From positions 1 to 64,000 of the forward strand of contig NZ_CANMRN010000012.1 in the NCBI RefSeq assembly GCF_947500265.1: a DNA stretch of 64,000 nucleotides. Reading direction: 5' to 3'. Source of the DNA: an uncultured Psychrobacter sp. (GTDB lineage: Bacteria > Pseudomonadota > Gammaproteobacteria > Pseudomonadales > Moraxellaceae). The notes under the pieces are model-generated. The model was not told where the DNA came from. It searched no databases and saw only the letters and a program-made list of their open reading frames with translations. The stretch's first letter is position 1. Every line of letters begins with the position of its first letter. The position numbers were made by a program, and so were the translations under genes. This document shows, piece after piece, positions 1-64,000 of the stretch.

Positions 1-56
1 CCGATTGTACCGACGTTGACGTGTGGCTTGTTACGTTCAAACTTGGCCTTTGCCAT
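1..56 (-). CDS. tuf: Elongation factor Tu, N-terminal fragment
   Basis: Only the first 18 or so codons lie in the window; the gene runs off the left edge. The reverse complement reads MAKAKFERNKPHVNVGTIG, the conserved N-terminus of EF-Tu, the GTPase that delivers aminoacyl-tRNA to the ribosome. A purine-rich AGAGGAAA lies about 7 bases before the ATG. It follows fusA on the same strand, as in the canonical str operon, but has its own near-consensus promoter in the 223-base gap. Identity is near certain; whether this is tufA or tufB, and whether a second copy exists, cannot be told here. Confidence 0.95.
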   Translation of the reverse strand, partial: MAKAKFERNKPHVNVGTI

Positions 57-150
57 GGGTATTTCCTCTTTTTTTGGGGTTCAAGACTTAACTCATATAA
101 ATATGATTATTAAGACGATTTTGACCACATTAAGATAATTGTTAAAAGGT

Positions 151-168
151 TGCACATACTAATGTGCA
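151..168. promoter_or_regulatory. Hairpin at the start of the tuf leader
   Basis: TGCACAT and ATGTGCA form a perfect 7-base inverted repeat around a 4-base loop. It covers the predicted transcription start of the tuf promoter, so it could be an operator or a 5' stem stabilising the mRNA. No U-run follows, so it does not look like a terminator. Confidence 0.4.
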
Positions 169-171
169 GAT

Positions 172-199
172 ATTATAAGAAAATCGCGGCCAATAACAA
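172..199 (-). promoter_or_regulatory. Sigma-70 type promoter for tuf
   Basis: On the minus strand TTGTTA (194-199) is followed after 16 bases by a perfect TATAAT (172-177). The expected start of transcription is near 165, on the arm of a small hairpin. This would give tuf expression independent of fusA read-through. The match is seen directly; activity is inferred. Confidence 0.6.
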
Positions 200-264
200 G
201 TCTTTTAACAAGTTATTGGCGTATTCTTTAGTGACAATACACAGACGCACTCTATATTGTCACT
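189..264. repeat. Two hairpins in the fusA-tuf spacer
   Basis: A 9-base inverted repeat (189-197 with 212-220, GCCAATAAC) and a 10-base one (230-239 with 255-264, AGTGACAATA) lie just after the fusA stop. Neither is followed by a clear U-run on the minus strand. They may protect the 3' end of upstream mRNA or cause partial termination before the tuf promoter, but no function can be read from sequence alone. Confidence 0.4.
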
Positions 265-279
265 TTCAGTAAACTTTAT

Positions 280-2406
280 TTACTCGTCATCATCTTTAGA
301 GTTGAACTTAGAGATGATTTCAGCAGCAACTGATTTTGGAATTTCAGCGTACTTTTGGAATTCCATTGAGTAAGTTGCACGGCCTTGTGACATAGAGCGC
401 ATTTGAGTGGCATAACCAAACATTTCCGCTAATGGTACTTCAGCACGAATCTGTTTAGTACCGCCAGGTAGATCTTCCATACCCTGTACCAAACCACGAC
501 GACGGTTAAGATCGCCCATGATGTCGCCCATGTAGTCTTCAGGTGTTTCAACTTCTACTTTCATTACTGGCTCAAGTAGCGCTGGGTCAGCTGCTAAGAA
601 ACCTTTTCTGAAGGCCATAGAACCAGCCATCTTAAATGACAATTCATCAGAGTCAACGTCATGATAAGAACCATCATACAAGGTCGCTTTTACGCCAACT
701 ACTGGGTAGCCTGCAAGTACGCCGTTTTTCATGCGCTCTTGGATACCTTTGTCAACAGCACCGTGGAATTCTTTTGGTACAGTACCACCAACAACTTCTT
801 CAGCGAATTCATATTCAGTGTCGCCAGCTGGATCAAGTGGCTCAAGACGTAACCAAACGTGACCAAACTTACCACGACCACCTGTTTGACGTACGAATTT
901 GCCTTCTTGTTCAACAGTGTTACGAATCGTCTCACGATAAGCAACCTGAGGTGCACCGATGTTTGCTTCAACGTTGAATTCACGCTTCATACGGTCAACA
1001 AGAATCTCTAGATGTAGCTCACCCATACCACTGATGATCGTCTGACCAGATTCTTCGTCAGTGTGTACACGGAACGATGGATCTTCTTTTGCCAAACGGC
1101 CAAGAGCGATTGACATTTTTTCTTGGTCAGCTTTGGTCTTTGGCTCAACAGCTAGAGAGATAACTGGATCTGGGAATTCCATACGCTCAAGAGTAATCAC
1201 GTTGTCTTCATCACATAGCGTATCACCAGTAGTCACATCTTTCATGCCGACTAGAGCTGCGATATCACCAGTACGAATCTCTGCAAGCTCTTCTTGAGAG
1301 TTTGCCATCATCTGTACGATACGGCCAACACGCTCACGCTTCATCTTAACTGGGTTATAAACACTGCTACCCTGCTTCATTACACCAGAATAAACACGTA
1401 CGAAGGTTAAGTTACCAACGAATTTGTCATTCATGATTTTGAACGCTAGTGCTGAGAAAGGTGCTTCATCTGATGCTTCACGGCTGCCTTCGCTTTCGTC
1501 TTTGTCATCAAGAATACCTTTAATAGCAGGTACGTCGATTGGTGCAGGTAGATACTGAATAACGGCATCTAGCATCTTCTGTACACCTTTGTTCTTAAAG
1601 GCAGTACCACAAAGAAGCGGGATGATTTCGTTATCGATAGTTAACTGACGAATAGCACCGTGAATTTGTTCTACAGTCAACTCACCGTTTTCTAGGTATT
1701 CGTTCATCAACTCTTCGTTTGCTTCAGCAGCGCTTTCTACAAGGTGCTCGCGGTATTCTGCTGCTTTTTCTTGTAGTTCAGTTGGGATTTCGCGCTCATC
1801 ATATTGCATACCTTGAGACGCTTCGTCCCAATAGATAGCTTTCATGGTTACTAGATCAACAACGCCTTCGAAGTCATCTTCTTTACCAATTGGAATAACC
1901 AATGGTACAGGGTTGCCGCCTAAGCGAGTTTTGATCTGTTCGATAACACGATAGAAATCAGCACCAACACGGTCCATTTTGTTTACAAATGCAAGACGTG
2001 GTACTTTATATTTGTTCGCCTGACGCCATACGGTCTCAGACTGTGGCTGAACGCCGCCTACTGCACAGTAAACCATGCAAGCGCCATCAAGTACACGCAT
2101 AGAACGTTCAACTTCGATCGTGAAGTCAACGTGACCTGGGGTATCGATGATGTTGATACGGTGTTCGTCAAACTGTTTAGCCATACCTGACCAAAAACAA
2201 GTTGTTGCCGCTGAGGTAATAGTAATACCACGCTCTTGTTCTTGCTCCATCCAGTCCATAGTGGCTGCGCCATCATGTACTTCGCCAATTTTGTGGCTAA
2301 CACCGGTATAGAATAAAACACGCTCTGTAGTGGTTGTCTTACCAGCATCGATGTGCGCTGAGATACCAATATTGCGATAGCGTTTTAGGGGAGTTTTACG
2401 AGCCAT
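280..2406 (-). CDS. fusA: Elongation factor G
   Basis: 708 residues, the usual length for bacterial EF-G, the GTPase that drives ribosomal translocation and, with the recycling factor, ribosome splitting. G1 AHIDAGKT is at 17-24, G3 DTPGH at 88-92 and G4 NKMD at 142-145; domains II to V follow to the end. Start is ATG at 2406. It lies third in the str operon after rpsL and rpsG, but the gap to rpsG (343 bases) is far longer than the few tens of bases in Escherichia coli and is full of hairpins. No sequence anomaly was seen. The acidic C-terminus (SKDDDE) is ordinary. It is the target of fusidic acid in this family. Confidence 0.99.
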
Positions 2407-2749
2407 AGTGTTTTCCTAGGAAAAGTCGTGTATATAATAATGTATTGTGTCTCTACCTCATACTCTATGACAAAGCGTTCAGCTTCGTAATATTACTTAC
2501 TGATTATTGAGCCTAATACGGACAAAAAAAGAGCAAATACTAAGAATAGTGCGGCATCAAATTTGGGATGCTCTCCAGCAAAAACTGTATTTGTTAAGAG
2601 AGACATCTGGATAGATGTCCGCCACCTCAGTCATCAATAAATAACATTTATATATGACCGAATGATGATGGCGGCAATCAATAGAATAAACAACAATGTA
2701 AGATTAAATGGCATGAGCCTCTAATCTTAAGCTACTATTAAAAAGTAGC
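2407..2749. other. Structured rpsG-fusA intergenic region
   Basis: No reading frame of note. Several inverted repeats occur: 2728-2736 with 2744-2752 (TAAGCTACT), which includes the rpsG stop codon; 2701-2706 with 2722-2727 (AGATTA); a perfect 7-base stem with 4-base loop at 2602-2619 (GACATCT); and a long-range pairing of CCGCCA plus GTCAT (2619-2634) with ATGAC plus TGGCGG (2654-2674). This is much more structure than an ordinary spacer and could hold a terminator, processing site or fusA leader. Role unknown. Confidence 0.5.
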
Positions 2750-3223
2750 TTAGAAACGGTAATGAGAGAATGCTTTGTTAGCATCTGCCATGCGGTGAAC
2801 TTCGTCACGCTTTTTCATAGCAGCGCCTTTGCCATCAGCAGCATCATTCAATTCGCCAGCTAAACGCAAAGCCATTGATTTTTCAGAACGCTTAGCAGCA
2901 GCTTCAGCTAACCAACGCATAGCCAATGCAGTACGACGGGAGGGGCGTACTTCCATTGGTACTTGATAGGTTGCACCGCCAACGCGGCGAGCTTTTACTT
3001 CTACCATTGGGCGTACATTTTCTAGCACTTCTTCGAAGAAAGATACTGGATCTTCGACTTTACGCTTCTCACTTACTGTCTCAAGTGCACCGTAAACGAT
3101 ACGCTCAGCAGTAGATTTTTTACCATCACTCATTACATGGTTGATGAATTTTGCAACAGTTTGGCTACCAAACTTAGGATCCGGTAGGATCTCACGGGCA
3201 GCAACGACGCGACGTCTTGGCAT
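2750..3223 (-). CDS. rpsG: 30S ribosomal protein S7
   Basis: 157 residues, matching the typical 156 of S7, the primary protein that nucleates assembly of the 30S head by binding 16S rRNA. The start [20 protein letters not shown] and the end [15 protein letters not shown] are characteristic. ATG at 3223 has an AAGGAA ribosome site. It is second in the str operon, 218 bases after rpsL. In Escherichia coli S7 represses its own operon by binding the rpsL-rpsG spacer; whether that holds here is not visible. Confidence 0.99.
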
Positions 3224-3441
3224 AATAAATTTCCTTATCTTCAGGAGTGTCTAACATTCACAACATCGACTACTTATCATTAGGATATAGCAGTGAGTTA
3301 TCAGTTAGCCTTACTGCATGGTGGTATGTTTTAAGAGCAAATCACAGATATATGTTTATATAAAAGCGATATTACTACTGACACCAAACCCATGCACAGT
3401 TATTGGGTAGTGCAAAAAGCTTATCTAATAACGTTTAGTTA

Positions 3442-3816
3442 TTAAACTTTAGGCTTCTTAGCACCGTACTTAGAGCGACCTTGCTTACGGTCTTTAACGC
3501 CTGCGCAATCTAATGCACCGCGAACAGTGTGATAACGTACACCTGGTAGATCTTTTACACGACCACCACGGATTAGAACAACACTGTGCTCTTGTAGGTT
3601 ATGACCTTCGCCGCCGATGTAGCTTGATACTTCATAGCCTGAAGTCAAACGTACACGACATACTTTACGCATGGCAGAGTTAGGTTTTTTTGGCGTGGTA
3701 GTATATACACGAGTACATACACCGCGACGCTGTGGGCACGCTTCCAACGCAGGAACTTTTGACTTTTCCTTGATGGTTTTGCGACCTTTACGAATCAATT
3801 GGTTAGTTGTTGCCAT
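3442..3816 (-). CDS. rpsL: 30S ribosomal protein S12
   Basis: 124 residues, the family's standard length. S12 sits at the decoding centre and helps control accuracy. Start was set at ATG 3816 because the protein there begins [13 protein letters not shown], as in all S12 proteins, and AGAAGGA lies 7 bases upstream; a longer frame from 3861 adds 15 unrelated residues. Lys43 (in TPKKPNS) and Lys88 with Asp89 (in GGRVKDL) are the wild-type, streptomycin-sensitive residues. It is the first gene of the str operon and has a strong promoter about 100 bases upstream and an attenuator-like hairpin in its leader. Confidence 0.99.
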
Positions 3817-3848
3817 AAGGCATCCTTCTCCCGTTTGGTATAAAACAA

Positions 3849-3909
3849 AAAAATGGGCCAATGCACCATCTATCTGACAATAATTGCAGATTTCGGGGCA
3901 CCCATTTTT
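3849..3909 (-). promoter_or_regulatory. Attenuator-like hairpin in the rpsL leader
   Basis: In the transcript AAAAATGGG (3909 to 3901) can pair with CCCATTTTT (3857 to 3849), and the right arm runs straight into U7-G-U4. The left arm begins about four bases after the predicted transcription start. The shape is that of an intrinsic terminator about 30 bases before the rpsL start codon. The pairing is seen; an attenuation role is inferred. Confidence 0.45.
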
Positions 3910-3919
3910 AGGACAGTGT

Positions 3920-3948
3920 ATTATAAAGAGTTGTTGCTGCTATTTCAA
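3920..3948 (-). promoter_or_regulatory. Sigma-70 promoter of the str operon
   Basis: On the minus strand TTGAAA (3943-3948) and TATAAT (3920-3925) are separated by exactly 17 bases, close to the ideal sigma-70 promoter. The expected start of transcription is near 3913, giving a leader of about 97 bases before rpsL. Confidence 0.8.
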
Positions 3949-4227
3949 CCACTTATGAATGGTTTCGCTTTACAACATTTGATAGATATGCATTCAGCCT
4001 CTCATTGTATCACTTTATAGATTTTTCGCCGAAAAATAGCGTAATAAATAAAGCAAACAAAGCGAGCTCAAGCATCATTAAGAAAAGATGTTTAACATTG
4101 AAATGGTACTTGATAGTAACTAAGTGGTGGTATTTATCCTAATTTTCAAGTCGTGTTGCTTAATCAAATTAAGATAAATACCATCGTGCTTATAAATATA
4201 TAACCCAACTAGCAAATAATATGTCTA

Positions 4228-5349
4228 TTACTTGGCTTTTTTATCAGACGTTTGCTTGTCTGAGTCTTTTTCACTGCTAGTTTCTTCTTTACTAGCTTCT
4301 TCTTTATCAGAGACCTTTTCTGAGTCACTGCTTTTTTCTTTACGCTCTGTGTCTTTTTTCGCCTCATCAGTATCAGCCTTTTCTACTTTAGCCTCACTGC
4401 TGCTGTCATCAGTAATAGCACGATTGGCCAATTTTGCTTCTGGTGCAAAGGTCGCTTGAGCAACGCCAATAACTTCGTCGATCAATTGGCTGTTATAGTG
4501 CATGCCGATCGCTACTGCGGTGACAGGAATAAAACGACGAACCCATGATAAATTAATCTGATCTAAATCAATACCTACTTGACTGGCGACTTTGTCTATT
4601 TGCTCAGCATAGAAATTTACATTTTTATTTTTTAGACCGAGATTTTTAAGTTCACTATGTAGTCCCTTGCTTTGAGCATTATCAAGCAAGCCTTTACCAA
4701 TACCTAGACCAGCTAGTAGCGCTTGTTTTTCTTGCATTTTGCTCAAATCAGCGTTTGATAGTAGTTCGTATGCCATCTTGACGCCTTGCTTACCTGTCAG
4801 CGGCTTATTATATACAGCAGCAATCTGATAAACCGTACGTAATGAAACCAGTAATAGCCATAATGTATCAGCGAGCAGACCTGGTAGACCTGCTAAACCC
4901 GTCAAACCACCCATCATTGCAAGCGCGCGGTTTTGGTTAGCAATATCAGTAGCTAGCGCATAACGCTCTTCGTCATCTAAAGTAGCAATATTGGCAAAGC
5001 GATGTTCATTAGGTAAGTCTAGTTGACTCCAGTTGGCAGCGAGGTTGGCAACTTGGGCAAATGCGCCGTCAACTGTTGACTGGAAAAAACTATTCGGCAC
5101 GATTTTCTTGGCGTATTTACCATAAGTAGCAAAGCGTGGTCCTAAAAGTTGCTGCGTAGCCTTTAGTGTTTGCTCACGAAACAAGTCTTGTTGGTAGTCT
5201 TCATCGCCTAGGTCGACGGCTTTGTATTGACGCGGTTTGCCTGTTTTGGCATTTACGCTGTCAATCATAGCCCCTACGCGCTCTAGGTTGTTTCGAGTAA
5301 AAGAGCCAATGGTATTGATACTTTTAGAGAGAGTACTACGCTTTGCCAT
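4228..5349 (-). CDS. EcsC family protein
   Basis: 373 residues. The central part (about 80-300) resembles the EcsC family, first named from the Bacillus ecs operon, with a glycine/leucine-rich hydrophobic stretch at about 145-175 (MGGLTGLAGLPGLLADTLWL) that may sit in or on the membrane. The last 55 residues are a charged, low-complexity tail of Lys, Glu, Asp and Ser, with no hydrophobic residues to speak of. ATG at 5349 has an AAGGAC site 7 bases upstream. It stands alone, on the same strand as the str operon but more than 400 bases beyond its promoter, so it is an independent unit. Biochemical function is not known for the family. Confidence 0.75.
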   Translation of the reverse strand: MAKRSTLSKSINTIGSFTRNNLERVGAMIDSVNAKTGKPRQYKAVDLGDEDYQQDLFREQTLKATQQLLGPRFATYGKYAKKIVPNSFFQSTVDGAFAQVANLAANWSQLDLPNEHRFANIATLDDEERYALATDIANQNRALAMMGGLTGLAGLPGLLADTLWLLLVSLRTVYQIAAVYNKPLTGKQGVKMAYELLSNADLSKMQEKQALLAGLGIGKGLLDNAQSKGLHSELKNLGLKNKNVNFYAEQIDKVASQVGIDLDQINLSWVRRFIPVTAVAIGMHYNSQLIDEVIGVAQATFAPEAKLANRAITDDSSSEAKVEKADTDEAKKDTERKEKSSDSEKVSDKEEASKEETSSEKDSDKQTSDKKAK

Positions 5350-5847
5350 CGTGATGTCCTTAATATGATGAAGTGGTTTTTAATATAGTTGTATTTTAAT
5401 ATGATAGTTAATTATTAATAATAATGAATCTATTATTTTAGCCAGTTATCGTAACTTGTGTCAGTGCGAACAATGTTATTAGAATCACAAATTTTGTATC
5501 TAAAGTATAATTCCGTCCATAGTCAGTAGCTAGTCTTACTTCTCCTCTCTTTACTCAAAACTCAGTCATAAGTGTTATTTTGTCGTTATTTTACACTTGT
5601 CCAAAGATTTTCAGTGTTTGATACGTTATCATGTGCCGTAACTGAGAGCATAATTGTACACTGAATTTATATTACCTCTGATAGACCGTTAACAGAATTT
5701 AGTTACCTAAATTCATGCTATCGTTATCTACATAGACTATTTTTTCATTATAATGCTCGAATTAACTCATAGTTAAACATCATATATAGATTTACCACGA
5801 TTATTGCAACCAACTGCTAGCAAGTCGTTACTTATAAGGAATAGCAT
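5350..5847. other. Intergenic region between divergent EcsC and fabB genes
   Basis: An AT-rich 498-base gap with no convincing reading frame. A TATAAT is present at 5749-5754 on the plus strand, about 95 bases before fabB, but no good -35 lies at the right distance. No clear operator palindrome was found. It must carry promoters for both divergent genes. Confidence 0.4.
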
Positions 5848-7083
5848 ATGCGCCGCGTCGTTATTACTGGAGCAGGGATTGTCTCTTGTATTGGACATGA
5901 TTTAGATACTGTCACCACTGCCCTCAAAGAAGGTCAGTCTGGCATCACATTTAACGATTCTTATGCTGAGCACGAGTTTAAATCACACGTGAGCGGTAGT
6001 ATCAATCAATCAGAACTTGATACCAGTGGTATTGATCGTAAGCTGAAACGATTCTTTAGTGACGCCAGTCTCTATGCTTATGTTAGTGCGCTAAATGCGA
6101 TTGAGCACTCAGGCCTGTCACTTGATACTATCAATAACAACCCACGAGTGGGTGTAGTGGCAAGTTCGGGGGGCGCATCAACAGAAAATATCGTCAATGC
6201 TATCGATGCTATGCGCGAAAAAGGTCTACGCGGTGTCGGCGCAATGGCCGTACCAAAGACAATGGGCAGCTCGGTATCAGCCGCTTTAGCAACCGGTCTC
6301 AAAATCCAAGGCGTCTCCTACTCGCTCGCCTCTGCTTGTGCAACTTCAACACACTGTATCGGTCATGCTGCTGAGCTTATCCAATTGGGTAAAGCCGATG
6401 TGATCTTGGCTGGTGGTAGTGAAGCTGAGCATTGGACGCAGTCTTGTATGTTTGATGCAATGGGCGCAGTTAGTACTCAATATAACGACACACCAAAACT
6501 TGCCTCAAGAGCCTATGACAAAGACCGTGACGGTTTTGTGATTGCTGCTGGTGGCGCGATGGTTGTTGTAGAGAGTCTGGAGCATGCTCAAGCACGCGGC
6601 GCCAATATTTTGGCTGAAATCGTTGGCTATGGTGCCAGCTCCGATGGTGCAGAAATGGTTGCACCAAGCGGTGAAGGTGCAGTTCGCTGTATGCAACAAG
6701 CCTTAGCTGAAGCGGGCCTAGAAAGTGTGGATTATATTAATAGCCATGGTACTAGCACACCATTGGGTGATATTACTGAGCTTAAAGCGATTGCTAAAGT
6801 ATTTGATAATGACGTCAGTAAAGTACCTGCTATCAGCTCAACCAAATCAATGACAGGTCATAGCTTGGGCGCTGTTGGTGCACAAGAGCTGATTTATTGT
6901 CTGCTAATGCTACAGGACGGCTTTATCGCTCCAAGTATCAATGTTGATAACTTAGATCCTGCTGCTGAAGGTTTCGATATCGTCACCGAAATGCGTGAAG
7001 CAAACCTTGAAACCTTGATGAGTAACAGCTTTGGCTTTGGTGGTACTAATGCTACGCTAATTATCAAAAAGTTTGACGCTTAA
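5848..7083 (+). CDS. fabB: 3-oxoacyl-[ACP] synthase I (KAS I)
   Basis: 411 residues, against 406 for Escherichia coli FabB. It condenses malonyl-ACP with acyl-ACP in fatty acid elongation and is needed for unsaturated fatty acids. The nucleophile Cys164 lies in [15 protein letters not shown]; the two catalytic histidines are in [11 protein letters not shown] (about 299) and [12 protein letters not shown] (about 334); the C-terminal glycine-rich [12 protein letters not shown] is intact. ATG at 5848 has TAAGGA 7 bases upstream. pabB starts three bases after the stop, so the two are probably co-transcribed and translationally coupled. No fabA lies nearby. FabB rather than FabF is favoured by the spacing of the motifs. 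Confidence 0.95.
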
Positions 7084-7086
7084 CCC

Positions 7087-8802
7087 ATGCTTGTATCGAA
7101 TCACAATACAACTGAGCAGACAGATTCTGCACCATCGCCAGCTAGCAAACCTAGCTGGCGTTTTGGTGATTTGTCTGCTGCAGAGCTGATGCCGCAGCTA
7201 CAGCGTCATTTGCTCGCTCAAGATATTAAAGCAAACTGGCAACTTATTTGGCTTAATAACGATGGTCGACCAGTAATCGGCTTACTCCCAAAAGTCAGCT
7301 GGTCTGTTTATCCCACTGATGAGCAATCTTCTAGTGACTTACCCAATGTTTATAAGGTGATTAAAAATTGTCGCGATACTGATGTAAATAGCGATGATAA
7401 TAGCTATGCTAGCACCACAGCTTATATGAGCTACCTAGAATGGCAAGAGGAACTAATCGCTTATAGCAGTACTCAAAAAGCCAATCACGACACGTCATAT
7501 ATCAATAACGAAGAAAGCTCGAAACCCAGTTATCATCATGGGCTAATCGGTTTTATTGGTTATGATATTGCAGCTCTCGAACTAAGCCCTGCCGATAGGA
7601 TTGAATTGGCAATGCAGCCGTGTGCTTCGTTGGGACATTATGATATTTATCTAACACCTACGGCACATACTGATACAGGTTGGGCGTTAAAGACTCATCT
7701 AACTAACGATGATGCTTCTGAGAATATTGGTCATAAGACAAACGATATTCTTATAAATACTCTTACCTCTTACCTAGACGAACTGGATCAAAAACTGTCT
7801 GATAAATATCTCAATCAATCACAGTTTAAAGATACATCAAACATCACTCCCCTAGTTTTAAGTCCACGATGGAGTAAGCTTGATTATCAACAAGCATTTA
7901 ATCGCACACAAGACTATCTACAGCAAGGCGACTGCTATCAGATAAACCTGACACAGAAATGGTCTGGTAGTTTAGCGCGTGAAAATAACGATGTTCAATC
8001 AGCCTTTTCGCTTATTGACTATTTGCCTGCGCTATATCGCAATACAAAAGCGCCTTTTGCAGGATATGTGAGCGTTGATGGCGATGATGGTGATTACCTA
8101 AATAAAAGCAGCAGCTTCAACGCAGATAGCAATCATTTTGAATTGTTAAGCTGCTCACCTGAGTTGTTTTTTACATTCACTAGAGAAATTGACACTGGCA
8201 AACACTCTATTCGCACTAAGCCTATCAAGGGAACTATGCCGCGAGGTGTTACTAATGAGCAAGATGAGCGCTATAAGCAGCAACTGGTCGATAGCGAAAA
8301 AGACCGTGCCGAAAATGTCATGATTGTCGATTTACTGCGTAATGATTTGGGCAAATACGCCAAAATTGGCACTGTGAAAGTACCACAGTTATTTGCGATT
8401 GAGAGCTTTAGTAACGTGCATCATATGGTGAGTACTATCATCGCTGAGCTAAAAACTGATACTCATCCATTAGCTGTATTGTTTGGTAGTCTGCCTGCTG
8501 GTTCTATCACTGGTACACCAAAAAAACGCGCTGTCGAAATCATCGCTGAACTGGAGTCTACGCCACGCGGTGCTTATTGCGGCACTATGGGTTACATGAA
8601 TTTTGATGGTAATGGTCAATGGAATGTGCTCATTCGCACTTTGCAAGCCAACGCTTTATCGAATGATGACTGTAATAAAGAAAGACACGTTAACCTGTGG
8701 GCAGGTGGCGGTATTACGGTCGCGTCCGATTGTGATGCTGAATACCAAGAATGCTTAGATAAAGTAGGTAATTTATTATCAGTGCTGGCTCAAAAAACCT
8801 AA
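7087..8802 (+). CDS. pabB: Aminodeoxychorismate synthase component I
   Basis: 571 residues. With a PabA glutaminase it makes 4-amino-4-deoxychorismate from chorismate for folate synthesis. The chorismate-binding domain occupies about 260-571, with PIKGTMPRG, HHMVSTIIAEL and LPAGSITGTPKKRA. PabB is preferred to TrpE because of PIKGT in place of the TrpE motif. It is longer than Escherichia coli PabB (453), with polar, Asp/Ser/Asn-rich insertions at about 80-150 and 205-255. Start ATG is three bases after the fabB stop and has no strong site of its own, so it depends on coupling. A bidirectional terminator follows. Confidence 0.9.
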   Translation: MLVSNHNTTEQTDSAPSPASKPSWRFGDLSAAELMPQLQRHLLAQDIKANWQLIWLNNDGRPVIGLLPKVSWSVYPTDEQSSSDLPNVYKVIKNCRDTDVNSDDNSYASTTAYMSYLEWQEELIAYSSTQKANHDTSYINNEESSKPSYHHGLIGFIGYDIAALELSPADRIELAMQPCASLGHYDIYLTPTAHTDTGWALKTHLTNDDASENIGHKTNDILINTLTSYLDELDQKLSDKYLNQSQFKDTSNITPLVLSPRWSKLDYQQAFNRTQDYLQQGDCYQINLTQKWSGSLARENNDVQSAFSLIDYLPALYRNTKAPFAGYVSVDGDDGDYLNKSSSFNADSNHFELLSCSPELFFTFTREIDTGKHSIRTKPIKGTMPRGVTNEQDERYKQQLVDSEKDRAENVMIVDLLRNDLGKYAKIGTVKVPQLFAIESFSNVHHMVSTIIAELKTDTHPLAVLFGSLPAGSITGTPKKRAVEIIAELESTPRGAYCGTMGYMNFDGNGQWNVLIRTLQANALSNDDCNKERHVNLWAGGGITVASDCDAEYQECLDKVGNLLSVLAQKT

Positions 8803-8840
8803 GATAGCGAACTCAAATATTACTGCTAATTTGAAATTAA

Positions 8841-8876
8841 AAAAGCCTGCCAACGTTACGTTAGCAGGCTTTGTTT
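8841..8876. terminator. Bidirectional terminator between pabB and hisC
   Basis: GCCTGCCAACG and CGTTAGCAGGC form a near-perfect 11-base stem around TTA, with an A-run before and a T-run after, so it works for pabB on the plus strand and hisC on the minus strand. Confidence 0.85.
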
Positions 8877-8957
8877 TTAAGACTTGTTGATAGTGGTACG
8901 CGTTGTGAATAAAGAGACTTATTTATCAACATTCTATATTAAGCTATCAATCTAATA

Positions 8958-10091
8958 TTATTCAGCAGCAACGCTAGCAGCAACTTGCAAGGCTTTTAGC
9001 GCATCAATCAAACGGTTGTTCTGCTCTGCCGTACCGATAGTAATACGCAAGTACTCTGCAATACGCGGCTTATCAAAATGGCGAACGATAATACCTTGCT
9101 CGCGTAACGCACTCGCGACAGCACTTGCATCGCCATCTTTTGGACGAGCGAATACGAAGTTGGCATGTGACGGTAGGACCTTATAGCCCAATGTAGTCAA
9201 CTCTGCCGTTAGCGACGTACGTAAATCAATGACTTGCTGACGGGTTTGCTCAAAATACTCAGTGTCTAACACACTCGCAGTCGCCCCAGCTTGAGCCAAC
9301 TTATCCAGCGGATAGCTGTTAAAGCTGTTTTTCATCCGTGTAAGTGCTTCAATCAACGATGCATTGCCAAAGGCCATACCAACCCGCAATCCAGCAAGCG
9401 AGCGTGATTTTGAAAAGGTTTGGGTCACGATGACGTTATCACATTCATTGATTAAGCTCACCGCTGAGACTGGAGCATCTGCATTGCTTTCATTTATCTG
9501 AGCAAAATCGATATACGCTTCGTCAATCACAATAACCGCATTAGAATGCTCACTCGCAAGTTTACGAATATCAGCAAGCGACAGCAGTAAGCCCGTTGGT
9601 GCATTCGGGTTAGCAATGATAATACCGCTACAAGGCTGACGATAAGCATCAGGGTCAATGCTAAAGTCTTCTTCTAGAGGAATCTGTACAAGCTCTACAC
9701 CGAACGTCTGCGCATATACAGGATAGAAGCTATAACCAATATCAGGTGATAGCAGCGGACGCTCTTTTAAAAAGAAGCTCGCAAATACTAAAGCCAAGAC
9801 TTCATCCGAACCATTACCGACGAATACTTGATTGATATCAAGGTTGTATGACTGTGCTAATGCAGCACGTAGGTCATTAGATTCAGGAGCAGGATATAAA
9901 CGTAGTTCATCAGCTTGCTGCTCCAAAACCTTGGCAATAGCCTCCCCTACTTTTGGCGAGGGTGGAAATGGGTTTTCATTGGTATTTAGTTTGCATAGAT
10001 TGTCGTGTTGCGGCTGCTCACCTGGAACATAAGGTGATAAGTTGCGCGCTTTAGACGACCATAGTCTGGTGTCTATCTTTGACTCACTCAT
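8958..10091 (-). CDS. hisC: Histidinol-phosphate aminotransferase
   Basis: 377 residues; a PLP-dependent aminotransferase that converts imidazole acetol phosphate and glutamate to histidinol phosphate. The start region LNTNENPFPPSP, substrate-binding NPNAPTG, the aspartate in DEAYIDF and the PLP lysine in TFSKSRSLAGLRVG are all present. ATG at 10091 with AGGATAA ahead. It is the last gene of murA-hisG-hisD-hisC, 74 bases after hisD. Confidence 0.96.
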   Translation of the reverse strand: MSESKIDTRLWSSKARNLSPYVPGEQPQHDNLCKLNTNENPFPPSPKVGEAIAKVLEQQADELRLYPAPESNDLRAALAQSYNLDINQVFVGNGSDEVLALVFASFFLKERPLLSPDIGYSFYPVYAQTFGVELVQIPLEEDFSIDPDAYRQPCSGIIIANPNAPTGLLLSLADIRKLASEHSNAVIVIDEAYIDFAQINESNADAPVSAVSLINECDNVIVTQTFSKSRSLAGLRVGMAFGNASLIEALTRMKNSFNSYPLDKLAQAGATASVLDTEYFEQTRQQVIDLRTSLTAELTTLGYKVLPSHANFVFARPKDGDASAVASALREQGIIVRHFDKPRIAEYLRITIGTAEQNNRLIDALKALQVAASVAAE

Positions 10092-10165
10092 AAATTATCC
10101 TACTATTAGCCAAAAAGACTATTAAAAATAAATATCAAAAGTAAAAGCTAAAAATTCAAAATCAA

Positions 10166-11461
10166 TTACTGATAACGATAACGAGCTGAACGCGCATGGG
10201 CTTCTAAGTCCTCACGTTGCGCTAAAATATCAGCTGTCTCAGCCAGAGGCTTACTGCCGGATTCACTGCAATAAATGATGGATGATTTCTTTTGAAAATC
10301 GTAAACACCTAACGGCGAAGAAAAGCGCGCTGTGCCTGATGTTGGCAGTACATGGTTTGGTCCTGCACAGTAATCCCCAATAGCTTCAGGCGTATGACGA
10401 CCCATAAAGATAGCGCCCGCATGACGAATATCATTCAATAATGCGTCAGGATTATCAACAGATAACTCTAAATGCTCAGGAGCAATACGATTGATAAGTG
10501 CCATACCTTCGCTACGATCTTTTACCAATATCAGTGCACCGCGGTTCTGCAATGAGTCACGCGCGATATCTGCTTTCGGCAGTTCAGCCAATGCTTTTTC
10601 TACCTCTAACGCTACTTCGTTGAGCTGCTCTTCACTAGTCGTCACAAAGATAGCTTGTGCAATACGGTCATGCTCAGCTTGAGACAATAGATCCATCGCT
10701 AGCCAGTCTGCTCTATCTTGTGCTTCGCCTTCTGCATACACCAATACTTCTGAAGGACCAGCAATCATATCGATACCGACTTGACCAAATACTGCGCGTT
10801 TGGCTGCGGCGACATATTTGTTGCCTGGTCCTGTGATTTTGTCCACGGCTGGAATCGTTTCAGTGCCGTAAGCTAAAGCTGCTACTGCTTGAGCGCCACC
10901 AATGGTAAAGACGCGATCGACTTGAGCCAGATGGGCTGCCGCCAATACCAGAGGGTTCAGCACACCTTTAGGCGCTGGCACCACCATGATGACTTCAGTG
11001 ACGCCAGCCACCTTAGCAGGAATAGCATTCATCAATACTGACGAGGGATAAGAAGCTAAACCACCCGGTACATAAATCCCAACGCGATCAAGTGGTGTAA
11101 CTTTTTGACCCAATCGGTTGCCTAGCTCGTCTTCATACTGCCATGTTTCTTGTACTTGGCGCTCATGGAATGTCTGTACCCGAGTTGCGGCTGTGGTCAG
11201 CGCTGTCTTTACTTTTTCATCAAGATTGGCAAACGCTTCAGCAAGCGCTTCTTTAGACAACTCTAACTCTTGCATCGACGTTGCTGGATGTTGGTCAAAC
11301 TGCCGAGTCAATGCCAACACGACGCTATCACCATCAGCACGTACTTGGGCGATGATATCATCGACGGTATGTAGTAGTTCAGCATCATTGACTGTTTCAA
11401 AGGCAAGCAACTGTGTCAATTGACTATCAAAATCGGCATCTTGGGTACTTAACTGGCGCAT
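10166..11461 (-). CDS. hisD: Histidinol dehydrogenase
   Basis: 431 residues, the usual length (about 430). It carries out the last two steps of histidine synthesis, histidinol to histidinal to histidine, with two NAD and zinc. Recognised by GIYVPGGLASYPSSVLMN, GGAQAVAALAYGT, the GPGNKYV motif, DMIAGPSEVLV, and the zinc/general-base region RIAPEHLEL, with GPNHVLPTSGTARFSSPLGV near the end. ATG at 11461. Same strand as hisG but 251 bases away, with a hairpin in between, so it may have its own promoter. Confidence 0.97.
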   Translation of the reverse strand: MRQLSTQDADFDSQLTQLLAFETVNDAELLHTVDDIIAQVRADGDSVVLALTRQFDQHPATSMQELELSKEALAEAFANLDEKVKTALTTAATRVQTFHERQVQETWQYEDELGNRLGQKVTPLDRVGIYVPGGLASYPSSVLMNAIPAKVAGVTEVIMVVPAPKGVLNPLVLAAAHLAQVDRVFTIGGAQAVAALAYGTETIPAVDKITGPGNKYVAAAKRAVFGQVGIDMIAGPSEVLVYAEGEAQDRADWLAMDLLSQAEHDRIAQAIFVTTSEEQLNEVALEVEKALAELPKADIARDSLQNRGALILVKDRSEGMALINRIAPEHLELSVDNPDALLNDIRHAGAIFMGRHTPEAIGDYCAGPNHVLPTSGTARFSSPLGVYDFQKKSSIIYCSESGSKPLAETADILAQREDLEAHARSARYRYQ

Positions 11462-11613
11462 GACCTAATCCTATATCTGAGCGTAAAGTGGTGCTAAAAA
11501 TGAACGGCTTGGAACTGAGTAAAGTAGGTTTGTACGGTAAGAGTATTGCGACTTATTCGATGTCTTCTTGTCTGCATTTTATGATGATTTTATATTTTCA
11601 CAAGCTAAGACAA

Positions 11614-11662
11614 CAAAACCAGTTTAGCACGCTACGTCACTCATAGCCTGCTAAACTGGTTT
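11614..11662 (-). terminator. Hairpin terminator after hisG
   Basis: A perfect 14-base stem, AAACCAGTTTAGCA (11616-11629) with its complement at 11649-11662, around a 19-base loop. On the minus strand it is followed by GGTTTTGTTG, a modest U-run. It lies between hisG and hisD and suggests partial or full termination within the his group. Confidence 0.6.
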
Positions 11663-11712
11663 AAAAATTTGTATAACCATGCTTTATATTACCAATGACT
11701 TGCACTGGATCA

Positions 11713-12405
11713 TTAGCTGTTGGCGATACTATTTTTAAAGCTATCTAAGATTGGTTCTAGTAGGGCAAATTTGCGCTTATAGCTGACTTGATTGACGATC
11801 AGACGTGATGAAACATCACAAATGTGATCGCGTGCCTCAAGTCCATTGGCACGCAATGTATTGCCTGTATCGACCACATCGACAATCAAATCACCTAAGC
11901 CGACCAATGGCGCAAGCTCCATCGAACCGTAAAGCTTGATGACATCAACCTGCTGACCTTGGCTTGCAAAATAAGCACGAGCGACATTGACATATTTGGT
12001 CGCGATACGCAGGCGACGATTTGGCAGCGGTGCATCTTTCACACCCGCAGTCATCAGTTTACACTGAGCAATCTGCAAATCGAGCAATTCATAAACATGA
12101 TTGGCACCATGCTCAAGCAGCACATCTTTACCTGCTACCCCAAAATCAGCAGCGCCATGTTCGACATAAGTCGGCACGTCGCTAGCACGCAAAATCAATA
12201 CACGTACATTTGGATTTGAAGTTGGAAAAATAAGCTTACGTGACGCTTCAGGATCTTCTAAAAGATCAACGCCAGCTGCACGTAGCAGTGGCATGGTCTC
12301 TTCTAAAATGCGGCCTTTTGATAAGGCCAAGGTTAGACCTGAAAACTCATCGTTTACTTCGTTTAATAAACCGCTGGCTGGTAAAGATTTGCTTGTCTCA
12401 GTCAT
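11713..12405 (-). CDS. hisG: ATP phosphoribosyltransferase, short form
   Basis: 230 residues. It catalyses the first, committed step of histidine synthesis from ATP and [24 protein letters not shown] and the PRPP-binding [17 protein letters not shown] are intact. Long HisG proteins have about 300 residues with a C-terminal regulatory domain; this one ends soon after the catalytic core, so it is the short HisG-S type, which needs the regulatory partner HisZ. No hisZ is in the window. ATG at 12405. It lies 94 bases after murA on the same strand. Confidence 0.95.
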
Positions 12406-12499
12406 AATGACATCGTGTCCATGTGCAGTCCCCTACTCAAAGGGGAATTTTTAATTTATAACGTAATATGGGTAACAGTTGATATTGAGTCAATCAATA

Positions 12500-13780
<1,281 letters not shown>

Positions 13781-13879
13781 CTAGCGATGATTATAAAAAA
13801 TTATGAAAACTAGAACTACAACTCTCAACCATGCATATGGCCGATTCAGCAATATCTAGTCATATAGACAGCTATTTAA

Positions 13880-14131
13880 TTAGCCTTTTGATTGAGCGTC
13901 CCACTCAGCAGGCGTCAGCGCTTGGATGTTGAGTGCGTGAATATCGCCACTCGCAATCTTATCATTGACTAACGCATATACTGCTTGCTGACGTTGAACC
14001 GCGCGTTTGCCTTCAAAGCTGGCATCGACCACGCGTACGTCAAACTTATTACCTTGGTTGGCAGCTTGAATAAAAGCGTCTGGGAAGTGAGTCTGTAAAA
14101 ATGCGATCAAATCGTCAGCGTTCATGCTCAT
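13880..14131 (-). CDS. ibaG: BolA family protein, IbaG type
   Basis: 83 residues, matching small BolA-like proteins of the IbaG/YrbA group, which have been linked to iron-sulfur or glutaredoxin partners and acid tolerance. Features are a class II KH-like fold with the helix VQRQQAVYALVNDKI and a conserved HALNIQALTPAEW near the end. Its place just before murA is the same as yrbA-murA in Escherichia coli, which supports IbaG over BolA proper. Start is ATG at 14131, though the second Met (14125) is also possible. Confidence 0.85.
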   Translation of the reverse strand: MSMNADDLIAFLQTHFPDAFIQAANQGNKFDVRVVDASFEGKRAVQRQQAVYALVNDKIASGDIHALNIQALTPAEWDAQSKG

Positions 14132-14295
14132 AGAATAGTCTGCCTTAAAGTTTAGAATAGGGTATAGATTTAAAGTGATGACATTATAACAAGAGTTTGC
14201 ATATCTTACAGTACTGTCTTACTCAAGTGTGTTTAAGCATTGAGACAGTACTATCAATTAAATGGTCAAAATTTATAGATATGCATAGTGATAAG

Positions 14296-15291
14296 CTATT
14301 TGAGCGTTTTATCCAAGTAGGTCAATACTTGCGCGCGCACATCATTGACCCAGCGTAGCGGCGGTGCCATCGCACCAATACTGGTTGCGTGACTGGCCCC
14401 TTCGATTTCACCCGTTTCAACGGTGACGCCTGCTTTTTTAAACGCTTCTGTCATTTTGATTGTATTAGTCACATGTACAATTTTGTCTTTTTCCGCCGTT
14501 AATAATAAATACGGTGGCTGCGCTCCTTTAATCTGACGATCTGGCATCACCTGATCAGGTGTGGCATTGGGGCCAAACGCTGTTGCACTACTGAACTTGC
14601 GGAAATCATAGCTGTAAGGACCCGCAATTCCGATAACGGTTGCAATATCTGTTGGCTTAATACCATAAGGCGCCAAAAAATCTTCGTTGGCAACGGCTGC
14701 TACTGCATTAAACGCGCCAGCAGAATGCCCCATCACCGCTAGGCGTGACGGATCTGCATGGAGACTGGTCGCATTTTCAATACTCCAAGCAATTGCCTGA
14801 GCTGCATCTTTGACATAATCAGGATAGACGTGTTCAGGTGCTTTACGGTAATTAATCACTGCGGTGACGTAACCTGCTTTGGCTAAGCTCTGACCGACAA
14901 ATGCATATTGTTCTTTATTACCACTCTCCCATGAACCACCATGGACAAATACCACCATAGGGTAGCTAGTATCAATAGCACTTTGAGATTTCATTGCTTG
15001 TGCTAGCGGTTTTGGATAATAGATATCTAGGTCTTGTGAAGGCTGATCACCATATAAGATATCCTTACTCACCCCAACGCCACCACTAGAAGTAATCCCA
15101 TTGACGATAGCTAACGGTGATAGTGCCTGTGCGTTTTGTGTGGCTAGCGCGATACTGCCTAATGCCAATATTGCCGCACCACCAAATCTCAACGTTCGTG
15201 TTTTCTTATGAGCAGGTTTATTGTGTATGCCTATGTTACCAATGACACTTGTTTCTTCATTTGGTTGTATATTTGCCTGTGAATCCTTCAT
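14296..15291 (-). CDS. Alpha/beta hydrolase (esterase), probably membrane-anchored or exported
   Basis: 331 residues from ATG at 15291, chosen because TAGGAC lies 7 bases upstream; a longer frame starts with TTG at 15321. A hydrophilic first 35 residues precede a hydrophobic segment (about 36-57, FGGAAILALGSIALATQNAQA) that could be a signal peptide or anchor. The catalytic domain has the oxyanion motif HGGSWESG (about 117-124), the nucleophile motif GHSAGAF (178-184) and a likely acid/base pair in KDKIVH and GASHATSI near the end. Similar proteins are carboxylesterases of the BD-FAE/HSL-like type. Substrate unknown. It stands alone on the minus strand. Confidence 0.8.
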   Translation of the reverse strand: MKDSQANIQPNEETSVIGNIGIHNKPAHKKTRTLRFGGAAILALGSIALATQNAQALSPLAIVNGITSSGGVGVSKDILYGDQPSQDLDIYYPKPLAQAMKSQSAIDTSYPMVVFVHGGSWESGNKEQYAFVGQSLAKAGYVTAVINYRKAPEHVYPDYVKDAAQAIAWSIENATSLHADPSRLAVMGHSAGAFNAVAAVANEDFLAPYGIKPTDIATVIGIAGPYSYDFRKFSSATAFGPNATPDQVMPDRQIKGAQPPYLLLTAEKDKIVHVTNTIKMTEAFKKAGVTVETGEIEGASHATSIGAMAPPLRWVNDVRAQVLTYLDKTLK

Positions 15292-15528
15292 GACCAGTGT
15301 CCTATTATATTTATTTATCAATCAGTAGTAACAGGCTAACAGCGATAATGATTCATCCACTAGCCAATGATGTGTTTGATATTAGTACCGTTGGCTAATG
15401 CGCTGACTCTGCTACGTTTTACTATTGATATAGTACTCACTGACTGAATATTTCTCGTGCCTTTACTGTTATCACTATTTAGGCTTATTGTGATTAACGT
15501 CATTTATCGCATGGCAAACTAAGGATGC

Positions 15529-16329
15529 TTACTGGTTCTGATAAAGGTCAATATAAGGGCTTGAAGACGGCTGAGCAGTAGTAGCCTCTTCTTCTGTTAT
15601 GGCAATAGGCGTTGCCGTGCCGATAGTAGTATCTTGGGCAGCTGGCGCTACTGCAGGATTGGCCAAATTATTCTCATACATGATGTCATCATTATTTATT
15701 TTCACCCCTCTATCGTCAACGACAGTTGTCAGCAATACCAACTCAGTGACTCCAACAGTACCATTGGCGATATCAATCAAATGACTCTGCTGAGTAGGTG
15801 TCATACGGCCCATAATATAGACCACACCATTATTGGTAACGGCTTTAATTTGTGACGCACTCACACCATCGCTGGCGGCTATTTTCGCCAGTAGCTTTGA
15901 AGTGATATAACCATCATGAACCGTTGAGCTATACCCTTTTGACGCACTCACTTCCATCTCATTATAAACACGGCGTACATCCGGCATAGAGCTAACGACT
16001 TTTTCTACTTCTGCTTTGAGCGTTTCAGTTGGCACTTCACCTGTGAGCAATACTTCGCTATTGAAACTATCGATACCCATACGGCTGGTTTGCTGCAAGT
16101 CTTCTTTTAGCCCGTATATATTGATTTTGGCAGTATGTTCAATACTACGATCGAGCAGACGCTGCGGAATCGTGCGCTCAGTCATTGGCACACCATAAGT
16201 CCCTTCTGTACTGTTGGTCAGATAGTTGGTGGCACAACCTGTACTGACAACGCAGGCAGCAATCATAATGCCAGTCGTAATACGGCGTGATGAACCAAAA
16301 ATAGCAGTGCGCAAATGCATCCGTGTCAT
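15529..16329 (-). CDS. dolP: BON-domain outer-membrane lipoprotein, DolP-like
   Basis: 266 residues. The N-terminus has a signal peptide with a lipobox ending VVSTGC at about residue 31, followed by two BON domains (about 60-125 and 135-205; the pattern VLLTGEVPTETLKAEVEK marks the first, VVYIMGRMTPTQQSHLID the second). Escherichia coli DolP (YraP, 191 residues) is a dual-BON lipoprotein that helps keep the outer membrane intact. The neighbouring yraN and rsmI recall the yraL-yraM-yraN-diaA-yraP region, which supports the call. The extra C-terminal 60 residues are polar and low in complexity. ATG at 16329 follows AGAGGT. Confidence 0.8.
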   Translation of the reverse strand: MTRMHLRTAIFGSSRRITTGIMIAACVVSTGCATNYLTNSTEGTYGVPMTERTIPQRLLDRSIEHTAKINIYGLKEDLQQTSRMGIDSFNSEVLLTGEVPTETLKAEVEKVVSSMPDVRRVYNEMEVSASKGYSSTVHDGYITSKLLAKIAASDGVSASQIKAVTNNGVVYIMGRMTPTQQSHLIDIANGTVGVTELVLLTTVVDDRGVKINNDDIMYENNLANPAVAPAAQDTTIGTATPIAITEEEATTAQPSSSPYIDLYQNQ

Positions 16330-16596
16330 TATTTACCTCTTAGAACATGGTTGTGACAATTTTATAAATTGAACAAATCTTAATCTAGGCCGTGTTTTTA
16401 TTTTGGAGAAAACACGCTCTAGTAGTGATGAGCTAAACTTAGCTGTAAGCTAATACTGTATCTGATTTATAGAAAATTGACTATAACCGCTACTTTACTT
16501 AATTTTGGCCATCAGCGGTTAGCTTTTTAGTAACGAACCTTACTTGTCAGATATGGTTAGATGCTTCACTTGGCAGCATCTATCTTACTTATTCTA

Positions 16597-17082
16597 TTAC
16601 CAAGCACTGGCTATAAAAGCATTTTGAATCCATTCTGGTTGATGGTCTAACTGCTCATTTCTTGAATTTGACTTACTCATCGTGTTGTAAGCAATGACAT
16701 CAAACCGGCAATCATAATGAGCATATTCAGGATACTGCTGCAAAAAGGACTGTGCTGTCTTAATGACTTTACGCTGTTTGCTGGCTGTCACACTGAGTGC
16801 TGCATCGCCATAATTCGAGGACTTGCGTTGGCGAACTTCAATAAATACCAGTGTTGACCATGCTGAACCTGTCTCAATCATGACCAGATCCAGCTCACCT
16901 ACTTTTGGCTGTTGCCAATTTTGCGCGACTAACCTTAACCCTTGCGCTTGTAAATACTCACACGCCTGCTGCTCAAACCGACTACCTTGGCGTTGTTTCG
17001 GTGAGGTTAAGATTAAGGGCTTATGGTTCGGCATAAGGTTGATTGGTCTGATTAACATTTGAGAATTATCATAGCACAACAT
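16597..17082 (-). CDS. yraN: UPF0102 family protein YraN
   Basis: 161 residues; resembles the YraN family of restriction-endonuclease-like fold, with GSRFEQQACEYLQAQGLRLV, the acidic GELDLVMIE, LVFIEVRQRKSS and GDAALSVTASKQRKVIKTA. The catalytic-type D..E-x-R/K residues of the fold are present, but no activity is established for the family. The start is uncertain: ATG at 17082 gives a 16-residue leader; ATGs at residues 9 and 17 are alternatives and none has a clear ribosome site. Divergent from rsmI, as in many gammaproteobacteria. Confidence 0.85.
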   Translation of the reverse strand: MLCYDNSQMLIRPINLMPNHKPLILTSPKQRQGSRFEQQACEYLQAQGLRLVAQNWQQPKVGELDLVMIETGSAWSTLVFIEVRQRKSSNYGDAALSVTASKQRKVIKTAQSFLQQYPEYAHYDCRFDVIAYNTMSKSNSRNEQLDHQPEWIQNAFIASAW

Positions 17083-17225
17083 GCTAAACTAGCCACTTCT
17101 GCGCATTCTACTCTCAAAATCTATCGATTGCCTCATTCGTTATTTGACTGAAAAACCATAGATAACGACTGTACATACTAGCGCACTATTATTTTCTAAC
17201 GTCTTTTTAACGACCCGAGGTTTTC

Positions 17226-18182
17226 ATGTCTACCCCTACTGCGATGCCAGCTTGTCTCTATATCGTTGCCACGCCGATTGGCAATATGTCCGACATGACA
17301 ACGCATGCAATTGATGTCTTAAAGCAGGTCGCCATCATTGCCTGCGAAGACACCCGCACCTCAGGTAAACTACTGTCACATTTTGGCATCGATACCAAAG
17401 GCAGCAAAGGTGACGAGACAAAAGACTCAGAGACTCGTCCTGCCAAAAGCAGTATCGAAAATGATGACACGACGACAAAGCAAAAAGGTCACAATAAGCT
17501 ATGGGCTTATCACGAGCATAATAGCGCCATTCAAACGCCCAAAATTATTGAAATGATTGAGCAAGGTCATTCGGTTGCCTTGATTAGTGATGCGGGTACA
17601 CCTCTGGTCAGCGATCCAGGTTATCAACTGGTACAAGCCGCGCATGAAGCTGGCGTGACCGTATCACCTATCGTTGGGGCTTCTGCTGCAATTGGCGCAT
17701 TGTCAGTAGCAGGGTTACCATCTGATCGATTTAGCTTTATTGGGTTCTTGCCCGCCAAAACGCATGGTCGTCAAAAACAGCTGAGCGACCTAATCGCACG
17801 TACCGAAACTTTAATCTTTTATGAAGCGCCGCATCGCATCATATCTAGTTTAGAAGACATGGCAACGATATTTGGTGCAGACCGTGCAGTGACTTTTTGC
17901 CGTGAATTGACTAAGACGTTTGAAACGGTACATAAGAGCACCCTTGGCGAGTTGGTTGAGTTTGTCAAAGCAGATGACAATCAGCAACGTGGTGAAATAG
18001 TCGTGGTCGTCGCTGGCGTCGGTGTGGCAAAAGATACTGACGACATCAGTACGCATGATAAATTGCTACAGCGTTTGCTAGAGGATTTATCGGTCAAAAA
18101 AGCAGCCGCACTAGCCTCTGATATCACTGGCGTGAAGAAAAATGCGCTTTATCAGCGTCTACTAGAGTTGCAAGCAGACTAG
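17226..18182 (+). CDS. rsmI: 16S rRNA (cytidine1402-2'-O)-methyltransferase
   Basis: 318 residues (Escherichia coli 286). It methylates the 2'-OH of C1402 in the 30S decoding centre using SAM. Recognised by the SAM-methylase start LYIVATPIGNMSDMT, CEDTRTSGKLL, the glycine-rich SDAGTPLVSDPG, and FIGFLPAK...LIFYEAPHRI, FCRELTKTFE. A polar insertion of about 30 residues (about 57-88, rich in Lys, Asp, Glu, Thr) accounts for the extra length. ATG at 17226 with GAGG upstream. Probably followed in the same transcript by the PfkB kinase gene 54 bases on. Confidence 0.93.
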   Translation: MSTPTAMPACLYIVATPIGNMSDMTTHAIDVLKQVAIIACEDTRTSGKLLSHFGIDTKGSKGDETKDSETRPAKSSIENDDTTTKQKGHNKLWAYHEHNSAIQTPKIIEMIEQGHSVALISDAGTPLVSDPGYQLVQAAHEAGVTVSPIVGASAAIGALSVAGLPSDRFSFIGFLPAKTHGRQKQLSDLIARTETLIFYEAPHRIISSLEDMATIFGADRAVTFCRELTKTFETVHKSTLGELVEFVKADDNQQRGEIVVVVAGVGVAKDTDDISTHDKLLQRLLEDLSVKKAAALASDITGVKKNALYQRLLELQAD

Positions 18183-18236
18183 CTTTTAATAATAAGAAAG
18201 ACAATCGTTTATAAATGAATTGAGGAGAGATAAGCA

Positions 18237-19256
18237 ATGTACGATGTAATGGCAATAGGTAATGCGTTGGTTGATCACGAGTATGTGCTATCAGATGCGG
18301 CACTAGAAGAGACCGAGCTGACCAAAGGTAATATGACGTTGGCTGGTATTGAAGAGCAGCAGCAACTACTGGCTTATTTTAAACTGGCTGAGATTGAGCC
18401 ATCAAAACAAGCAGGCGGCGGATCAGCAGCCAATACGATGTTTACCTTTGCCAGCTTAGGCGGTAAGCCTTTTTATGCTTGCCGCGTCGGTGATGATGAT
18501 CAAGGGGCGTTTTATCTTAGAGACTTGCACGAAGCAGGTGTCGCAACCTCAGACAAATCTATTCATGAAGGCGGTGTGACTGGCTCCTGTGTGGTTGCCG
18601 TTACCGAAGATGGCGAACGCACCATGCAGACCTATCTTGGCACTTCAAGTGAGATTGTCGCTGACAATGTTGATTTTGACGCATTAACTCAAGCAGATTG
18701 GCTATATATCGAAGGCTATCTAGCGATGTCTGAGAGCATTCAACCAGCAATGACTCAATTACGTCAGCAAGCCGGTATTCATAATGCAAAAATCGCAGTG
18801 AGCTTTGCTGACCCTGCGGTAGTAAAATTTGCCAAAGATGGCTTGCTTAATATGCTCGGCAATAAAGTCGCAGTAATATTCTGTAATAGCGAAGAAGCTA
18901 GACTGTTTACGGATAAAAAACAAGTCAAAGCAGCAGCGCGTGCCCTGCTTGAATATTGCCAAATTGCCGTCGTCACTGATGGTGCCAACGGTGCGGTAAT
19001 CGCTCACCAGCCTACTGACGAAGCAGAGGTTGAAGTCCATGACGTTGCAACCCCAGCAGTGGCCAACGTCATCGATACCAATGGTGCAGGCGATAACTAC
19101 GCTGGTGCTTTCTTATATGCATTATCGCAGCAGTATAGTCTGCCAGAATGCGGTCGTCTTGCCAGCGAAATATCAGCACAAGTTATTCAGCAGTTTGGAC
19201 CGCGTCTTGCTTCGCAGGATTATCGAGATATCGCGCAGCGTGTACTGTCTGCTTAA
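18237..19256 (+). CDS. PfkB-family kinase, adenosine kinase-like
   Basis: 339 residues. The ribokinase fold is shown by the N-terminal MYDVMAIGNALVDHEY, a glycine-rich QAGGGSAANTMFTFASLGG at about 60, and the C-terminal anion-hole/catalytic DTNGAGDNYAGAF at about 281-293, where Asp287 would be the base. Proteins of this length and N-terminus are usually called adenosine kinase, making AMP from adenosine, but sugar kinases share the fold and substrate cannot be fixed. GAGGAGA precedes the ATG. A bidirectional terminator follows. Confidence 0.8.
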   Translation: MYDVMAIGNALVDHEYVLSDAALEETELTKGNMTLAGIEEQQQLLAYFKLAEIEPSKQAGGGSAANTMFTFASLGGKPFYACRVGDDDQGAFYLRDLHEAGVATSDKSIHEGGVTGSCVVAVTEDGERTMQTYLGTSSEIVADNVDFDALTQADWLYIEGYLAMSESIQPAMTQLRQQAGIHNAKIAVSFADPAVVKFAKDGLLNMLGNKVAVIFCNSEEARLFTDKKQVKAAARALLEYCQIAVVTDGANGAVIAHQPTDEAEVEVHDVATPAVANVIDTNGAGDNYAGAFLYALSQQYSLPECGRLASEISAQVIQQFGPRLASQDYRDIAQRVLSA

Positions 19257-19283
19257 TTACTAAATGTTTATATTTGACGCAAA

Positions 19284-19318
19284 CAAAAAGCCCATATCAG
19301 GTCGATATGGGCTTTTTT
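19284..19318. terminator. Bidirectional terminator
   Basis: AAAAGCCCATATC and GATATGGGCTTTTTT form a long perfect stem around a 5-base loop. It lies between the convergent PfkB-kinase and metY genes and has A-run and T-run on either side, so it should serve both. Confidence 0.9.
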
Positions 19319-19371
19319 GTTTATGGATTATAATCACTCAAATAATTTTCCTAAATGAGCATGCTTTTATA

Positions 19372-20694
19372 TTAAGCAGTAGCTAATGCTTGCGCAAGAT
19401 CGGCTTTGATATCTTCAATATGCTCGATACCAATAGATAAACGTACCATATCCTCACTAACGCCAGCTTGCTCAAGCTCTTGCCCATTTAACTGACGATG
19501 GGTGGTCGTCGCTGGATGACAGGCCAATGATTTCGCATCACCGATATTTACCAGACGAGTAATCAGTTGCAGCGCATCGATAAAGCGCGCTCCTGCTTCC
19601 AGTCCACCTTTCACCCCAAAGGTCAAGATAGCAGAAGGCGTGCCTTTCATGTATTTTTTGGCAAGCTCGTGCTCAGGATGGTCAGACAGACCCGCGTATT
19701 TCACCCAAGCAACTTTATCATGATCACGCAGATATTCTGCGACGGCTTGTGCATTTTGCACGTGACGCTCCATACGTAGACTTAGCGTCTCCATACCTTG
19801 CAAGATACCAAAGGCATTTAGCGGGCTAAGTGCTGCCCCAGTGTTACGTAATGGCGCAACGCGAGCACGGGCAATAAAAGCTGGAGCACCTACGTCTTTG
19901 ACGAAATTTACCCCATGATAGCTATGATCTGGCGTATTCAACAGTGGGAAACGTTCAGGATAATCGCCCCAAGCAAACTTGCCACTATCAACAATCGCAC
20001 CACCAATTGATGTACCCGTTCCGCTCATATATTTGGTCAATGAGTGAATCACGATATCTGCACCGAACTCAAACGGACGGCATATCGCTGGCGTCGCCAC
20101 CGTATTATCAATCACGACAGGTACACCGTATTCGTGAGCAACATCACTGAGCGCTTGAATATCAACGATATTACCTAGTGGATTACCGATACTCTCTGCA
20201 AACACCATTTTAGTTTTGTCATCAATCAAGTCACGAATGGCTTCTGGGTCTTTATGATCAAAGAAGCGCACTTCGATACCTTGACGCGGCAATGCATGAG
20301 CAAATAAATTATAAGTACCGCCATATAGCGTTGATACAGCGACGATATTGTCGCCTGCTTCACAAATGGTCTGAATTGCATAAGTGATGGCAGCCATACC
20401 AGAGGCTACGGCAAGCGCACCGATACCGCCTTCTAACGCAGCCACACGCTCTTCTAGCACCGCGTTGGTCGGATTCATGATACGAGTATAGATATTGCCT
20501 GCGACTTTTAAATCAAACAGATCTGCACCATGCTGAGTATTATCAAACGCATATGAACTGGTATGATAAATAGGCACGGCGACTGCTTTGGTCGTTGGCT
20601 CTACACTATAGCCTGCATGAATCGCTAAGGTCTCAAGACGTTGAGGGGTTTCTGATTGTTGAGCTGTCTGCTGGTCTGCTGATCCATCACTCAT
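19372..20694 (-). CDS. metY: O-acetylhomoserine (thiol)-lyase
   Basis: 440 residues from ATG at 20694, chosen because AAGGAA lies 6 bases upstream and the protein there starts with a polar MSDGSADQQ; a longer frame from 20754 adds 20 residues. This PLP enzyme of the Cys/Met-metabolism family makes homocysteine from O-acetylhomoserine and sulfide. Signs are YTRIMNPTNAVLEERVAALEGG, STLYGGTYNLF, the PLP lysine in VIHSLTKYMSGTG, and the C-terminal SLACHPATTTHRQL. The 430-residue size class fits MetY better than MetB/MetZ. Single gene with its own region upstream. Confidence 0.9.
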   Translation of the reverse strand: MSDGSADQQTAQQSETPQRLETLAIHAGYSVEPTTKAVAVPIYHTSSYAFDNTQHGADLFDLKVAGNIYTRIMNPTNAVLEERVAALEGGIGALAVASGMAAITYAIQTICEAGDNIVAVSTLYGGTYNLFAHALPRQGIEVRFFDHKDPEAIRDLIDDKTKMVFAESIGNPLGNIVDIQALSDVAHEYGVPVVIDNTVATPAICRPFEFGADIVIHSLTKYMSGTGTSIGGAIVDSGKFAWGDYPERFPLLNTPDHSYHGVNFVKDVGAPAFIARARVAPLRNTGAALSPLNAFGILQGMETLSLRMERHVQNAQAVAEYLRDHDKVAWVKYAGLSDHPEHELAKKYMKGTPSAILTFGVKGGLEAGARFIDALQLITRLVNIGDAKSLACHPATTTHRQLNGQELEQAGVSEDMVRLSIGIEHIEDIKADLAQALATA

Positions 20695-20784
20695 AGTACA
20701 TTCCTTTATTTTGATAAAAGATGATTTATTGACGACGTATCGCTCAAAAGTCATCTTAAAAAACTGTCTGCTAAATCATAGCAA

Positions 20785-20820
20785 TAAAAAAAGCTGAGTT
20801 CATCATAACTCAGCTTCTTT
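20785..20820 (-). terminator. Terminator after nfuA
   Basis: AAGCTGAGTT and AACTCAGCTT pair around CATCAT. Read on the minus strand the stem is followed by TTTTTTTATT, a classic intrinsic terminator for nfuA. Confidence 0.85.
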
Positions 20821-20950
20821 ATTAAAAGAATAGCAAAATACTCATCTCTTCATGACAAATATTCATAAGCAGTAAACCAAACAGGCATATCTATACTAAA
20901 GATAATGGCCACCTTTATAGCAGCCACTTTGCTTTTATCCACTTTTATTT

Positions 20951-21634
20951 TTATTTGTAGTAAGCATTCTCTGTACGAGTATGGTCAGTCTCGTCAACCA
21001 CTTGGGTCAATTCTGGAATTTGCTGTTTCAACTGTACTTCAACGCCTTGGCGTAAAGTCATATCAACCGCTGAACACCCTTGGCAACCACCGCCAAACTT
21101 CAATACAGCGGTTAAACCAATACCTTCTTCATCAATCAGTTCAAGTAACTGTACGTCACCGCCATGTGCTGCCAAGCCAGGGTTAATCTCTGACTGCAAT
21201 ACATAGTTGATACGCTCTTCGACACTAGCATCAGCGCCCACTTTAGGCACTTTAGAGTTTGGTGCGCGGAAAGTCAGCTGACCACCGAAACGGTCTTTAT
21301 TATAATCGATGACCGCGTCTTCTAGATAAGGTACTGACGCCGCCTCAATAAAGGCAGAGAAGTTTTCATACGTAAAACGCAAATCGGCGCTGTCTTCTTC
21401 GCCCGGCTGGTTATAAGCCATGCAACACTCTGCACGCGGCGTACCAGGATGCTCAACGAAGATACGCACACCGATACCATCGGTATCTTGCTTAGACAAC
21501 AAATCTGCCAAGTAGCCTTGAGCTGACTCAGTGATAGTAATGTTACTTTTCGCTTCGACTTGCTCGGTATCTAGGGCTGATTCATAGCCAGCAGTTTGGT
21601 CTAGTTGGTTATCAGCTTGGTTTCGCTCACTCAT
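20951..21634 (-). CDS. nfuA: Fe/S biogenesis protein NfuA
   Basis: 227 residues. NfuA is an iron-sulfur carrier that passes 4Fe-4S clusters to target enzymes. An A-type-like N-terminal domain (about 28-125, with [20 protein letters not shown]) is followed by an Nfu domain containing the cluster ligands in [20 protein letters not shown] (about 179-198, CxxC). Compared with Escherichia coli NfuA (191) it has an extra polar N-terminal 25 residues. ATG at 21634 with AGGAAAC. A single-gene unit with terminator. Confidence 0.95.
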
Positions 21635-22217
21635 AATGTTTCCTATGCGTTATGACACAAACGCTATATCTATTATGGCTACTGTGTCGTGAATTTGGAT
21701 TTTTAAAATGTTTACGATTTATATAGGGCATGCAGACTGACAATGATTGGTATTTATTATTGTATGACATTGGTCGACATGAGTATAAAGTTTAATCCGT
21801 CTATAGCAGTCATTATACCTGAATCAAGCATCAATTCCGACCACGCTACTGTGAATTGAATAGTGACCGTTGTAAATGGTTGTCATTGGTTTTTTTAATG
21901 ATGCTAACAGGTGGTAAAGTAACTTCATATTTAAACCATGACAGATAAACATGCTGAATGACTATGTTGGCTGCCAAGTTATTCTCTATATAAAGACAGC
22001 GGTACCATTTATCAAGCGCACTCAGCGTTTTCGATATGCCATACCGTTCACATCTAGTCCGAGCAAGTCATCTGGTTTTGACGTAGTATTGTTAATTTGA
22101 ATAATTTTATGCATTAGTGTTATGAGCATGGTAGCTTTTAATTGTCTAGTATAAATATCAGCTTGTATAAATATCGACTTGTATAAAGATTACGTATTTT
22201 TTGGATAGGATCATTTT
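21635..22217. other. Intergenic region, nothing recognised
   Basis: A 583-base AT-rich gap between the divergent nfuA and hydrolase genes. No coding frame, tRNA or strong palindrome was seen. It must contain both promoters. Confidence 0.4.
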
Positions 22218-23207
22218 ATGATGACACGGACGTTGCACCTAGTAACTACCAAGGATGATGAGAAAATTGCCGTTTGGAAAGTAGTTGATAATTCAGACAA
22301 AGATACGATAGCTAACACATCAGAAAACAGCCTACATGACATCACACCGCAAAACATATTTTTGACGCATGGTACATTTTCTGACAAGCAAACTTGTCTC
22401 AAAATCGCTGAATATTTTGCAGGGCTTGGTCATCATTGCTACATCATGGAATGGCGCGGGCATGGTGATAGCTCGCTACCGAAAGAAAAATTCAACTTTG
22501 AGACTGTCGCCACTTACGACTATGAAGCGACTTTTCGCTATTTCTTTGAAGAATTAAAGCTCAATAACCTGCACTGCGTTACTCATAGTGGTGGCGGTGT
22601 TGGCTTGACCATGTTTCTCGTCCAAAACCCAAGCTATATCGATAAGGTTAATAGCATCAGTATGTTTGCCTGCCAAGCTTTTGGGGCGGCGCAAGACTCG
22701 ACTAGCTACGCAAAAATCCTTACAGCCAAGGTGTTTACGCGATTGGTCGGCTTTATACCCGCTAAGCAATTAAAGGTAGGCCCTTTTAACGAAAGCTACT
22801 ATACGATGAGCCAGTGGTACGATTGGAATTTGTGTAAAAACTTTAAAAGTAGCTTTTTAAAAAAGGCTCATTTTGATAAAGGTAGAGCGAATATAGACGA
22901 AATGAACGAAAGCATTAACCAGCAGAAAAATACTGGTGATGACTTTATCGATTATCGTCATCATATGGCTCAAATCACGATCCCTGTTTATTCTATCAGT
23001 GCAAAAGGCGATACCTTCATCTCCCCTACTCGTGGCTGTCGTTTGTTTTTTGATGGCTTTAACAATTCAACCAATGTCTTTCGAGAATACTCGCTTAGTA
23101 ACGGCGATTTAGATGACTATACGCACAGTCGCATCATGATCAGTCGTAACGCAGCCACAGAGATTTGGCCAACGGTAACGGCATGGATAGAGAAGCATGC
23201 CCGTTAA
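22218..23207 (+). CDS. Alpha/beta hydrolase
   Basis: 329 residues. The fold is suggested by FLTHGTFSDKQTCLKIAEYF, where HG gives an oxyanion hole, EWRGHGDSSLP, and CVTHSGGGVGLTMF, where Ser in HSGGG is the likely nucleophile (a GxSxG variant beginning H instead of G). An acid (about KGDTFISPTRG) and a C-terminal His (YTHSRI) would complete the triad. No signal peptide, so cytoplasmic. TAGGA lies ahead of ATG 22218. Substrate unknown. A putative lipase or esterase is the safest description. Confidence 0.7.
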   Translation: MMTRTLHLVTTKDDEKIAVWKVVDNSDKDTIANTSENSLHDITPQNIFLTHGTFSDKQTCLKIAEYFAGLGHHCYIMEWRGHGDSSLPKEKFNFETVATYDYEATFRYFFEELKLNNLHCVTHSGGGVGLTMFLVQNPSYIDKVNSISMFACQAFGAAQDSTSYAKILTAKVFTRLVGFIPAKQLKVGPFNESYYTMSQWYDWNLCKNFKSSFLKKAHFDKGRANIDEMNESINQQKNTGDDFIDYRHHMAQITIPVYSISAKGDTFISPTRGCRLFFDGFNNSTNVFREYSLSNGDLDDYTHSRIMISRNAATEIWPTVTAWIEKHAR

Positions 23208-23346
23208 AGCATATGTGTCGATTGGACGGTTTCGGTAATGACACACCCCTAAACATCTTTATACTTGTCAGAAAGTCATAGGCTGTGTCAGTATTAGCGT
23301 CATTAATTTTTAATCAATAAAAATAAGTCGTAGGAAGTTGGCGTCT

Positions 23347-24414
23347 ATGAGTGAATTATCAGAGCAACAGTCAGATAAGCAGAACCTAGATCAAAAAAGC
23401 AGTAAACACTATCGTTATCTAGTCTTTATCGGACGCTTTCAGCCGTTTCATGCTGGGCACAAAGCCGTCATCGATGAGGCATTAAAACGCTCAGACGAAG
23501 TGATTATGCTCATTGGCTCAGCCAACTTGCCACGTAGCTTACGCAATCCATTTAGCGTCGCTGAGCGTGCCGCAATGATTAAAGGCGCCTACTCTGAAGA
23601 AGAAGCCGCATGCATTCACTGTGTTGGCTTAGATGACGCACTTTATAATGACACCCGCTGGCTACAGTATGTGCAAGCAGGCGTAAAATCTGTCACTGGC
23701 GACTTGCAGGCGGACATTGGCTTGATTGGTCATTCAAAAGACAGCTCATCGTACTATTTATCACTATTCCCCAACTGGGACTCTGTGTCAGTGCCCAATT
23801 ATCATAACTTATCAGCCACGCCGATTCGCGACAGCTATCTGATGGGTGCCACGCCGACGCCCGAGCGTACGCCTGAGTCGACGCGCAACGTCCTCGATGC
23901 ATTCAAACAAACTGACGACTATCATCAGCTGCATGAAGAAGCAGACTTTATCGATAAATATAAAAGACAGTGGGAATCAGCACCATATCCACCGACCTTT
24001 ATGACTGCCGATGCATTGATTGTGCAGTCGGGCCATATCCTACTGGTTGAGCGACGCAGTATGCCAGGGCGCGGACTATGGGCGCTACCTGGTGGATTTC
24101 TAAATCCAAAAGAGACGCTGTTTGATGCTTGTATCCGTGAGCTACGTGAAGAAACTCGCCTCAAGGTGCCTGAGCCAGTATTGCGCGGCTCTTGCCATAG
24201 CCAACATACCTTTGATGACCCATATCGCTCAGCGCGTGGTCGCACCATTACTCAAGCGTTTTATTTTCAACTCAAAAACGATCCAAAAGGTCTGCCAAAA
24301 GTAAAAGGTGGCGATGATGCGACCAAAGCATTTTGGTTACCATTGGCTGAGCTCGATGCCAAAATGATGTTTGAAGATCACTATGCGATTATTACTAAAA
24401 TGGTTGGCTTGTAG
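23347..24414 (+). CDS. nadM: Bifunctional NMN adenylyltransferase / Nudix hydrolase
   Basis: 355 residues from ATG at 23347, with AGGAAG 9 bases ahead (a TTG nine bases earlier is also open). The N-terminal half (about 20-190) is a NadM-type nucleotidyltransferase with VFIGRFQPFHAGHKAVID and a C-terminal SATPIRDS; it joins NMN and ATP to give NAD. The C-terminal half (about 215-355) is a Nudix domain with the box running from GGFLNPKE to RELREETRL; in homologues it cleaves ADP-ribose. The same fusion is known in Synechocystis and Francisella. nadV follows 209 bases on, giving a full nicotinamide salvage route. Confidence 0.93.
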   Translation: MSELSEQQSDKQNLDQKSSKHYRYLVFIGRFQPFHAGHKAVIDEALKRSDEVIMLIGSANLPRSLRNPFSVAERAAMIKGAYSEEEAACIHCVGLDDALYNDTRWLQYVQAGVKSVTGDLQADIGLIGHSKDSSSYYLSLFPNWDSVSVPNYHNLSATPIRDSYLMGATPTPERTPESTRNVLDAFKQTDDYHQLHEEADFIDKYKRQWESAPYPPTFMTADALIVQSGHILLVERRSMPGRGLWALPGGFLNPKETLFDACIRELREETRLKVPEPVLRGSCHSQHTFDDPYRSARGRTITQAFYFQLKNDPKGLPKVKGGDDATKAFWLPLAELDAKMMFEDHYAIITKMVGL

Positions 24415-24428
24415 CTCGCTGCTAATCG

Positions 24429-24480
24429 TTTTTTCTAGTAGCTTTCTTTAGTAGTCTTTTTAGTAGATTTTTCTAATAGC
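24429..24480 (+). repeat. Degenerate T-rich tandem repeat after nadM
   Basis: Four loose copies of a 12-14 base unit related to TTTTTCTAGTAG occur in a row. It may be simple-sequence drift or a weak termination zone; no stem precedes the T-runs. Confidence 0.3.
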
Positions 24481-24623
24481 GACTTGAGCAAATTATTATC
24501 AAAACAGCTATCCCTAAATAACGCACTAATGATTTGATACCAACGCCGATAGACGGCAATCAACCGTCGCCACTGTTCTTTTATTAAGACAGCTGCGGCA
24601 CTTCAAAGCAGAGGAGTTCTGTG

Positions 24624-26021
24624 ATGTATACTAGTAATCTAAACAATTTAATCTTAAATAGCGACAGCTATAAGACCTCACATTGGGTGCAATACCCGAG
24701 CGGTAGTGAGTATCTGTCAAGCTACATTGAGGCGCGCAAGGGCGACTACGATGTGGTGTTCTTTGGTCTACAAGCCTTTATCAAAGAATACCTAAGTACG
24801 CCTATTACTCATCAAGATATCGATGAAGCCGAAAAGGTCATTCAGGCGCATGGCCTAACCTTTAATCGTGCTGGCTGGGAACATTTAATCGAAAAACACG
24901 ACGGCTACTTGCCACTACGTATCCAAGCCGTGCCCGAAGGCAGTATCGTGCCCGTGTCTAATGTAGTCTGCCAAGTGATCAATACCGATCCTGAGTTTTA
25001 CTGGCTACCCAGCTATATCGAAACAGCGCTATTGCGTGCGATTTGGTATCCATCCACGGTCGCGAGTGTTTCCCACTATTGCAAAGACATTATCCGTCAA
25101 GCGTTAGAAAAATCAGCGGACAATACAGAGTCGCTACCTTTTCGCTTGCATGACTTTGGCGCGCGCGGTGCATCGAGCCAAGAAACGGTTGCACTTGGTA
25201 GCTTAGCTCATTTAGTCAACTTTGCTGGTACTGACTCGATGACAGCGCTTATTGCTGCCAGTCGCTGGTATCAGATGGGTGATGATATGCCGGCATTCTC
25301 TATTCCAGCGGCTGAGCACAGTACGATGACAGCTTGGGGACGTGATGGCGAGACTGCTGCTTTTCATAATATGATCGAGCAGTTTGGCGGCGAAGACAAA
25401 GCCTTTTCGGTCGTTTCAGATAGTTATGATTTATGGAATGCCATCGACAATATCTGGGGCGATGCCTTAAAAGACGAAGTCAAAAATATGGGCGGCACTT
25501 TGGTCATTCGTCCAGACAGCGGCGAACCTACCAAAGTCGTCCGTGAAGCGTTAGAACGCTTGGCAGTGAAGTTCGGTACGACCGTAAACAGCAAAGGCTA
25601 TAAAGTGCTACCTGACTACGTACGCATCATCCAAGGTGATGGCATTAGCTCGCAAAGCTTAAGTAAAATTATTGATGTGGTCATCAAAGCAGGCTTTAGC
25701 ATAGAAAACGTGACGTTTGGTATGGGCGGTGGTCTATTGCAGCAAGTCAACCGCGACACTATGAGTTGGGCGATGAAATCTAGCGCTATCTCTATCGATG
25801 GCGCATGGAAGGATATTTATAAAGATCCTGTCACCAGCCGCTCAAAACGCTCAAAAAAAGGACGATTGGCACTGGTCAAAGATGACAGCGGCCAGCTAAC
25901 AACCATAAAAGAAAATGAGATGAGCGACCCGACTGACAATTTATTGCGCGATGTCTACGTCGATGGTGAGTTGTTAATTGAAGACAGTCTTACGACTATC
26001 AGGGAACGTGCAGGATGGTAG
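24624..26021 (+). CDS. nadV: Nicotinamide phosphoribosyltransferase
   Basis: 465 residues from ATG at 24624, with AGAGGAG 7 bases ahead (the GTG one codon before is open too). It makes NMN from nicotinamide and PRPP. Recognised by LILNSDSYKTSHWVQYPSG, FRLHDFGARGASSQETVALG, the active-site region FSIPAAEHSTMTAWGRDGE, and VIRPDSGEP for phosphate binding, with FGMGGGLLQQVNRDT near the end. The length and motifs are those of NadV/NAMPT, not nicotinate enzyme PncB. Its partner nadM precedes it and an SGNH hydrolase overlaps its end by 7 bases, so the three may form one transcript. Confidence 0.95.
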   Translation: MYTSNLNNLILNSDSYKTSHWVQYPSGSEYLSSYIEARKGDYDVVFFGLQAFIKEYLSTPITHQDIDEAEKVIQAHGLTFNRAGWEHLIEKHDGYLPLRIQAVPEGSIVPVSNVVCQVINTDPEFYWLPSYIETALLRAIWYPSTVASVSHYCKDIIRQALEKSADNTESLPFRLHDFGARGASSQETVALGSLAHLVNFAGTDSMTALIAASRWYQMGDDMPAFSIPAAEHSTMTAWGRDGETAAFHNMIEQFGGEDKAFSVVSDSYDLWNAIDNIWGDALKDEVKNMGGTLVIRPDSGEPTKVVREALERLAVKFGTTVNSKGYKVLPDYVRIIQGDGISSQSLSKIIDVVIKAGFSIENVTFGMGGGLLQQVNRDTMSWAMKSSAISIDGAWKDIYKDPVTSRSKRSKKGRLALVKDDSGQLTTIKENEMSDPTDNLLRDVYVDGELLIEDSLTTIRERAGW

Positions 26022-26875
26022 ATACTAGTAAGCTGACATCGGTCGCAAAGGACGTTTTACTAGCCCCTGTCTACCTTTACCAAGGTCGAAAAATCAAACG
26101 TGATACGGTTCGCTTGCCTGAACCACACGGCGAAAGGCACGGCATGATTGAGCTGCCTCAAGCGAACAATGAATTACCTATGCAAGACGCTAAGACATTT
26201 AACCTCATGATCGTTGGCGATTCAGCAGCAGCAGGCGTGGGTAGCCAAACGCAGCAAGAAGCGTTGGTCGGTAAGCTCATCCCGATACTTGAGCAAAACA
26301 AAGCTATCCAAGCAAACTTTGCTCGACTCAATTGGTCATTGCAAGCGACAACAGGTCATACTAGCTTTGATATTCTACGCAGGTTATATGTCCTACCGGC
26401 TCCTGAGCAGTCTATCGATGTGATGTTGCTAAGCGTAGGGGTCAATGACACGACGTCCAATGTCTCTGTGCATAAATGGCAACAGCAAATTGAAGACATC
26501 ATCAATATTGCACAGCGCAAATTTGGCGTACGAGAATTGGTTTTTTTAAGTTTGCCACCAATGGCGCAAATGCCTGCAATCCCTGCTCCGCTCAATAACT
26601 TTGTAGGTGCAAAAGCATCGGTACTGGATGGGATATTGCAGCAGGTCTGTGCGGCTCATGCTGGTGTTACCTATATGGCAACCGATTTTACACGGATGCT
26701 AGAAGAGCATGCAAATGGCTCGGCTATCGATATCAATGTGATGTTTGCCAGTGATGGATTTCATCCTAGCAGTCTGATGTACGGCTATTGGGCACAGCAG
26801 ATCGTAGAAACTATTATTCAGTTACTAGATTCTATTCAAATATTGGACTTATCTACTACTGAGTTTGAGCGCTAA
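26015..26875 (+). CDS. SGNH/GDSL-family hydrolase
   Basis: 286 residues. Block I is in LMIVGDSAAAGVGSQTQ (Ser about 72), block III in LLSVGVNDTTSN (Gly-x-Asn), and block V in FASDGFHPSSLMYGYWA (Asp and His), so the Ser-Gly-Asn-His set of a lipase/acylhydrolase is complete. No clear signal peptide, although a hydrophobic stretch VLLAPVYLYQG lies near the N-terminus. The ATG overlaps the last 7 bases of nadV, implying translational coupling. A link to NAD salvage is not known for the family. A strong terminator follows. Confidence 0.8.
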   Translation: MVDTSKLTSVAKDVLLAPVYLYQGRKIKRDTVRLPEPHGERHGMIELPQANNELPMQDAKTFNLMIVGDSAAAGVGSQTQQEALVGKLIPILEQNKAIQANFARLNWSLQATTGHTSFDILRRLYVLPAPEQSIDVMLLSVGVNDTTSNVSVHKWQQQIEDIINIAQRKFGVRELVFLSLPPMAQMPAIPAPLNNFVGAKASVLDGILQQVCAAHAGVTYMATDFTRMLEEHANGSAIDINVMFASDGFHPSSLMYGYWAQQIVETIIQLLDSIQILDLSTTEFER

Positions 26876-26917
26876 ATAGCTTGATAGCCTAATTTTTAGA
26901 TCATAGAAAATTAAACC

Positions 26918-26950
26918 AAAAAAAACCGCTGAATAATCAGCGGTTTTTTA
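26918..26950. terminator. Bidirectional terminator
   Basis: ACCGCTGA, loop ATAA, TCAGCGGT, with eight A before and six T after. It sits between the convergent SGNH hydrolase and rpmE2 genes. Confidence 0.9.
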
Positions 26951-26986
26951 TTGCTTAGCGAAATACATTTACACCATAAGTGCAAA

Positions 26987-27265
26987 TTATTCAGCAGCGT
27001 CTGCAGCTTTCTTGCTACGGCCACCAAATGCGCCAAAGCGTTTGTTGAAGCTTGCAACACGACCTTCAGTAGAAGTTTTACGTTGCTCACCAGTATAGAA
27101 TGGATGCGACGCACTTGAGATATCAAGTGGGTAGTATGGGTATTCTTTACCTTCGTATTCACGAGTCGCTTTAGTCTTAGCAGTTGAGCGAGTCAAAAAG
27201 AACACGTCAGCGTTAGTGTCGTGGAATAAAACTTCTTGGTAATTAGGATGGATATCTTTACGCAT
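26987..27265 (-). CDS. rpmE2: 50S ribosomal protein L31 type B
   Basis: 92 residues starting [20 protein letters not shown]. The region that holds the zinc CxxC in type A L31 has no cysteines at all, and [15 protein letters not shown] with FNKRFGAFG is typical of the zinc-free type B (YkgM). The protein has an alanine/lysine-rich tail. In many bacteria the zinc-free paralogue is turned on by zinc shortage through Zur; here no consensus Zur box was recognised, though a 14-base palindrome lies 45 bases upstream. Single gene. It may be the only L31 of the cell; that cannot be seen from this window. Confidence 0.95.
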
Positions 27266-27768
27266 AATATACTCTCTAGGTCCGATGTATGTACGACGTC
27301 TAAATACAGCATCATCGATGATGTATCAAACAAATAATGACATACGTAACTGAGGCACTAAGGACATTACAAGTATGGCAACTGCGTCACTGGCTTATTC
27401 CAGCACCCAACACCACCCTTCTGTTCGCTTAGCCTTTCCCCAGCGGGAAAATTAAACCGCGATTTTAACGGTTTTTGACGTAAGACGCAAGGAGCAGTTG
27501 TGATAGAGATATGTGATAAGTTGTCACTGAAAGCTCGAGAGTATTGAGATAGATGATTGGTTTTAGTACAGTAATAAAGTTAGTTAAATTAATCAATAGT
27601 AAATACTGTTGTAGATAATCTAACTAAATATAACCTTAGCTTTTAATCATATATAGTATACTCAAGGGGTACAGCTACGCGATACATACTCACTCTTACC
27701 ATAACTTTTACCAACTCATTTACTTCTCAATCACCCACAACTCAATTAGATTAAATAAGGATCATTTA
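27266..27768. other. Intergenic region between rpmE2 and yceI-like gene
   Basis: A 503-base gap between divergent genes. A perfect palindrome CATCATCGATGATG lies at 27310-27323. Further on, TTTCCC-CAGC-GGGAAA (27435-27450) and AAACCG...CGGTTT (27454-27474) form two small adjoining hairpins. No coding frame was found. The palindrome is an operator candidate for rpmE2. Confidence 0.4.
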
Positions 27769-28368
27769 ATGATAAATACTAAAATAAGCACGGCCACCAA
27801 AGCACTATTTATTGGCTCAGCATTAGCAGTTACTACCATAGCAAGCGCCGCTCTACCGACCCAATGGCAGCTAGATGACTCCCATACTCGCGTTGGATTT
27901 TCTGTCAGTCACTTAGGGTTTTCAACCACCATGGGTCACTTCAATGATGTCAAAGGTATAGTGAATTACGATATCAAAGCACCCGATAAAACCAGCATGA
28001 ACTTTACCATTGCGACTGACAGTATCGATACCAATTGGGATGCTCGTGACAAACACTTAAAGACAGATGAGTTTTTTAATGTTGCAAAGTATCCAACCAT
28101 GACTTTTAAGTCTACTCAGGTCAAATTCATCAATCCGCAGCAGGCTAAAGTAACGGGTGACTTTACTTTGCTTGGTCAAACCAAACCACTAACCTTAGAT
28201 GTCACGTTGAACAAAATCGCTAATAGCCCTCTCACCAAAGAGCCAGTCGTTGGTTTCCGTGCCACTGGTACCCTTGATCGCGCCGCTTATGGTATGACCG
28301 CTTACGCTGACGGTATCACGACCAACGTCCCTATTCAAATCGATGGCGAGCTAGTAGAAAAGAAATAA
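27769..28368 (+). CDS. YceI family periplasmic protein
   Basis: 199 residues. A signal peptide with hydrophobic core ALFIGSALAVTTIA and likely cut after ASA (about residue 26) is followed by a YceI lipocalin-like domain: WQLDDSHTRVGFSVSHLGFS, FNVAKYPTMTFKST, GDFTLLGQTKPLTLDVTL. Such proteins bind a polyisoprenoid in an elongated barrel; cellular role is not settled. AAGGATC lies ahead of the ATG. Single-gene unit ending in a terminator shared in sequence with the one after the next gene. Confidence 0.9.
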   Translation: MINTKISTATKALFIGSALAVTTIASAALPTQWQLDDSHTRVGFSVSHLGFSTTMGHFNDVKGIVNYDIKAPDKTSMNFTIATDSIDTNWDARDKHLKTDEFFNVAKYPTMTFKSTQVKFINPQQAKVTGDFTLLGQTKPLTLDVTLNKIANSPLTKEPVVGFRATGTLDRAAYGMTAYADGITTNVPIQIDGELVEKK

Positions 28369-28410
28369 CAGTAAGCTTATAGCTCTCTAACGGCTTTCTA
28401 CAAAAACAAG

Positions 28411-28453
28411 AAAGGCAGCCCTACCCTCGCTTATAGAGGCAGGCTGCTTTTTT
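28411..28453. terminator. Terminator after the YceI gene
   Basis: GGCAGCC and ACCCTC pair with GAGG and GGCTGC, followed by TTTTTTATTT. Its reverse complement is nearly the same as the hairpin at 29735-29778. Confidence 0.8.
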
Positions 28454-28601
28454 ATTTCCTACAGATTCTTCTACGCTCTTATCACGTATATTCATTATTT
28501 TACATAAAAGGTTTTTATATACTTGAAGGCTTCATACTTTGTTGTTATATTCATATATACGGATTTACGAATATATAACGCAACACTGAGGGAGCAGCAA
28601 C

Positions 28602-29693
28602 GTGGATACAGTACAAGTTGATTACATAGCGATAGATGCTGAGTGGGATAAGAAGGTATCAAATCATCATTTTGATATATACCACTTATCTGGTTGGATT
28701 GCGGCCTCAGCTGTTATCGACAAGGGCAAGCCTCAAGGCATCATCGCTCACTATAAGAACAAGGAAGTATTGTTACCCATCATAATTAGACAAATTGACT
28801 CAGAGCACTGGGATGCTACTTCCACTTATGGTTACGGTGGCCCGTTGATGGACAAAACCCTCACTGATGCCGAGTTAGACGTCGTACTAGATGAGATAAG
28901 AGCTTTTCTTTGCGAGAGAGGCTGCGTGTCTTTGTTTATGCGGTTGCATCCGATTATTAATAAAGAATGGATACCCACAGTTGGCAAAGCACTGACTCAC
29001 GGGCTGACCTTGATGTCTGATTTAAGTAAGTCAGAAGAAGAGCATTGGAGCGAAACACAAAATCGACATCGCCGCGGCATCAAAAAAGCCATAAAAATGG
29101 ATGTCGTGACAAAAACAGAATTCTTAACCCGACAGAACGCGATGGTGTTTTCAGACATTTATAAAGAGACGATGCGACACGTCAAGGCTAGTGATTATTA
29201 CTTCTTTGATGATGATTATTTCTTTAATTTGCTTGAAAACCTTCAAGAAAAAATACTGCTGATAACTGCCTATCAAGACAATAAACCAATCGGGTCCTCT
29301 ATATATACGCTCTGCCAAGAGTCAGGCATTATGCAGTTCCATCTTGGCGGCACGCTGAACGCCTATACACATCTACAACCTTCTAAACTTATCACTCATG
29401 TCGCTCGCAATTGGGGACGAGAGAACCGTTATGAAGTACTACATCTTGGTGGCGGTGTTGGCTCCAATTTAGATTCTTTATATGAGTATAAGAAAGGCTT
29501 TAGCTCGCAAGAGTTACTATTCAAGACTTATAGACTCGTCGTCAATGCAGTGAAATATACAGAGTTAGTGGCGGATATCTGGTTCACGGAAAGTGATCTG
29601 CTCTCAGACTTTTTTCCTTTATACAGAAAAGATCCTAGCAAAGAGGAAGTGCTAGAGACCATTCAGATTGAGCCTTTAGCAAATGTGACATAG
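28602..29693 (+). CDS. FemAB/GNAT-like acyltransferase
   Basis: 363 residues starting at GTG 28602, with GAGGGAG 7 bases ahead. The second half (about 150-330) looks like the acetyltransferase fold of the FemAB/CelD type (RHRRGIKKAIKM, KPIGSSIYTLCQESGIMQFHLGGT, NRYEVLHLGGGVGSNLDSLY, YKKGFS). Related proteins act in cell-wall cross-bridge, surface polysaccharide or lipid modification. No membrane segment. No neighbouring polysaccharide genes give context; the gene is alone and is bracketed by two near-identical terminator hairpins. Function is not known. Confidence 0.7.
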   Translation: MDTVQVDYIAIDAEWDKKVSNHHFDIYHLSGWIAASAVIDKGKPQGIIAHYKNKEVLLPIIIRQIDSEHWDATSTYGYGGPLMDKTLTDAELDVVLDEIRAFLCERGCVSLFMRLHPIINKEWIPTVGKALTHGLTLMSDLSKSEEEHWSETQNRHRRGIKKAIKMDVVTKTEFLTRQNAMVFSDIYKETMRHVKASDYYFFDDDYFFNLLENLQEKILLITAYQDNKPIGSSIYTLCQESGIMQFHLGGTLNAYTHLQPSKLITHVARNWGRENRYEVLHLGGGVGSNLDSLYEYKKGFSSQELLFKTYRLVVNAVKYTELVADIWFTESDLLSDFFPLYRKDPSKEEVLETIQIEPLANVT

Positions 29694-29734
29694 TACAGAT
29701 TGCACCTGGTACTAGAAAATAACATCAAAAAAAT

Positions 29735-29778
29735 AAAAAGCAGCCTGCCTCCATAATTGAGGATAGGCTGCTTTTTTA
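29735..29778. terminator. Terminator after the GNAT-like gene
   Basis: AAAAAGCAGCCTGCCTC pairs with GAGGATAGGCTGCTTTTTT around a short loop. It serves the convergent GNAT and small lipoprotein genes. Nearly identical, in inverted orientation, to 28411-28453. Confidence 0.85.
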
Positions 29779-29815
29779 TCTTAACATTTTCGATTCAGTT
29801 TATATCTAACGCATA

Positions 29816-30253
29816 CTATTTACTTGGGATAACGTGCCAAACGCCAAGTTTGTCATCACCGTCTTTGTCACCAACTTTTGTATCGTTAGCATAGAAGTAT
29901 AAAGGCTTACCGTTCATTGCCCACTGATATTTGCCATCTTCACGCTTAAATGCAGCGAACTGACCTGAGGCTTTAGCATCGCTAGGCGCTTTGAAAATTG
30001 GCCACACAACTTGGCAAGCTGCACCGCAATCTGACTTGTTCATAGAGTCTTTATCAAACGTATATAACGTCATATGGTTGGTAGCATCTACCAACACCCC
30101 ATTCTTGCTAGTGACTGGCGCTGTATTATTGCTCGTTGCCTGTACTTCATGCGTACCTGACATATCATTACCGACTACGTTTTTTAAAGTAGTACAGCCA
30201 GTTAGTGCCAATACACCTGTTAAGGCCGATAGCATCATTATATTTTTCATCAT
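29816..30253 (-). CDS. Small lipoprotein with YxFDKD-type repeats
   Basis: 145 residues. Signal peptide with lipobox ALTGC (Cys at about 20), then two copies of the repeat found in the Lipoprotein_15 / COG4315 family: MTLYTFDKDSMNKSDCGAAC with VVWPIFKAP, and KPLYFYANDTKVGDKDGDD with GVWHVI. Two cysteines in CGAAC may form a disulfide. AAGGAAG precedes the double ATG. Predicted to be anchored in a membrane and face the periplasm or outside. Function of the family is unknown. Confidence 0.8.
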   Translation of the reverse strand: MMKNIMMLSALTGVLALTGCTTLKNVVGNDMSGTHEVQATSNNTAPVTSKNGVLVDATNHMTLYTFDKDSMNKSDCGAACQVVWPIFKAPSDAKASGQFAAFKREDGKYQWAMNGKPLYFYANDTKVGDKDGDDKLGVWHVIPSK

Positions 30254-30810
30254 AACTTCCTTGTAATTTTAGTCGTATTTTTTATAGCGATAAGCTTGTT
30301 GTCGTTTACTATATCGACTGTCCCTATTGTTCATTTTGATATTTGTAGTTTTGAACAGTCATCAAAACAGAACCTACGCTTCTTGTTAAGCAAAATAAAT
30401 ATAGCATATGGTTTTATATTATCTTGATAATCAATATACACGCTTACAAAAGTGGTCGAATTTTACAAAACAATAAAACGAGCTTATTTTCGATTTCACA
30501 AGTTTGCCACCTCTCTCGTTTACTCTATTTTTAGACAGACTCATTCATCTGAAAAACTTCACACATATAGCGACTCGTTGACAAAACTCATGCATCTTCT
30601 TACGTATTTCCCATCATATTGTCTGTAGTTCTTCGTAAAATAAACCTATAGAGATGAAGAATGGCTAAACAATAGAAAAGATGACTATTGAAGTTCAGAT
30701 TTGTGTGTTGAACTTAATTACCTTCGCACGCATATCAAGAAATATAGAACATTGAATAAATATACCGAGCACGGCCTAATACAGATGCTATTAAGGATAC
30801 AACGACGACA
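30254..30810. other. Intergenic region, nothing recognised
   Basis: A 557-base AT-rich gap between the divergent lipoprotein and flavoprotein genes. No coding frame, RNA gene or strong inverted repeat seen. Confidence 0.4.
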
Positions 30811-32430
30811 ATGACTCAGTCTTTTGATAAAAACTACGCTCAATCCTTTAATCGTGAAGCTCATTCTGAGGTGTTATCTTACGAGGCACAAAAAGATCAA
30901 CCTAAAAAGCGTGTTGGCATTTTGGGCGGCGGTACTGCGGGATCAACGATTGCGATTCGACTTGCTGCATTAGGATTAGAGACCTACTTATTTGAGAAGA
31001 AAAAATCCCTCATTGATGGACCACCTATGTGTCATTTGCATGCAGGAGGTAACTTGTACCGTGAAATACCGGACGAGGATTGCGTAGCGCTGCTTAAGCA
31101 ATGTATCGATATTTTGCGTTTATATCCGCACACTATTGACGTTCGTCCTACTGTGTTTGCCGTACCGACACGTGACGAAGGATTGCCTGAAGACTTACTG
31201 CCGCGTTTAGATATTCTGACTGATGCTTATCAAGAACTGATTGAGCAAGATGCTAATAATAAAGTATTGGGCGAGCCTGAAGATTATTATCAGCTTTATA
31301 GCCGTGAGCAATTGATTGAGCTGTCTGAACGTGAGCAAGTCGCTGTACCAAGTGCGGTTGATGAGTGGATGATTCCAGTTGCTAGATACTTAGATTTAAA
31401 CAAGGTTAAATTTCCGTTAATTGTCGTTCAAGAATATGGCTGGAACATTTTTCGTCTAGCCGCTTCTGCCAAGCTTGCACTTGAAGAGTACGACAATGCG
31501 CATGTATTTACCGAAACTGCTGTGCAAAAAGTCGTACCAGTAGATTGTGAAAATTGTACCAACGCTGACCATCATGTCACCAAATGGCGTATTGACTATC
31601 AACAGATTCATAGTCAAGAACACGCCTCTCAGCCTGAGTCTATTGAAGTTGATTACCTAGTCAATGCTTGTGGATTCCGTACGGGTGTCATCGACGATAT
31701 GGTTGGTGTCGAAGTCACACGTATGGTCGAGTTCAAATCGTCTTATGTGACCCATTGGGGCGATGCTGGTGGACAGATACCAGAGATTATCGTTTATGGT
31801 CAACGAGGTACGCCAGAAGGCATGGCGCAGCTTACTCCCTACCCTGGCGGATATTTTCAGATTCACGGTATGAGTAAAGCCATTACTTTGTTTGATGATG
31901 GTCTTGTTGCATCGAGTGAAGACAGTGCGCAGCCCAAACTGCCACAGCAATATGTGCACTATATTGAAGATGGTTGGGATAAAGCGCCTCTACAAGCGCG
32001 TAGCCAGCAAGCAATTGAATATGTGGCTGAGTTTGTACCGACATTCAACAGCGCACGTACTGTTGGTAACGCGCTATACGGTGGACAGCAGATTCCTGGA
32101 CAAGATGATACGCTTCGAGTCGCTGACGTGAGTTTATACTCTAATATGCGCTATGCCCGTGCAGAAAACGTCAAAGCATCTTCGACCTTGATTGCCGCTG
32201 ATCAAATCGTTAATGAGCTGACAGATCTAGGTTTGATAGAAAACGATACACCTCTGAATCGTAGTCGCTATGCTCATGAATGGTCGTACCTTGTCCATAA
32301 CGATAGCCTCGCTGTCGATGAGGTTGCACGTGAGCTCGCTGAGCAGCGTGGATTCCCAATCGCTATGGCTCATGTTAATCACAGTATTCGTGAAGTAGCA
32401 TTGGATGATCTCACGCCTGCTGATGCCTAA
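30811..32430 (+). CDS. FAD-dependent oxidoreductase, substrate unknown
   Basis: 539 residues. The N-terminal Rossmann motif GILGGGTAGSTIAIRLAALG (about 37-56) followed by an acidic YLFEKK shows FAD or NAD(P) binding, and VDYLVNACGFRTG (about 285-297) is the second nucleotide-contact motif common in GR2-type flavoproteins. MCHLHAGGNLYREIPD is a striking histidine- and cysteine-containing segment next to the first motif. The rest is not similar to a pathway enzyme that can be named. No signal peptide. AAGGATA lies 12 bases before the ATG. Single gene with its own terminator. Confidence 0.7.
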   Translation: MTQSFDKNYAQSFNREAHSEVLSYEAQKDQPKKRVGILGGGTAGSTIAIRLAALGLETYLFEKKKSLIDGPPMCHLHAGGNLYREIPDEDCVALLKQCIDILRLYPHTIDVRPTVFAVPTRDEGLPEDLLPRLDILTDAYQELIEQDANNKVLGEPEDYYQLYSREQLIELSEREQVAVPSAVDEWMIPVARYLDLNKVKFPLIVVQEYGWNIFRLAASAKLALEEYDNAHVFTETAVQKVVPVDCENCTNADHHVTKWRIDYQQIHSQEHASQPESIEVDYLVNACGFRTGVIDDMVGVEVTRMVEFKSSYVTHWGDAGGQIPEIIVYGQRGTPEGMAQLTPYPGGYFQIHGMSKAITLFDDGLVASSEDSAQPKLPQQYVHYIEDGWDKAPLQARSQQAIEYVAEFVPTFNSARTVGNALYGGQQIPGQDDTLRVADVSLYSNMRYARAENVKASSTLIAADQIVNELTDLGLIENDTPLNRSRYAHEWSYLVHNDSLAVDEVARELAEQRGFPIAMAHVNHSIREVALDDLTPADA

Positions 32431-32468
32431 TAGGCATGATTCTCTGATAGGTTGTTAATACATATAAT

Positions 32469-32510
32469 AAAGGAGCAGATCACCGAGATTTGGTTAACTG
32501 CTCCTTTTTT
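32469..32510 (+). terminator. Terminator after the flavoprotein gene
   Basis: AAAGGAGCAG pairs with CTGCTCCTTTTTT, with an inner CC/GG pair, and ends in a T-run. It could also serve the converging LOG gene, since an A-run lies on the other side. Confidence 0.85.
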
Positions 32511-32561
32511 GCAATAGCTTTTGATATTTAAGCATTTGCTGTGTATGAATAGCTATACGGC

Positions 32562-33245
32562 TTAACTATTACTGCCTGCCATTTTCTCTGTATCCACAGC
32601 ATCATCTATGGTCACTACTGTTTGTAGCATATCGATCGCTTCGCTGATGGTATTACACACCACTAGACGATCTAAATCTTCCTGCTTCATAAAACCTTGC
32701 TCAGTGGTATATTTCAAATGCTCAATCATACGGTCATAAAAACCATTGATGTTCAAAATGATCATTGGCTTTTCGTGTTGGTACAATTGACGCCACGTAG
32801 CGATTTCCATGATTTCTTCTAATGTTCCTAACCCGCCTGGTAGCGTGATAAAGGCATCGGCATACTCTGCCATGACGGTCTTACGCGTGTGCATAGTGTC
32901 AGTCAAATGCAACCGAGTCAGCTGCTCGTGAGCGATTTCGTGCTTGAGCATAAAGGTTGGAATCACGCCCACTGCTTGCGCGCCGCCATTGATTACTTCA
33001 TCTGCAACTGCGCCCATCAGACCGATACTAGCGCCACCATATACTAGCCCCATGCCATTATTTGCTAATGCACTGCCAAGCTCGCGTGCCGCTTGTTCAT
33101 ACACGTCACCATTGCCCAAGCGTGAACCGCAATACACAGCCACGAGCGGCATTGATAAGGCAGACTTGTCGACTGCTTTTTCAATATTTGTAATGTCTTT
33201 GCTTGTGATTACGTCATAAGTATCATCGTTAATTTTCATTTGCAT
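32562..33245 (-). CDS. LOG family protein (Rossman fold nucleotide-binding)
   Basis: 227 residues, TIGR00730/LOG type. The hallmark PGGLGTLEEIMEIATWRQL (about 142-160) is complete, as is the nucleotide-binding LVYGGASIGLMGAVADEVI. Members hydrolyse the N-glycosidic bond of nucleoside monophosphates (cytokinin-activating in plants; AMP or similar in bacteria). An extra 30 residues at the N-terminus are not conserved. AAGGAAG lies before ATG 33245; Met3 is a possible start. Convergent with the flavoprotein gene. Confidence 0.88.
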   Translation of the reverse strand: MQMKINDDTYDVITSKDITNIEKAVDKSALSMPLVAVYCGSRLGNGDVYEQAARELGSALANNGMGLVYGGASIGLMGAVADEVINGGAQAVGVIPTFMLKHEIAHEQLTRLHLTDTMHTRKTVMAEYADAFITLPGGLGTLEEIMEIATWRQLYQHEKPMIILNINGFYDRMIEHLKYTTEQGFMKQEDLDRLVVCNTISEAIDMLQTVVTIDDAVDTEKMAGSNS

Positions 33246-33548
33246 ATAGCTTCCTTAATTACCTGTCAGTTTTTATTGAGTGCTTGTTATTAGTGAGGGC
33301 TGCATACCGACACCTATCATTTATATTGTCATGCACATGATTCATAAGACAAACTCAACCAAGCTATATAAAACTTGGAAGTCATATTTGAGCAACTGTC
33401 TTGCCAGCATTTATCTTAACATAAGCAATGCTACCACATAGTCACAACGATTTATCAATACGCAACGACTACACTTTCAAGATGCACATTTATTGTTCAT
33501 CATAGCTCGATATTCATTATCTACTAATAAAAATACTAAGGTATACCC
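33246..33548. other. Intergenic region, nothing recognised
   Basis: A 303-base AT-rich gap between divergent LOG and hydrolase genes; no coding frame or strong repeat seen. Confidence 0.4.
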
Positions 33549-34514
33549 ATGGATAATCACAACACCTCTCCCACTGCCGAGCCATCAATCTCTGTGGTCA
33601 ATAGCAATCTCACTAATAAAAGTAATATGCATGACGCGAGCAATATTGATACTTACTCATTAAGCATCATGACCGATCGCAACCAAGCATTGGTAGCCAC
33701 GGTCTATCGCCCTAAAGATGTGACAAAAAAAGCAATTATGATGGCACCAGCCACAGGTATTAAGCGTCACTTTTATCATAATTTTGCGACCTACCTAGCA
33801 GAAAGCGGCTTTGGGGTGTTGACCTTTGATAATGAAGGAATTGGTGAGTCACTATCGACCGATCTGGCAAAATGTAGCGCTTCCTTGATCAGTTGGGGTC
33901 GCCACGACATGCCAGCTGTACTTGATGCCTTACAAGATGAGTTTCCTGATGCATCTTACCATCTCATCGGTCATAGCGCAGGTGGTCAGCTCATCGGCTT
34001 AATGCCCAACTATCAGGCGATTAGCTCAGTGTTCAACGTCGCTTGCTCGTCAGGACGTATCAAAAATATGGGCATGCCATATAAGCTCAAAGCCATGGGC
34101 TTTATGGATGCGTTTATTCCACTCACTAATTTAACACTGGGCTATACGCCGTCAGACAAAATAGGTATGGGTGAGCCGCTGCCACGCGGTGTGGCTCGTC
34201 AATGGCGTGAATGGTGTAATGGCGCAGGCTATATCAAAACCGCATTTGGCAAAAGCATACACACACATTTCTACGATGAGCTCAGCATGCCAGCATTGTG
34301 GCTTGGCTTTATCGATGATGATATTGCCAATAGTGAAAACATGGACGATATGATAAGGGTATTTACAAAAATGCCCATAGAAAAGCGATTCTTAGATCCT
34401 GAGGATTTTGGACTAAATCATATCGGTCATATGCGCTATTTCAGTAGTAAGACCAATATCAAAGCGCCGCAGCTATGGCAGATGGCGGTGGCATGGTTGC
34501 ACGATCAATCATAA
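33549..34514 (+). CDS. Alpha/beta hydrolase (COG4757-like)
   Basis: 321 residues. The first 35 residues are polar (Asn, Ser, Thr). The fold shows as MMAPATGIKRHFYHNFATYL, GFGVLTFDNEGIGES, and YHLIGHSAGGQLIGLM with the nucleophile Ser in GHSAGG. A typical C-terminal histidine is in LNHIGHMRYF and an acid in WLGFIDDDIANSEN. Cytoplasmic by lack of signal. CTAAGG lies ahead of ATG 33549. Substrate unknown; related proteins are called serine aminopeptidase S33-like hydrolases. Confidence 0.75.
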   Translation: MDNHNTSPTAEPSISVVNSNLTNKSNMHDASNIDTYSLSIMTDRNQALVATVYRPKDVTKKAIMMAPATGIKRHFYHNFATYLAESGFGVLTFDNEGIGESLSTDLAKCSASLISWGRHDMPAVLDALQDEFPDASYHLIGHSAGGQLIGLMPNYQAISSVFNVACSSGRIKNMGMPYKLKAMGFMDAFIPLTNLTLGYTPSDKIGMGEPLPRGVARQWREWCNGAGYIKTAFGKSIHTHFYDELSMPALWLGFIDDDIANSENMDDMIRVFTKMPIEKRFLDPEDFGLNHIGHMRYFSSKTNIKAPQLWQMAVAWLHDQS

Positions 34515-34562
34515 GCTCATCGTCATGTAGCCCCTTATATATTAGCTACGTAACAACTCAGA

Positions 34563-35285
34563 TTACTTTTCTGCGTTTTCTGCTTCATCCAGTTTTAAGC
34601 GTTTAGTCAGTGCCGAATACAGCGATGGCTGCATATTATGAATATTGCCTATCATCCATTTAACATAGCTGATAGGCACATCCTTGATCGGCTTGCCTTT
34701 ATGCTTACCAAACGGCATCTTGTTCACAGGAGTCGCTTTATTAGAAATAGCATGTGCCGCTGCAAAATCTGTCGGCGCAATTTCTAGACGCTCGCAGCAT
34801 GCTTGATACAGCAGATAGCACATTCGAGCATCGCCAAGCGCGTCATGAGCGGCAATTGTCATTGCACTCGCCTCACCTTTGCCCAATAACTGCTCGACAC
34901 ACTTAGACTGACCGTAAGCACGCCATTCTGGAAAGGCTGCCCGCGCAAGCCTCACCGTACAAATAAGCTTAGCAGAAGGACTGCCAATCACTCGCCAATC
35001 AAAACGTACATTGTGACCAATCAAGTACTCTGGTAATTCAAACTGTTCTAGCTCAAAACGTTCTAGTCCAGCCACATCATCATCGGTAATACCATGCACC
35101 TTTATGACAATGGGTGAAATAGATCGACCACTGTTAAAGTATTTCATCCACTCAAAACCAGTTGCTACATTGATAGTAGCAACTTGAATAGGTCTGGGAT
35201 CACTGCCCTGATCTGTTTCGGTATCGATAACCAGCGCTGTTTCGCGCGTGGCAGAAATATCAGCAGGCTTAAAAGCATCATTCAT
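34563..35285 (-). CDS. DnaQ-like 3'-5' exonuclease, ExoX type
   Basis: 240 residues. DEDDh motifs are complete: DTETD (Exo I, about 21-25), HNVRFDW (Exo II) and HDALGDA (Exo III, His and Asp). The C-terminal region MPFGKHKGKPIKDVPISYVKW matches the extra domain of Escherichia coli exonuclease X, which degrades single- and double-stranded DNA from the 3' end and helps repair and recombination. The N-terminal TRETALVIDTETDQGSDP is a little longer than in E. coli (220 residues in total). ATG at 35285. Alone on the minus strand. Confidence 0.85.
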   Translation of the reverse strand: MNDAFKPADISATRETALVIDTETDQGSDPRPIQVATINVATGFEWMKYFNSGRSISPIVIKVHGITDDDVAGLERFELEQFELPEYLIGHNVRFDWRVIGSPSAKLICTVRLARAAFPEWRAYGQSKCVEQLLGKGEASAMTIAAHDALGDARMCYLLYQACCERLEIAPTDFAAAHAISNKATPVNKMPFGKHKGKPIKDVPISYVKWMIGNIHNMQPSLYSALTKRLKLDEAENAEK

Positions 35286-35383
35286 AAAGTATTAACCATC
35301 AGTAGCAACTGTCTATGCTCAGCAGAAATGTTAAGTAGATAAAACTGTATTTGCTGTTTATATTCTTAACCATAAGAATATCT

Positions 35384-36073
35384 ATGGGGGTAAAAACGAT
35401 AGATAACAATGCGATACATACGTTGTTAGACGAAGCTTTTATAATAAAATCTCAAATGACATCAAATATATATGAGACATCAATGCTAGCAGATGAAAAT
35501 AACCAGCCTCCCAGACCTTCTTTTTTCAGTCGTTTAATAAGCCTATTGATTAAGGCTGTCGTATTGCTAGCACTATTATTTGTCTTCGATAAGCTACTAC
35601 CCAGTATCAGTCAACAAACGCAGTCATTTGTGGTTGCCAAATGGCAACAATTGAGCCTATTGCAACAAAAACTGCCGACCGAAAACAGCTTGCCCAGTCC
35701 ACTACCAGAACGAAACCTGACAGACACTTGGGGCGCGGCACGTAGCCAAGGCCGCTCCCACGAAGGCATCGACATCTTTGCGCCGCGTAATACTCCCGTA
35801 CAGTCGACCACGCAAGGCGTAGTAAGCAAAGTTGGTGAGAACACCTTGGGTGGGCGCGTAGTCGTGGTAGTAGGGCCGGGTGGCGCAGGACATTACTACG
35901 CTCATCTAGAGGACTATGCTGACATCTCCCCCAATGACTGGGTCAATCAGGGCGATGTGATAGGTTATGTGGGTGATAGCGGTAATGCAAAAGGAACACC
36001 GACACATGTACATTATGGTATCTATATTAATGGCAGTGCGGTTAACCCTTATCCACTTTTGCAAAAGGATTAA
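35384..36073 (+). CDS. M23 family metallopeptidase (murein hydrolase-like)
   Basis: 229 residues from ATG at 35384; the start is uncertain, with a TTG at 35351 and in-frame ATGs at 35456 and 35483 as options. A single hydrophobic segment ([18 protein letters not shown], about 55-75 of this version) anchors it in the inner membrane. The LytM domain has the zinc ligands HEGIDIF (His and Asp) and HVHYG, with GHYYAHL in between, all intact, so it should be an active endopeptidase acting on peptidoglycan, or an activator if unusual. Shortish relative to amidase activators such as EnvC. No coiled coil seen. Confidence 0.82.
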
Positions 36074-36180
36074 CGAATACAGAAAAGTATATCGTTGTCC
36101 CGAGCTGAAGTAGTCCTAAGTTTGCATTAATCACAAAACTGAAGCCGAAAAACCAACGCTAATACAGACTAGAAATCATA

Positions 36181-37272
36181 TTAATTGGCTGTGACGGATC
36201 TGACGTAATTTGAGGGAAATACCACACTAAATGTCGATCCTTCCCCTTCTACTGAATCGATTTGCAATTGCGCTTCGTGCTGGTGCAATACGTGCTTTAC
36301 AATTGCTAATCCCAACCCCGTACCACCTGTTGCACGGCTACGACCTTTGTCGATACGATAGAAACGCTCTGTTAAACGGGCGATATGCTCTGACGCAATA
36401 CCGATCCCATCATCTTCAACCGCGAAACGGCAACCATCAGACGTCCTTGTCCAACTGATAGTGATATTGCCACCCTTTGGCGTATATTTGATCGCATTGA
36501 TTACTAGATTGGATAGCGCACTATTCAAGTACATCTCTGACCCGTACAGCCCATCATACGTATCTATATGCAAATGAATGATGTGTTTGTACGCTTGGTT
36601 GTAGGCCTGTGCATCGTCATAGATATTGGTCAGTAGCTTAGTCATATCTATGTAATGCAGCTCGTGTGACTCTTCGATTTCAATCTTAGACAATAGCAGT
36701 AAGTCGTTCACAATTCTGTTCATACGGGCTGTTTGCTGCGTCATCAGCTCAAAACCACGACGCCATTGCGGCGGCATATCTGGCTGATCGGAGAAATTTT
36801 CTAGGTAACCCATCATCACAGTTAACGGTGTCCTAAGCTCATGCGAGACATTCGCCACAAAATCCTGACGCATTTGCTCTAAGTGCCGCAAGCGGGTCAC
36901 ATCATATACAAACAGCAGTTTTTCATCACCGAAAGGGGTCAGTTCACACTTCAAGTAGAGACTAGGATCTCGCCATGATTCTATATGGACGCCATCGTTA
37001 GGTATCGTTGTACCTTCATAATACTGGCGGAACTCAGGTACAGTGATAAAGTCAAAAATATTTTGACCTTTGTCCTCTGACTGTAGCAGCAATAAGTCTT
37101 GTGCTGCCTGATTCCACCATTCTAGACCATCATTGTTGTTGAGCAAAATCACTGCATCGCGCAAGGCTCGTAGTGCACTGCCGATTTTTTTGAGTTGCTC
37201 CGCTGTGCTTTGAGTAGATATTTGCTCTAATAGAGCTGATTGCTCACTTTGTGCTGGCGCTATCTTGTCCAT
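36181..37272 (-). CDS. phoR: Phosphate-regulon type sensor kinase lacking a membrane domain
   Basis: 363 residues; PhoR of Escherichia coli has 431. A PAS domain (about 25-125) is followed by the dimerisation/phosphoacceptor helix with His144 in FVANVSHELRTPLTV, then an ATPase domain with NLVINAIKYTP, DDGIGI and GGTGLGLAIVKH. There is no hydrophobic stretch long enough for a membrane helix, and the frame is closed by a TAA two codons before ATG 37272, so no longer N-terminus can be encoded. Gene order phoB-phoR with 58 bases between supports the assignment. It would phosphorylate PhoB. Whether it senses through the Pst system as usual is unclear. Confidence 0.85.
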   Translation of the reverse strand: MDKIAPAQSEQSALLEQISTQSTAEQLKKIGSALRALRDAVILLNNNDGLEWWNQAAQDLLLLQSEDKGQNIFDFITVPEFRQYYEGTTIPNDGVHIESWRDPSLYLKCELTPFGDEKLLFVYDVTRLRHLEQMRQDFVANVSHELRTPLTVMMGYLENFSDQPDMPPQWRRGFELMTQQTARMNRIVNDLLLLSKIEIEESHELHYIDMTKLLTNIYDDAQAYNQAYKHIIHLHIDTYDGLYGSEMYLNSALSNLVINAIKYTPKGGNITISWTRTSDGCRFAVEDDGIGIASEHIARLTERFYRIDKGRSRATGGTGLGLAIVKHVLHQHEAQLQIDSVEGEGSTFSVVFPSNYVRSVTAN

Positions 37273-37330
37273 TTTTTATCCTTACCACTATCCGCGGCCT
37301 TTATATCGCTGCGGCATTATTTGTACAAGA

Positions 37331-38035
37331 TTAACTTGGCTCAATCAGGCTAGAAAATCGATAGCCTGTTCCACGTACCGTCTGTATCAATGTATCACAG
37401 TCATAAGGTCGCAGTAATTTACGTAGACGTTTAATATGCACATCGATGGTTCGGTCTTCGATGTATACATTGCCGCCCCATACCTGATCGAGCAGCTGCG
37501 TTCGTGTATAGGCGCGCTCAGGGTGACTCATAAAAAATGCCAATAGGCGATACTCTGTGGGCCCAACATCAACGATTTTACCGGCAGCTGTCACGCGCTG
37601 ACTCTTAGTATCTAAACTTAACTGCCCAATTTCGATAGGTTTGTCGCTACTCATCGCGCTACTGCGGCGTAGTACGGCTTTGATTCTAGAAATCAGTTCA
37701 CGAGTCGAAAAAGGCTTGGTCATATAATCATCTGCGCCTGCATCTAGACCATGCACCTTACTGTCTTCTTCACTTTTTGCCGTTAGCATAATGACTGGTA
37801 TTTCAGAGAGTAGCTCGTCGTTTTTAAGCATACGACAAAAATCCACACCGCTCTTGTCACCCGGCAACATCCAGTCTAACAGTATCAGTGACGGCCTATG
37901 ATCGACCACTTGCTGATGCGCCTCTGACACGTCAGCCGCTTGCAAGCTATCAAACCCAGCCATCTCTAGCGTCATGACAACCATTTCACGAATCGCAGGC
38001 TCATCTTCAACAATCAAAATTTGCTCATTATACAT
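37331..38035 (-). CDS. phoB: Phosphate regulon response regulator PhoB
   Basis: 234 residues (Escherichia coli 229). An N-terminal receiver domain has the acidic pocket EDE (10-12), phosphoacceptor Asp54 in LLDWMLPG and Lys in MTKPFSTREL; a C-terminal OmpR-type winged helix has GPTEYRLLAFFMSHPERAYTRTQ with DVHIKRLRKLLRP and GTGYRF. It binds Pho boxes when phosphate is scarce. A Pho box lies about 90 bases upstream of its own start, pointing to autoregulation as in E. coli. Co-transcribed with phoR. Confidence 0.95.
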   Translation of the reverse strand: MYNEQILIVEDEPAIREMVVMTLEMAGFDSLQAADVSEAHQQVVDHRPSLILLDWMLPGDKSGVDFCRMLKNDELLSEIPVIMLTAKSEEDSKVHGLDAGADDYMTKPFSTRELISRIKAVLRRSSAMSSDKPIEIGQLSLDTKSQRVTAAGKIVDVGPTEYRLLAFFMSHPERAYTRTQLLDQVWGGNVYIEDRTIDVHIKRLRKLLRPYDCDTLIQTVRGTGYRFSSLIEPS

Positions 38036-38122
38036 AGGACATTCTCGGTGTTAGAGGACAAAATCTAGCATGTAAAAAGGCGATATATACTCACCAGTCT
38101 CTACCTATTAAACGGATTAATT

Positions 38123-38140
38123 ATGACAGCTTGATGACAC
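38123..38140 (-). promoter_or_regulatory. Pho box upstream of phoB
   Basis: On the minus strand GTGTCAT-CAAG-CTGTCAT, two 7-base direct repeats 11 bases apart, matches the PhoB half-site pattern CTGTCAT. A TTTAAT at about 10 bases downstream suits a -10 element. It lies between the end of dtd and the start of phoB. Binding is inferred. Confidence 0.75.
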
Positions 38141-38147
38141 TCTAAAA

Positions 38148-38600
38148 TCAGGTTTCTAGTAAAAAATTGAGCGGCCCATCATTGACGCTCGACACTTGCA
38201 TATCCGCACCAAACTGACCAGTTGCCACATTTGGATACTTAGTTTTGGCATAATCGACCAGTTGTTCAAATAGCGCTTGCGCCGCAGCAGGTGCCATCGC
38301 ACCACCGAAGTCTGGTCGGCGACCTTTGTCTGTTTTTGCCATCAAGGTAAATTGCGAGACCAATAATAGCCCACCACCGACCTGCTGAACGTTTTTATCC
38401 AGTTTACCAAATTTGGCCGGATCATCATCATTTTCAAAAATGCGATAGGTCAGTATTTTGTCAATCATACGCTGGGCAGCAGCGAAATCGTCTTCATGCC
38501 CTAAGCCAATATATGCCAATACTCCATGCTCAATCTCGCCGATACACTGCTGATCGACGACCACACTAGCCTGCTTCACCCGTTGTATGAGTGCTTTCAT
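38148..38600 (-). CDS. dtd: D-aminoacyl-tRNA deacylase
   Basis: 150 residues (Escherichia coli 145). It hydrolyses D-aminoacyl-tRNAs so D-amino acids are recycled. The first motif MKALIQRVKQASVVVD, the catalytic SQFTLMA with threonine and the second motif DGPLNFLLE (Gly/Pro) at the C-terminus are intact. ATG at 38600 with AAGGAA. It precedes phoB on the same strand, separated by a Pho box region, so probably a separate unit. Confidence 0.95.
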   Translation of the reverse strand: MKALIQRVKQASVVVDQQCIGEIEHGVLAYIGLGHEDDFAAAQRMIDKILTYRIFENDDDPAKFGKLDKNVQQVGGGLLLVSQFTLMAKTDKGRRPDFGGAMAPAAAQALFEQLVDYAKTKYPNVATGQFGADMQVSSVNDGPLNFLLET

Positions 38601-38681
38601 TTACTAATTCCTTAACAGATTATGGCCATACAATAATATGCTGTCCATGATAAAATACCGTCATTAACTTAACTATTATTA

Positions 38682-38840
38682 GGGCGTGTTTGATATTCAC
38701 AAATAGGTACTGCGGATCGCTAAAACTGTTCCAGACAAGGCGTAAAACGACGATAATGCTCATGCCTTATCTAGATTTACAACGTAGTATGGCGCAATTT
38801 TAGCCACTGTCAGTGCCATGGTCGAATTTCCAACACGCCC
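38682..38840. repeat. MITE-like palindromic element upstream of psd
   Basis: About 159 bases, bounded by perfect 9-base inverted repeats GGGCGTGTT (38682-38690) and AACACGCCC (38832-38840). The pairing continues inside: TGATATTCAC against GGAAATTCGAC, and GCTAAAA, TACTG/CACTG and CAAGGC/TAAGGC segments recur in inverted order. CTATTA occurs just outside both ends (38673-38678 and 38841-38846), a candidate target duplication. No transposase is encoded. It lies 34 bases before the psd start and adds a spurious N-terminal frame to it. Confidence 0.7.
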
Positions 38841-38874
38841 CTATTACATTACACCTTATTTTGGTAGCCTTATT

Positions 38875-39711
38875 ATGAATGTATTTACCACCTTACAACA
38901 GCTTGTGCCGCAGCAAAAGCTCAGTAAAGTCGCTGGACGTTTGGCCGCCAGTCGCCACCCTTATGTCAAACGCACCTTTATCCGTAGCTTTGCCAAAGCT
39001 TATAATATCAGCTTAGACGAGTACGAACGCCAAAGCCTAAACGCTTATGAGAGTTTTAATGACTTTTTTACCCGCGAGTTAAAAGAAGACGCTCGTACTA
39101 TCGACGCCACTGCAAATGGTATCGTGAGCCCTGCGGACGGTATTATCTCTCAGCTAGGACAAATCGAAGACCATAAACTACTACAAGCTAAAGGGCGTCA
39201 CTATGATGTCGGCCAATTGCTTGCTGATAGTGAAGATGGCAGTTATTTCGCTGATGGTAGTTTTGCGACTATCTACTTAGCGCCTAGCAACTATCACCGT
39301 GTGCATATGCCGTTTACTGGCACATTGACCAAGACTCGCTATGTACCTGGCACCCTGTTTTCGGTCAACAATACTACGGCGGCTAACGTGCCGGACTTGT
39401 TTGCACGTAATGAGCGTCTGGTCTGTATGTTTGATACCAAATATGGCAAAGCAGCTGTTGTGATGGTTGGCGCTATGATCGTCGCTGGTATTGAAACTGT
39501 TGCCACTGGCAAGATTGCTCGTACTAACGACATATTCGAGTCCGATCATGACATGCAGTTTGCAGCAGGCGAAGAGCTTGGACGCTTCTATCTAGGCTCA
39601 ACGGCTATCGTAGTATTACCAAAAGCAGCAAAGGCTGACTGGCTAGATAGTATGCAAGCCAACAGCGTCGTGCAAATGGGTCAGTTGCTAGGAATGGCAA
39701 ATGCTCAATAA
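38875..39711 (+). CDS. psd: Phosphatidylserine decarboxylase
   Basis: 278 residues from ATG at 38875. An open frame from 38818 adds 19 residues that come from the MITE-like element and are unrelated to Psd. The enzyme makes phosphatidylethanolamine in the inner membrane. The self-cleavage site LGST (Ser at about 242, in FYLGSTAIVV) gives the pyruvoyl group and the two subunits. Other conserved blocks are ESFNDFFTREL, SPADGIISQ and YHRVHMPFTG (His). Slightly shorter than Escherichia coli Psd. A terminator follows. Confidence 0.95.
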   Translation: MNVFTTLQQLVPQQKLSKVAGRLAASRHPYVKRTFIRSFAKAYNISLDEYERQSLNAYESFNDFFTRELKEDARTIDATANGIVSPADGIISQLGQIEDHKLLQAKGRHYDVGQLLADSEDGSYFADGSFATIYLAPSNYHRVHMPFTGTLTKTRYVPGTLFSVNNTTAANVPDLFARNERLVCMFDTKYGKAAVVMVGAMIVAGIETVATGKIARTNDIFESDHDMQFAAGEELGRFYLGSTAIVVLPKAAKADWLDSMQANSVVQMGQLLGMANAQ

Positions 39712-39740
39712 CACGCCTGTATAAGAGTACTGAAAATATC

Positions 39741-39783
39741 AGCCCAGTTAAGCGTGAATCATAATGCTTAATTGGGCTTTTTT
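39741..39783. terminator. Bidirectional terminator
   Basis: AGCCCAGTTAAGC pairs with GCTTAATTGGGCT (one G-T pair) around a 12-base loop and ends in TTTTTT. It lies between convergent psd and the HD-domain gene; on the minus side there is no long T-run, so it serves mainly psd. Confidence 0.75.
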
Positions 39784-39804
39784 ATGCCTGCTACTTGTGC
39801 AGAT

Positions 39805-40434
39805 TTACGCATCAATCAGCCAGCCTTGCTGAGTTGCGTATGCAATATTATGTGAGAGCCAATCATGGATAGGAGGAAAGCTGTCTTTGATAAATGCATG
39901 CGCACACGTCACCTGCGATCGCGTAACGCCAAGCTCAATCCACGTTTTACCTTTGGTATTTAGATTGAGTAAAAACGGCAATAAGCGATCGACCACTCTG
40001 AGTAACTGACTCTCTTTGCTATTTCCTGTTTCCTGCGCTTCCCAAACCTCGCTTAAATCACTAATACCATTGCCTCGCTCACGTTGCAATCTGGCAATGC
40101 CTGCACGCTCTTCGACGTGTGCATCAGTACGCGTATCGGCATACAAAAAAGTATCTCCAGCATCAATCTCACCCAAATCATGAACCAGTGCCATCTTCAG
40201 CAATTTTTCATGATTGACATCTAACGCAAATAATTCAGCAATCGACCAACAGGCCATCGCTAAATGCCAAGAGTGTTCGGCAGAGTTTTCTTTGCGAGTA
40301 GTCTGTGTCACATAGCTGCGGCGATTCACGCGTTTGAGCGCATCTAACTCCAATAAGAAATGAGTGACATCGTCGATATCGATATGTGAAGTAGATTCGG
40401 AATGAGTGAGTGATATAGAGCTGGCTTGCGACAT
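39805..40434 (-). CDS. HD-domain hydrolase (YfbR/HDDC2-like)
   Basis: 209 residues. Metal-binding HD motifs are ENSAEHSWHLAMACW (His), VHDLGEIDAGD (His-Asp) and a later aspartate in LLRVVDRLLPFL, as in the YfbR/HDDC2 5'-deoxynucleotidase group. The order RRSYVTQTTRKENSAEHSW is typical of this group. Probable substrate is a deoxynucleoside monophosphate, but this is inferred from family only. ATG at 40434. Single-gene unit. Confidence 0.8.
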   Translation of the reverse strand: MSQASSISLTHSESTSHIDIDDVTHFLLELDALKRVNRRSYVTQTTRKENSAEHSWHLAMACWSIAELFALDVNHEKLLKMALVHDLGEIDAGDTFLYADTRTDAHVEERAGIARLQRERGNGISDLSEVWEAQETGNSKESQLLRVVDRLLPFLLNLNTKGKTWIELGVTRSQVTCAHAFIKDSFPPIHDWLSHNIAYATQQGWLIDA

Positions 40435-40565
40435 TGTTTTTCTCTGGTTTTCTCTAATTATTGGTTTTTTAATGCTTATGAGTTCTGGCGATTTTAAGTT
40501 TCATTGCTCAAGGTATTATAGTTAGTTTGATATCTAGCAATGGTTAAAAGACTATTACCGTTATC

Positions 40566-40600
40566 AAAAAAATAGCGCTTATTTTACCAAGCGCTATCTA
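40566..40600 (-). terminator. Terminator after the isochorismatase-family gene
   Basis: On the minus strand AGATAGCGCTT and AAGCGCTATT pair around an 8-base loop, followed by TTTTTTT. Typical intrinsic terminator. Confidence 0.85.
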
Positions 40601-40674
40601 TTATAAGTTAGAAGATAAATAGTTAAATTGATTCCCTATTTATCCAAGTCTTTAAGCACCTAGATATTAGCCAC

Positions 40675-41250
40675 CTACTTGATCAAATTGATAATGGTTT
40701 TAAATGCAGGATCTTCACTGCTGCGGCACAGCTCAAATAAGATTGATTCGACAGTGCTGATTACCCCGCCCGCACGGCGAATACGGCGAATTGCTTGCTT
40801 TTTATCATAAGGAAAACGAGAACCCACCGCATCTCCAATAATGACAGGCTGCATACCATTGTCCAATAAATCTAGTGCCGTTTGCATGATACAGACATGC
40901 GCTTCAGCACCAAAAAGCAACACAGTACTACGGTTCTGCTGCGCTAGATGGTGCCATGAATCATTATTATCGCAGGCACTAAAGGTGACCTTTTCAAAGC
41001 TCTTGGCATTGTCTCCTTCGAGTACGTCGCGCAGCTCTGGCAAGGTATCGCCCAATCCTTTTTTATATTGTTCATTGAGCATAATTGGAATATTGAGCGC
41101 TTGCAGCCCTTTAATCAAGGTAACGGTTTTTTTGACGATATTTTCGTGATCATAGATATGCGGCGTTAAGCGCTCTTGCACATCAACAATCATTGCTTGG
41201 GTATTCTCACGAGCGATTCGATAGGTGCGATCATTAATCATAGTAGACAT
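40675..41250 (-). CDS. Isochorismatase-family hydrolase (YcaC-like)
   Basis: 191 residues from ATG at 41250, because AAGGAG lies 8 bases ahead; a longer frame from 41325 adds 25 residues. Asp in AMIVDVQERL, Lys in the EKVTFSACDN region and Cys in LFGAEAHVCIMQTALDLL form the usual cysteine hydrolase triad. The length and motifs resemble YcaC, whose real substrate is unknown. Alone on the minus strand with its own terminator. Confidence 0.82.
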   Translation of the reverse strand: MSTMINDRTYRIARENTQAMIVDVQERLTPHIYDHENIVKKTVTLIKGLQALNIPIMLNEQYKKGLGDTLPELRDVLEGDNAKSFEKVTFSACDNNDSWHHLAQQNRSTVLLFGAEAHVCIMQTALDLLDNGMQPVIIGDAVGSRFPYDKKQAIRRIRRAGGVISTVESILFELCRSSEDPAFKTIINLIK

Positions 41251-41443
41251 AGTACACTCCTTGTACGGCTGACAGTTGCAACTAAAAACTATTTTAGAAT
41301 TATCATAAACAGTGCCATGGTTCATCTTTCTCTTATTTAGTCATAGTTTCATGAATGCGTCAATGGAGATAATTTTTAATCGCCGTAATACTGTGTTTTT
41401 CGACTCCGTGTTTTATTAGCTTACCAAACATCAGTTTTACCCA

Positions 41444-41480
41444 TAAAAAAACCTCTAGCCGTTATGACTAGAGGTTTTTT
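41444..41480 (-). terminator. Terminator after fadA
   Basis: ACCTCTAG and CTAGAGGT pair around a 9-base loop. T-runs are present on both sides; on the minus strand GGTTTTTTTAT ends the fadBA transcript. Confidence 0.85.
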
Positions 41481-41535
41481 ATTAGCGAGTAGCTACTTAT
41501 TGAGTGTTCAAATAATCTTGTTTATATAAATAAGA

Positions 41536-42753
<1,218 letters not shown>

Positions 42754-42938
42754 TTACGACTATTACCTTGTTAACCCCGCTCAAAGTAAAATAGGTACAT
42801 TTGCGCTTGATTTACTCGTACTAGCATTAAACTGAACCAACTATAATCGTACGTTCGCTATTGGAGACGATTCATGTCTCAATTGCTTTCATGCAAAATA
42901 GCAAACGTACTGCACTTTATCCTAGTAATGACTGACTA

Positions 42939-45098
42939 TTACGCTGTTGCGTAAAAAGTCTCGCCTGCGGCTGCCATGTCGCGAATCTTTTGTGGCGCTT
43001 CATAAGCTTTGCCAAGATGTGCGTATTTTTCACATAGTGCCAAGTAGTTATCTAGACCCATTTGATCGATATAACGGCATGGGCCACCACGGAATGGAGG
43101 GAAACCTACGCCCATGATCATCGCCATATCGGCCTCGCTTGGTGTGCTTACGATGTTGTCTTCTAGGCAGCGAACGGTTTCGTTACAGAAGGCAATCATA
43201 GTGCGATCAATGATTGCTTGATCGTCAAAGGTCTGCTTTTCGCTATCAGTCGTGGCTTTTAGCAGCTCGTAAGTGGCTTCGTCAGCAACTTTCTTTGGCT
43301 TGCCGCGCTTGTCCATTTCGTACTTATAGAAACCGATACCATTTTTCTGACCCAGACGCTCATTGTCATATAGATGCTGGATAGCACCTTTATAATCAGG
43401 CTTCATGCGATCAGGGAAACCATCAGCCATCACCGCTGCGCCATGTACACCTGTATCTAGACCGACCACGTCGATTAGGTATGCAGGGCCCATTGGCCAA
43501 CCGAATTTTTCCATAACTTTATCGACATGAGCAAAGTCAGCACCTTGCTTAAGCAGCAAGTCAAAAGCGCCAAAGTATGGGAACAATACACGGTTCACCA
43601 AGAAACCTGGGCAGTCATTAACTACTACGGGCACTTTACCCATTTTAGAAGCAAGTGCAACAGTAGTCGCGATGGCTTCTTCAGATGATTTCTCACCGCG
43701 GATAACTTCTACCAATGGCATACGATGTACTGGGTTGAAGAAATGCATACCGACGAAGTTTTCTGGACGCTCAAGCGCTTCTGCTAGGAACGTAATAGAG
43801 ATAGTCGAGGTGTTTGACGCTAGGATACAGTCGTCTTTTACCAAGCCTTCTACTTCTTTAAGTACCGCACGCTTCACGTTTGGATTTTCTACAACGGCTT
43901 CGATAACGATATCAGTCTCAGCAAAGTCACCATAGTTCAAAGTAGGACGGATACGGCTTAACGTTTCACCCATTTTTGCTGGGGTCATCTTGCCGCGTTC
44001 TACCATTTTGCCAAGCAGTTTGCTCGCTTCGCCCATACCAAGGTCTAATTGCTCAGACTTGATATCTTTCATGATGATTGGCAAGCCTTTGCTGGCTGCT
44101 TGATAAGCGATACCGCCACCCATGATACCAGCGCCTAGTACAGCGGCTTCGTTGATGTCGTGTGCTTGTTTGCTATGCTGTTTCGCTAACTTTTTAACCA
44201 ATTGATCGTTTAAGAACAAACCAACCAAGCTTTCTGCTTGTGGGGTTTTAGCCGCTTTCGCAAAACCAGCAGCTTCTACTTCGATCGCTTTGTCACGTGG
44301 TAGGTTAACGTGTTTTTCAATGGCTTCGATTGCTAGCGCTGGTGCTGGGTATTGCTTAGGATTCGCTTTAGCGAAAATAGCACCTTTGGCACTGTTGAAC
44401 GCCATTGCTTGCTCAAGCTGGTTTAGCTTAACTGGAGCCAGTTTTTCTTCACGTTTTGCTTTCCAATCAAGCTCACCTGAGATACATTTTTTGACTAGAT
44501 CAATTGCGGCATCTTGTAAGTCGTCAGCAGGTACAGTCGCATCAACCAAGCCTAGCTTCAATGCTGCCAATGCTTTCTTTGGGCTACCAGTCGCGATCAG
44601 CTCAAGTGCGTTATCGATACCGATGATACGCGTACTACGAACTGTACCGCCGAAACCTGGGAAGATACCTAGCTGAGTTTCTGGCAAACCGATGATGGCT
44701 TTGTCACTCATGACACGGTATTCACAAACCAAAGTCATTTCGCAACCGCCGCCCATCGCCGCGCCATTGATAGCCGCAACTTTAGGGAATGGCAGGTCTT
44801 CAAAACGATTGAAAGCGTCATTAACATGAACGACCCAATCTTTGATCTCGCTTTCTGATTTTTTGAAAGAACCGACGAATTCTGTGATATCAGCACCAGC
44901 GATAAACACGCCTTTGGCTGAAGTAACGATAAGACCTTTTACGTTGTCGGCTTTTTCTAACGCACTAACTGCTTCACCAAACTGTTTGTTGGTTTCGGCA
45001 TCAAATTTGTTCACGCTCTCATTTTCGGCGTTGTACTGCATGTTGGCGATGCCATCCTCTAGCATTGTCACCGTGATGCGATTTCCTTGGTATACCAT
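42939..45098 (-). CDS. fadB: Fatty acid oxidation complex alpha subunit
   Basis: 719 residues (Escherichia coli FadB 729). The N-terminal crotonase-like hydratase/isomerase part (to about 190) has [14 protein letters not shown] and [15 protein letters not shown]; the middle and end hold the 3-hydroxyacyl-CoA dehydrogenase with NAD-binding [16 protein letters not shown] and the active site [13 protein letters not shown] plus [13 protein letters not shown]. It catalyses hydration and dehydrogenation of acyl-CoA in beta-oxidation. ATG 45098 has AAGGAG. Heads the fadBA operon; upstream 866 bases are free of genes. Confidence 0.97.
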
Positions 45099-45964
45099 TT
45101 GAAACTCCTTTCTATATAACGAAAGCTACGTTTTGAATTAAAATAAATAGCCAGTTACTGTTAGTAAAATGGGTAATAGCACTGTGCGCTTGTCATGTTA
45201 TAAAGACAAACATATAACCAGCTCACAAGTGAAGATGTCTTTATTATCCAGCGTTCATCATGATGCACGTATTTTGCGTCTCTTGCATGACATCATATGA
45301 CGCTTCATTTATATACTGCTGTTGCAGGTACTGATGTTCAAAATATTGACTGAGACTTGGTCTAACACTCGGTATCGACGATTGAACATCCTGAGAAAAA
45401 ACCCAGTAGGGTCACCATCAGACCATTTTCACGTCAATTAGTGTAGGGGATTATGCCCCTAACTGTCACAAGCTAATACCATACTCGCAAGTCACTCTTA
45501 AATCACTTGCAGGCATTTACCTTACGCTAAAAGTGTTTTAGTGAATAAATGTATACTGAATTGTTAATTTAGATTTATTTCGTGTTGTTGACTTCATACA
45601 TGCCATCTTTGGAACGACAGTCCGTTAGCGCTGCTTAATAAATGCTACTTGGTCAGTGCTAGCTATTCAGTGTTAGTATTCAGTACCATTTTTCTACGGT
45701 AATAAGATTAACGTGCCAGCCTAGCTTGCTCTTTTATCAGAACATATTCAACCAGAGAGTGACATCATCCATCGGTAACGAAATCTTGTCGTTATATTGC
45801 AGCTAAGATTGCTCTACTTTCGAATAGACTTCGGTAGAAAAATGCAAAAAATAATCAATTGATACCGTGTGTCACATAAGCGATATGACCTATCATGCTA
45901 CACTAATAGCGTTTTTATCTTATCCCTAATAAGTTTTATTGTATCCCTGATAAATGGTTGGATT
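45099..45964. other. Intergenic region between divergent fadB and ispA
   Basis: No gene was found in this 866-base stretch. It holds a small perfect hairpin TAGGGG-ATTATG-CCCCTA (45445-45462), of unknown use, and the direct repeats listed separately. No PsrA- or FadR-type operator was recognised. Long open frames here are weak and unlike proteins. Confidence 0.4.
45921..45953 (+). repeat. Direct repeats ahead of ispA
   Basis: TATCCCTAATAA (45921-45932) and TATCCCTGATAA (45942-45953) are 21 bases apart, two helical turns, and end 11 bases before the ATG. They could be regulator half-sites, or chance. Seen directly; role inferred. Confidence 0.4.
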
Positions 45965-47041
45965 ATGACTGTTTCCCTTACTTCTAGTACTATCTCTACT
46001 GGCTTTACCCCTTTTGACTTTGTCTCTTTTCAAAGCACTGAGCAGTTTCATGGTGCTGTGCGCGAGCAATTGGCACAAGATATCGAAGTCTTGTTTGCTT
46101 ATGCAAAGCTCCCTAGCCCATTGGTAGATGCCTGCCGTTATGTCATGACAGGTCAAGGCAAACTGGTACGCCCCCTGATGGTTGCCAGCGCTTTTGCCAG
46201 TATTAATAGCAGTAATAATGCATGTACAGACGAGCGTAATGATGATATCGACACTCTCGATACTGGTCTGGACACGCTACTAGAAAACGACTCAGACTAC
46301 GATATGTCGCGCCGTGCTGCATTGGCGGTAGAGCTGCTACATACTTATTCGTTAGTGCATGATGATTTGCCCTGTATGGATGATGATGAGCTGCGCCGTG
46401 GTCAGCCGACGGCTCATATCGCCTTTGACGAAGCGACGGCTCTGCTGGCAGGAGATGTATTGCAGACACTAGCGTTTGAAGTATTGACCGCGGAGATGCC
46501 AACTTTTGCGCCATTCAATGCAAATATCGCAAGTCAGCTTATGGCAATATTTGCGCCGCGCGCCAGACGGATGGTGTCAGGTCAAATGCTAGACCTCAAT
46601 GCCGAAGCCAGTGCCAGTATTGCACAGGATGATTTGGAAGCTATCCACCGTGACAAGACAGGGGCGTTGATTGAAGCGGCGATGCTCATGGGCGGCGTCT
46701 GTGCTGGTGCAACGGCTCCACAGCGCATGGCACTACAAGAGTGCGCGCAACATATCGGTCTGGCCTTTCAAGTCCAAGACGATGTGCTAGACGTCACGAT
46801 GACGACTGATACACTTGGTAAGCCTGCAGGTAGCGATGAAAAACTAGACAAATCTACCTACGTAAAACTGATGGGTGTCGATAATGCCACCAGTTATGCG
46901 CAATCGCTATTTAACGACGGACGCGCAGCCATTTCTCATGAACTAAATAGTCGTGAGCTTAGCGACAATGAAGATAACATTGGCACAGATAATGATGCGC
47001 TACTGGCACTGATTGAATGGCTCTGGTCGCGTAAGAAATAG
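45965..47041 (+). CDS. ispA: Polyprenyl synthetase, farnesyl diphosphate synthase
   Basis: 358 residues from ATG at 45965, longer than Escherichia coli IspA (299). It makes farnesyl diphosphate from dimethylallyl and isopentenyl diphosphates. First Asp-rich motif HDDLPCMDDDELRRG and second FQVQDDVLDVT are intact, with GKLVRPLM early on. The short-chain spacing after the first motif (two residues inside DDLPCMDDDE) fits an FPP synthase. An inserted loop (about 85-120) is polar and rich in Asp, Asn and Thr. The frame is open upstream to a GTG at 45869, adding a hydrophobic segment; no good ribosome site for either start, so the start is not firm. Confidence 0.88.
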   Translation: MTVSLTSSTISTGFTPFDFVSFQSTEQFHGAVREQLAQDIEVLFAYAKLPSPLVDACRYVMTGQGKLVRPLMVASAFASINSSNNACTDERNDDIDTLDTGLDTLLENDSDYDMSRRAALAVELLHTYSLVHDDLPCMDDDELRRGQPTAHIAFDEATALLAGDVLQTLAFEVLTAEMPTFAPFNANIASQLMAIFAPRARRMVSGQMLDLNAEASASIAQDDLEAIHRDKTGALIEAAMLMGGVCAGATAPQRMALQECAQHIGLAFQVQDDVLDVTMTTDTLGKPAGSDEKLDKSTYVKLMGVDNATSYAQSLFNDGRAAISHELNSRELSDNEDNIGTDNDALLALIEWLWSRKK

Positions 47042-47112
47042 TTTAGCGAATAACCATTAAGTAAAAACAGCTCAGCAAATTTTCTTACCCAAAACGGCAG
47101 TGAGTGGTCAAC

Positions 47113-47931
47113 ATGGACAGTTCCCCTACCCCGCGTATTTATCTTGGCACTGGTGGCTATAGCGATACCGACTTGCTCGGTACGCTGTATCCTACTGGCA
47201 CTAAAAAGACCGACTTTTTACGTGAGTATGCCAAGCAATACGGTGCAGTGGAGATCAACAGCAGCTTTTACGCACCCATCGGACAAAAAGCCTTTGCTGG
47301 GATGGTTGATAAAGCTTATGTACAGGCGGACAGTCAGTTGAAGTTCGCCGTCAAACTGCACCAAGACTTTACTCATGCACGCAAAGGCACTGTCGAGCAC
47401 GCACAGGCATTTCTAAATGCCTTATCCCCGCTTATCGAAACAAATGCCTTAGCGCCATTATTGCTTCAATTCCCACATGGCTTTGATCGTACTCGTGAGC
47501 ATCGTCTCTATTTAGCAAACCTCGTCAGTTGGTTTCAGGACTATCCACTCGCTATTGAGTTTCGTCATAATGGCTGGCACACACTGCAAGTGGTTGATAG
47601 TTTCCAGCAGCAAGGTCTCATTTGGTGCAGCGTTGATTACCCTAAGGTCAGCGGATTACCGCCATCACGATTGATATTCACTGAACGCACTGGCTATCTG
47701 CGCATGCATGGCAATAACCTAAACTGGTGGGATGCGATGAGCGCAGCTGATCGTCATGATTATCGCTATAGCGAAGCTGAGATGCAGGACTGGGCACAAG
47801 CGATTGCTAATCAGCGTCAGCACTTTGATACCCTCTATATTTTCTTTCAAAACACTGTAAATGCACACGCTTATTATAATATTGCAATGCTGCGAGAAGC
47901 GTTGGGTAAGTTTGGATTTGAGGTGCTATGA
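47113..47931 (+). CDS. DUF72 family protein (YecE-like)
   Basis: 272 residues from ATG at 47113 (GTG three codons earlier is also open). Conserved DUF72 blocks: YLGTGGYSDTDLLGTLYPTG, VEINSSFYAPIGQKAF, LPPSRLIFTERTGYLRMHG, and TLYIFFQNTVNAHAYYNI near the end. The family has a TIM-barrel fold and unknown function. It ends in ATGA, shared with the next gene, which starts within its stop codon, so the two are coupled. Confidence 0.85.
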   Translation: MDSSPTPRIYLGTGGYSDTDLLGTLYPTGTKKTDFLREYAKQYGAVEINSSFYAPIGQKAFAGMVDKAYVQADSQLKFAVKLHQDFTHARKGTVEHAQAFLNALSPLIETNALAPLLLQFPHGFDRTREHRLYLANLVSWFQDYPLAIEFRHNGWHTLQVVDSFQQQGLIWCSVDYPKVSGLPPSRLIFTERTGYLRMHGNNLNWWDAMSAADRHDYRYSEAEMQDWAQAIANQRQHFDTLYIFFQNTVNAHAYYNIAMLREALGKFGFEVL

Positions 47932-48707
47932 TGTCGATAAAACTAGCAAATTTGATTGGGTTCTTTCAGTCTAATAAAAAACCAGAACATAACCAAACAA
48001 AGGCTATTCAGCTTCTGCAAACGATGCAGTGGTCAAAATTATGCTGGGATGAAAGCTGGGAAGAAGTGATAGCGCTAGAAGGCTTATTACCAGAAGTAGG
48101 TAAAACCTACTCTATAAAACTTGATGAAAATGAAAACTATGCTAAAGAAGGAAAAGCATACATTTTATGGCTACCACCACATTCAGAGCTTAATGGTTGG
48201 TACGAAAAAAGACCCTCTGAAATCCTAAAATCTTATGTATTAGAAGGTGATTTATACAATGCCACTTCAAACTACGAGAATCGTGAGTATTTTTTTGACT
48301 TTCAGGTTGTGAGTCGTACAAGGCTAATTGATTACTTTGTCAACATTCATGAAACAGAAAGTGTCTATGTACCCTATTTTTTAAAATATAAAGATAATTT
48401 GGCATCAACTTGGGAAAACGTTCAAGACCTTGAAAAATGTAAAGTAGGAGACTACTTGTATCTACATGGGGTAGAGTCCGAATCTAGCTTTGAGCTTATA
48501 TTATCTTATGAAAAAGAAAAGATTTGTCTCCATTACTTAGCAATTCTATATTACCCTGCTGACTATGAAACTGTTATTACAAGATATTGTTTCAATCCTA
48601 AAGAGCAGAAGTTATTTGAAACATTGATAGAAAAAGCCAGTGAAATAACAGATGATTCAATGGACTCACTAGGAGATAATCAGATTTTCGGTGCTGAATA
48701 TTGGTAA
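47928..48707 (+). CDS. Protein of unknown function, transfer suspected
   Basis: 259 residues, not recognised. The start overlaps the DUF72 stop (ATGATG from 47928, with GAGG four bases ahead). It is acidic and has many aromatic residues (Tyr, Trp, Phe), for example KAYILWLPPHSELNGWYEK and REYFFDFQVVSRTRLIDYF. No signal peptide, membrane helix or known motif. Codons end in A or T far more often than in its neighbours and base composition is visibly AT-rich, which suggests transfer. Acidic, stand-alone proteins like this are sometimes immunity or anti-defence proteins, but nothing here supports that directly. Confidence 0.75.
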   Translation: MMSIKLANLIGFFQSNKKPEHNQTKAIQLLQTMQWSKLCWDESWEEVIALEGLLPEVGKTYSIKLDENENYAKEGKAYILWLPPHSELNGWYEKRPSEILKSYVLEGDLYNATSNYENREYFFDFQVVSRTRLIDYFVNIHETESVYVPYFLKYKDNLASTWENVQDLEKCKVGDYLYLHGVESESSFELILSYEKEKICLHYLAILYYPADYETVITRYCFNPKEQKLFETLIEKASEITDDSMDSLGDNQIFGAEYW

Positions 48708-48731
48708 TTTCTTTTAATCAAGTTTAAAGCT

Positions 48732-48763
48732 AAAAAAAAGGACACCGTGCCGTGTCCTTTTTT
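48732..48763 (+). terminator. Terminator after the unknown gene
   Basis: AAGGACAC, loop CGTGCC, GTGTCCTT with A-run and T-run on either side. Nearly the same as the hairpin at 49812-49843. Confidence 0.85.
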
Positions 48764-48991
48764 CTTCCAAACTCTCGATAGCTAGAGACTAACTTTCCAC
48801 GCCAACCTCCTAAACTCTATGCTTTACATCCGCATAGACACAATAGATAAATTTATCCAAAACAAGCATACAGAATCGCTCTACTTATTGGTTTGGCACA
48901 CTGGTAACTTATATCCTACTAATCAAGAGACATCAGTCAAAACGCCGTATAAGCGTACTGATATTCACTTATACTATTGGAGAAAGTATCG

Positions 48992-49732
48992 ATGACAACA
49001 CTAAAAAATAAAGTCGCGATTGTAACCGGTTCATCAAAAGGTATCGGCGCGCAAATAGCCTTATCGCTCGCAAAATCAGGGGCTAAAACCGTCATTAATT
49101 ATGCAAATGATGACGTAGCAGCGAATGATATCGTAAGTCAGATTAAATCAGCAGGCGGTGAAGCCATTGCCGTGCAAGCTGATGTCAGCAATACCAAGCA
49201 AGTCGAAGTAATGTTTGATGCCACTATCAGCGCGTTTGGTAAGCCAGATATTTTGGTCAATAGCGCAGGTATAATGATTAATAAACCCATTGCCGAGACC
49301 ACCGACGAAGACTTTGATCGTATATTTGCTATTAATGTAAAAGGCACGTTCAACACATTGCGTGAAGCCGCGACTAAACTCAATGACGGTGGCCGTGTTG
49401 TAAACCTCTCAAGTACGACCACTCGCATGCTGCTACCTAGTTACGGCACTTACTGTGCGACCAAAGGCGCGGTCGATCAGCTGACCAGAATCTTTGCTAA
49501 AGAAGTTGGCGCGCGCAACATCACGGTCAATGCAGTATCTCCCGGCCCTACGGACACTGAGCTATTTCATCAAGGCAAATCGGATGACACGGTAGAGAGA
49601 CTTGCTAGCATGTCACCGTTTAACCGTATCGGTGAACCAGTTGATATCGCTCGTGTGGTGGCATTTTTAGTCAGTGAAGAAGCAGCTTGGGTTACTGGAC
49701 AAAATATCGGCGCAAACGGCGGTATTGCCTAA
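48992..49732 (+). CDS. Short-chain dehydrogenase/reductase
   Basis: 246 residues from ATG at 48992, with GGAGAAA 8 bases ahead (a TTG at 48977 is also open). Classical SDR: NAD(P)-binding TGSSKGIGAQIAL, NSAGIM, catalytic Ser/Tyr/Lys in VNLSSTTTRM and YGTYCATKGAV, then NAVSPGPTDTELFH. SKGIG and the following arginine-free loop leave NADPH or NADH preference open. Such enzymes are often 3-oxoacyl reductases or glucose dehydrogenase-like; substrate unknown. Alone, bracketed by two near-identical terminators. Confidence 0.85.
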   Translation: MTTLKNKVAIVTGSSKGIGAQIALSLAKSGAKTVINYANDDVAANDIVSQIKSAGGEAIAVQADVSNTKQVEVMFDATISAFGKPDILVNSAGIMINKPIAETTDEDFDRIFAINVKGTFNTLREAATKLNDGGRVVNLSSTTTRMLLPSYGTYCATKGAVDQLTRIFAKEVGARNITVNAVSPGPTDTELFHQGKSDDTVERLASMSPFNRIGEPVDIARVVAFLVSEEAAWVTGQNIGANGGIA

Positions 49733-49811
49733 TAGCGTGATTGAAATGCTTTATTAAAGATATATGTTGATCAGATATCAAAATAGAAAGCTATACAGAA
49801 AGTTATCACAT

Positions 49812-49843
49812 AAAAAAAGGACACCTTGCGGTGTCCTTTTTTT
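49812..49843. terminator. Terminator between SDR gene and sodB
   Basis: AAAAGGACACC, loop TTGC, GGTGTCCTTTT with flanking A- and T-runs; serves the converging SDR gene and sodB. Confidence 0.88.
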
Positions 49844-49868
49844 CAATCAAATACTTAGTCGTTAAAAA

Positions 49869-50498
49869 TTACTCTTCAACGCCAGCATCTTGACCTTTAT
49901 ATTTTGCGTTTGCGTAGTCCCAGTTCACTAGCTTGTCTAGGAACGTGTCAACATAGTCAGGACGACGGTTACGGTAATCTACATAGTACGCGTGTTCCCA
50001 TACATCACAAGTCAATACCGCTACTTGGTCATGTGCAAGTGGGGTATCAGCGTTAGCTGTCTTAGCGATTGACAATTTGCCACCGACTTTGTCAGCGACT
50101 AGCCATGCCCAACCTGAACCAAACTGAGTCAATGCTGCGTTTTTGAACTCTTCACGGAACTTGTCGTAGCTACCGAAATCTTCTTCGATTTTTGCTTTTA
50201 GATCGCCAGTAGGTTCGCCGCCGCCGTTCGTTGGCGTCATGCAGTTCCAGTAGAACGTGTGGTTCCATACTTGAGCTGCTTGGTTGAACATACCTTGCTT
50301 GCTGTCATCTTTAGCAGTCGCTACGATGATTTCTGGCAATGTTTTGTCTTCTAGACCAGAACCTGGCAACATGTCTTTTAGCTTGTTTACATAAGCAGCA
50401 TGGTGCTTGTCATGATGATACTCTAGCGTTTCGGCACTGATATGTGGCTCTAGTGCGTCTTTTGCATATGGTAGGTCTGGTAAAGTAATATTTGACAT
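49869..50498 (-). CDS. sodB: Superoxide dismutase, iron type
   Basis: 209 residues. It removes superoxide in the cytoplasm. Metal ligands are His in LEYHHDKHHAAYV, His in WNHTFYWNCM, and Asp and His in LTCDVWEHAYYVDYRNRR. The motif WNHTFYWNCMTP with Gln at FGSGWAWL... (FeSOD-type, Gln from the N-terminal half) suits iron rather than manganese. A small Gly/Glu-rich tail is present. ATG at 50498 with AAGGATA. Single gene; iron-linked regulation seems likely but no Fur box was seen. Confidence 0.93.
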   Translation of the reverse strand: MSNITLPDLPYAKDALEPHISAETLEYHHDKHHAAYVNKLKDMLPGSGLEDKTLPEIIVATAKDDSKQGMFNQAAQVWNHTFYWNCMTPTNGGGEPTGDLKAKIEEDFGSYDKFREEFKNAALTQFGSGWAWLVADKVGGKLSIAKTANADTPLAHDQVAVLTCDVWEHAYYVDYRNRRPDYVDTFLDKLVNWDYANAKYKGQDAGVEE

Positions 50499-51050
50499 AA
50501 TTATTTTATCCTTGCTGTTTAGCCGTTAGTTTATAAAAACTTGCTTATAGAAACTGAATTTTACGCTATTTTTACACCGCAAAAAACACTATAAAATAGC
50601 GGACTAAATTGGCTGAGTTTATTGTTTGAAATGAACTTTATCGCTTGATACACGGTACTGCTCAATACAATATCACGTATCATTATGAATCCAAAATTAA
50701 CCTAGCGGTTACTTATTGCTATTATTCTTCGCCAAAAAGCCAAGTCTCTGACTTTATAGACTTTTATTAACTTAATATTCACAAGCTATAAGATATAATT
50801 CACTGTAGCTTGGTATCTATTATAGCAATAGTGGCCAATAATATCAGTTACCAAATGTTATAGCCCGTACAATCTGTATAGCGATTGGTTATTTATTAAG
50901 CAGTAACTGCGCCCACTCCAAACTCATGCGTTATCATGATTAATATAACTACTTCAATCGACAAACAATTTATCAATTAGCGCTACAGAAGATAAATAAA
51001 GCTCACTCGAATAATAATTTTTCATCATTTTCATATAACGGACTGACTCT
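50499..51050. other. Intergenic region, nothing recognised
   Basis: A 552-base AT-rich gap between divergent sodB and rdgB. No gene, RNA or convincing operator. A 14-base string is shared with the region before the last gene, but this is expected by chance. Confidence 0.4.
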
Positions 51051-51704
51051 ATGAGCACCACTGATACCTCGTTAACTGCTACCAATCCGACATCTGGTAA
51101 CCAATGGGTACTGGCCAGCAACAATAAAGGCAAATTGGCTGAGTTTAAACGGCTATTTGCCAAAGCGAACTTGGACGTGACGATTGTCCCGCAAGGTCAG
51201 CTCGATATCGAAGATGCGATCGAGGATGGTTTAAGCTTTGTAGAAAACGCCATTATTAAAGCCCGTCATGCGAGCCGTATCAGTGGGCTGCCTGCTATTG
51301 CTGATGATTCAGGACTGTGCGTGCCTGTACTAGGTAATGCGCCAGGTATCTACTCTGCTCGCTACGCTGGTGAGCACGGCAACGATAGTAAAAACAATGC
51401 CAAGCTCATCGCTGACTTGCAGCCTATCCGCGCAGCAAATCCAGATACTCCGATCAAAGGTATGTTCGTTTGCGTACTGGCAATGGTGCGTCATGCTGAT
51501 GATCCGCTACCGATTGTCACCCAAGGATTATGGCATGGCGAGATTTCAGAGACAGCGCATGGTGACGGCGGTTTTGGCTATGATCCATTGTTTTGGTTAC
51601 CTGACTTGCAAGCCAGTGCGGCTAGTCTGAGCGCTGCTGATAAAAACAGCATCAGCCATCGTGGTCAGGCAATCCAGCAGCTATTGGCGCAGCTACCTTT
51701 ATAA
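51051..51704 (+). CDS. rdgB: dITP/XTP pyrophosphatase
   Basis: 217 residues (Escherichia coli RdgB 197). It hydrolyses dITP, dHapTP and XTP to monophosphates to keep damaged purines out of DNA. WVLASNNKGKLAEFKRLF, the SFVENAIIKARHA block, ADDSGLCVPVLGNAPGIYSA and GFGYDPLFW are intact. A 20-residue polar N-terminal extension is rich in Thr and Ser. Start ATG at 51051 has a weak site (ACGGACTGA). Confidence 0.95.
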   Translation: MSTTDTSLTATNPTSGNQWVLASNNKGKLAEFKRLFAKANLDVTIVPQGQLDIEDAIEDGLSFVENAIIKARHASRISGLPAIADDSGLCVPVLGNAPGIYSARYAGEHGNDSKNNAKLIADLQPIRAANPDTPIKGMFVCVLAMVRHADDPLPIVTQGLWHGEISETAHGDGGFGYDPLFWLPDLQASAASLSAADKNSISHRGQAIQQLLAQLPL

Positions 51705-51938
51705 GTATTTTATAGCGGTTCTATCCATAACTATCCGTAAGTGCGCTTAATGCTCATAGTGCGCTTACAACCTTATCGCTGTTTTTTATCCATTATCTGA
51801 TTTATTGAATACGAATATGGCTAACCCTTTATATAAAATTAAGCTATATAAGAGCAAGCAACATAAGGAAACATGCTGTCAAAGAGATAATTTTTACTTT
51901 AATAAACAGATAGATTATACTGTTCTACTTTTAAAATT

Positions 51939-51968
51939 TTGTTGAAATCCGTTATTTGGCTGTATAAT
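51939..51968 (+). promoter_or_regulatory. Likely promoter of tig
   Basis: A perfect TATAAT (51963-51968) is preceded by TTGTTG (51939-51944) with an 18-base spacer; TTGAAA at 51942-51947 overlaps it with a 15-base spacer. It would give an mRNA with an unusually long leader of about 265 bases before tig. Confidence 0.5.
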
Positions 51969-52238
51969 TCACCAAAAAGCGTTATTATGCGGTGCATTAA
52001 CGGTTTATTATCGATATTTGATAGCATGGACAACCTCAGCAGGTTCACCTTTTGGTATCAGCGGCGATTGCTACTGGCACTGAATTTGACGTTGTGCGCT
52101 ATCGCTATTCCCTATTTATTTCAACGGCAGCCCGTCGTACATGCCCGTAATTTGAGGCGCGGTCTGTCTATTACAATTTAACCCTAAGTACTATTTCATT
52201 AATCAAACGTACTACTTAATCCTAAAGGTGTAATTAAC
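51969..52238 (+). promoter_or_regulatory. Long leader of tig
   Basis: About 270 bases between the tig promoter and start codon. Its middle part is visibly richer in G and C than other spacers, with ATGC-GGT-GCAT flanked by GTTA/TAAC near 51983-52003. No known riboswitch was recognised. A frame of 80 codons across it uses rare arginine codons and looks non-coding. Confidence 0.35.
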
Positions 52239-53582
52239 ATGGCTACAGATTTACAAGTCACAACCAACAAGCTATCTAATAAAGAAACCCAGCTAACGGT
52301 TAAAGTGCCCGTTGAAAAAATTCAAAACAAAGTTGAAGGCCGTATTCGCCAAGTTGCGAAAACTGCCAAGATTGACGGTTTCCGTAAAGGTAACGTCCCT
52401 ATGTCACACATCCGCTCTCAGTACGGTGCTGGCATTCAACAAGAAGTTATCAACGATGTCATCCGTGATACTGTATTTGAAGCGATCAAATCTGAAGACA
52501 TCCGTGCTGTTGGCATGCCTAACATCGACGACGTAAAACTTGAAGACGATTTCTTGGTATATCAAGCCACTGTTGAAATCTTCCCAGAAGTTGACGTACA
52601 AGGTATCGATGAGATCGAAGTTGAGCGTCACACTGCACAAGTGAGTGAAGAAGACGTTGACACCATGATCGAAAACCTACAAAAGCAACGTGAAGAATTC
52701 GTTGAGAAAAAGGGCATGGCTGCGAAAGACAACCAAGTAACTTTTGACTTTGAAGGCTCTATCGACGGCGAAAAATTCGAAGGCGGCTCTGCTGAAGACT
52801 TCAAACTGGTTATCGGTAGCAACCAAATGATTCCTGGCTTTGAAGCAGGTATCAAAGGCATGAAAGCTGGCGAAGAAAAAATCATCGAAGTGACTTTCCC
52901 AGAAGATTACCAAGCTGAAAACTTGGCTGGTAAAGAAGCTCAGTTCAAAATCAACGTAAAATTGGTTGAAAAATCTAAGCTACCTGAAATCGACGATGCG
53001 TTCCTTGAGCTATTCGGCGTAAAAGAAGGCGGCGTTGAAAAACTAAAAGACGACGTACGCAAAAACATGGAACGCGAAATCAAAAACGCTGCGCGTAGCC
53101 AAGTTAAGCAAGCGACTTTTGACGCATTGCTAGAAAAGAACGAGTTTGATGTACCAAACGCGATGCTAGAGCAAGAAATCGAGCGTCAACGCAACATGAT
53201 GATGCAACGTTTTTCTCAGCAGTTCGGCGCAAATGCTGATAGCTTCGATAAAGACATGCTGCCAAATGAGCTATTTGAAGAGCAAGCGCTACGTGCTGCC
53301 CGTCTTGGCATCATCGTTGCCCGTGTTATCGATACTAAAGGCTTAGAAGTAGATCAAGAGCGTGTAGAAACCTTTATCAAAGAAGCTGCTGAAAACTACG
53401 AAGATCCAGCAGAAGTTATCGAGTACTATACCAATGATAAGCAGCAGCGCGCTAACATTGAGTCTGTTGTACTAGAAGACCAAGTAGTAGATTACTTGAT
53501 CGCTCAAGGTAAAGTAACTGACAAAGAAGTTAGCTACCAAGACTTGCTAGCTGCTCAGCAACAACAGCAGCAAGCAATGTAA
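52239..53582 (+). CDS. tig: Trigger factor
   Basis: 447 residues (Escherichia coli 432). The ribosome-associated chaperone and prolyl isomerase. The ribosome-binding signature [12 protein letters not shown] lies at about 47-58, the FKBP-like domain spans about 150-245 ([19 protein letters not shown]), and the helical substrate-binding C-domain fills the rest, ending in a Gln-rich [15 protein letters not shown] at 52239 with AAAGGTG. Normally followed directly by clpP and clpX; here a urease operon in reverse orientation lies between. Confidence 0.97.
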
Positions 53583-53633
53583 TTGATACGACAAGCTGTC
53601 TTTTTAGATATGCTGTAGTCGGTTATCAAAACT

Positions 53634-53673
53634 AAAATGCGCCCCCGACCTTTTGATCGGGGGCGCATTTTTT
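53634..53673. terminator. Strong terminator after tig
   Basis: AAAATGCGCCCCCGA pairs with TCGGGGGCGCATTTT around a tight loop; very GC-rich stem with A-run and T-run on either side. It separates tig from the converging urease operon. Confidence 0.93.
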
Positions 53674-53765
53674 ATGGCGTTCGCTAGCTAAATAAAATCA
53701 GCCACAACTATCGAACCTACAAGCATCGATTCTATAAACATCGTACCCGTACTATAAAGCGCGCT

Positions 53766-54518
53766 TTATACCAAAACAGGTGCAAATACGGCGCTCAATC
53801 CTAGCAGTACCAGCCCACGCTGTAGCCATAAGCTATCACTAAAGCGTTGCTGCAACTGCTGACTAACCAGCGTACCAACTGCATATAGCGCTAGCATCGT
53901 GACCATCATCCCTGCATAAAATCCTATCTGACCGCTCACACCAACATTCGCTGGTACTTCCATCGCGTGTGCCATGCCATGAAACACTGCCAAACCACCA
54001 AAACCAAACAATGACAGCTGCTGAATACTTGGCGTGCGTGCTGTATGAGTCTGCGCAGAGAATGCCTCTTGTCTGCTTTTTTGGCTCATCAAGACCATAG
54101 CCAATACGACCACCGACAGTGATATGGCCACTTCAATCAACCCAGATGATGCAGAAAACGCGATACCGCCAATTAGCACGCCAGCCGTGCCCAATATCGC
54201 ACCCAATGACAATCCTGCCGTCAATGACATCATGCCTAAGCGCTGCTTTTGCAGGCCATAAAACAACATGCCCATGCCGACTGCCAAAAACAGATGATCA
54301 AAGCCAGTCACTGGATGCATCAGTCCTGCTTGCAACGTACCTAACAACGATGGCGCTTGCGTGGTAGTCGAATGAATATGCCCTGAATGTGCTTGCGCCA
54401 ATGACGGTAGCATTAGTGACGTCATCATCACAGCCGAACCAGACACGATATGACGAGCTGAGAACGCTTGTGAAAAGCGAGAGTTTTCGATGTGAAGACC
54501 TTTTGTACACTGTGTCAT
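53766..54518 (-). CDS. ureJ: HupE/UreJ family nickel permease
   Basis: 250 residues. An N-terminal hydrophobic segment with AQA cleavage-like site is followed by AHSGHIHSTT, a histidine-containing start, then about six membrane helices. The family motif HPVTGFDHLFLAVGMGML is conserved, with a second histidine-bearing segment FGGLAVFHGMAHAMEVP. These proteins import nickel (or cobalt); here the last place in the urease operon suggests nickel supply for urease. AAGGAAA precedes ATG 54518. Confidence 0.9.
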   Translation of the reverse strand: MTQCTKGLHIENSRFSQAFSARHIVSGSAVMMTSLMLPSLAQAHSGHIHSTTTQAPSLLGTLQAGLMHPVTGFDHLFLAVGMGMLFYGLQKQRLGMMSLTAGLSLGAILGTAGVLIGGIAFSASSGLIEVAISLSVVVLAMVLMSQKSRQEAFSAQTHTARTPSIQQLSLFGFGGLAVFHGMAHAMEVPANVGVSGQIGFYAGMMVTMLALYAVGTLVSQQLQQRFSDSLWLQRGLVLLGLSAVFAPVLV

Positions 54519-54568
54519 GCGGTTTTTCCTTATTTTTTATATTTTAATAGTAAAAGCTCATCTGCTCT

Positions 54569-55258
54569 TTAGGCAAGCATGCCATGTTCTTTGATAAAGG
54601 CGATAATCTCATTTAGCCCATCGCCTGTTTTCATATTGCTAAAGACAAAAGGTTTGTCGCCACGCATTTTTTTGGCATCGCGTTCCATCACCTCAAGCGA
54701 AGCACCAACCATTGGGGCAAGGTCAGTCTTATTGATAATCAACAAATCAGACTTGGTAATGCCGGGGCCACCTTTACGAGGTATCTTATCGCCTGCAGAG
54801 ACATCAATGACGTACAAGGTCAAATCAGACAGCTCTGGGCTAAATGTCGCGGCTAGATTGTCACCACCTGACTCAATGATAATCAACTCTAACCCTTCAA
54901 AAGTCGATTGTAGCTCAGCAATCGCAGTCAGATTAATAGAAGCATCTTCGCGAATAGCTGTATGCGGACAGCCGCCCGTCTCTACACCGCGGATACGCTC
55001 AGCAGGCATGGCATTATTGCGGGTCAAAAACTCTGAATCTTCTTTGGTATAGATGTCATTGGTCACCACCGCCATATTGACCGTATCACGCAGGTTTTGG
55101 CATAGCCTTAAAGTCAAAGCAGTTTTACCACTACCAACTGGCCCGCCAATACCAAGGCGTAAGCACGATAAGGCAGAAGACGGTTTCTGGCTGTTGCTAT
55201 TAGTCTGTACGTCTGATGCAGTGTGAGAGTTTTGTGGTTTAAGCGGAGTTAGAGACAT
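54569..55258 (-). CDS. ureG: Urease accessory GTPase UreG
   Basis: 229 residues. P-loop [12 protein letters not shown] at about 38-49, and [44 protein letters not shown] as in UreG proteins. It drives GTP-dependent delivery of nickel to apo-urease with UreD, UreE and UreF. The CPH nickel motif ([13 protein letters not shown]) is intact. A 27-residue N-terminal polar extension carries no His-rich tail, unlike some UreG. ATG at 55258 with TAGGAAA. 57 bases after ureF. Confidence 0.96.
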
Positions 55259-55315
55259 ATTAATTTCCTAAAACAGTTTGTATATTAATAAGTATAAATA
55301 GAAATGAATTTATAG

Positions 55316-56110
55316 CTATGAGCGGAACAACCGACTGTATTGCTCCTCATGCATGCTTGAGAGAATAGCCAAATTGGGCAAATTATTCGAGATATTAAGC
55401 GATTCATAGAGGTCTTGGCATAGCTGCTGACAGTCCGACTCTTCACTATTACCTACAGTATTGGCCGTGTTTGTCGACATAACTAGAGCATCAAAGACAT
55501 GCTGTACGTCATCGCTTAGAGCATCGACCTGAGCACCCAAATCGCTTTGTAATTGCCACAGAATACGCTGACCTGCCATCTGTCCTAGCGGCACTGTCTT
55601 CACAGCAGCGAGCACCATGTTCTCTAATTGCGCAAATCCATAAGTAGTCATTGACTGCGCTAGTGGCAGCTGCCAATGCTGAGCAATATGAGCAAATAGC
55701 GGCAAAAATCCATCTTCAGGTATTTCGGCCGGTATGCCAAGACTCAGGACTTCGTTGAGCCAAGACACCATGGCTTGTGCCAACTGCTGCGACTCCAGTA
55801 CAAACTCTTTACTTTCTAGGCCAGCGTGATAATCATGTGCTAAATTTGCTGCTAGCGCTTCATGACCTTGGCTGAGTGCGCACATTATCAGCCCTAATAC
55901 AGGCAGCTCGTAGCCAATCACCGCAAGCGCTAGATAGTCCTGCATAAATGTAAGCGTACTAGCTTCATCAGAGACAACCCCTGACTCAATCGCTGACTCC
56001 ACACCTTGCGAATAGGTATAGCTACCAATCGGCAAATTGCTCGATGCCAGCATCAGTAGCTGTCCAAGTTGGGCAGATTGAGCAGGCTGAGCACTGGTAT
56101 CAACCATCAT
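55316..56110 (-). CDS. ureF: Urease accessory protein UreF
   Basis: 264 residues (Klebsiella UreF 224). It acts with UreD and UreG in nickel insertion and carbamylation. LMLASSNLPIGSYTYSQGVE at the start and a helical body with YHAGLESKEFVLESQQL are typical. Near the C-terminus, SSMHEEQYSRLFRS matches the family end. The ATG lies 11 bases inside the end of ureE, so the two overlap. An extra acidic, Thr/Asn-rich segment (about 210-235) is not usual. Confidence 0.93.
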   Translation of the reverse strand: MMVDTSAQPAQSAQLGQLLMLASSNLPIGSYTYSQGVESAIESGVVSDEASTLTFMQDYLALAVIGYELPVLGLIMCALSQGHEALAANLAHDYHAGLESKEFVLESQQLAQAMVSWLNEVLSLGIPAEIPEDGFLPLFAHIAQHWQLPLAQSMTTYGFAQLENMVLAAVKTVPLGQMAGQRILWQLQSDLGAQVDALSDDVQHVFDALVMSTNTANTVGNSEESDCQQLCQDLYESLNISNNLPNLAILSSMHEEQYSRLFRS

Positions 56111-56738
56111 TCGAACGACCTACAAGCGCATCATGATGACTATGGCTATGTCCGTGGCTGTGGCTTTCATCATGGCTATGGTCATGACTTTCCTTATGAC
56201 TATGAGAGTCACTATGCGAATGTGCATGTGAGTGAGAGTGGCCATGCGCATGCCCTTGGCCCGTTTGATAAGCGCCTGTCTCAGGCTCAAATGGCACTGA
56301 GGTAGACTCGATATGTAGACCGAGGTTTTCTAACATTTGTGCAAGTACATGATCATTTTCAAAATATAAGGCATAGCCTGCATCACCCTGATCAAAACTG
56401 TGGTCAAACATCAATGGCACATGACGGTTGCCCAAATGATAAGCGCCTTTCATTAGTAAAAAGTCATTAGCAGCAGTCACCTTAGTCACGGCTTGTGGCT
56501 TGGCGATGACTTGCATCAACTCCCCTGATTCATTGATAAGAACATCATCACCTTTTAAGACGCCTGTACGAGGCAGGTCAACACCAACTACCTCACCTGA
56601 AACAGTAATGGCTCTAAAGCGAGAATGCTGACGAGTATCAAAGTCTAACAGCAGATAATCATCGGCTTGATACTGTTCTGCCAATTGCGCTTTTTGGATA
56701 TCGCTAAGTGTACTTAAACGGGTATTAAATATTTTCAT
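56100..56738 (-). CDS. ureE: Urease accessory nickel-binding protein UreE
   Basis: 212 residues from ATG at 56738, because AGAGAAGA lies just ahead and the family start MKIFNTRLST is there; a longer frame from 56825 adds 29 residues. It stores and passes nickel to UreG. The peptide-binding N-domain runs to about 80 and the metal-binding domain to about 150, with GNRHVPLMF. The last 50 residues contain about 18 histidines in HS/HD/HG repeats, a nickel-binding tail like that of Klebsiella UreE. Overlaps ureF by 11 bases. Confidence 0.95.
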   Translation of the reverse strand: MKIFNTRLSTLSDIQKAQLAEQYQADDYLLLDFDTRQHSRFRAITVSGEVVGVDLPRTGVLKGDDVLINESGELMQVIAKPQAVTKVTAANDFLLMKGAYHLGNRHVPLMFDHSFDQGDAGYALYFENDHVLAQMLENLGLHIESTSVPFEPETGAYQTGQGHAHGHSHSHAHSHSDSHSHKESHDHSHDESHSHGHSHSHHDALVGRSNDG

Positions 56739-56904
56739 TATTCTTCTCTGGCTATTGTTGCTCAAACTATTGGTCAATAGTATTGATGGTAAAAGTGTTG
56801 GGAATAAAGACGCGATCTCACTCAAGAAACCAACTGACTATTGGCATACATGGTTTATGGCTCCCTGTCTGTCCTAGAGATCCTATAAACGTGCATCATA
56901 AGCT

Positions 56905-59094
56905 CTAAAATAAAAAGTAACGCTGTGCCATGGGTAGTACATCAGCTGGCTCACAGGTGAGTGTCTTACCATCAGCGCGTACTTCATAGGTCTCAGGATT
57001 GATATCCATATCTGGACAATAGCTGTTAAAGCGCATATCACTTTTACGAATTTTACGGATGCCGTGTACTGGCTGAATAACTTTGGTCAGCCCAAGCTGC
57101 TTATCTACTTGTTTGTCGATCGCCGCTTGCGACATAAAGGTAATGCTGGTCTGAGCAACCGATTTTGGATATGTAGCAAACATAGGACGATAATGCACAG
57201 GCTGAGGGGTGGGAATAGAGGCATTGATATCGCCCATTGGCACCGCAGCGATGAGTCCGCCTTTTATAACGCACTCAGGTTTTACCCCAAAAAACTTGGG
57301 CGACCATAGCACCATATCTGCCCATTTTCCCACTTCGATGGAGCCAACCATATCGCTGATACCGTGAGTAATCGCAGGGTTTATTGTATATTTTGCGATA
57401 TAACGTTTGATACGGAAGTTATCGTTGTCCGCGCTTTGGTCATAGTCTGTCAAAGTGATGTACTGTTGCTCATCTTCAATGATAGCCGTTGCATCTGGTG
57501 CTAGATGGCCACGTTGAACTTTCATTTTGTGCGCGGTTTGCCATGTACGGATGACTACTTCACCCACCCGCCCCATCGCTTGTGAATCACTACTCATCAT
57601 CGAGATTGCGCCCAAATCATGCAAGATATCTTCTGCGGCGATGGTTTCCTGACGAATACGGCTCTCAGCAAAGGCCACGTCTTCAGCAATAGCAGGACTC
57701 AGGTGATGACAAACCATCAGCATATCGAGATGCTCATCAATGGTATTGACGGTGTATGGTCGAGTTGGGTTGGTTGAAGATGGCAGCACATGCGACTCGC
57801 CAATAGCCTTTAGAATATCGGGCGCATGGCCACCGCCTGCCCCTTCAGTATGAAAAGTATGAATACAGCGGTTTTTAAAAGCAGCGAGCGTACTTTCGAG
57901 ATAGCCACTTTCATTTAAAGTATCGGTATGAATGGCCACTTGCACATCATAGTCGTCAGCGACACTCAAGCAATTATCGATGGCTTGCGGCGTTGTACCC
58001 CAATCTTCATGTAGTTTTAGCCCTACGGCACCTGCTTCTATTTGTTCAGCAATAGGTTCTGGTACACTCACATTACCTTTACCCAGTAGTCCAATATTCA
58101 TAGGGATACTATCAGTAGACTTTAGCATCGAGGCAATATGATACGCCCCCGGTGTACAGGTAGTGGCAAGCGTACCTTGAGCTGGCCCTGTACCGCCGCC
58201 TAGCATCGTCGTTACCCCTGACATAAGCGCCGTCTCGCATTGCTGAGGCGCGATAAAGTGGATATGACTATCGACGCCACCTGCTGTCAGGATTTTGCCT
58301 TCGCCAGAGATAATTTCGGTAGCTCCGCCAATAGGAATATCGATGGCGGGCTGGATATCAGGATTGCCCGCTTTGCCAATGGCACTGATACGACCATCTT
58401 TGATACCGATATCCGCTTTATAGATGCCTGTATAGTCAACGACCAATGCATTGGTAATAACTGTATCGGCAACTTCTGCGCCCAGTAATTGTCCTTGACC
58501 CATGCCATCACGGATGACTTTACCACCACCAAATTTGACTTCTTCACCTTTAATTTCAATAGGCTTGCTGCTGCTTTCACCACTTTGCGACGTATCCGCT
58601 TGGTCAACAGCTGTATCTTTATGACTGGTTAAATCCGCTTCAACCTGTAGCCAAAGCTCGGTATCGGCAAGACGGACTTTGTCACCTGTGTTAGGGCCAA
58701 AATGCTCAGCATAAATGCGACGACTGACTCGTTTTTGCGAAGTAGCAGTTGCCTTTTTATCAGTGGCTCTCTCTGATGTTTCGTCGGGATGAGCGGCGCC
58801 CATGACACGCCCAGCAAAACCATATACATCTTGCTTACCAGCGTATGCTACCAATTCGACTTCCCGCGATTGGCCCGGCTCAAAACGTACGGCGGTGCCA
58901 GAGATAATATTGAGACGAAACCCCCGAGTTTGCTCTCTGTCAAAACTCAAGGCATCATTGACTTCATAAAAGTGATAATGCGAGCCGATTTGGATAGGTC
59001 TATCACCAGTATTACTGACACTGATGGTCTGTACCTGTCGCCCTTGGTTTAAGATAATATCGCCATCTTGGATATGGTATTCGCCTGCTTGCAT
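56905..59094 (-). CDS. ureBC: Fused urease beta-alpha subunit (UreB-UreC)
   Basis: 729 residues in one frame. Residues 1-100 are a complete UreB ([34 protein letters not shown]), 101-121 a polar linker, and about 122-729 a complete UreC. Nickel and catalytic residues are all kept: His277 and His279 (DSHIHF), carbamylated Lys360 (GLKLHEDWG), His362, His389, His415 ([12 protein letters not shown]), His463 (CHHL) and Asp503 (SSDSQAMGR), each exactly 143 more than in Klebsiella UreC. An extra polar segment of about 26 residues (157-182) sits near the start of the alpha part. Ends in AQRYFLF as usual. Urea to ammonia and carbamate. ATG 59094 with AAGGCGG. No internal stop or alternative UreC start is needed. 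Confidence 0.95.
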
Positions 59095-59150
59095 GGTAGC
59101 CGCCTTATTCTATAGTGAGCATTTCAGTGCTATAACAATGGTATACAGCG

Positions 59151-59453
59151 TTACACGATGGGATTATGTACTGTGACCAGTTTGGTGCCATCAGGAAAGG
59201 TCGCCTCGATTTGCACTTCATCTACCATCTCTGCGACACCTTCCATGACATCATCAGCAGACAAATACGTAGCACCTTCACTCATCAATTCAGCAACTCT
59301 TTTACCATCTCGTGCGCCTTCCATCAGCAGCATACTGATATAAGCGATGGCTTCGGGATAATTGAGTTTGACACCGCGATTTTTGCGACGCTCAGCCACC
59401 ATACCAGCCGTAAATAGCATGAGTTTGTCTTTTTCTGTTGGGGTCAGGTGCAT
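59151..59453 (-). CDS. ureA: Urease gamma subunit
   Basis: 100 residues, the exact usual length. [20 protein letters not shown] and the [22 protein letters not shown] block are typical, as is VTVHNPIV at the end. It forms the third subunit of the bacterial urease trimer. ATG 59453 with AAGGAA. 56 bases before ureBC. Not fused here, unlike Helicobacter where gamma and beta are fused. Confidence 0.97.
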
Positions 59454-59571
59454 GACAATTCCTTATTGTACTTATCATTATATTTATAGCAGGTTAGAGG
59501 TTTTCAAAGCATTTGATATCGATTAAAAATAGTCGCAATATATCTTAGTTTCATTATTAAAAGCGGTCGTA

Positions 59572-60600
59572 TTAGGTGTCCCAAATACGTGGACGACAAG
59601 GCTCAAGTTGCCACCAATGATCTCGCAAGACTTCTCTCAGCTGATAAAACGCTTCAAAACAACCACGTACATCTGAGCCGATGTAGCGGATATTGATCGC
59701 TTGGCAATTATGAGTGCAGTAGACAGGCAGTTGTGCTTGAGCAATGACTTGACGTAATGCTACGACAGTATTATCTAGATAGCGGGTCAATGATTGCTTG
59801 ATAGTTGCTTGGGCTGTTTCGGTCGATTGCATAGTCTGTGACGCGGAGAGTGCAAGATTGTCATGGACATCGCTTAAGCTTGGTACTGCCCAAAACGATC
59901 CATAAATATGCTGGTTCGCTAATCCTAAATTTGAGGTAAACCAGCGACTTTGTGCTGCCTGCGCCACTCGCTCAGCAACGATAACCTTGCCATCTCGGTA
60001 GATATTCAATCCAGTATGATAACGCCCTTGCAAAAACTGCTCGTCGTAAGCTTGTCGCCCAAATACGCTAATCTCCCATGTTAGTAGACTAGATGAATCT
60101 GTCAAATCGAAGCGACTCACTGCATGCATATTGGCTTCGTTATAAATGATACTCTCTTGCGGCAGCCATTCTAAACGGGTATGTACTGCGAGTTTGGCCT
60201 GTACATGTTGGCTTGCATAGGCAGCTATTTCATTTTGACCCATACTTTGATGAGCAACGTCGCTGCCTAAAGAAGATTTATGTTTTTGACTGACACTGTC
60301 CTTGCCGTACCATTTACCTGCCCCTGGTGTGGTGATAACAGTATGGCTACCACTATCTAAGTTTAGGTCTATGGTCAGCGTATCACCGCCTGCGATACCT
60401 GCTGGCGGGTATAACATCAGTATGTGACAAATACCCTGCTGTACGCTTGGCTCAGGATACAGAGCACGCTGTACCATCAAGGCACCCGTATGCTTACGAT
60501 GATAAAGCCGCGTTTTTGAGTTATCAGCCGTACCCTCTTTGGCCGTACTTGTACTGCTAACAGTGTCAAAGCTTAATGCTAAAGAAGAGGCCCAACTCAT
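59572..60600 (-). CDS. ureD: Urease accessory protein UreD
   Basis: 342 residues (Klebsiella UreD about 270). The scaffold that, with UreF and UreG, opens apo-urease to nickel. LMLYPPAGIAGGDTLTIDL with VITTPGAGKWYG and YNEANMHAVSRFDL are the conserved blocks; the end RPRIWDT is the usual. First gene of the operon ureD-A-BC-E-F-G-J. Polar extra segments rich in Ser and Thr account for the length. ATG at 60600 has no clear ribosome site. Confidence 0.93.
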   Translation of the reverse strand: MSWASSLALSFDTVSSTSTAKEGTADNSKTRLYHRKHTGALMVQRALYPEPSVQQGICHILMLYPPAGIAGGDTLTIDLNLDSGSHTVITTPGAGKWYGKDSVSQKHKSSLGSDVAHQSMGQNEIAAYASQHVQAKLAVHTRLEWLPQESIIYNEANMHAVSRFDLTDSSSLLTWEISVFGRQAYDEQFLQGRYHTGLNIYRDGKVIVAERVAQAAQSRWFTSNLGLANQHIYGSFWAVPSLSDVHDNLALSASQTMQSTETAQATIKQSLTRYLDNTVVALRQVIAQAQLPVYCTHNCQAINIRYIGSDVRGCFEAFYQLREVLRDHWWQLEPCRPRIWDT

Positions 60601-61041
60601 TTTATATACTCATTTACCAATTAAATATGTTTCAGTATTTTGTATGGCAGCTATCATCTGCTATCCGTTAAAAACTCTATTGCCAATCGTTAACTACCGT
60701 TCATTAGCGACAGTAATATCAGCATAATAACGGAGAAATACAGCGTACACCATTTATTGTGCACAGCGCACCATGATAAATCAAAGCGTCAATGTTTTTA
60801 TTGATACAAGCATTATGCCAACTCTCAATAGCAGATAATCAAATAGACAACCTTACCGGCTCAAAACTTTGATTTGTCTGTGCTTTTTTCTATTTAACTT
60901 AAATGATAAAAACAACACTATATTTCTAGCTATTTTCTAAACGTTTTTTGAGCCTCAGTCATTTATAAAATTAGCAGATATTTGCACCAAAACAGTACAT
61001 TTTGTCCATAACAGTGCATTTTTTAGCGCTATTGTTAGCGC

Positions 61042-61060
61042 AATATCCTCAGAGGATATT
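61042..61060. promoter_or_regulatory. Palindrome, operator candidate
   Basis: AATATCCTC-A-GAGGATATT is a perfect 9-1-9 inverted repeat, flanked by other short repeats. It lies about 440 bases from ureD and 420 from clpP. Which regulator could use it is unknown. Confidence 0.45.
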
Positions 61061-61366
61061 AGATAAGCAAAAATACTAAACGCATAACTATTTGCAGGCT
61101 CAGTCAGTAAGATAGGTAGATTGTAGGGCTATTAATCAGGTATTCTATGTTAAAAAGTCAGGTCAAACATGATTTACGCTCTTTGTATCGATATAGACAC
61201 TGTAGATACAGGTACTATCAATATCTGTACGACTTGATAATAGATAAGATAGTATTTATCTACTTCTAGACGCATTTTTAGTATAAGTTTCAATATAAGC
61301 AATGAGTCCTAGCAATATCGGAGAGTCACTTTTTCAGCTATTTTATGCACAAACCAGTTTTATAGG

Positions 61367-61393
61367 CTTGAATAGTGAGCGCAGCCCCCTTAT
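61367..61393 (+). promoter_or_regulatory. Sigma-32 heat-shock type promoter of clpP
   Basis: CTTGAA (61367-61372) and CCCCTTAT (61386-61393) with a 13-base spacer match the sigma-32 consensus CTTGAA...CCCCAT-T. The start codon of clpP is about 85 bases downstream. clpP is heat-induced in Escherichia coli. Confidence 0.65.
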
Positions 61394-61477
61394 AAACAAC
61401 CCATTAGTCAAAAACTACTAGACAATAAAATCATTCAATCCATTTTTATTTTATACATTTATCGATAGGACTTTTCT

Positions 61478-62152
61478 ATGACAGATTATGATCGCATCAC
61501 TGCCAACCCGCATTTTGATATGCTGATGAGTGCGCACAAAGAAGTACAGACCACACAAGCGGCTTTAGTACCTATGGTGGTTGAACAGTCCTCACGCGGT
61601 GAACGCTCGTTTGATATTTTTTCACGCCTATTACGTGAGCGCGTTATCTTTTTGACCGGTCAGGTCGAAGACAACATGGCTAACCTTATCGTTGCCCAGT
61701 TACTATTCTTAGAAGCTGAAAACCCTGACAAAGATATCCATTTGTATATCAACTCACCAGGCGGCTCAGTAAGCGCTGGCTTGGCTATTTTTGATACCAT
61801 GAACTTCATCAAACCTGAAGTATCTACTATCTGTATGGGCGGTGCTTATAGCATGGGTTCATTCCTATTAGCCGCTGGTCAAAAAGGCAAGCGCTATTCA
61901 CTTGCTAATGCTCGTGTCATGATTCACCAGCCTTCAGGCGGCGCGCAGGGTCAAGCAACTGATATCGAAATTAACGCTCGTGAAATCCTTAAAACTCGTG
62001 CACGTCTAAATAGTATCTTAGCTGAGCGCACTGGTCAGCCAGTAGAAAAAATCGAAAAAGACGTTGAGCGTGATTATTGGTTAGATGCTCAAGAAGCCAA
62101 AGAGTATGGTTTGGTTGACGAAGTATTAGAGCGTCGCCCTGAGTCTTTGTAA
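61478..62152 (+). CDS. clpP: ATP-dependent Clp protease proteolytic subunit
   Basis: 224 residues (Escherichia coli 207 with propeptide). Catalytic Ser125 in [14 protein letters not shown], His150 in [13 protein letters not shown] and an Asp in [12 protein letters not shown] complete the triad; [18 protein letters not shown] is the glycine-rich oxyanion region. The first 30 residues include a propeptide. It forms double heptameric rings and is fed by ClpX. TAGGA precedes ATG. 186 bases before clpX. Heat-shock-like promoter upstream. Confidence 0.97.
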
Positions 62153-62338
62153 TCTAAGCATTAATGTGATGCCTCTTCATTTAGAGTGCAATCATAAGAC
62201 CTTTTATAGTTTATTTGCCGTACGATAAACCGTTATCAATGTCATGCCCGACTATTAGAGGGTATGACCATTGAATGAATACGATAATCGATCTACTACA
62301 AATAAACTAACCAGTTTTAAATTTTAGGAGCGCCTTTT

Positions 62339-63613
62339 ATGGCAGAAGATAATACCCCGCAATGTTCGTTTTGCGGTAAAGCCAAAAGCGATGTACAGCA
62401 ACTGATTGCTGCTGACGATGCCAATATCTGCAATGAATGTATCGAGCTATGTACTGACTTAATCGCAGACAGCGCAGAGCACGGTGATGATGATAGCGAA
62501 GTAGATACTTCTTGGGTCAATAAAAAACTACCAACGCCAAAAGAGCTGCGTGCCAAGCTTGATGAATATGTCATCGGTCAGGACGCTGCCAAAAAAGCAT
62601 TGGCTGTTGCCGTCTATAACCATTACAAACGTCTAAAAGTTAGCCAAACGCTAGCTAACGACAGCAAAAAAGCCAAGATCGGCGCTGACGATGCAATGGT
62701 AGAATTGGCTAAGAGTAATATCTTGCTAATCGGTCCAACTGGTTCTGGTAAGACATTACTTGCGCAAACCTTGGCTCGTCTGCTAGATGTGCCTTTTGCG
62801 ATGGCTGATGCTACAACGTTGACCGAAGCTGGTTATGTTGGTGAAGACGTTGAAAACATCGTACAAAAGCTACTTCAGGCTTCTGACTATGATGTAGCCA
62901 AAGCTGAGCAAGGTATCATCTATATTGATGAAATCGACAAAATCAGTAAAAAAGGTGACAATCCATCTATCACCCGTGATGTATCAGGTGAAGGCGTACA
63001 GCAAGCGTTGCTAAAGCTAATCGAAGGTACTGTGGCTGCTATCCCGCCGCACGGTGGTCGTAAGCACCCGCAGCAAGAGCTGATCCAAGTTGATACCAGC
63101 AACATCCTAATCATCGTTGGCGGCGCGTTTGCTGGACTTGATAAAGTCATTCAGCAACGTACCGAAAAAGGCGGTATCGGCTTTAACGCTGATGTCAGCT
63201 CAAAAGACGACAGCCGTCGCAGCTCAGACTTGCTACAAGAAGTCGAGCCAGAAGATTTGATCAAGTTTGGTCTGATTCCTGAGCTGATCGGTCGTCTACC
63301 TGTACTTGCAGCGCTAAAAGAGCTTGATGAAGAAGCACTGGTACAAATCTTGACGGAACCTAAGAACGCACTGGTAAAACAGTACAAGTACTTGTTTGAC
63401 ATGGAAGGTGCTGAAATTAGCTTTACTCAAGAAGCCCTAGATGCCATCGCCAAAAAAGCAATGGAGCGCAAGACAGGTGCTCGTGGTCTACGTTCAATTG
63501 TAGAAAACGCCCTGCTTGAGACTATGTATGAGCTACCTTCTATGGAAAATGCTAAAACTGTAATGGTTGATGCGGACGTTATCAATGAAGGTAAAGTACC
63601 TAAAATTGCTTAA
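62339..63613 (+). CDS. clpX: ATP-dependent Clp protease ATP-binding subunit ClpX
   Basis: 424 residues, the family's usual length. An N-terminal zinc domain has two CxxC pairs (CSFCGKA and ICNECIELC), then an AAA+ domain with Walker [10 protein letters not shown], Walker [10 protein letters not shown], and pore and sensor motifs ([20 protein letters not shown]). It unfolds substrates and passes them into ClpP. TAGGAG lies ahead of ATG 62339. Follows clpP in the usual order. Confidence 0.98.
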
Positions 63614-63631
63614 TTTATAATTAATATAAAC

Positions 63632-63653
63632 AGTCCGTTATCATTAACGGACT
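63632..63653. repeat. Hairpin after clpX
   Basis: AGTCCGTTA and TAACGGACT pair around a 4-base loop. No T-run follows directly; the true terminator is probably the next hairpin. Confidence 0.5.
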
Positions 63654-63656
63654 ACT

Positions 63657-63694
63657 AAAAAGCGTCTGGCTAAATTAGCTCAGGCGCTTTTTTT
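63657..63694 (+). terminator. Terminator after clpX
   Basis: AAAAGCGTCTG pairs with CAGGCGCTTTT (one G-T pair) around an 11-base loop, followed by seven T in total. Confidence 0.75.
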
Positions 63695-63939
63695 ATGCCT
63701 ATTATTTAACCAATTTGTTTGTTAGATAGCTTGCCTACTAGATAACTCGTCTATTGAAAATTGGCGACATTCATTACGTCTACTCTGAAATGACAGCAGC
63801 GTTTATCAATCTCGAGTAAACGTCAGTGCAAACCATGCTAATGTAGATAGACTATTTTGACCTTTATACTTTATTTCTATATACCGCAAGATATAGCCCG
63901 TACAACCCATATGATTAATAAGACAAAGGATTGTTTACT
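63695..63939. other. Spacer before the last gene, nothing recognised
   Basis: The rest of the 326-base gap after clpX is AT-rich, with no gene or clear operator. Confidence 0.35.
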
Positions 63940-64000
63940 ATGCTCAACCATGTGACCGCTATGGCGACTTCATTGCGCCAACATTTACCGTTTTCTTCTA
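63940..64000 (+). CDS. Start of an unidentified gene, runs off the window
   Basis: ATG at 63940 with AAAGGA about 10 bases ahead opens a frame of 20 codons to the edge (MLNHVTAMATSLRQHLPFSS). It is not the N-terminus of Lon, which often follows clpX in other bacteria. Too short to assign. Confidence 0.5.
   Translation, partial: MLNHVTAMATSLRQHLPFSS

Follow-up and report, generated by a model that had tools for sequence, protein, structure and literature searches.

A urease with a fused beta-alpha subunit and a separate gamma subunit in Psychrobacter and other bacteria

The window analysed here, a stretch of 64,000 nucleotides from an uncultured Psychrobacter sp., carries a gene, ureBC, that is a genuine fusion of the urease beta subunit (UreB) with the alpha subunit (UreC), and the gamma subunit (UreA) has a gene of its own. 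We put the probability that these genes encode a working nickel urease of two chains, a separate gamma and a fused beta-alpha, at about 0.84. The urease is well supported as a gene and probable as a protein, and would be a known enzyme in a chain arrangement not met for bacteria in the open-licence literature searched; the usual account has three chains in most bacteria, a gamma-beta fusion in Helicobacter, and one chain in plants and fungi.

Gene organization

The ureBC frame is open for 729 codons from an ATG start. It lies within a minus-strand operon whose order is ureD, ureA, ureBC, ureE, ureF, ureG, hupE/ureJ, with ureD and ureA upstream of the fused gene and ureE, ureF and ureG downstream. 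The features are as follows.

53766..54518, minus strand: hupE/ureJ, probable nickel permease (PF04955, 2e-16; role inferred from the family)
54569..55258, minus strand: ureG, accessory GTPase gene (PF02492)
55316..56110, minus strand: ureF, accessory gene (PF01730)
56100..56825, minus strand: ureE, accessory gene with a histidine-rich tail (PF02814, PF05194; tail from the translation)
56905..59094, minus strand: ureBC, fusion of the urease beta and alpha genes, 729 aa, calculated mass 78.9 kDa (open frame, Pfam, NCBIfam)
56905..58731, minus strand: UreC (alpha) part, residues 122-729 and the stop codon (Pfam, NCBIfam, alignment with Klebsiella UreC)
57439..57495, minus strand: insert 2 in UreC, residues 534-552, 19 residues (alignment with K. 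aerogenes UreC)
58549..58620, minus strand: insert 1 in UreC, residues 159-182, 24 residues, of a length that varies among relatives (gap in Klebsiella UreC)
58732..58794, minus strand: linker, residues about 101-121, without an internal start codon (Klebsiella alignment, start-codon scan)
58795..59094, minus strand: UreB (beta) part, residues about 1-100 (Pfam PF00699 at residues 4-99; NF009682 at 1-100)
59151..59453, minus strand: ureA, separate gamma subunit, 100 aa (PF00547, 1.3e-46; TIGR00193)
59572..60600, minus strand: ureD, accessory gene (PF01774, 2e-38)

All three urease domains, alpha, beta and gamma, are encoded in the window according to Pfam and NCBIfam. On UreBC, Pfam places Urease_beta at residues 4-99 (6e-42), Urease_alpha at 122-262 (2.7e-44) and Amidohydro_1 at 268-616 (2.2e-73), and NCBIfam puts UreB at residues 1-100 and UreC at 121-729. 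An earlier sequence-only reading of this DNA had described a full UreB, a polar linker of 21 residues and a full UreC in one frame beside a separate gamma gene; the domain assignments agree with it, and ureA is indeed a gene of its own. The ureBC urease is the only one detected in the window genome. The UreE encoded downstream has a long histidine-rich C-terminal tail, and such tails are present in some other UreE proteins.

Active site, inserts and structure model

Ten residues were tried in UreBC against the active-site positions of Klebsiella (His134, His136, Lys217, His219, His246, His272, Cys319, His320, Arg336 and Asp360), and all ten are correct at +143 from the Klebsiella numbering; they cover the nickel ligands, the position of the carbamylated lysine and the catalytic residues. 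The nickel ligands among these positions are also named in a published review (PMC3816311). The sequence-only reading had proposed a constant offset of 143, which holds for the ten active-site residues and changes after residue 533, at the second of two UreC inserts absent from that reading. The first insert, of 24 residues, is included in the offset.

The lengths of both inserts were counted as residues between fixed points, within the family (Moraxellaceae) over 22 fused and 28 split representatives. Insert 2 is present in 22 of 22 fused representatives and 0 of 28 split ones: its region spans 28 residues in 21 of the fused genes and 35 in the other, against 9-14 residues in the split genes. 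Outside the family the region measures 13-22 residues in 12 of 154 split representatives, and the fused genes found there (8/8) have 3 residues at insert 1 and 9-14 at insert 2, that is, neither insert. Judged from these alignments, insert 2 accompanies the fusion in Moraxellaceae and is a marker of the family's entire fused clade. In 17 of the 22 fused family representatives insert 1 is longer than the 3 residues usual there (8-59 residues), and in the other 5 it is not; since only these 17 have the longer form, insert 1 would be a later gain or has been lost in part of the clade.

A structure model of UreBC has a mean pLDDT of 76, with values below 50 at residues 88-115, 160-175 (insert 1) and 535-554 (insert 2), and its beta part rests on an alignment with four fused rows. 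The best Foldseek match to the model is jack bean urease, model residues 1 to 729 aligning with jack bean residues 132 to 839 (650-668 residues, 3.3-3.5 A), a match on which the possible presence of plant ureases in the AlphaFold training data bears.

Occurrence in Psychrobacter and Moraxellaceae

In a sample of 100 Psychrobacter genomes that includes the window genome, a urease match was found in 75 and none in 25. All 75 loci were read: UreB and UreC form one frame in 56 and are separate genes in 19. Two of the fused genes are interrupted, that of G058 (L143) by an in-frame stop within its UreB half and that of G059 (L150) by a stop close to the C-terminus. The family sample adds two fused and two split Psychrobacter genomes, which brings the genus to 58 fused and 21 split-only genomes. 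Across the Moraxellaceae sample (n=299), 147 genomes have a urease match, with 61 fused, 85 split and one carrying a fragment only, which stands outside the fused and split counts. The 61 fused genomes comprise 58 of Psychrobacter, two of a second genus (code g7) and one of a third (code g10); the 85 split genomes comprise 21 of Psychrobacter and 64 others. Because the frame is conserved across the genomes of the genus, the fusion is neither chance nor an indel. The sequence-only reading had suggested a search for UreB-UreC fusions across Moraxellaceae and other bacteria and had raised the worry of a missed frameshift; fusions are found in 61 family genomes and beyond, and a junction held open across dozens of genomes answers the worry.

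Distribution and origins of the fusion

A tree was built by a quick IQ-TREE run over 626 columns of 110 rows, 30 of them fused and 80 split, with SH-aLRT support only and no plant row. In it the 22 fused family rows form one clade (99% SH-aLRT), sister to nine split family rows, eight of which belong to Acinetobacter or its genus code. Outside Moraxellaceae, where all fused loci were read directly, the fusion occurs in Neptuniibacter marinus (L012) and one genome of the same family (L235; 2/79 genomes there), in a metagenome bin of Oceanobacter (L024) and the family to which it belongs (5/44 genomes), in a bin of Arenicella (L023) and one genome of the same order (L265; 2/80 genomes), and in G1215 (L288), a lone genome from a different class. 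The AU test rejects a tree in which all fused rows form a single clade (p 4.07e-05), and likewise for the gamma set (p 4.95e-10); one clade of the Neptuniibacter and Oceanobacter types is not rejected (p 0.209), and the addition of the Arenicella type to that clade gives a borderline result (p 0.0405).

The tree requires five changes of state, and the starred branches force five. Two independent origins of the beta-alpha fusion are firm on this phylogeny and three to five are likely. Since the tree gives counts of changes only, gain and loss are not distinguished by it, and repeated loss from a single old fusion is formally possible. G1215 is left out as a firm third origin because it is one genome on a long branch that has kept a possible ureC start; it may still be making free UreC, and its beta-alpha frame could represent a fusion not yet completed.

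The wider surveys, which were samples searched with one profile built from fused proteins, with counts taken among the matches listed in overlapping tables and with room for a beta-alpha fusion with a very long linker to escape, gave an uninterrupted beta-alpha match in 0 of about 106 non-family genomes with a full UreC in the order sample, 0 of about 78 in that from the class and 1 of about 97 (G1215) in that from the phylum, and no fusion in 6 Bacillota genomes with a full UreC or in about 57 cyanobacterial genomes, a few fragments included. Long open frames hinted at more fusions, even at some of 842 aa in Acinetobacter; on reading they gave separate genes. Likewise, when 18 long-frame genomes outside the family were fetched, none had a beta-alpha frame (L315 has no beta on its stretch). 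A search of plasmid records with the UreBC protein gave 168 matches, all at 80% identity or less; among the best 30 of these, 10 are unannotated and the others are annotated as separate subunits or as only one.

Split ureases and decay in the same group

Psychrobacter also holds 22 split urease loci (L157-L165, L292-L304). Those placed in the tree fall away from the fused clade, with one group beside Halomonas-type rows. By their position the split Psychrobacter ureases look acquired, which suggests that the native fused urease was replaced by transfer in those genomes. G058 carries both forms, the decayed fused ureBC (L143) and a split urease with three subunit genes (L163), and here the native copy is perhaps decaying beside an acquired one; no second urease was found in the other fused Psychrobacter genomes. 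The fused form is dispensable, since 25 of the 100 sampled genomes are without urease, 19 have the split form only, and the fused copy of G058 is decaying.

Acinetobacter offers further variants of the locus. In its plasmid matches H1-H5 and H11 the annotation places a GNAT acetyltransferase gene between ureB and ureC, and Acinetobacter loci L112-L117 and L123 have a gap of about 420-450 bases at the same place. For A. lwoffii an N-acetyltransferase gene at this position is already in print (PMC8472584). One genome of the Acinetobacter group (G221) has, besides its split urease (L119), a second, distant urease (L118) in which gamma and beta share one frame.

The linker, the lost ureC start and alternative readings

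For a set of 27 close genes that contains the window's own, pN/pS comes to 0.04 for UreB, 0.018-0.03 for the parts of UreC, 0.30 for insert 1, 0.16 for insert 2 and 0.49 for the linker, bounded for this purpose as residues 100-127 of the window gene. In a second set of 20 genes the values are 0.13 in UreB, 0.04-0.07 in UreC, 0.36 in insert 1, 0.27 in insert 2 and 0.36 in the linker. The UreB and UreC domains are under strong purifying selection (0.02-0.13), and the linker behaves like loosely constrained but coding sequence (0.36-0.49). It is polar with basic residues, and in Psychrobacter its length spreads widely, from 19 to 54 residues by one measure. The free end of beta also varies in some Psychrobacter fused genes; about 28-44 residues, depending on the choice of start, stand ahead of the UreB domain in L129, L149 and L153-L155.

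To locate ureC starts, the stretch from 4 to 22 codons ahead of the conserved UreC core was scanned for ATG, GTG or TTG, and the upstream match to a ribosome site was scored. Among 212 representative loci the core motif was recognised in 138 (109 split, 29 fused), and 74 were dropped. A match of at least 4 bases was found for 98 of 109 split ureC genes versus 3 of 29 fused genes (L128, L130, L288), and in 14 of the 29 fused genes, including that of the window, the scored stretch is free of start codons. Of the three fused genes with a start-like codon so matched, two are family rows, L128 keeping a GTG with a 5-base match and L130 having an 8-base match at the end of UreB; the third, in G1215 (L288), retains an ATG with a 4-base match near the UreC core. 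In the Neptuniibacter and Oceanobacter-type fused genes a Met is left near the old start, with matches of only 0-3 bases. Over the whole window junction the sole in-frame ATG, GTG or TTG is that of the conserved UreB Met98, with a 3-base match. The ureC start is lost in the window gene; the description of the junction as stop-free, with a linker lacking a ribosome site, had come from the sequence-only reading and is borne out by a linker scan that shows no start codon.

Several accounts of the junction have to be set against a fused chain that stays whole. The window junction itself is taken from an assembled sequence, and a sequencing or assembly error could have erased the stop and the start between two normal genes; the same open junction, however, is seen in 58 Psychrobacter loci, in 3 genomes of 2 other family genera and in further families, and the linker lengths differ among genomes, yet all stay in frame, which makes such an error hardly credible. 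Internal initiation that yields free UreC alongside the fused chain is very unlikely, too. It would be favoured by the Met codons left in the Neptuniibacter and Oceanobacter-type genes and by the matched ATG and GTG of L288 and L128, but those Met codons are poorly matched and the window linker offers no start codon from which a free UreC could begin.

Cutting of the fused chain in its linker after translation, by which the mature enzyme would be an ordinary three-chain urease, is improbable, if less so than internal initiation. Its appeal lies in a linker that is variable, polar and of low confidence in the model, preceding a core whose upstream residues are, by eye, fairly alike in the family (a serine, then a lysine, then basic residues) and might form a common site of cutting. 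In the Arenicella-type genes, however, this pattern is less marked or missing, the linker length differs widely within the genus, and solved structures of plant urease show beta and alpha as parts of a single chain. An uncut beta-alpha chain working with a separate gamma is the reading we prefer.

Function and significance

UreBC is likely to be active, because its active site is intact, it is under strong purifying selection and its set of accessory genes is full. At the level of the genus, activity is further supported by PMC8546975, which describes the type strains of Psychrobacter as consistently positive for urease, together with the finding of no second urease in the fused genomes other than G058; the 25 of 100 genomes with no urease match are a poor fit to that description.

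On the two-chain reading, UreBC would be made as a single chain, its beta domain sitting on alpha as in the plant single-chain urease and the linker forming a loose surface tether. The particle would be (gamma + beta-alpha)3, and nickel would be loaded as in other ureases, by UreD, UreF, UreG and UreE. Most likely the join came about when an ancestor of the family's fused genes, already parted from the Acinetobacter urease line, lost the ureB stop and the ureC ribosome site. Fusion would set the beta:alpha ratio at 1:1. In earlier Klebsiella work beta was reportedly suggested to move during activation; a natural beta-alpha tether would restrict such movement at one end only. Cryo-EM of the Klebsiella and Helicobacter complexes (PMC10121161) places UreD on alpha, in an area flanked by beta/gamma, with a tunnel opened.

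A beta-alpha fusion that appears to have arisen more than once supplies the missing two-chain layout, and suggests that either subunit junction can be closed on the route to a single-chain urease. Natural beta-alpha enzymes could be used to test how far beta must move in nickel loading. A more ambitious proposal is that gamma plus beta-alpha is a third chain plan of bacterial urease, independent at least twice and perhaps five times, with insert 2 of the family altering the movement of beta or the docking of the nickel-loading proteins; taken whole it is doubtful, and if true, the fused enzymes would be a natural test of whether beta has to loosen from alpha in activation. On the practical side, gene calls, primers and subunit counts that presume separate ureB and ureC can mislead in genomes with the fused form.

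Comparison with known ureases

Bacterial ureases are described as two or three polypeptides, with Helicobacter as the gamma-beta case, in PMC3816311, and gamma-beta fusions in other bacteria too are described in PMC2492869. In the open-licence literature searched, as far as its accessible text goes, no bacterial urease fusion of beta and alpha only was found.

The three-chain urease of Klebsiella has the same domains and active site (UreBC residues 122-729 match K. aerogenes UreC at E 5.8e-259), but its UreB and UreC are separate chains and its UreC has neither insert. Ureases of the Helicobacter, or ure(AB)C, type likewise consist of two chains with a subunit fusion; they join gamma to beta, whereas the window urease joins beta to alpha and leaves gamma free, in its own gene ureA (PMC3816311, PMC2492869). 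The single-chain urease of plants (jack bean, pigeon pea) holds beta and alpha in one chain, as UreBC does, but also joins gamma, and the separate gamma gene sets the window urease apart from the plant and fungal single-chain form. In a tree without plant rows the bacterial beta-alpha fusions lie among split bacterial ureases, the closest split relatives of the family's fused genes being those of Acinetobacter, with ureB and ureC as separate genes. For such enzymes we propose the class 'beta-alpha fused bacterial urease', defined by one frame for UreB and UreC, the lack of an internal ureC start (less certain for L128, L130 and L288, with their matched start-like codons) and a separate ureA. 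The window urease has all three features.
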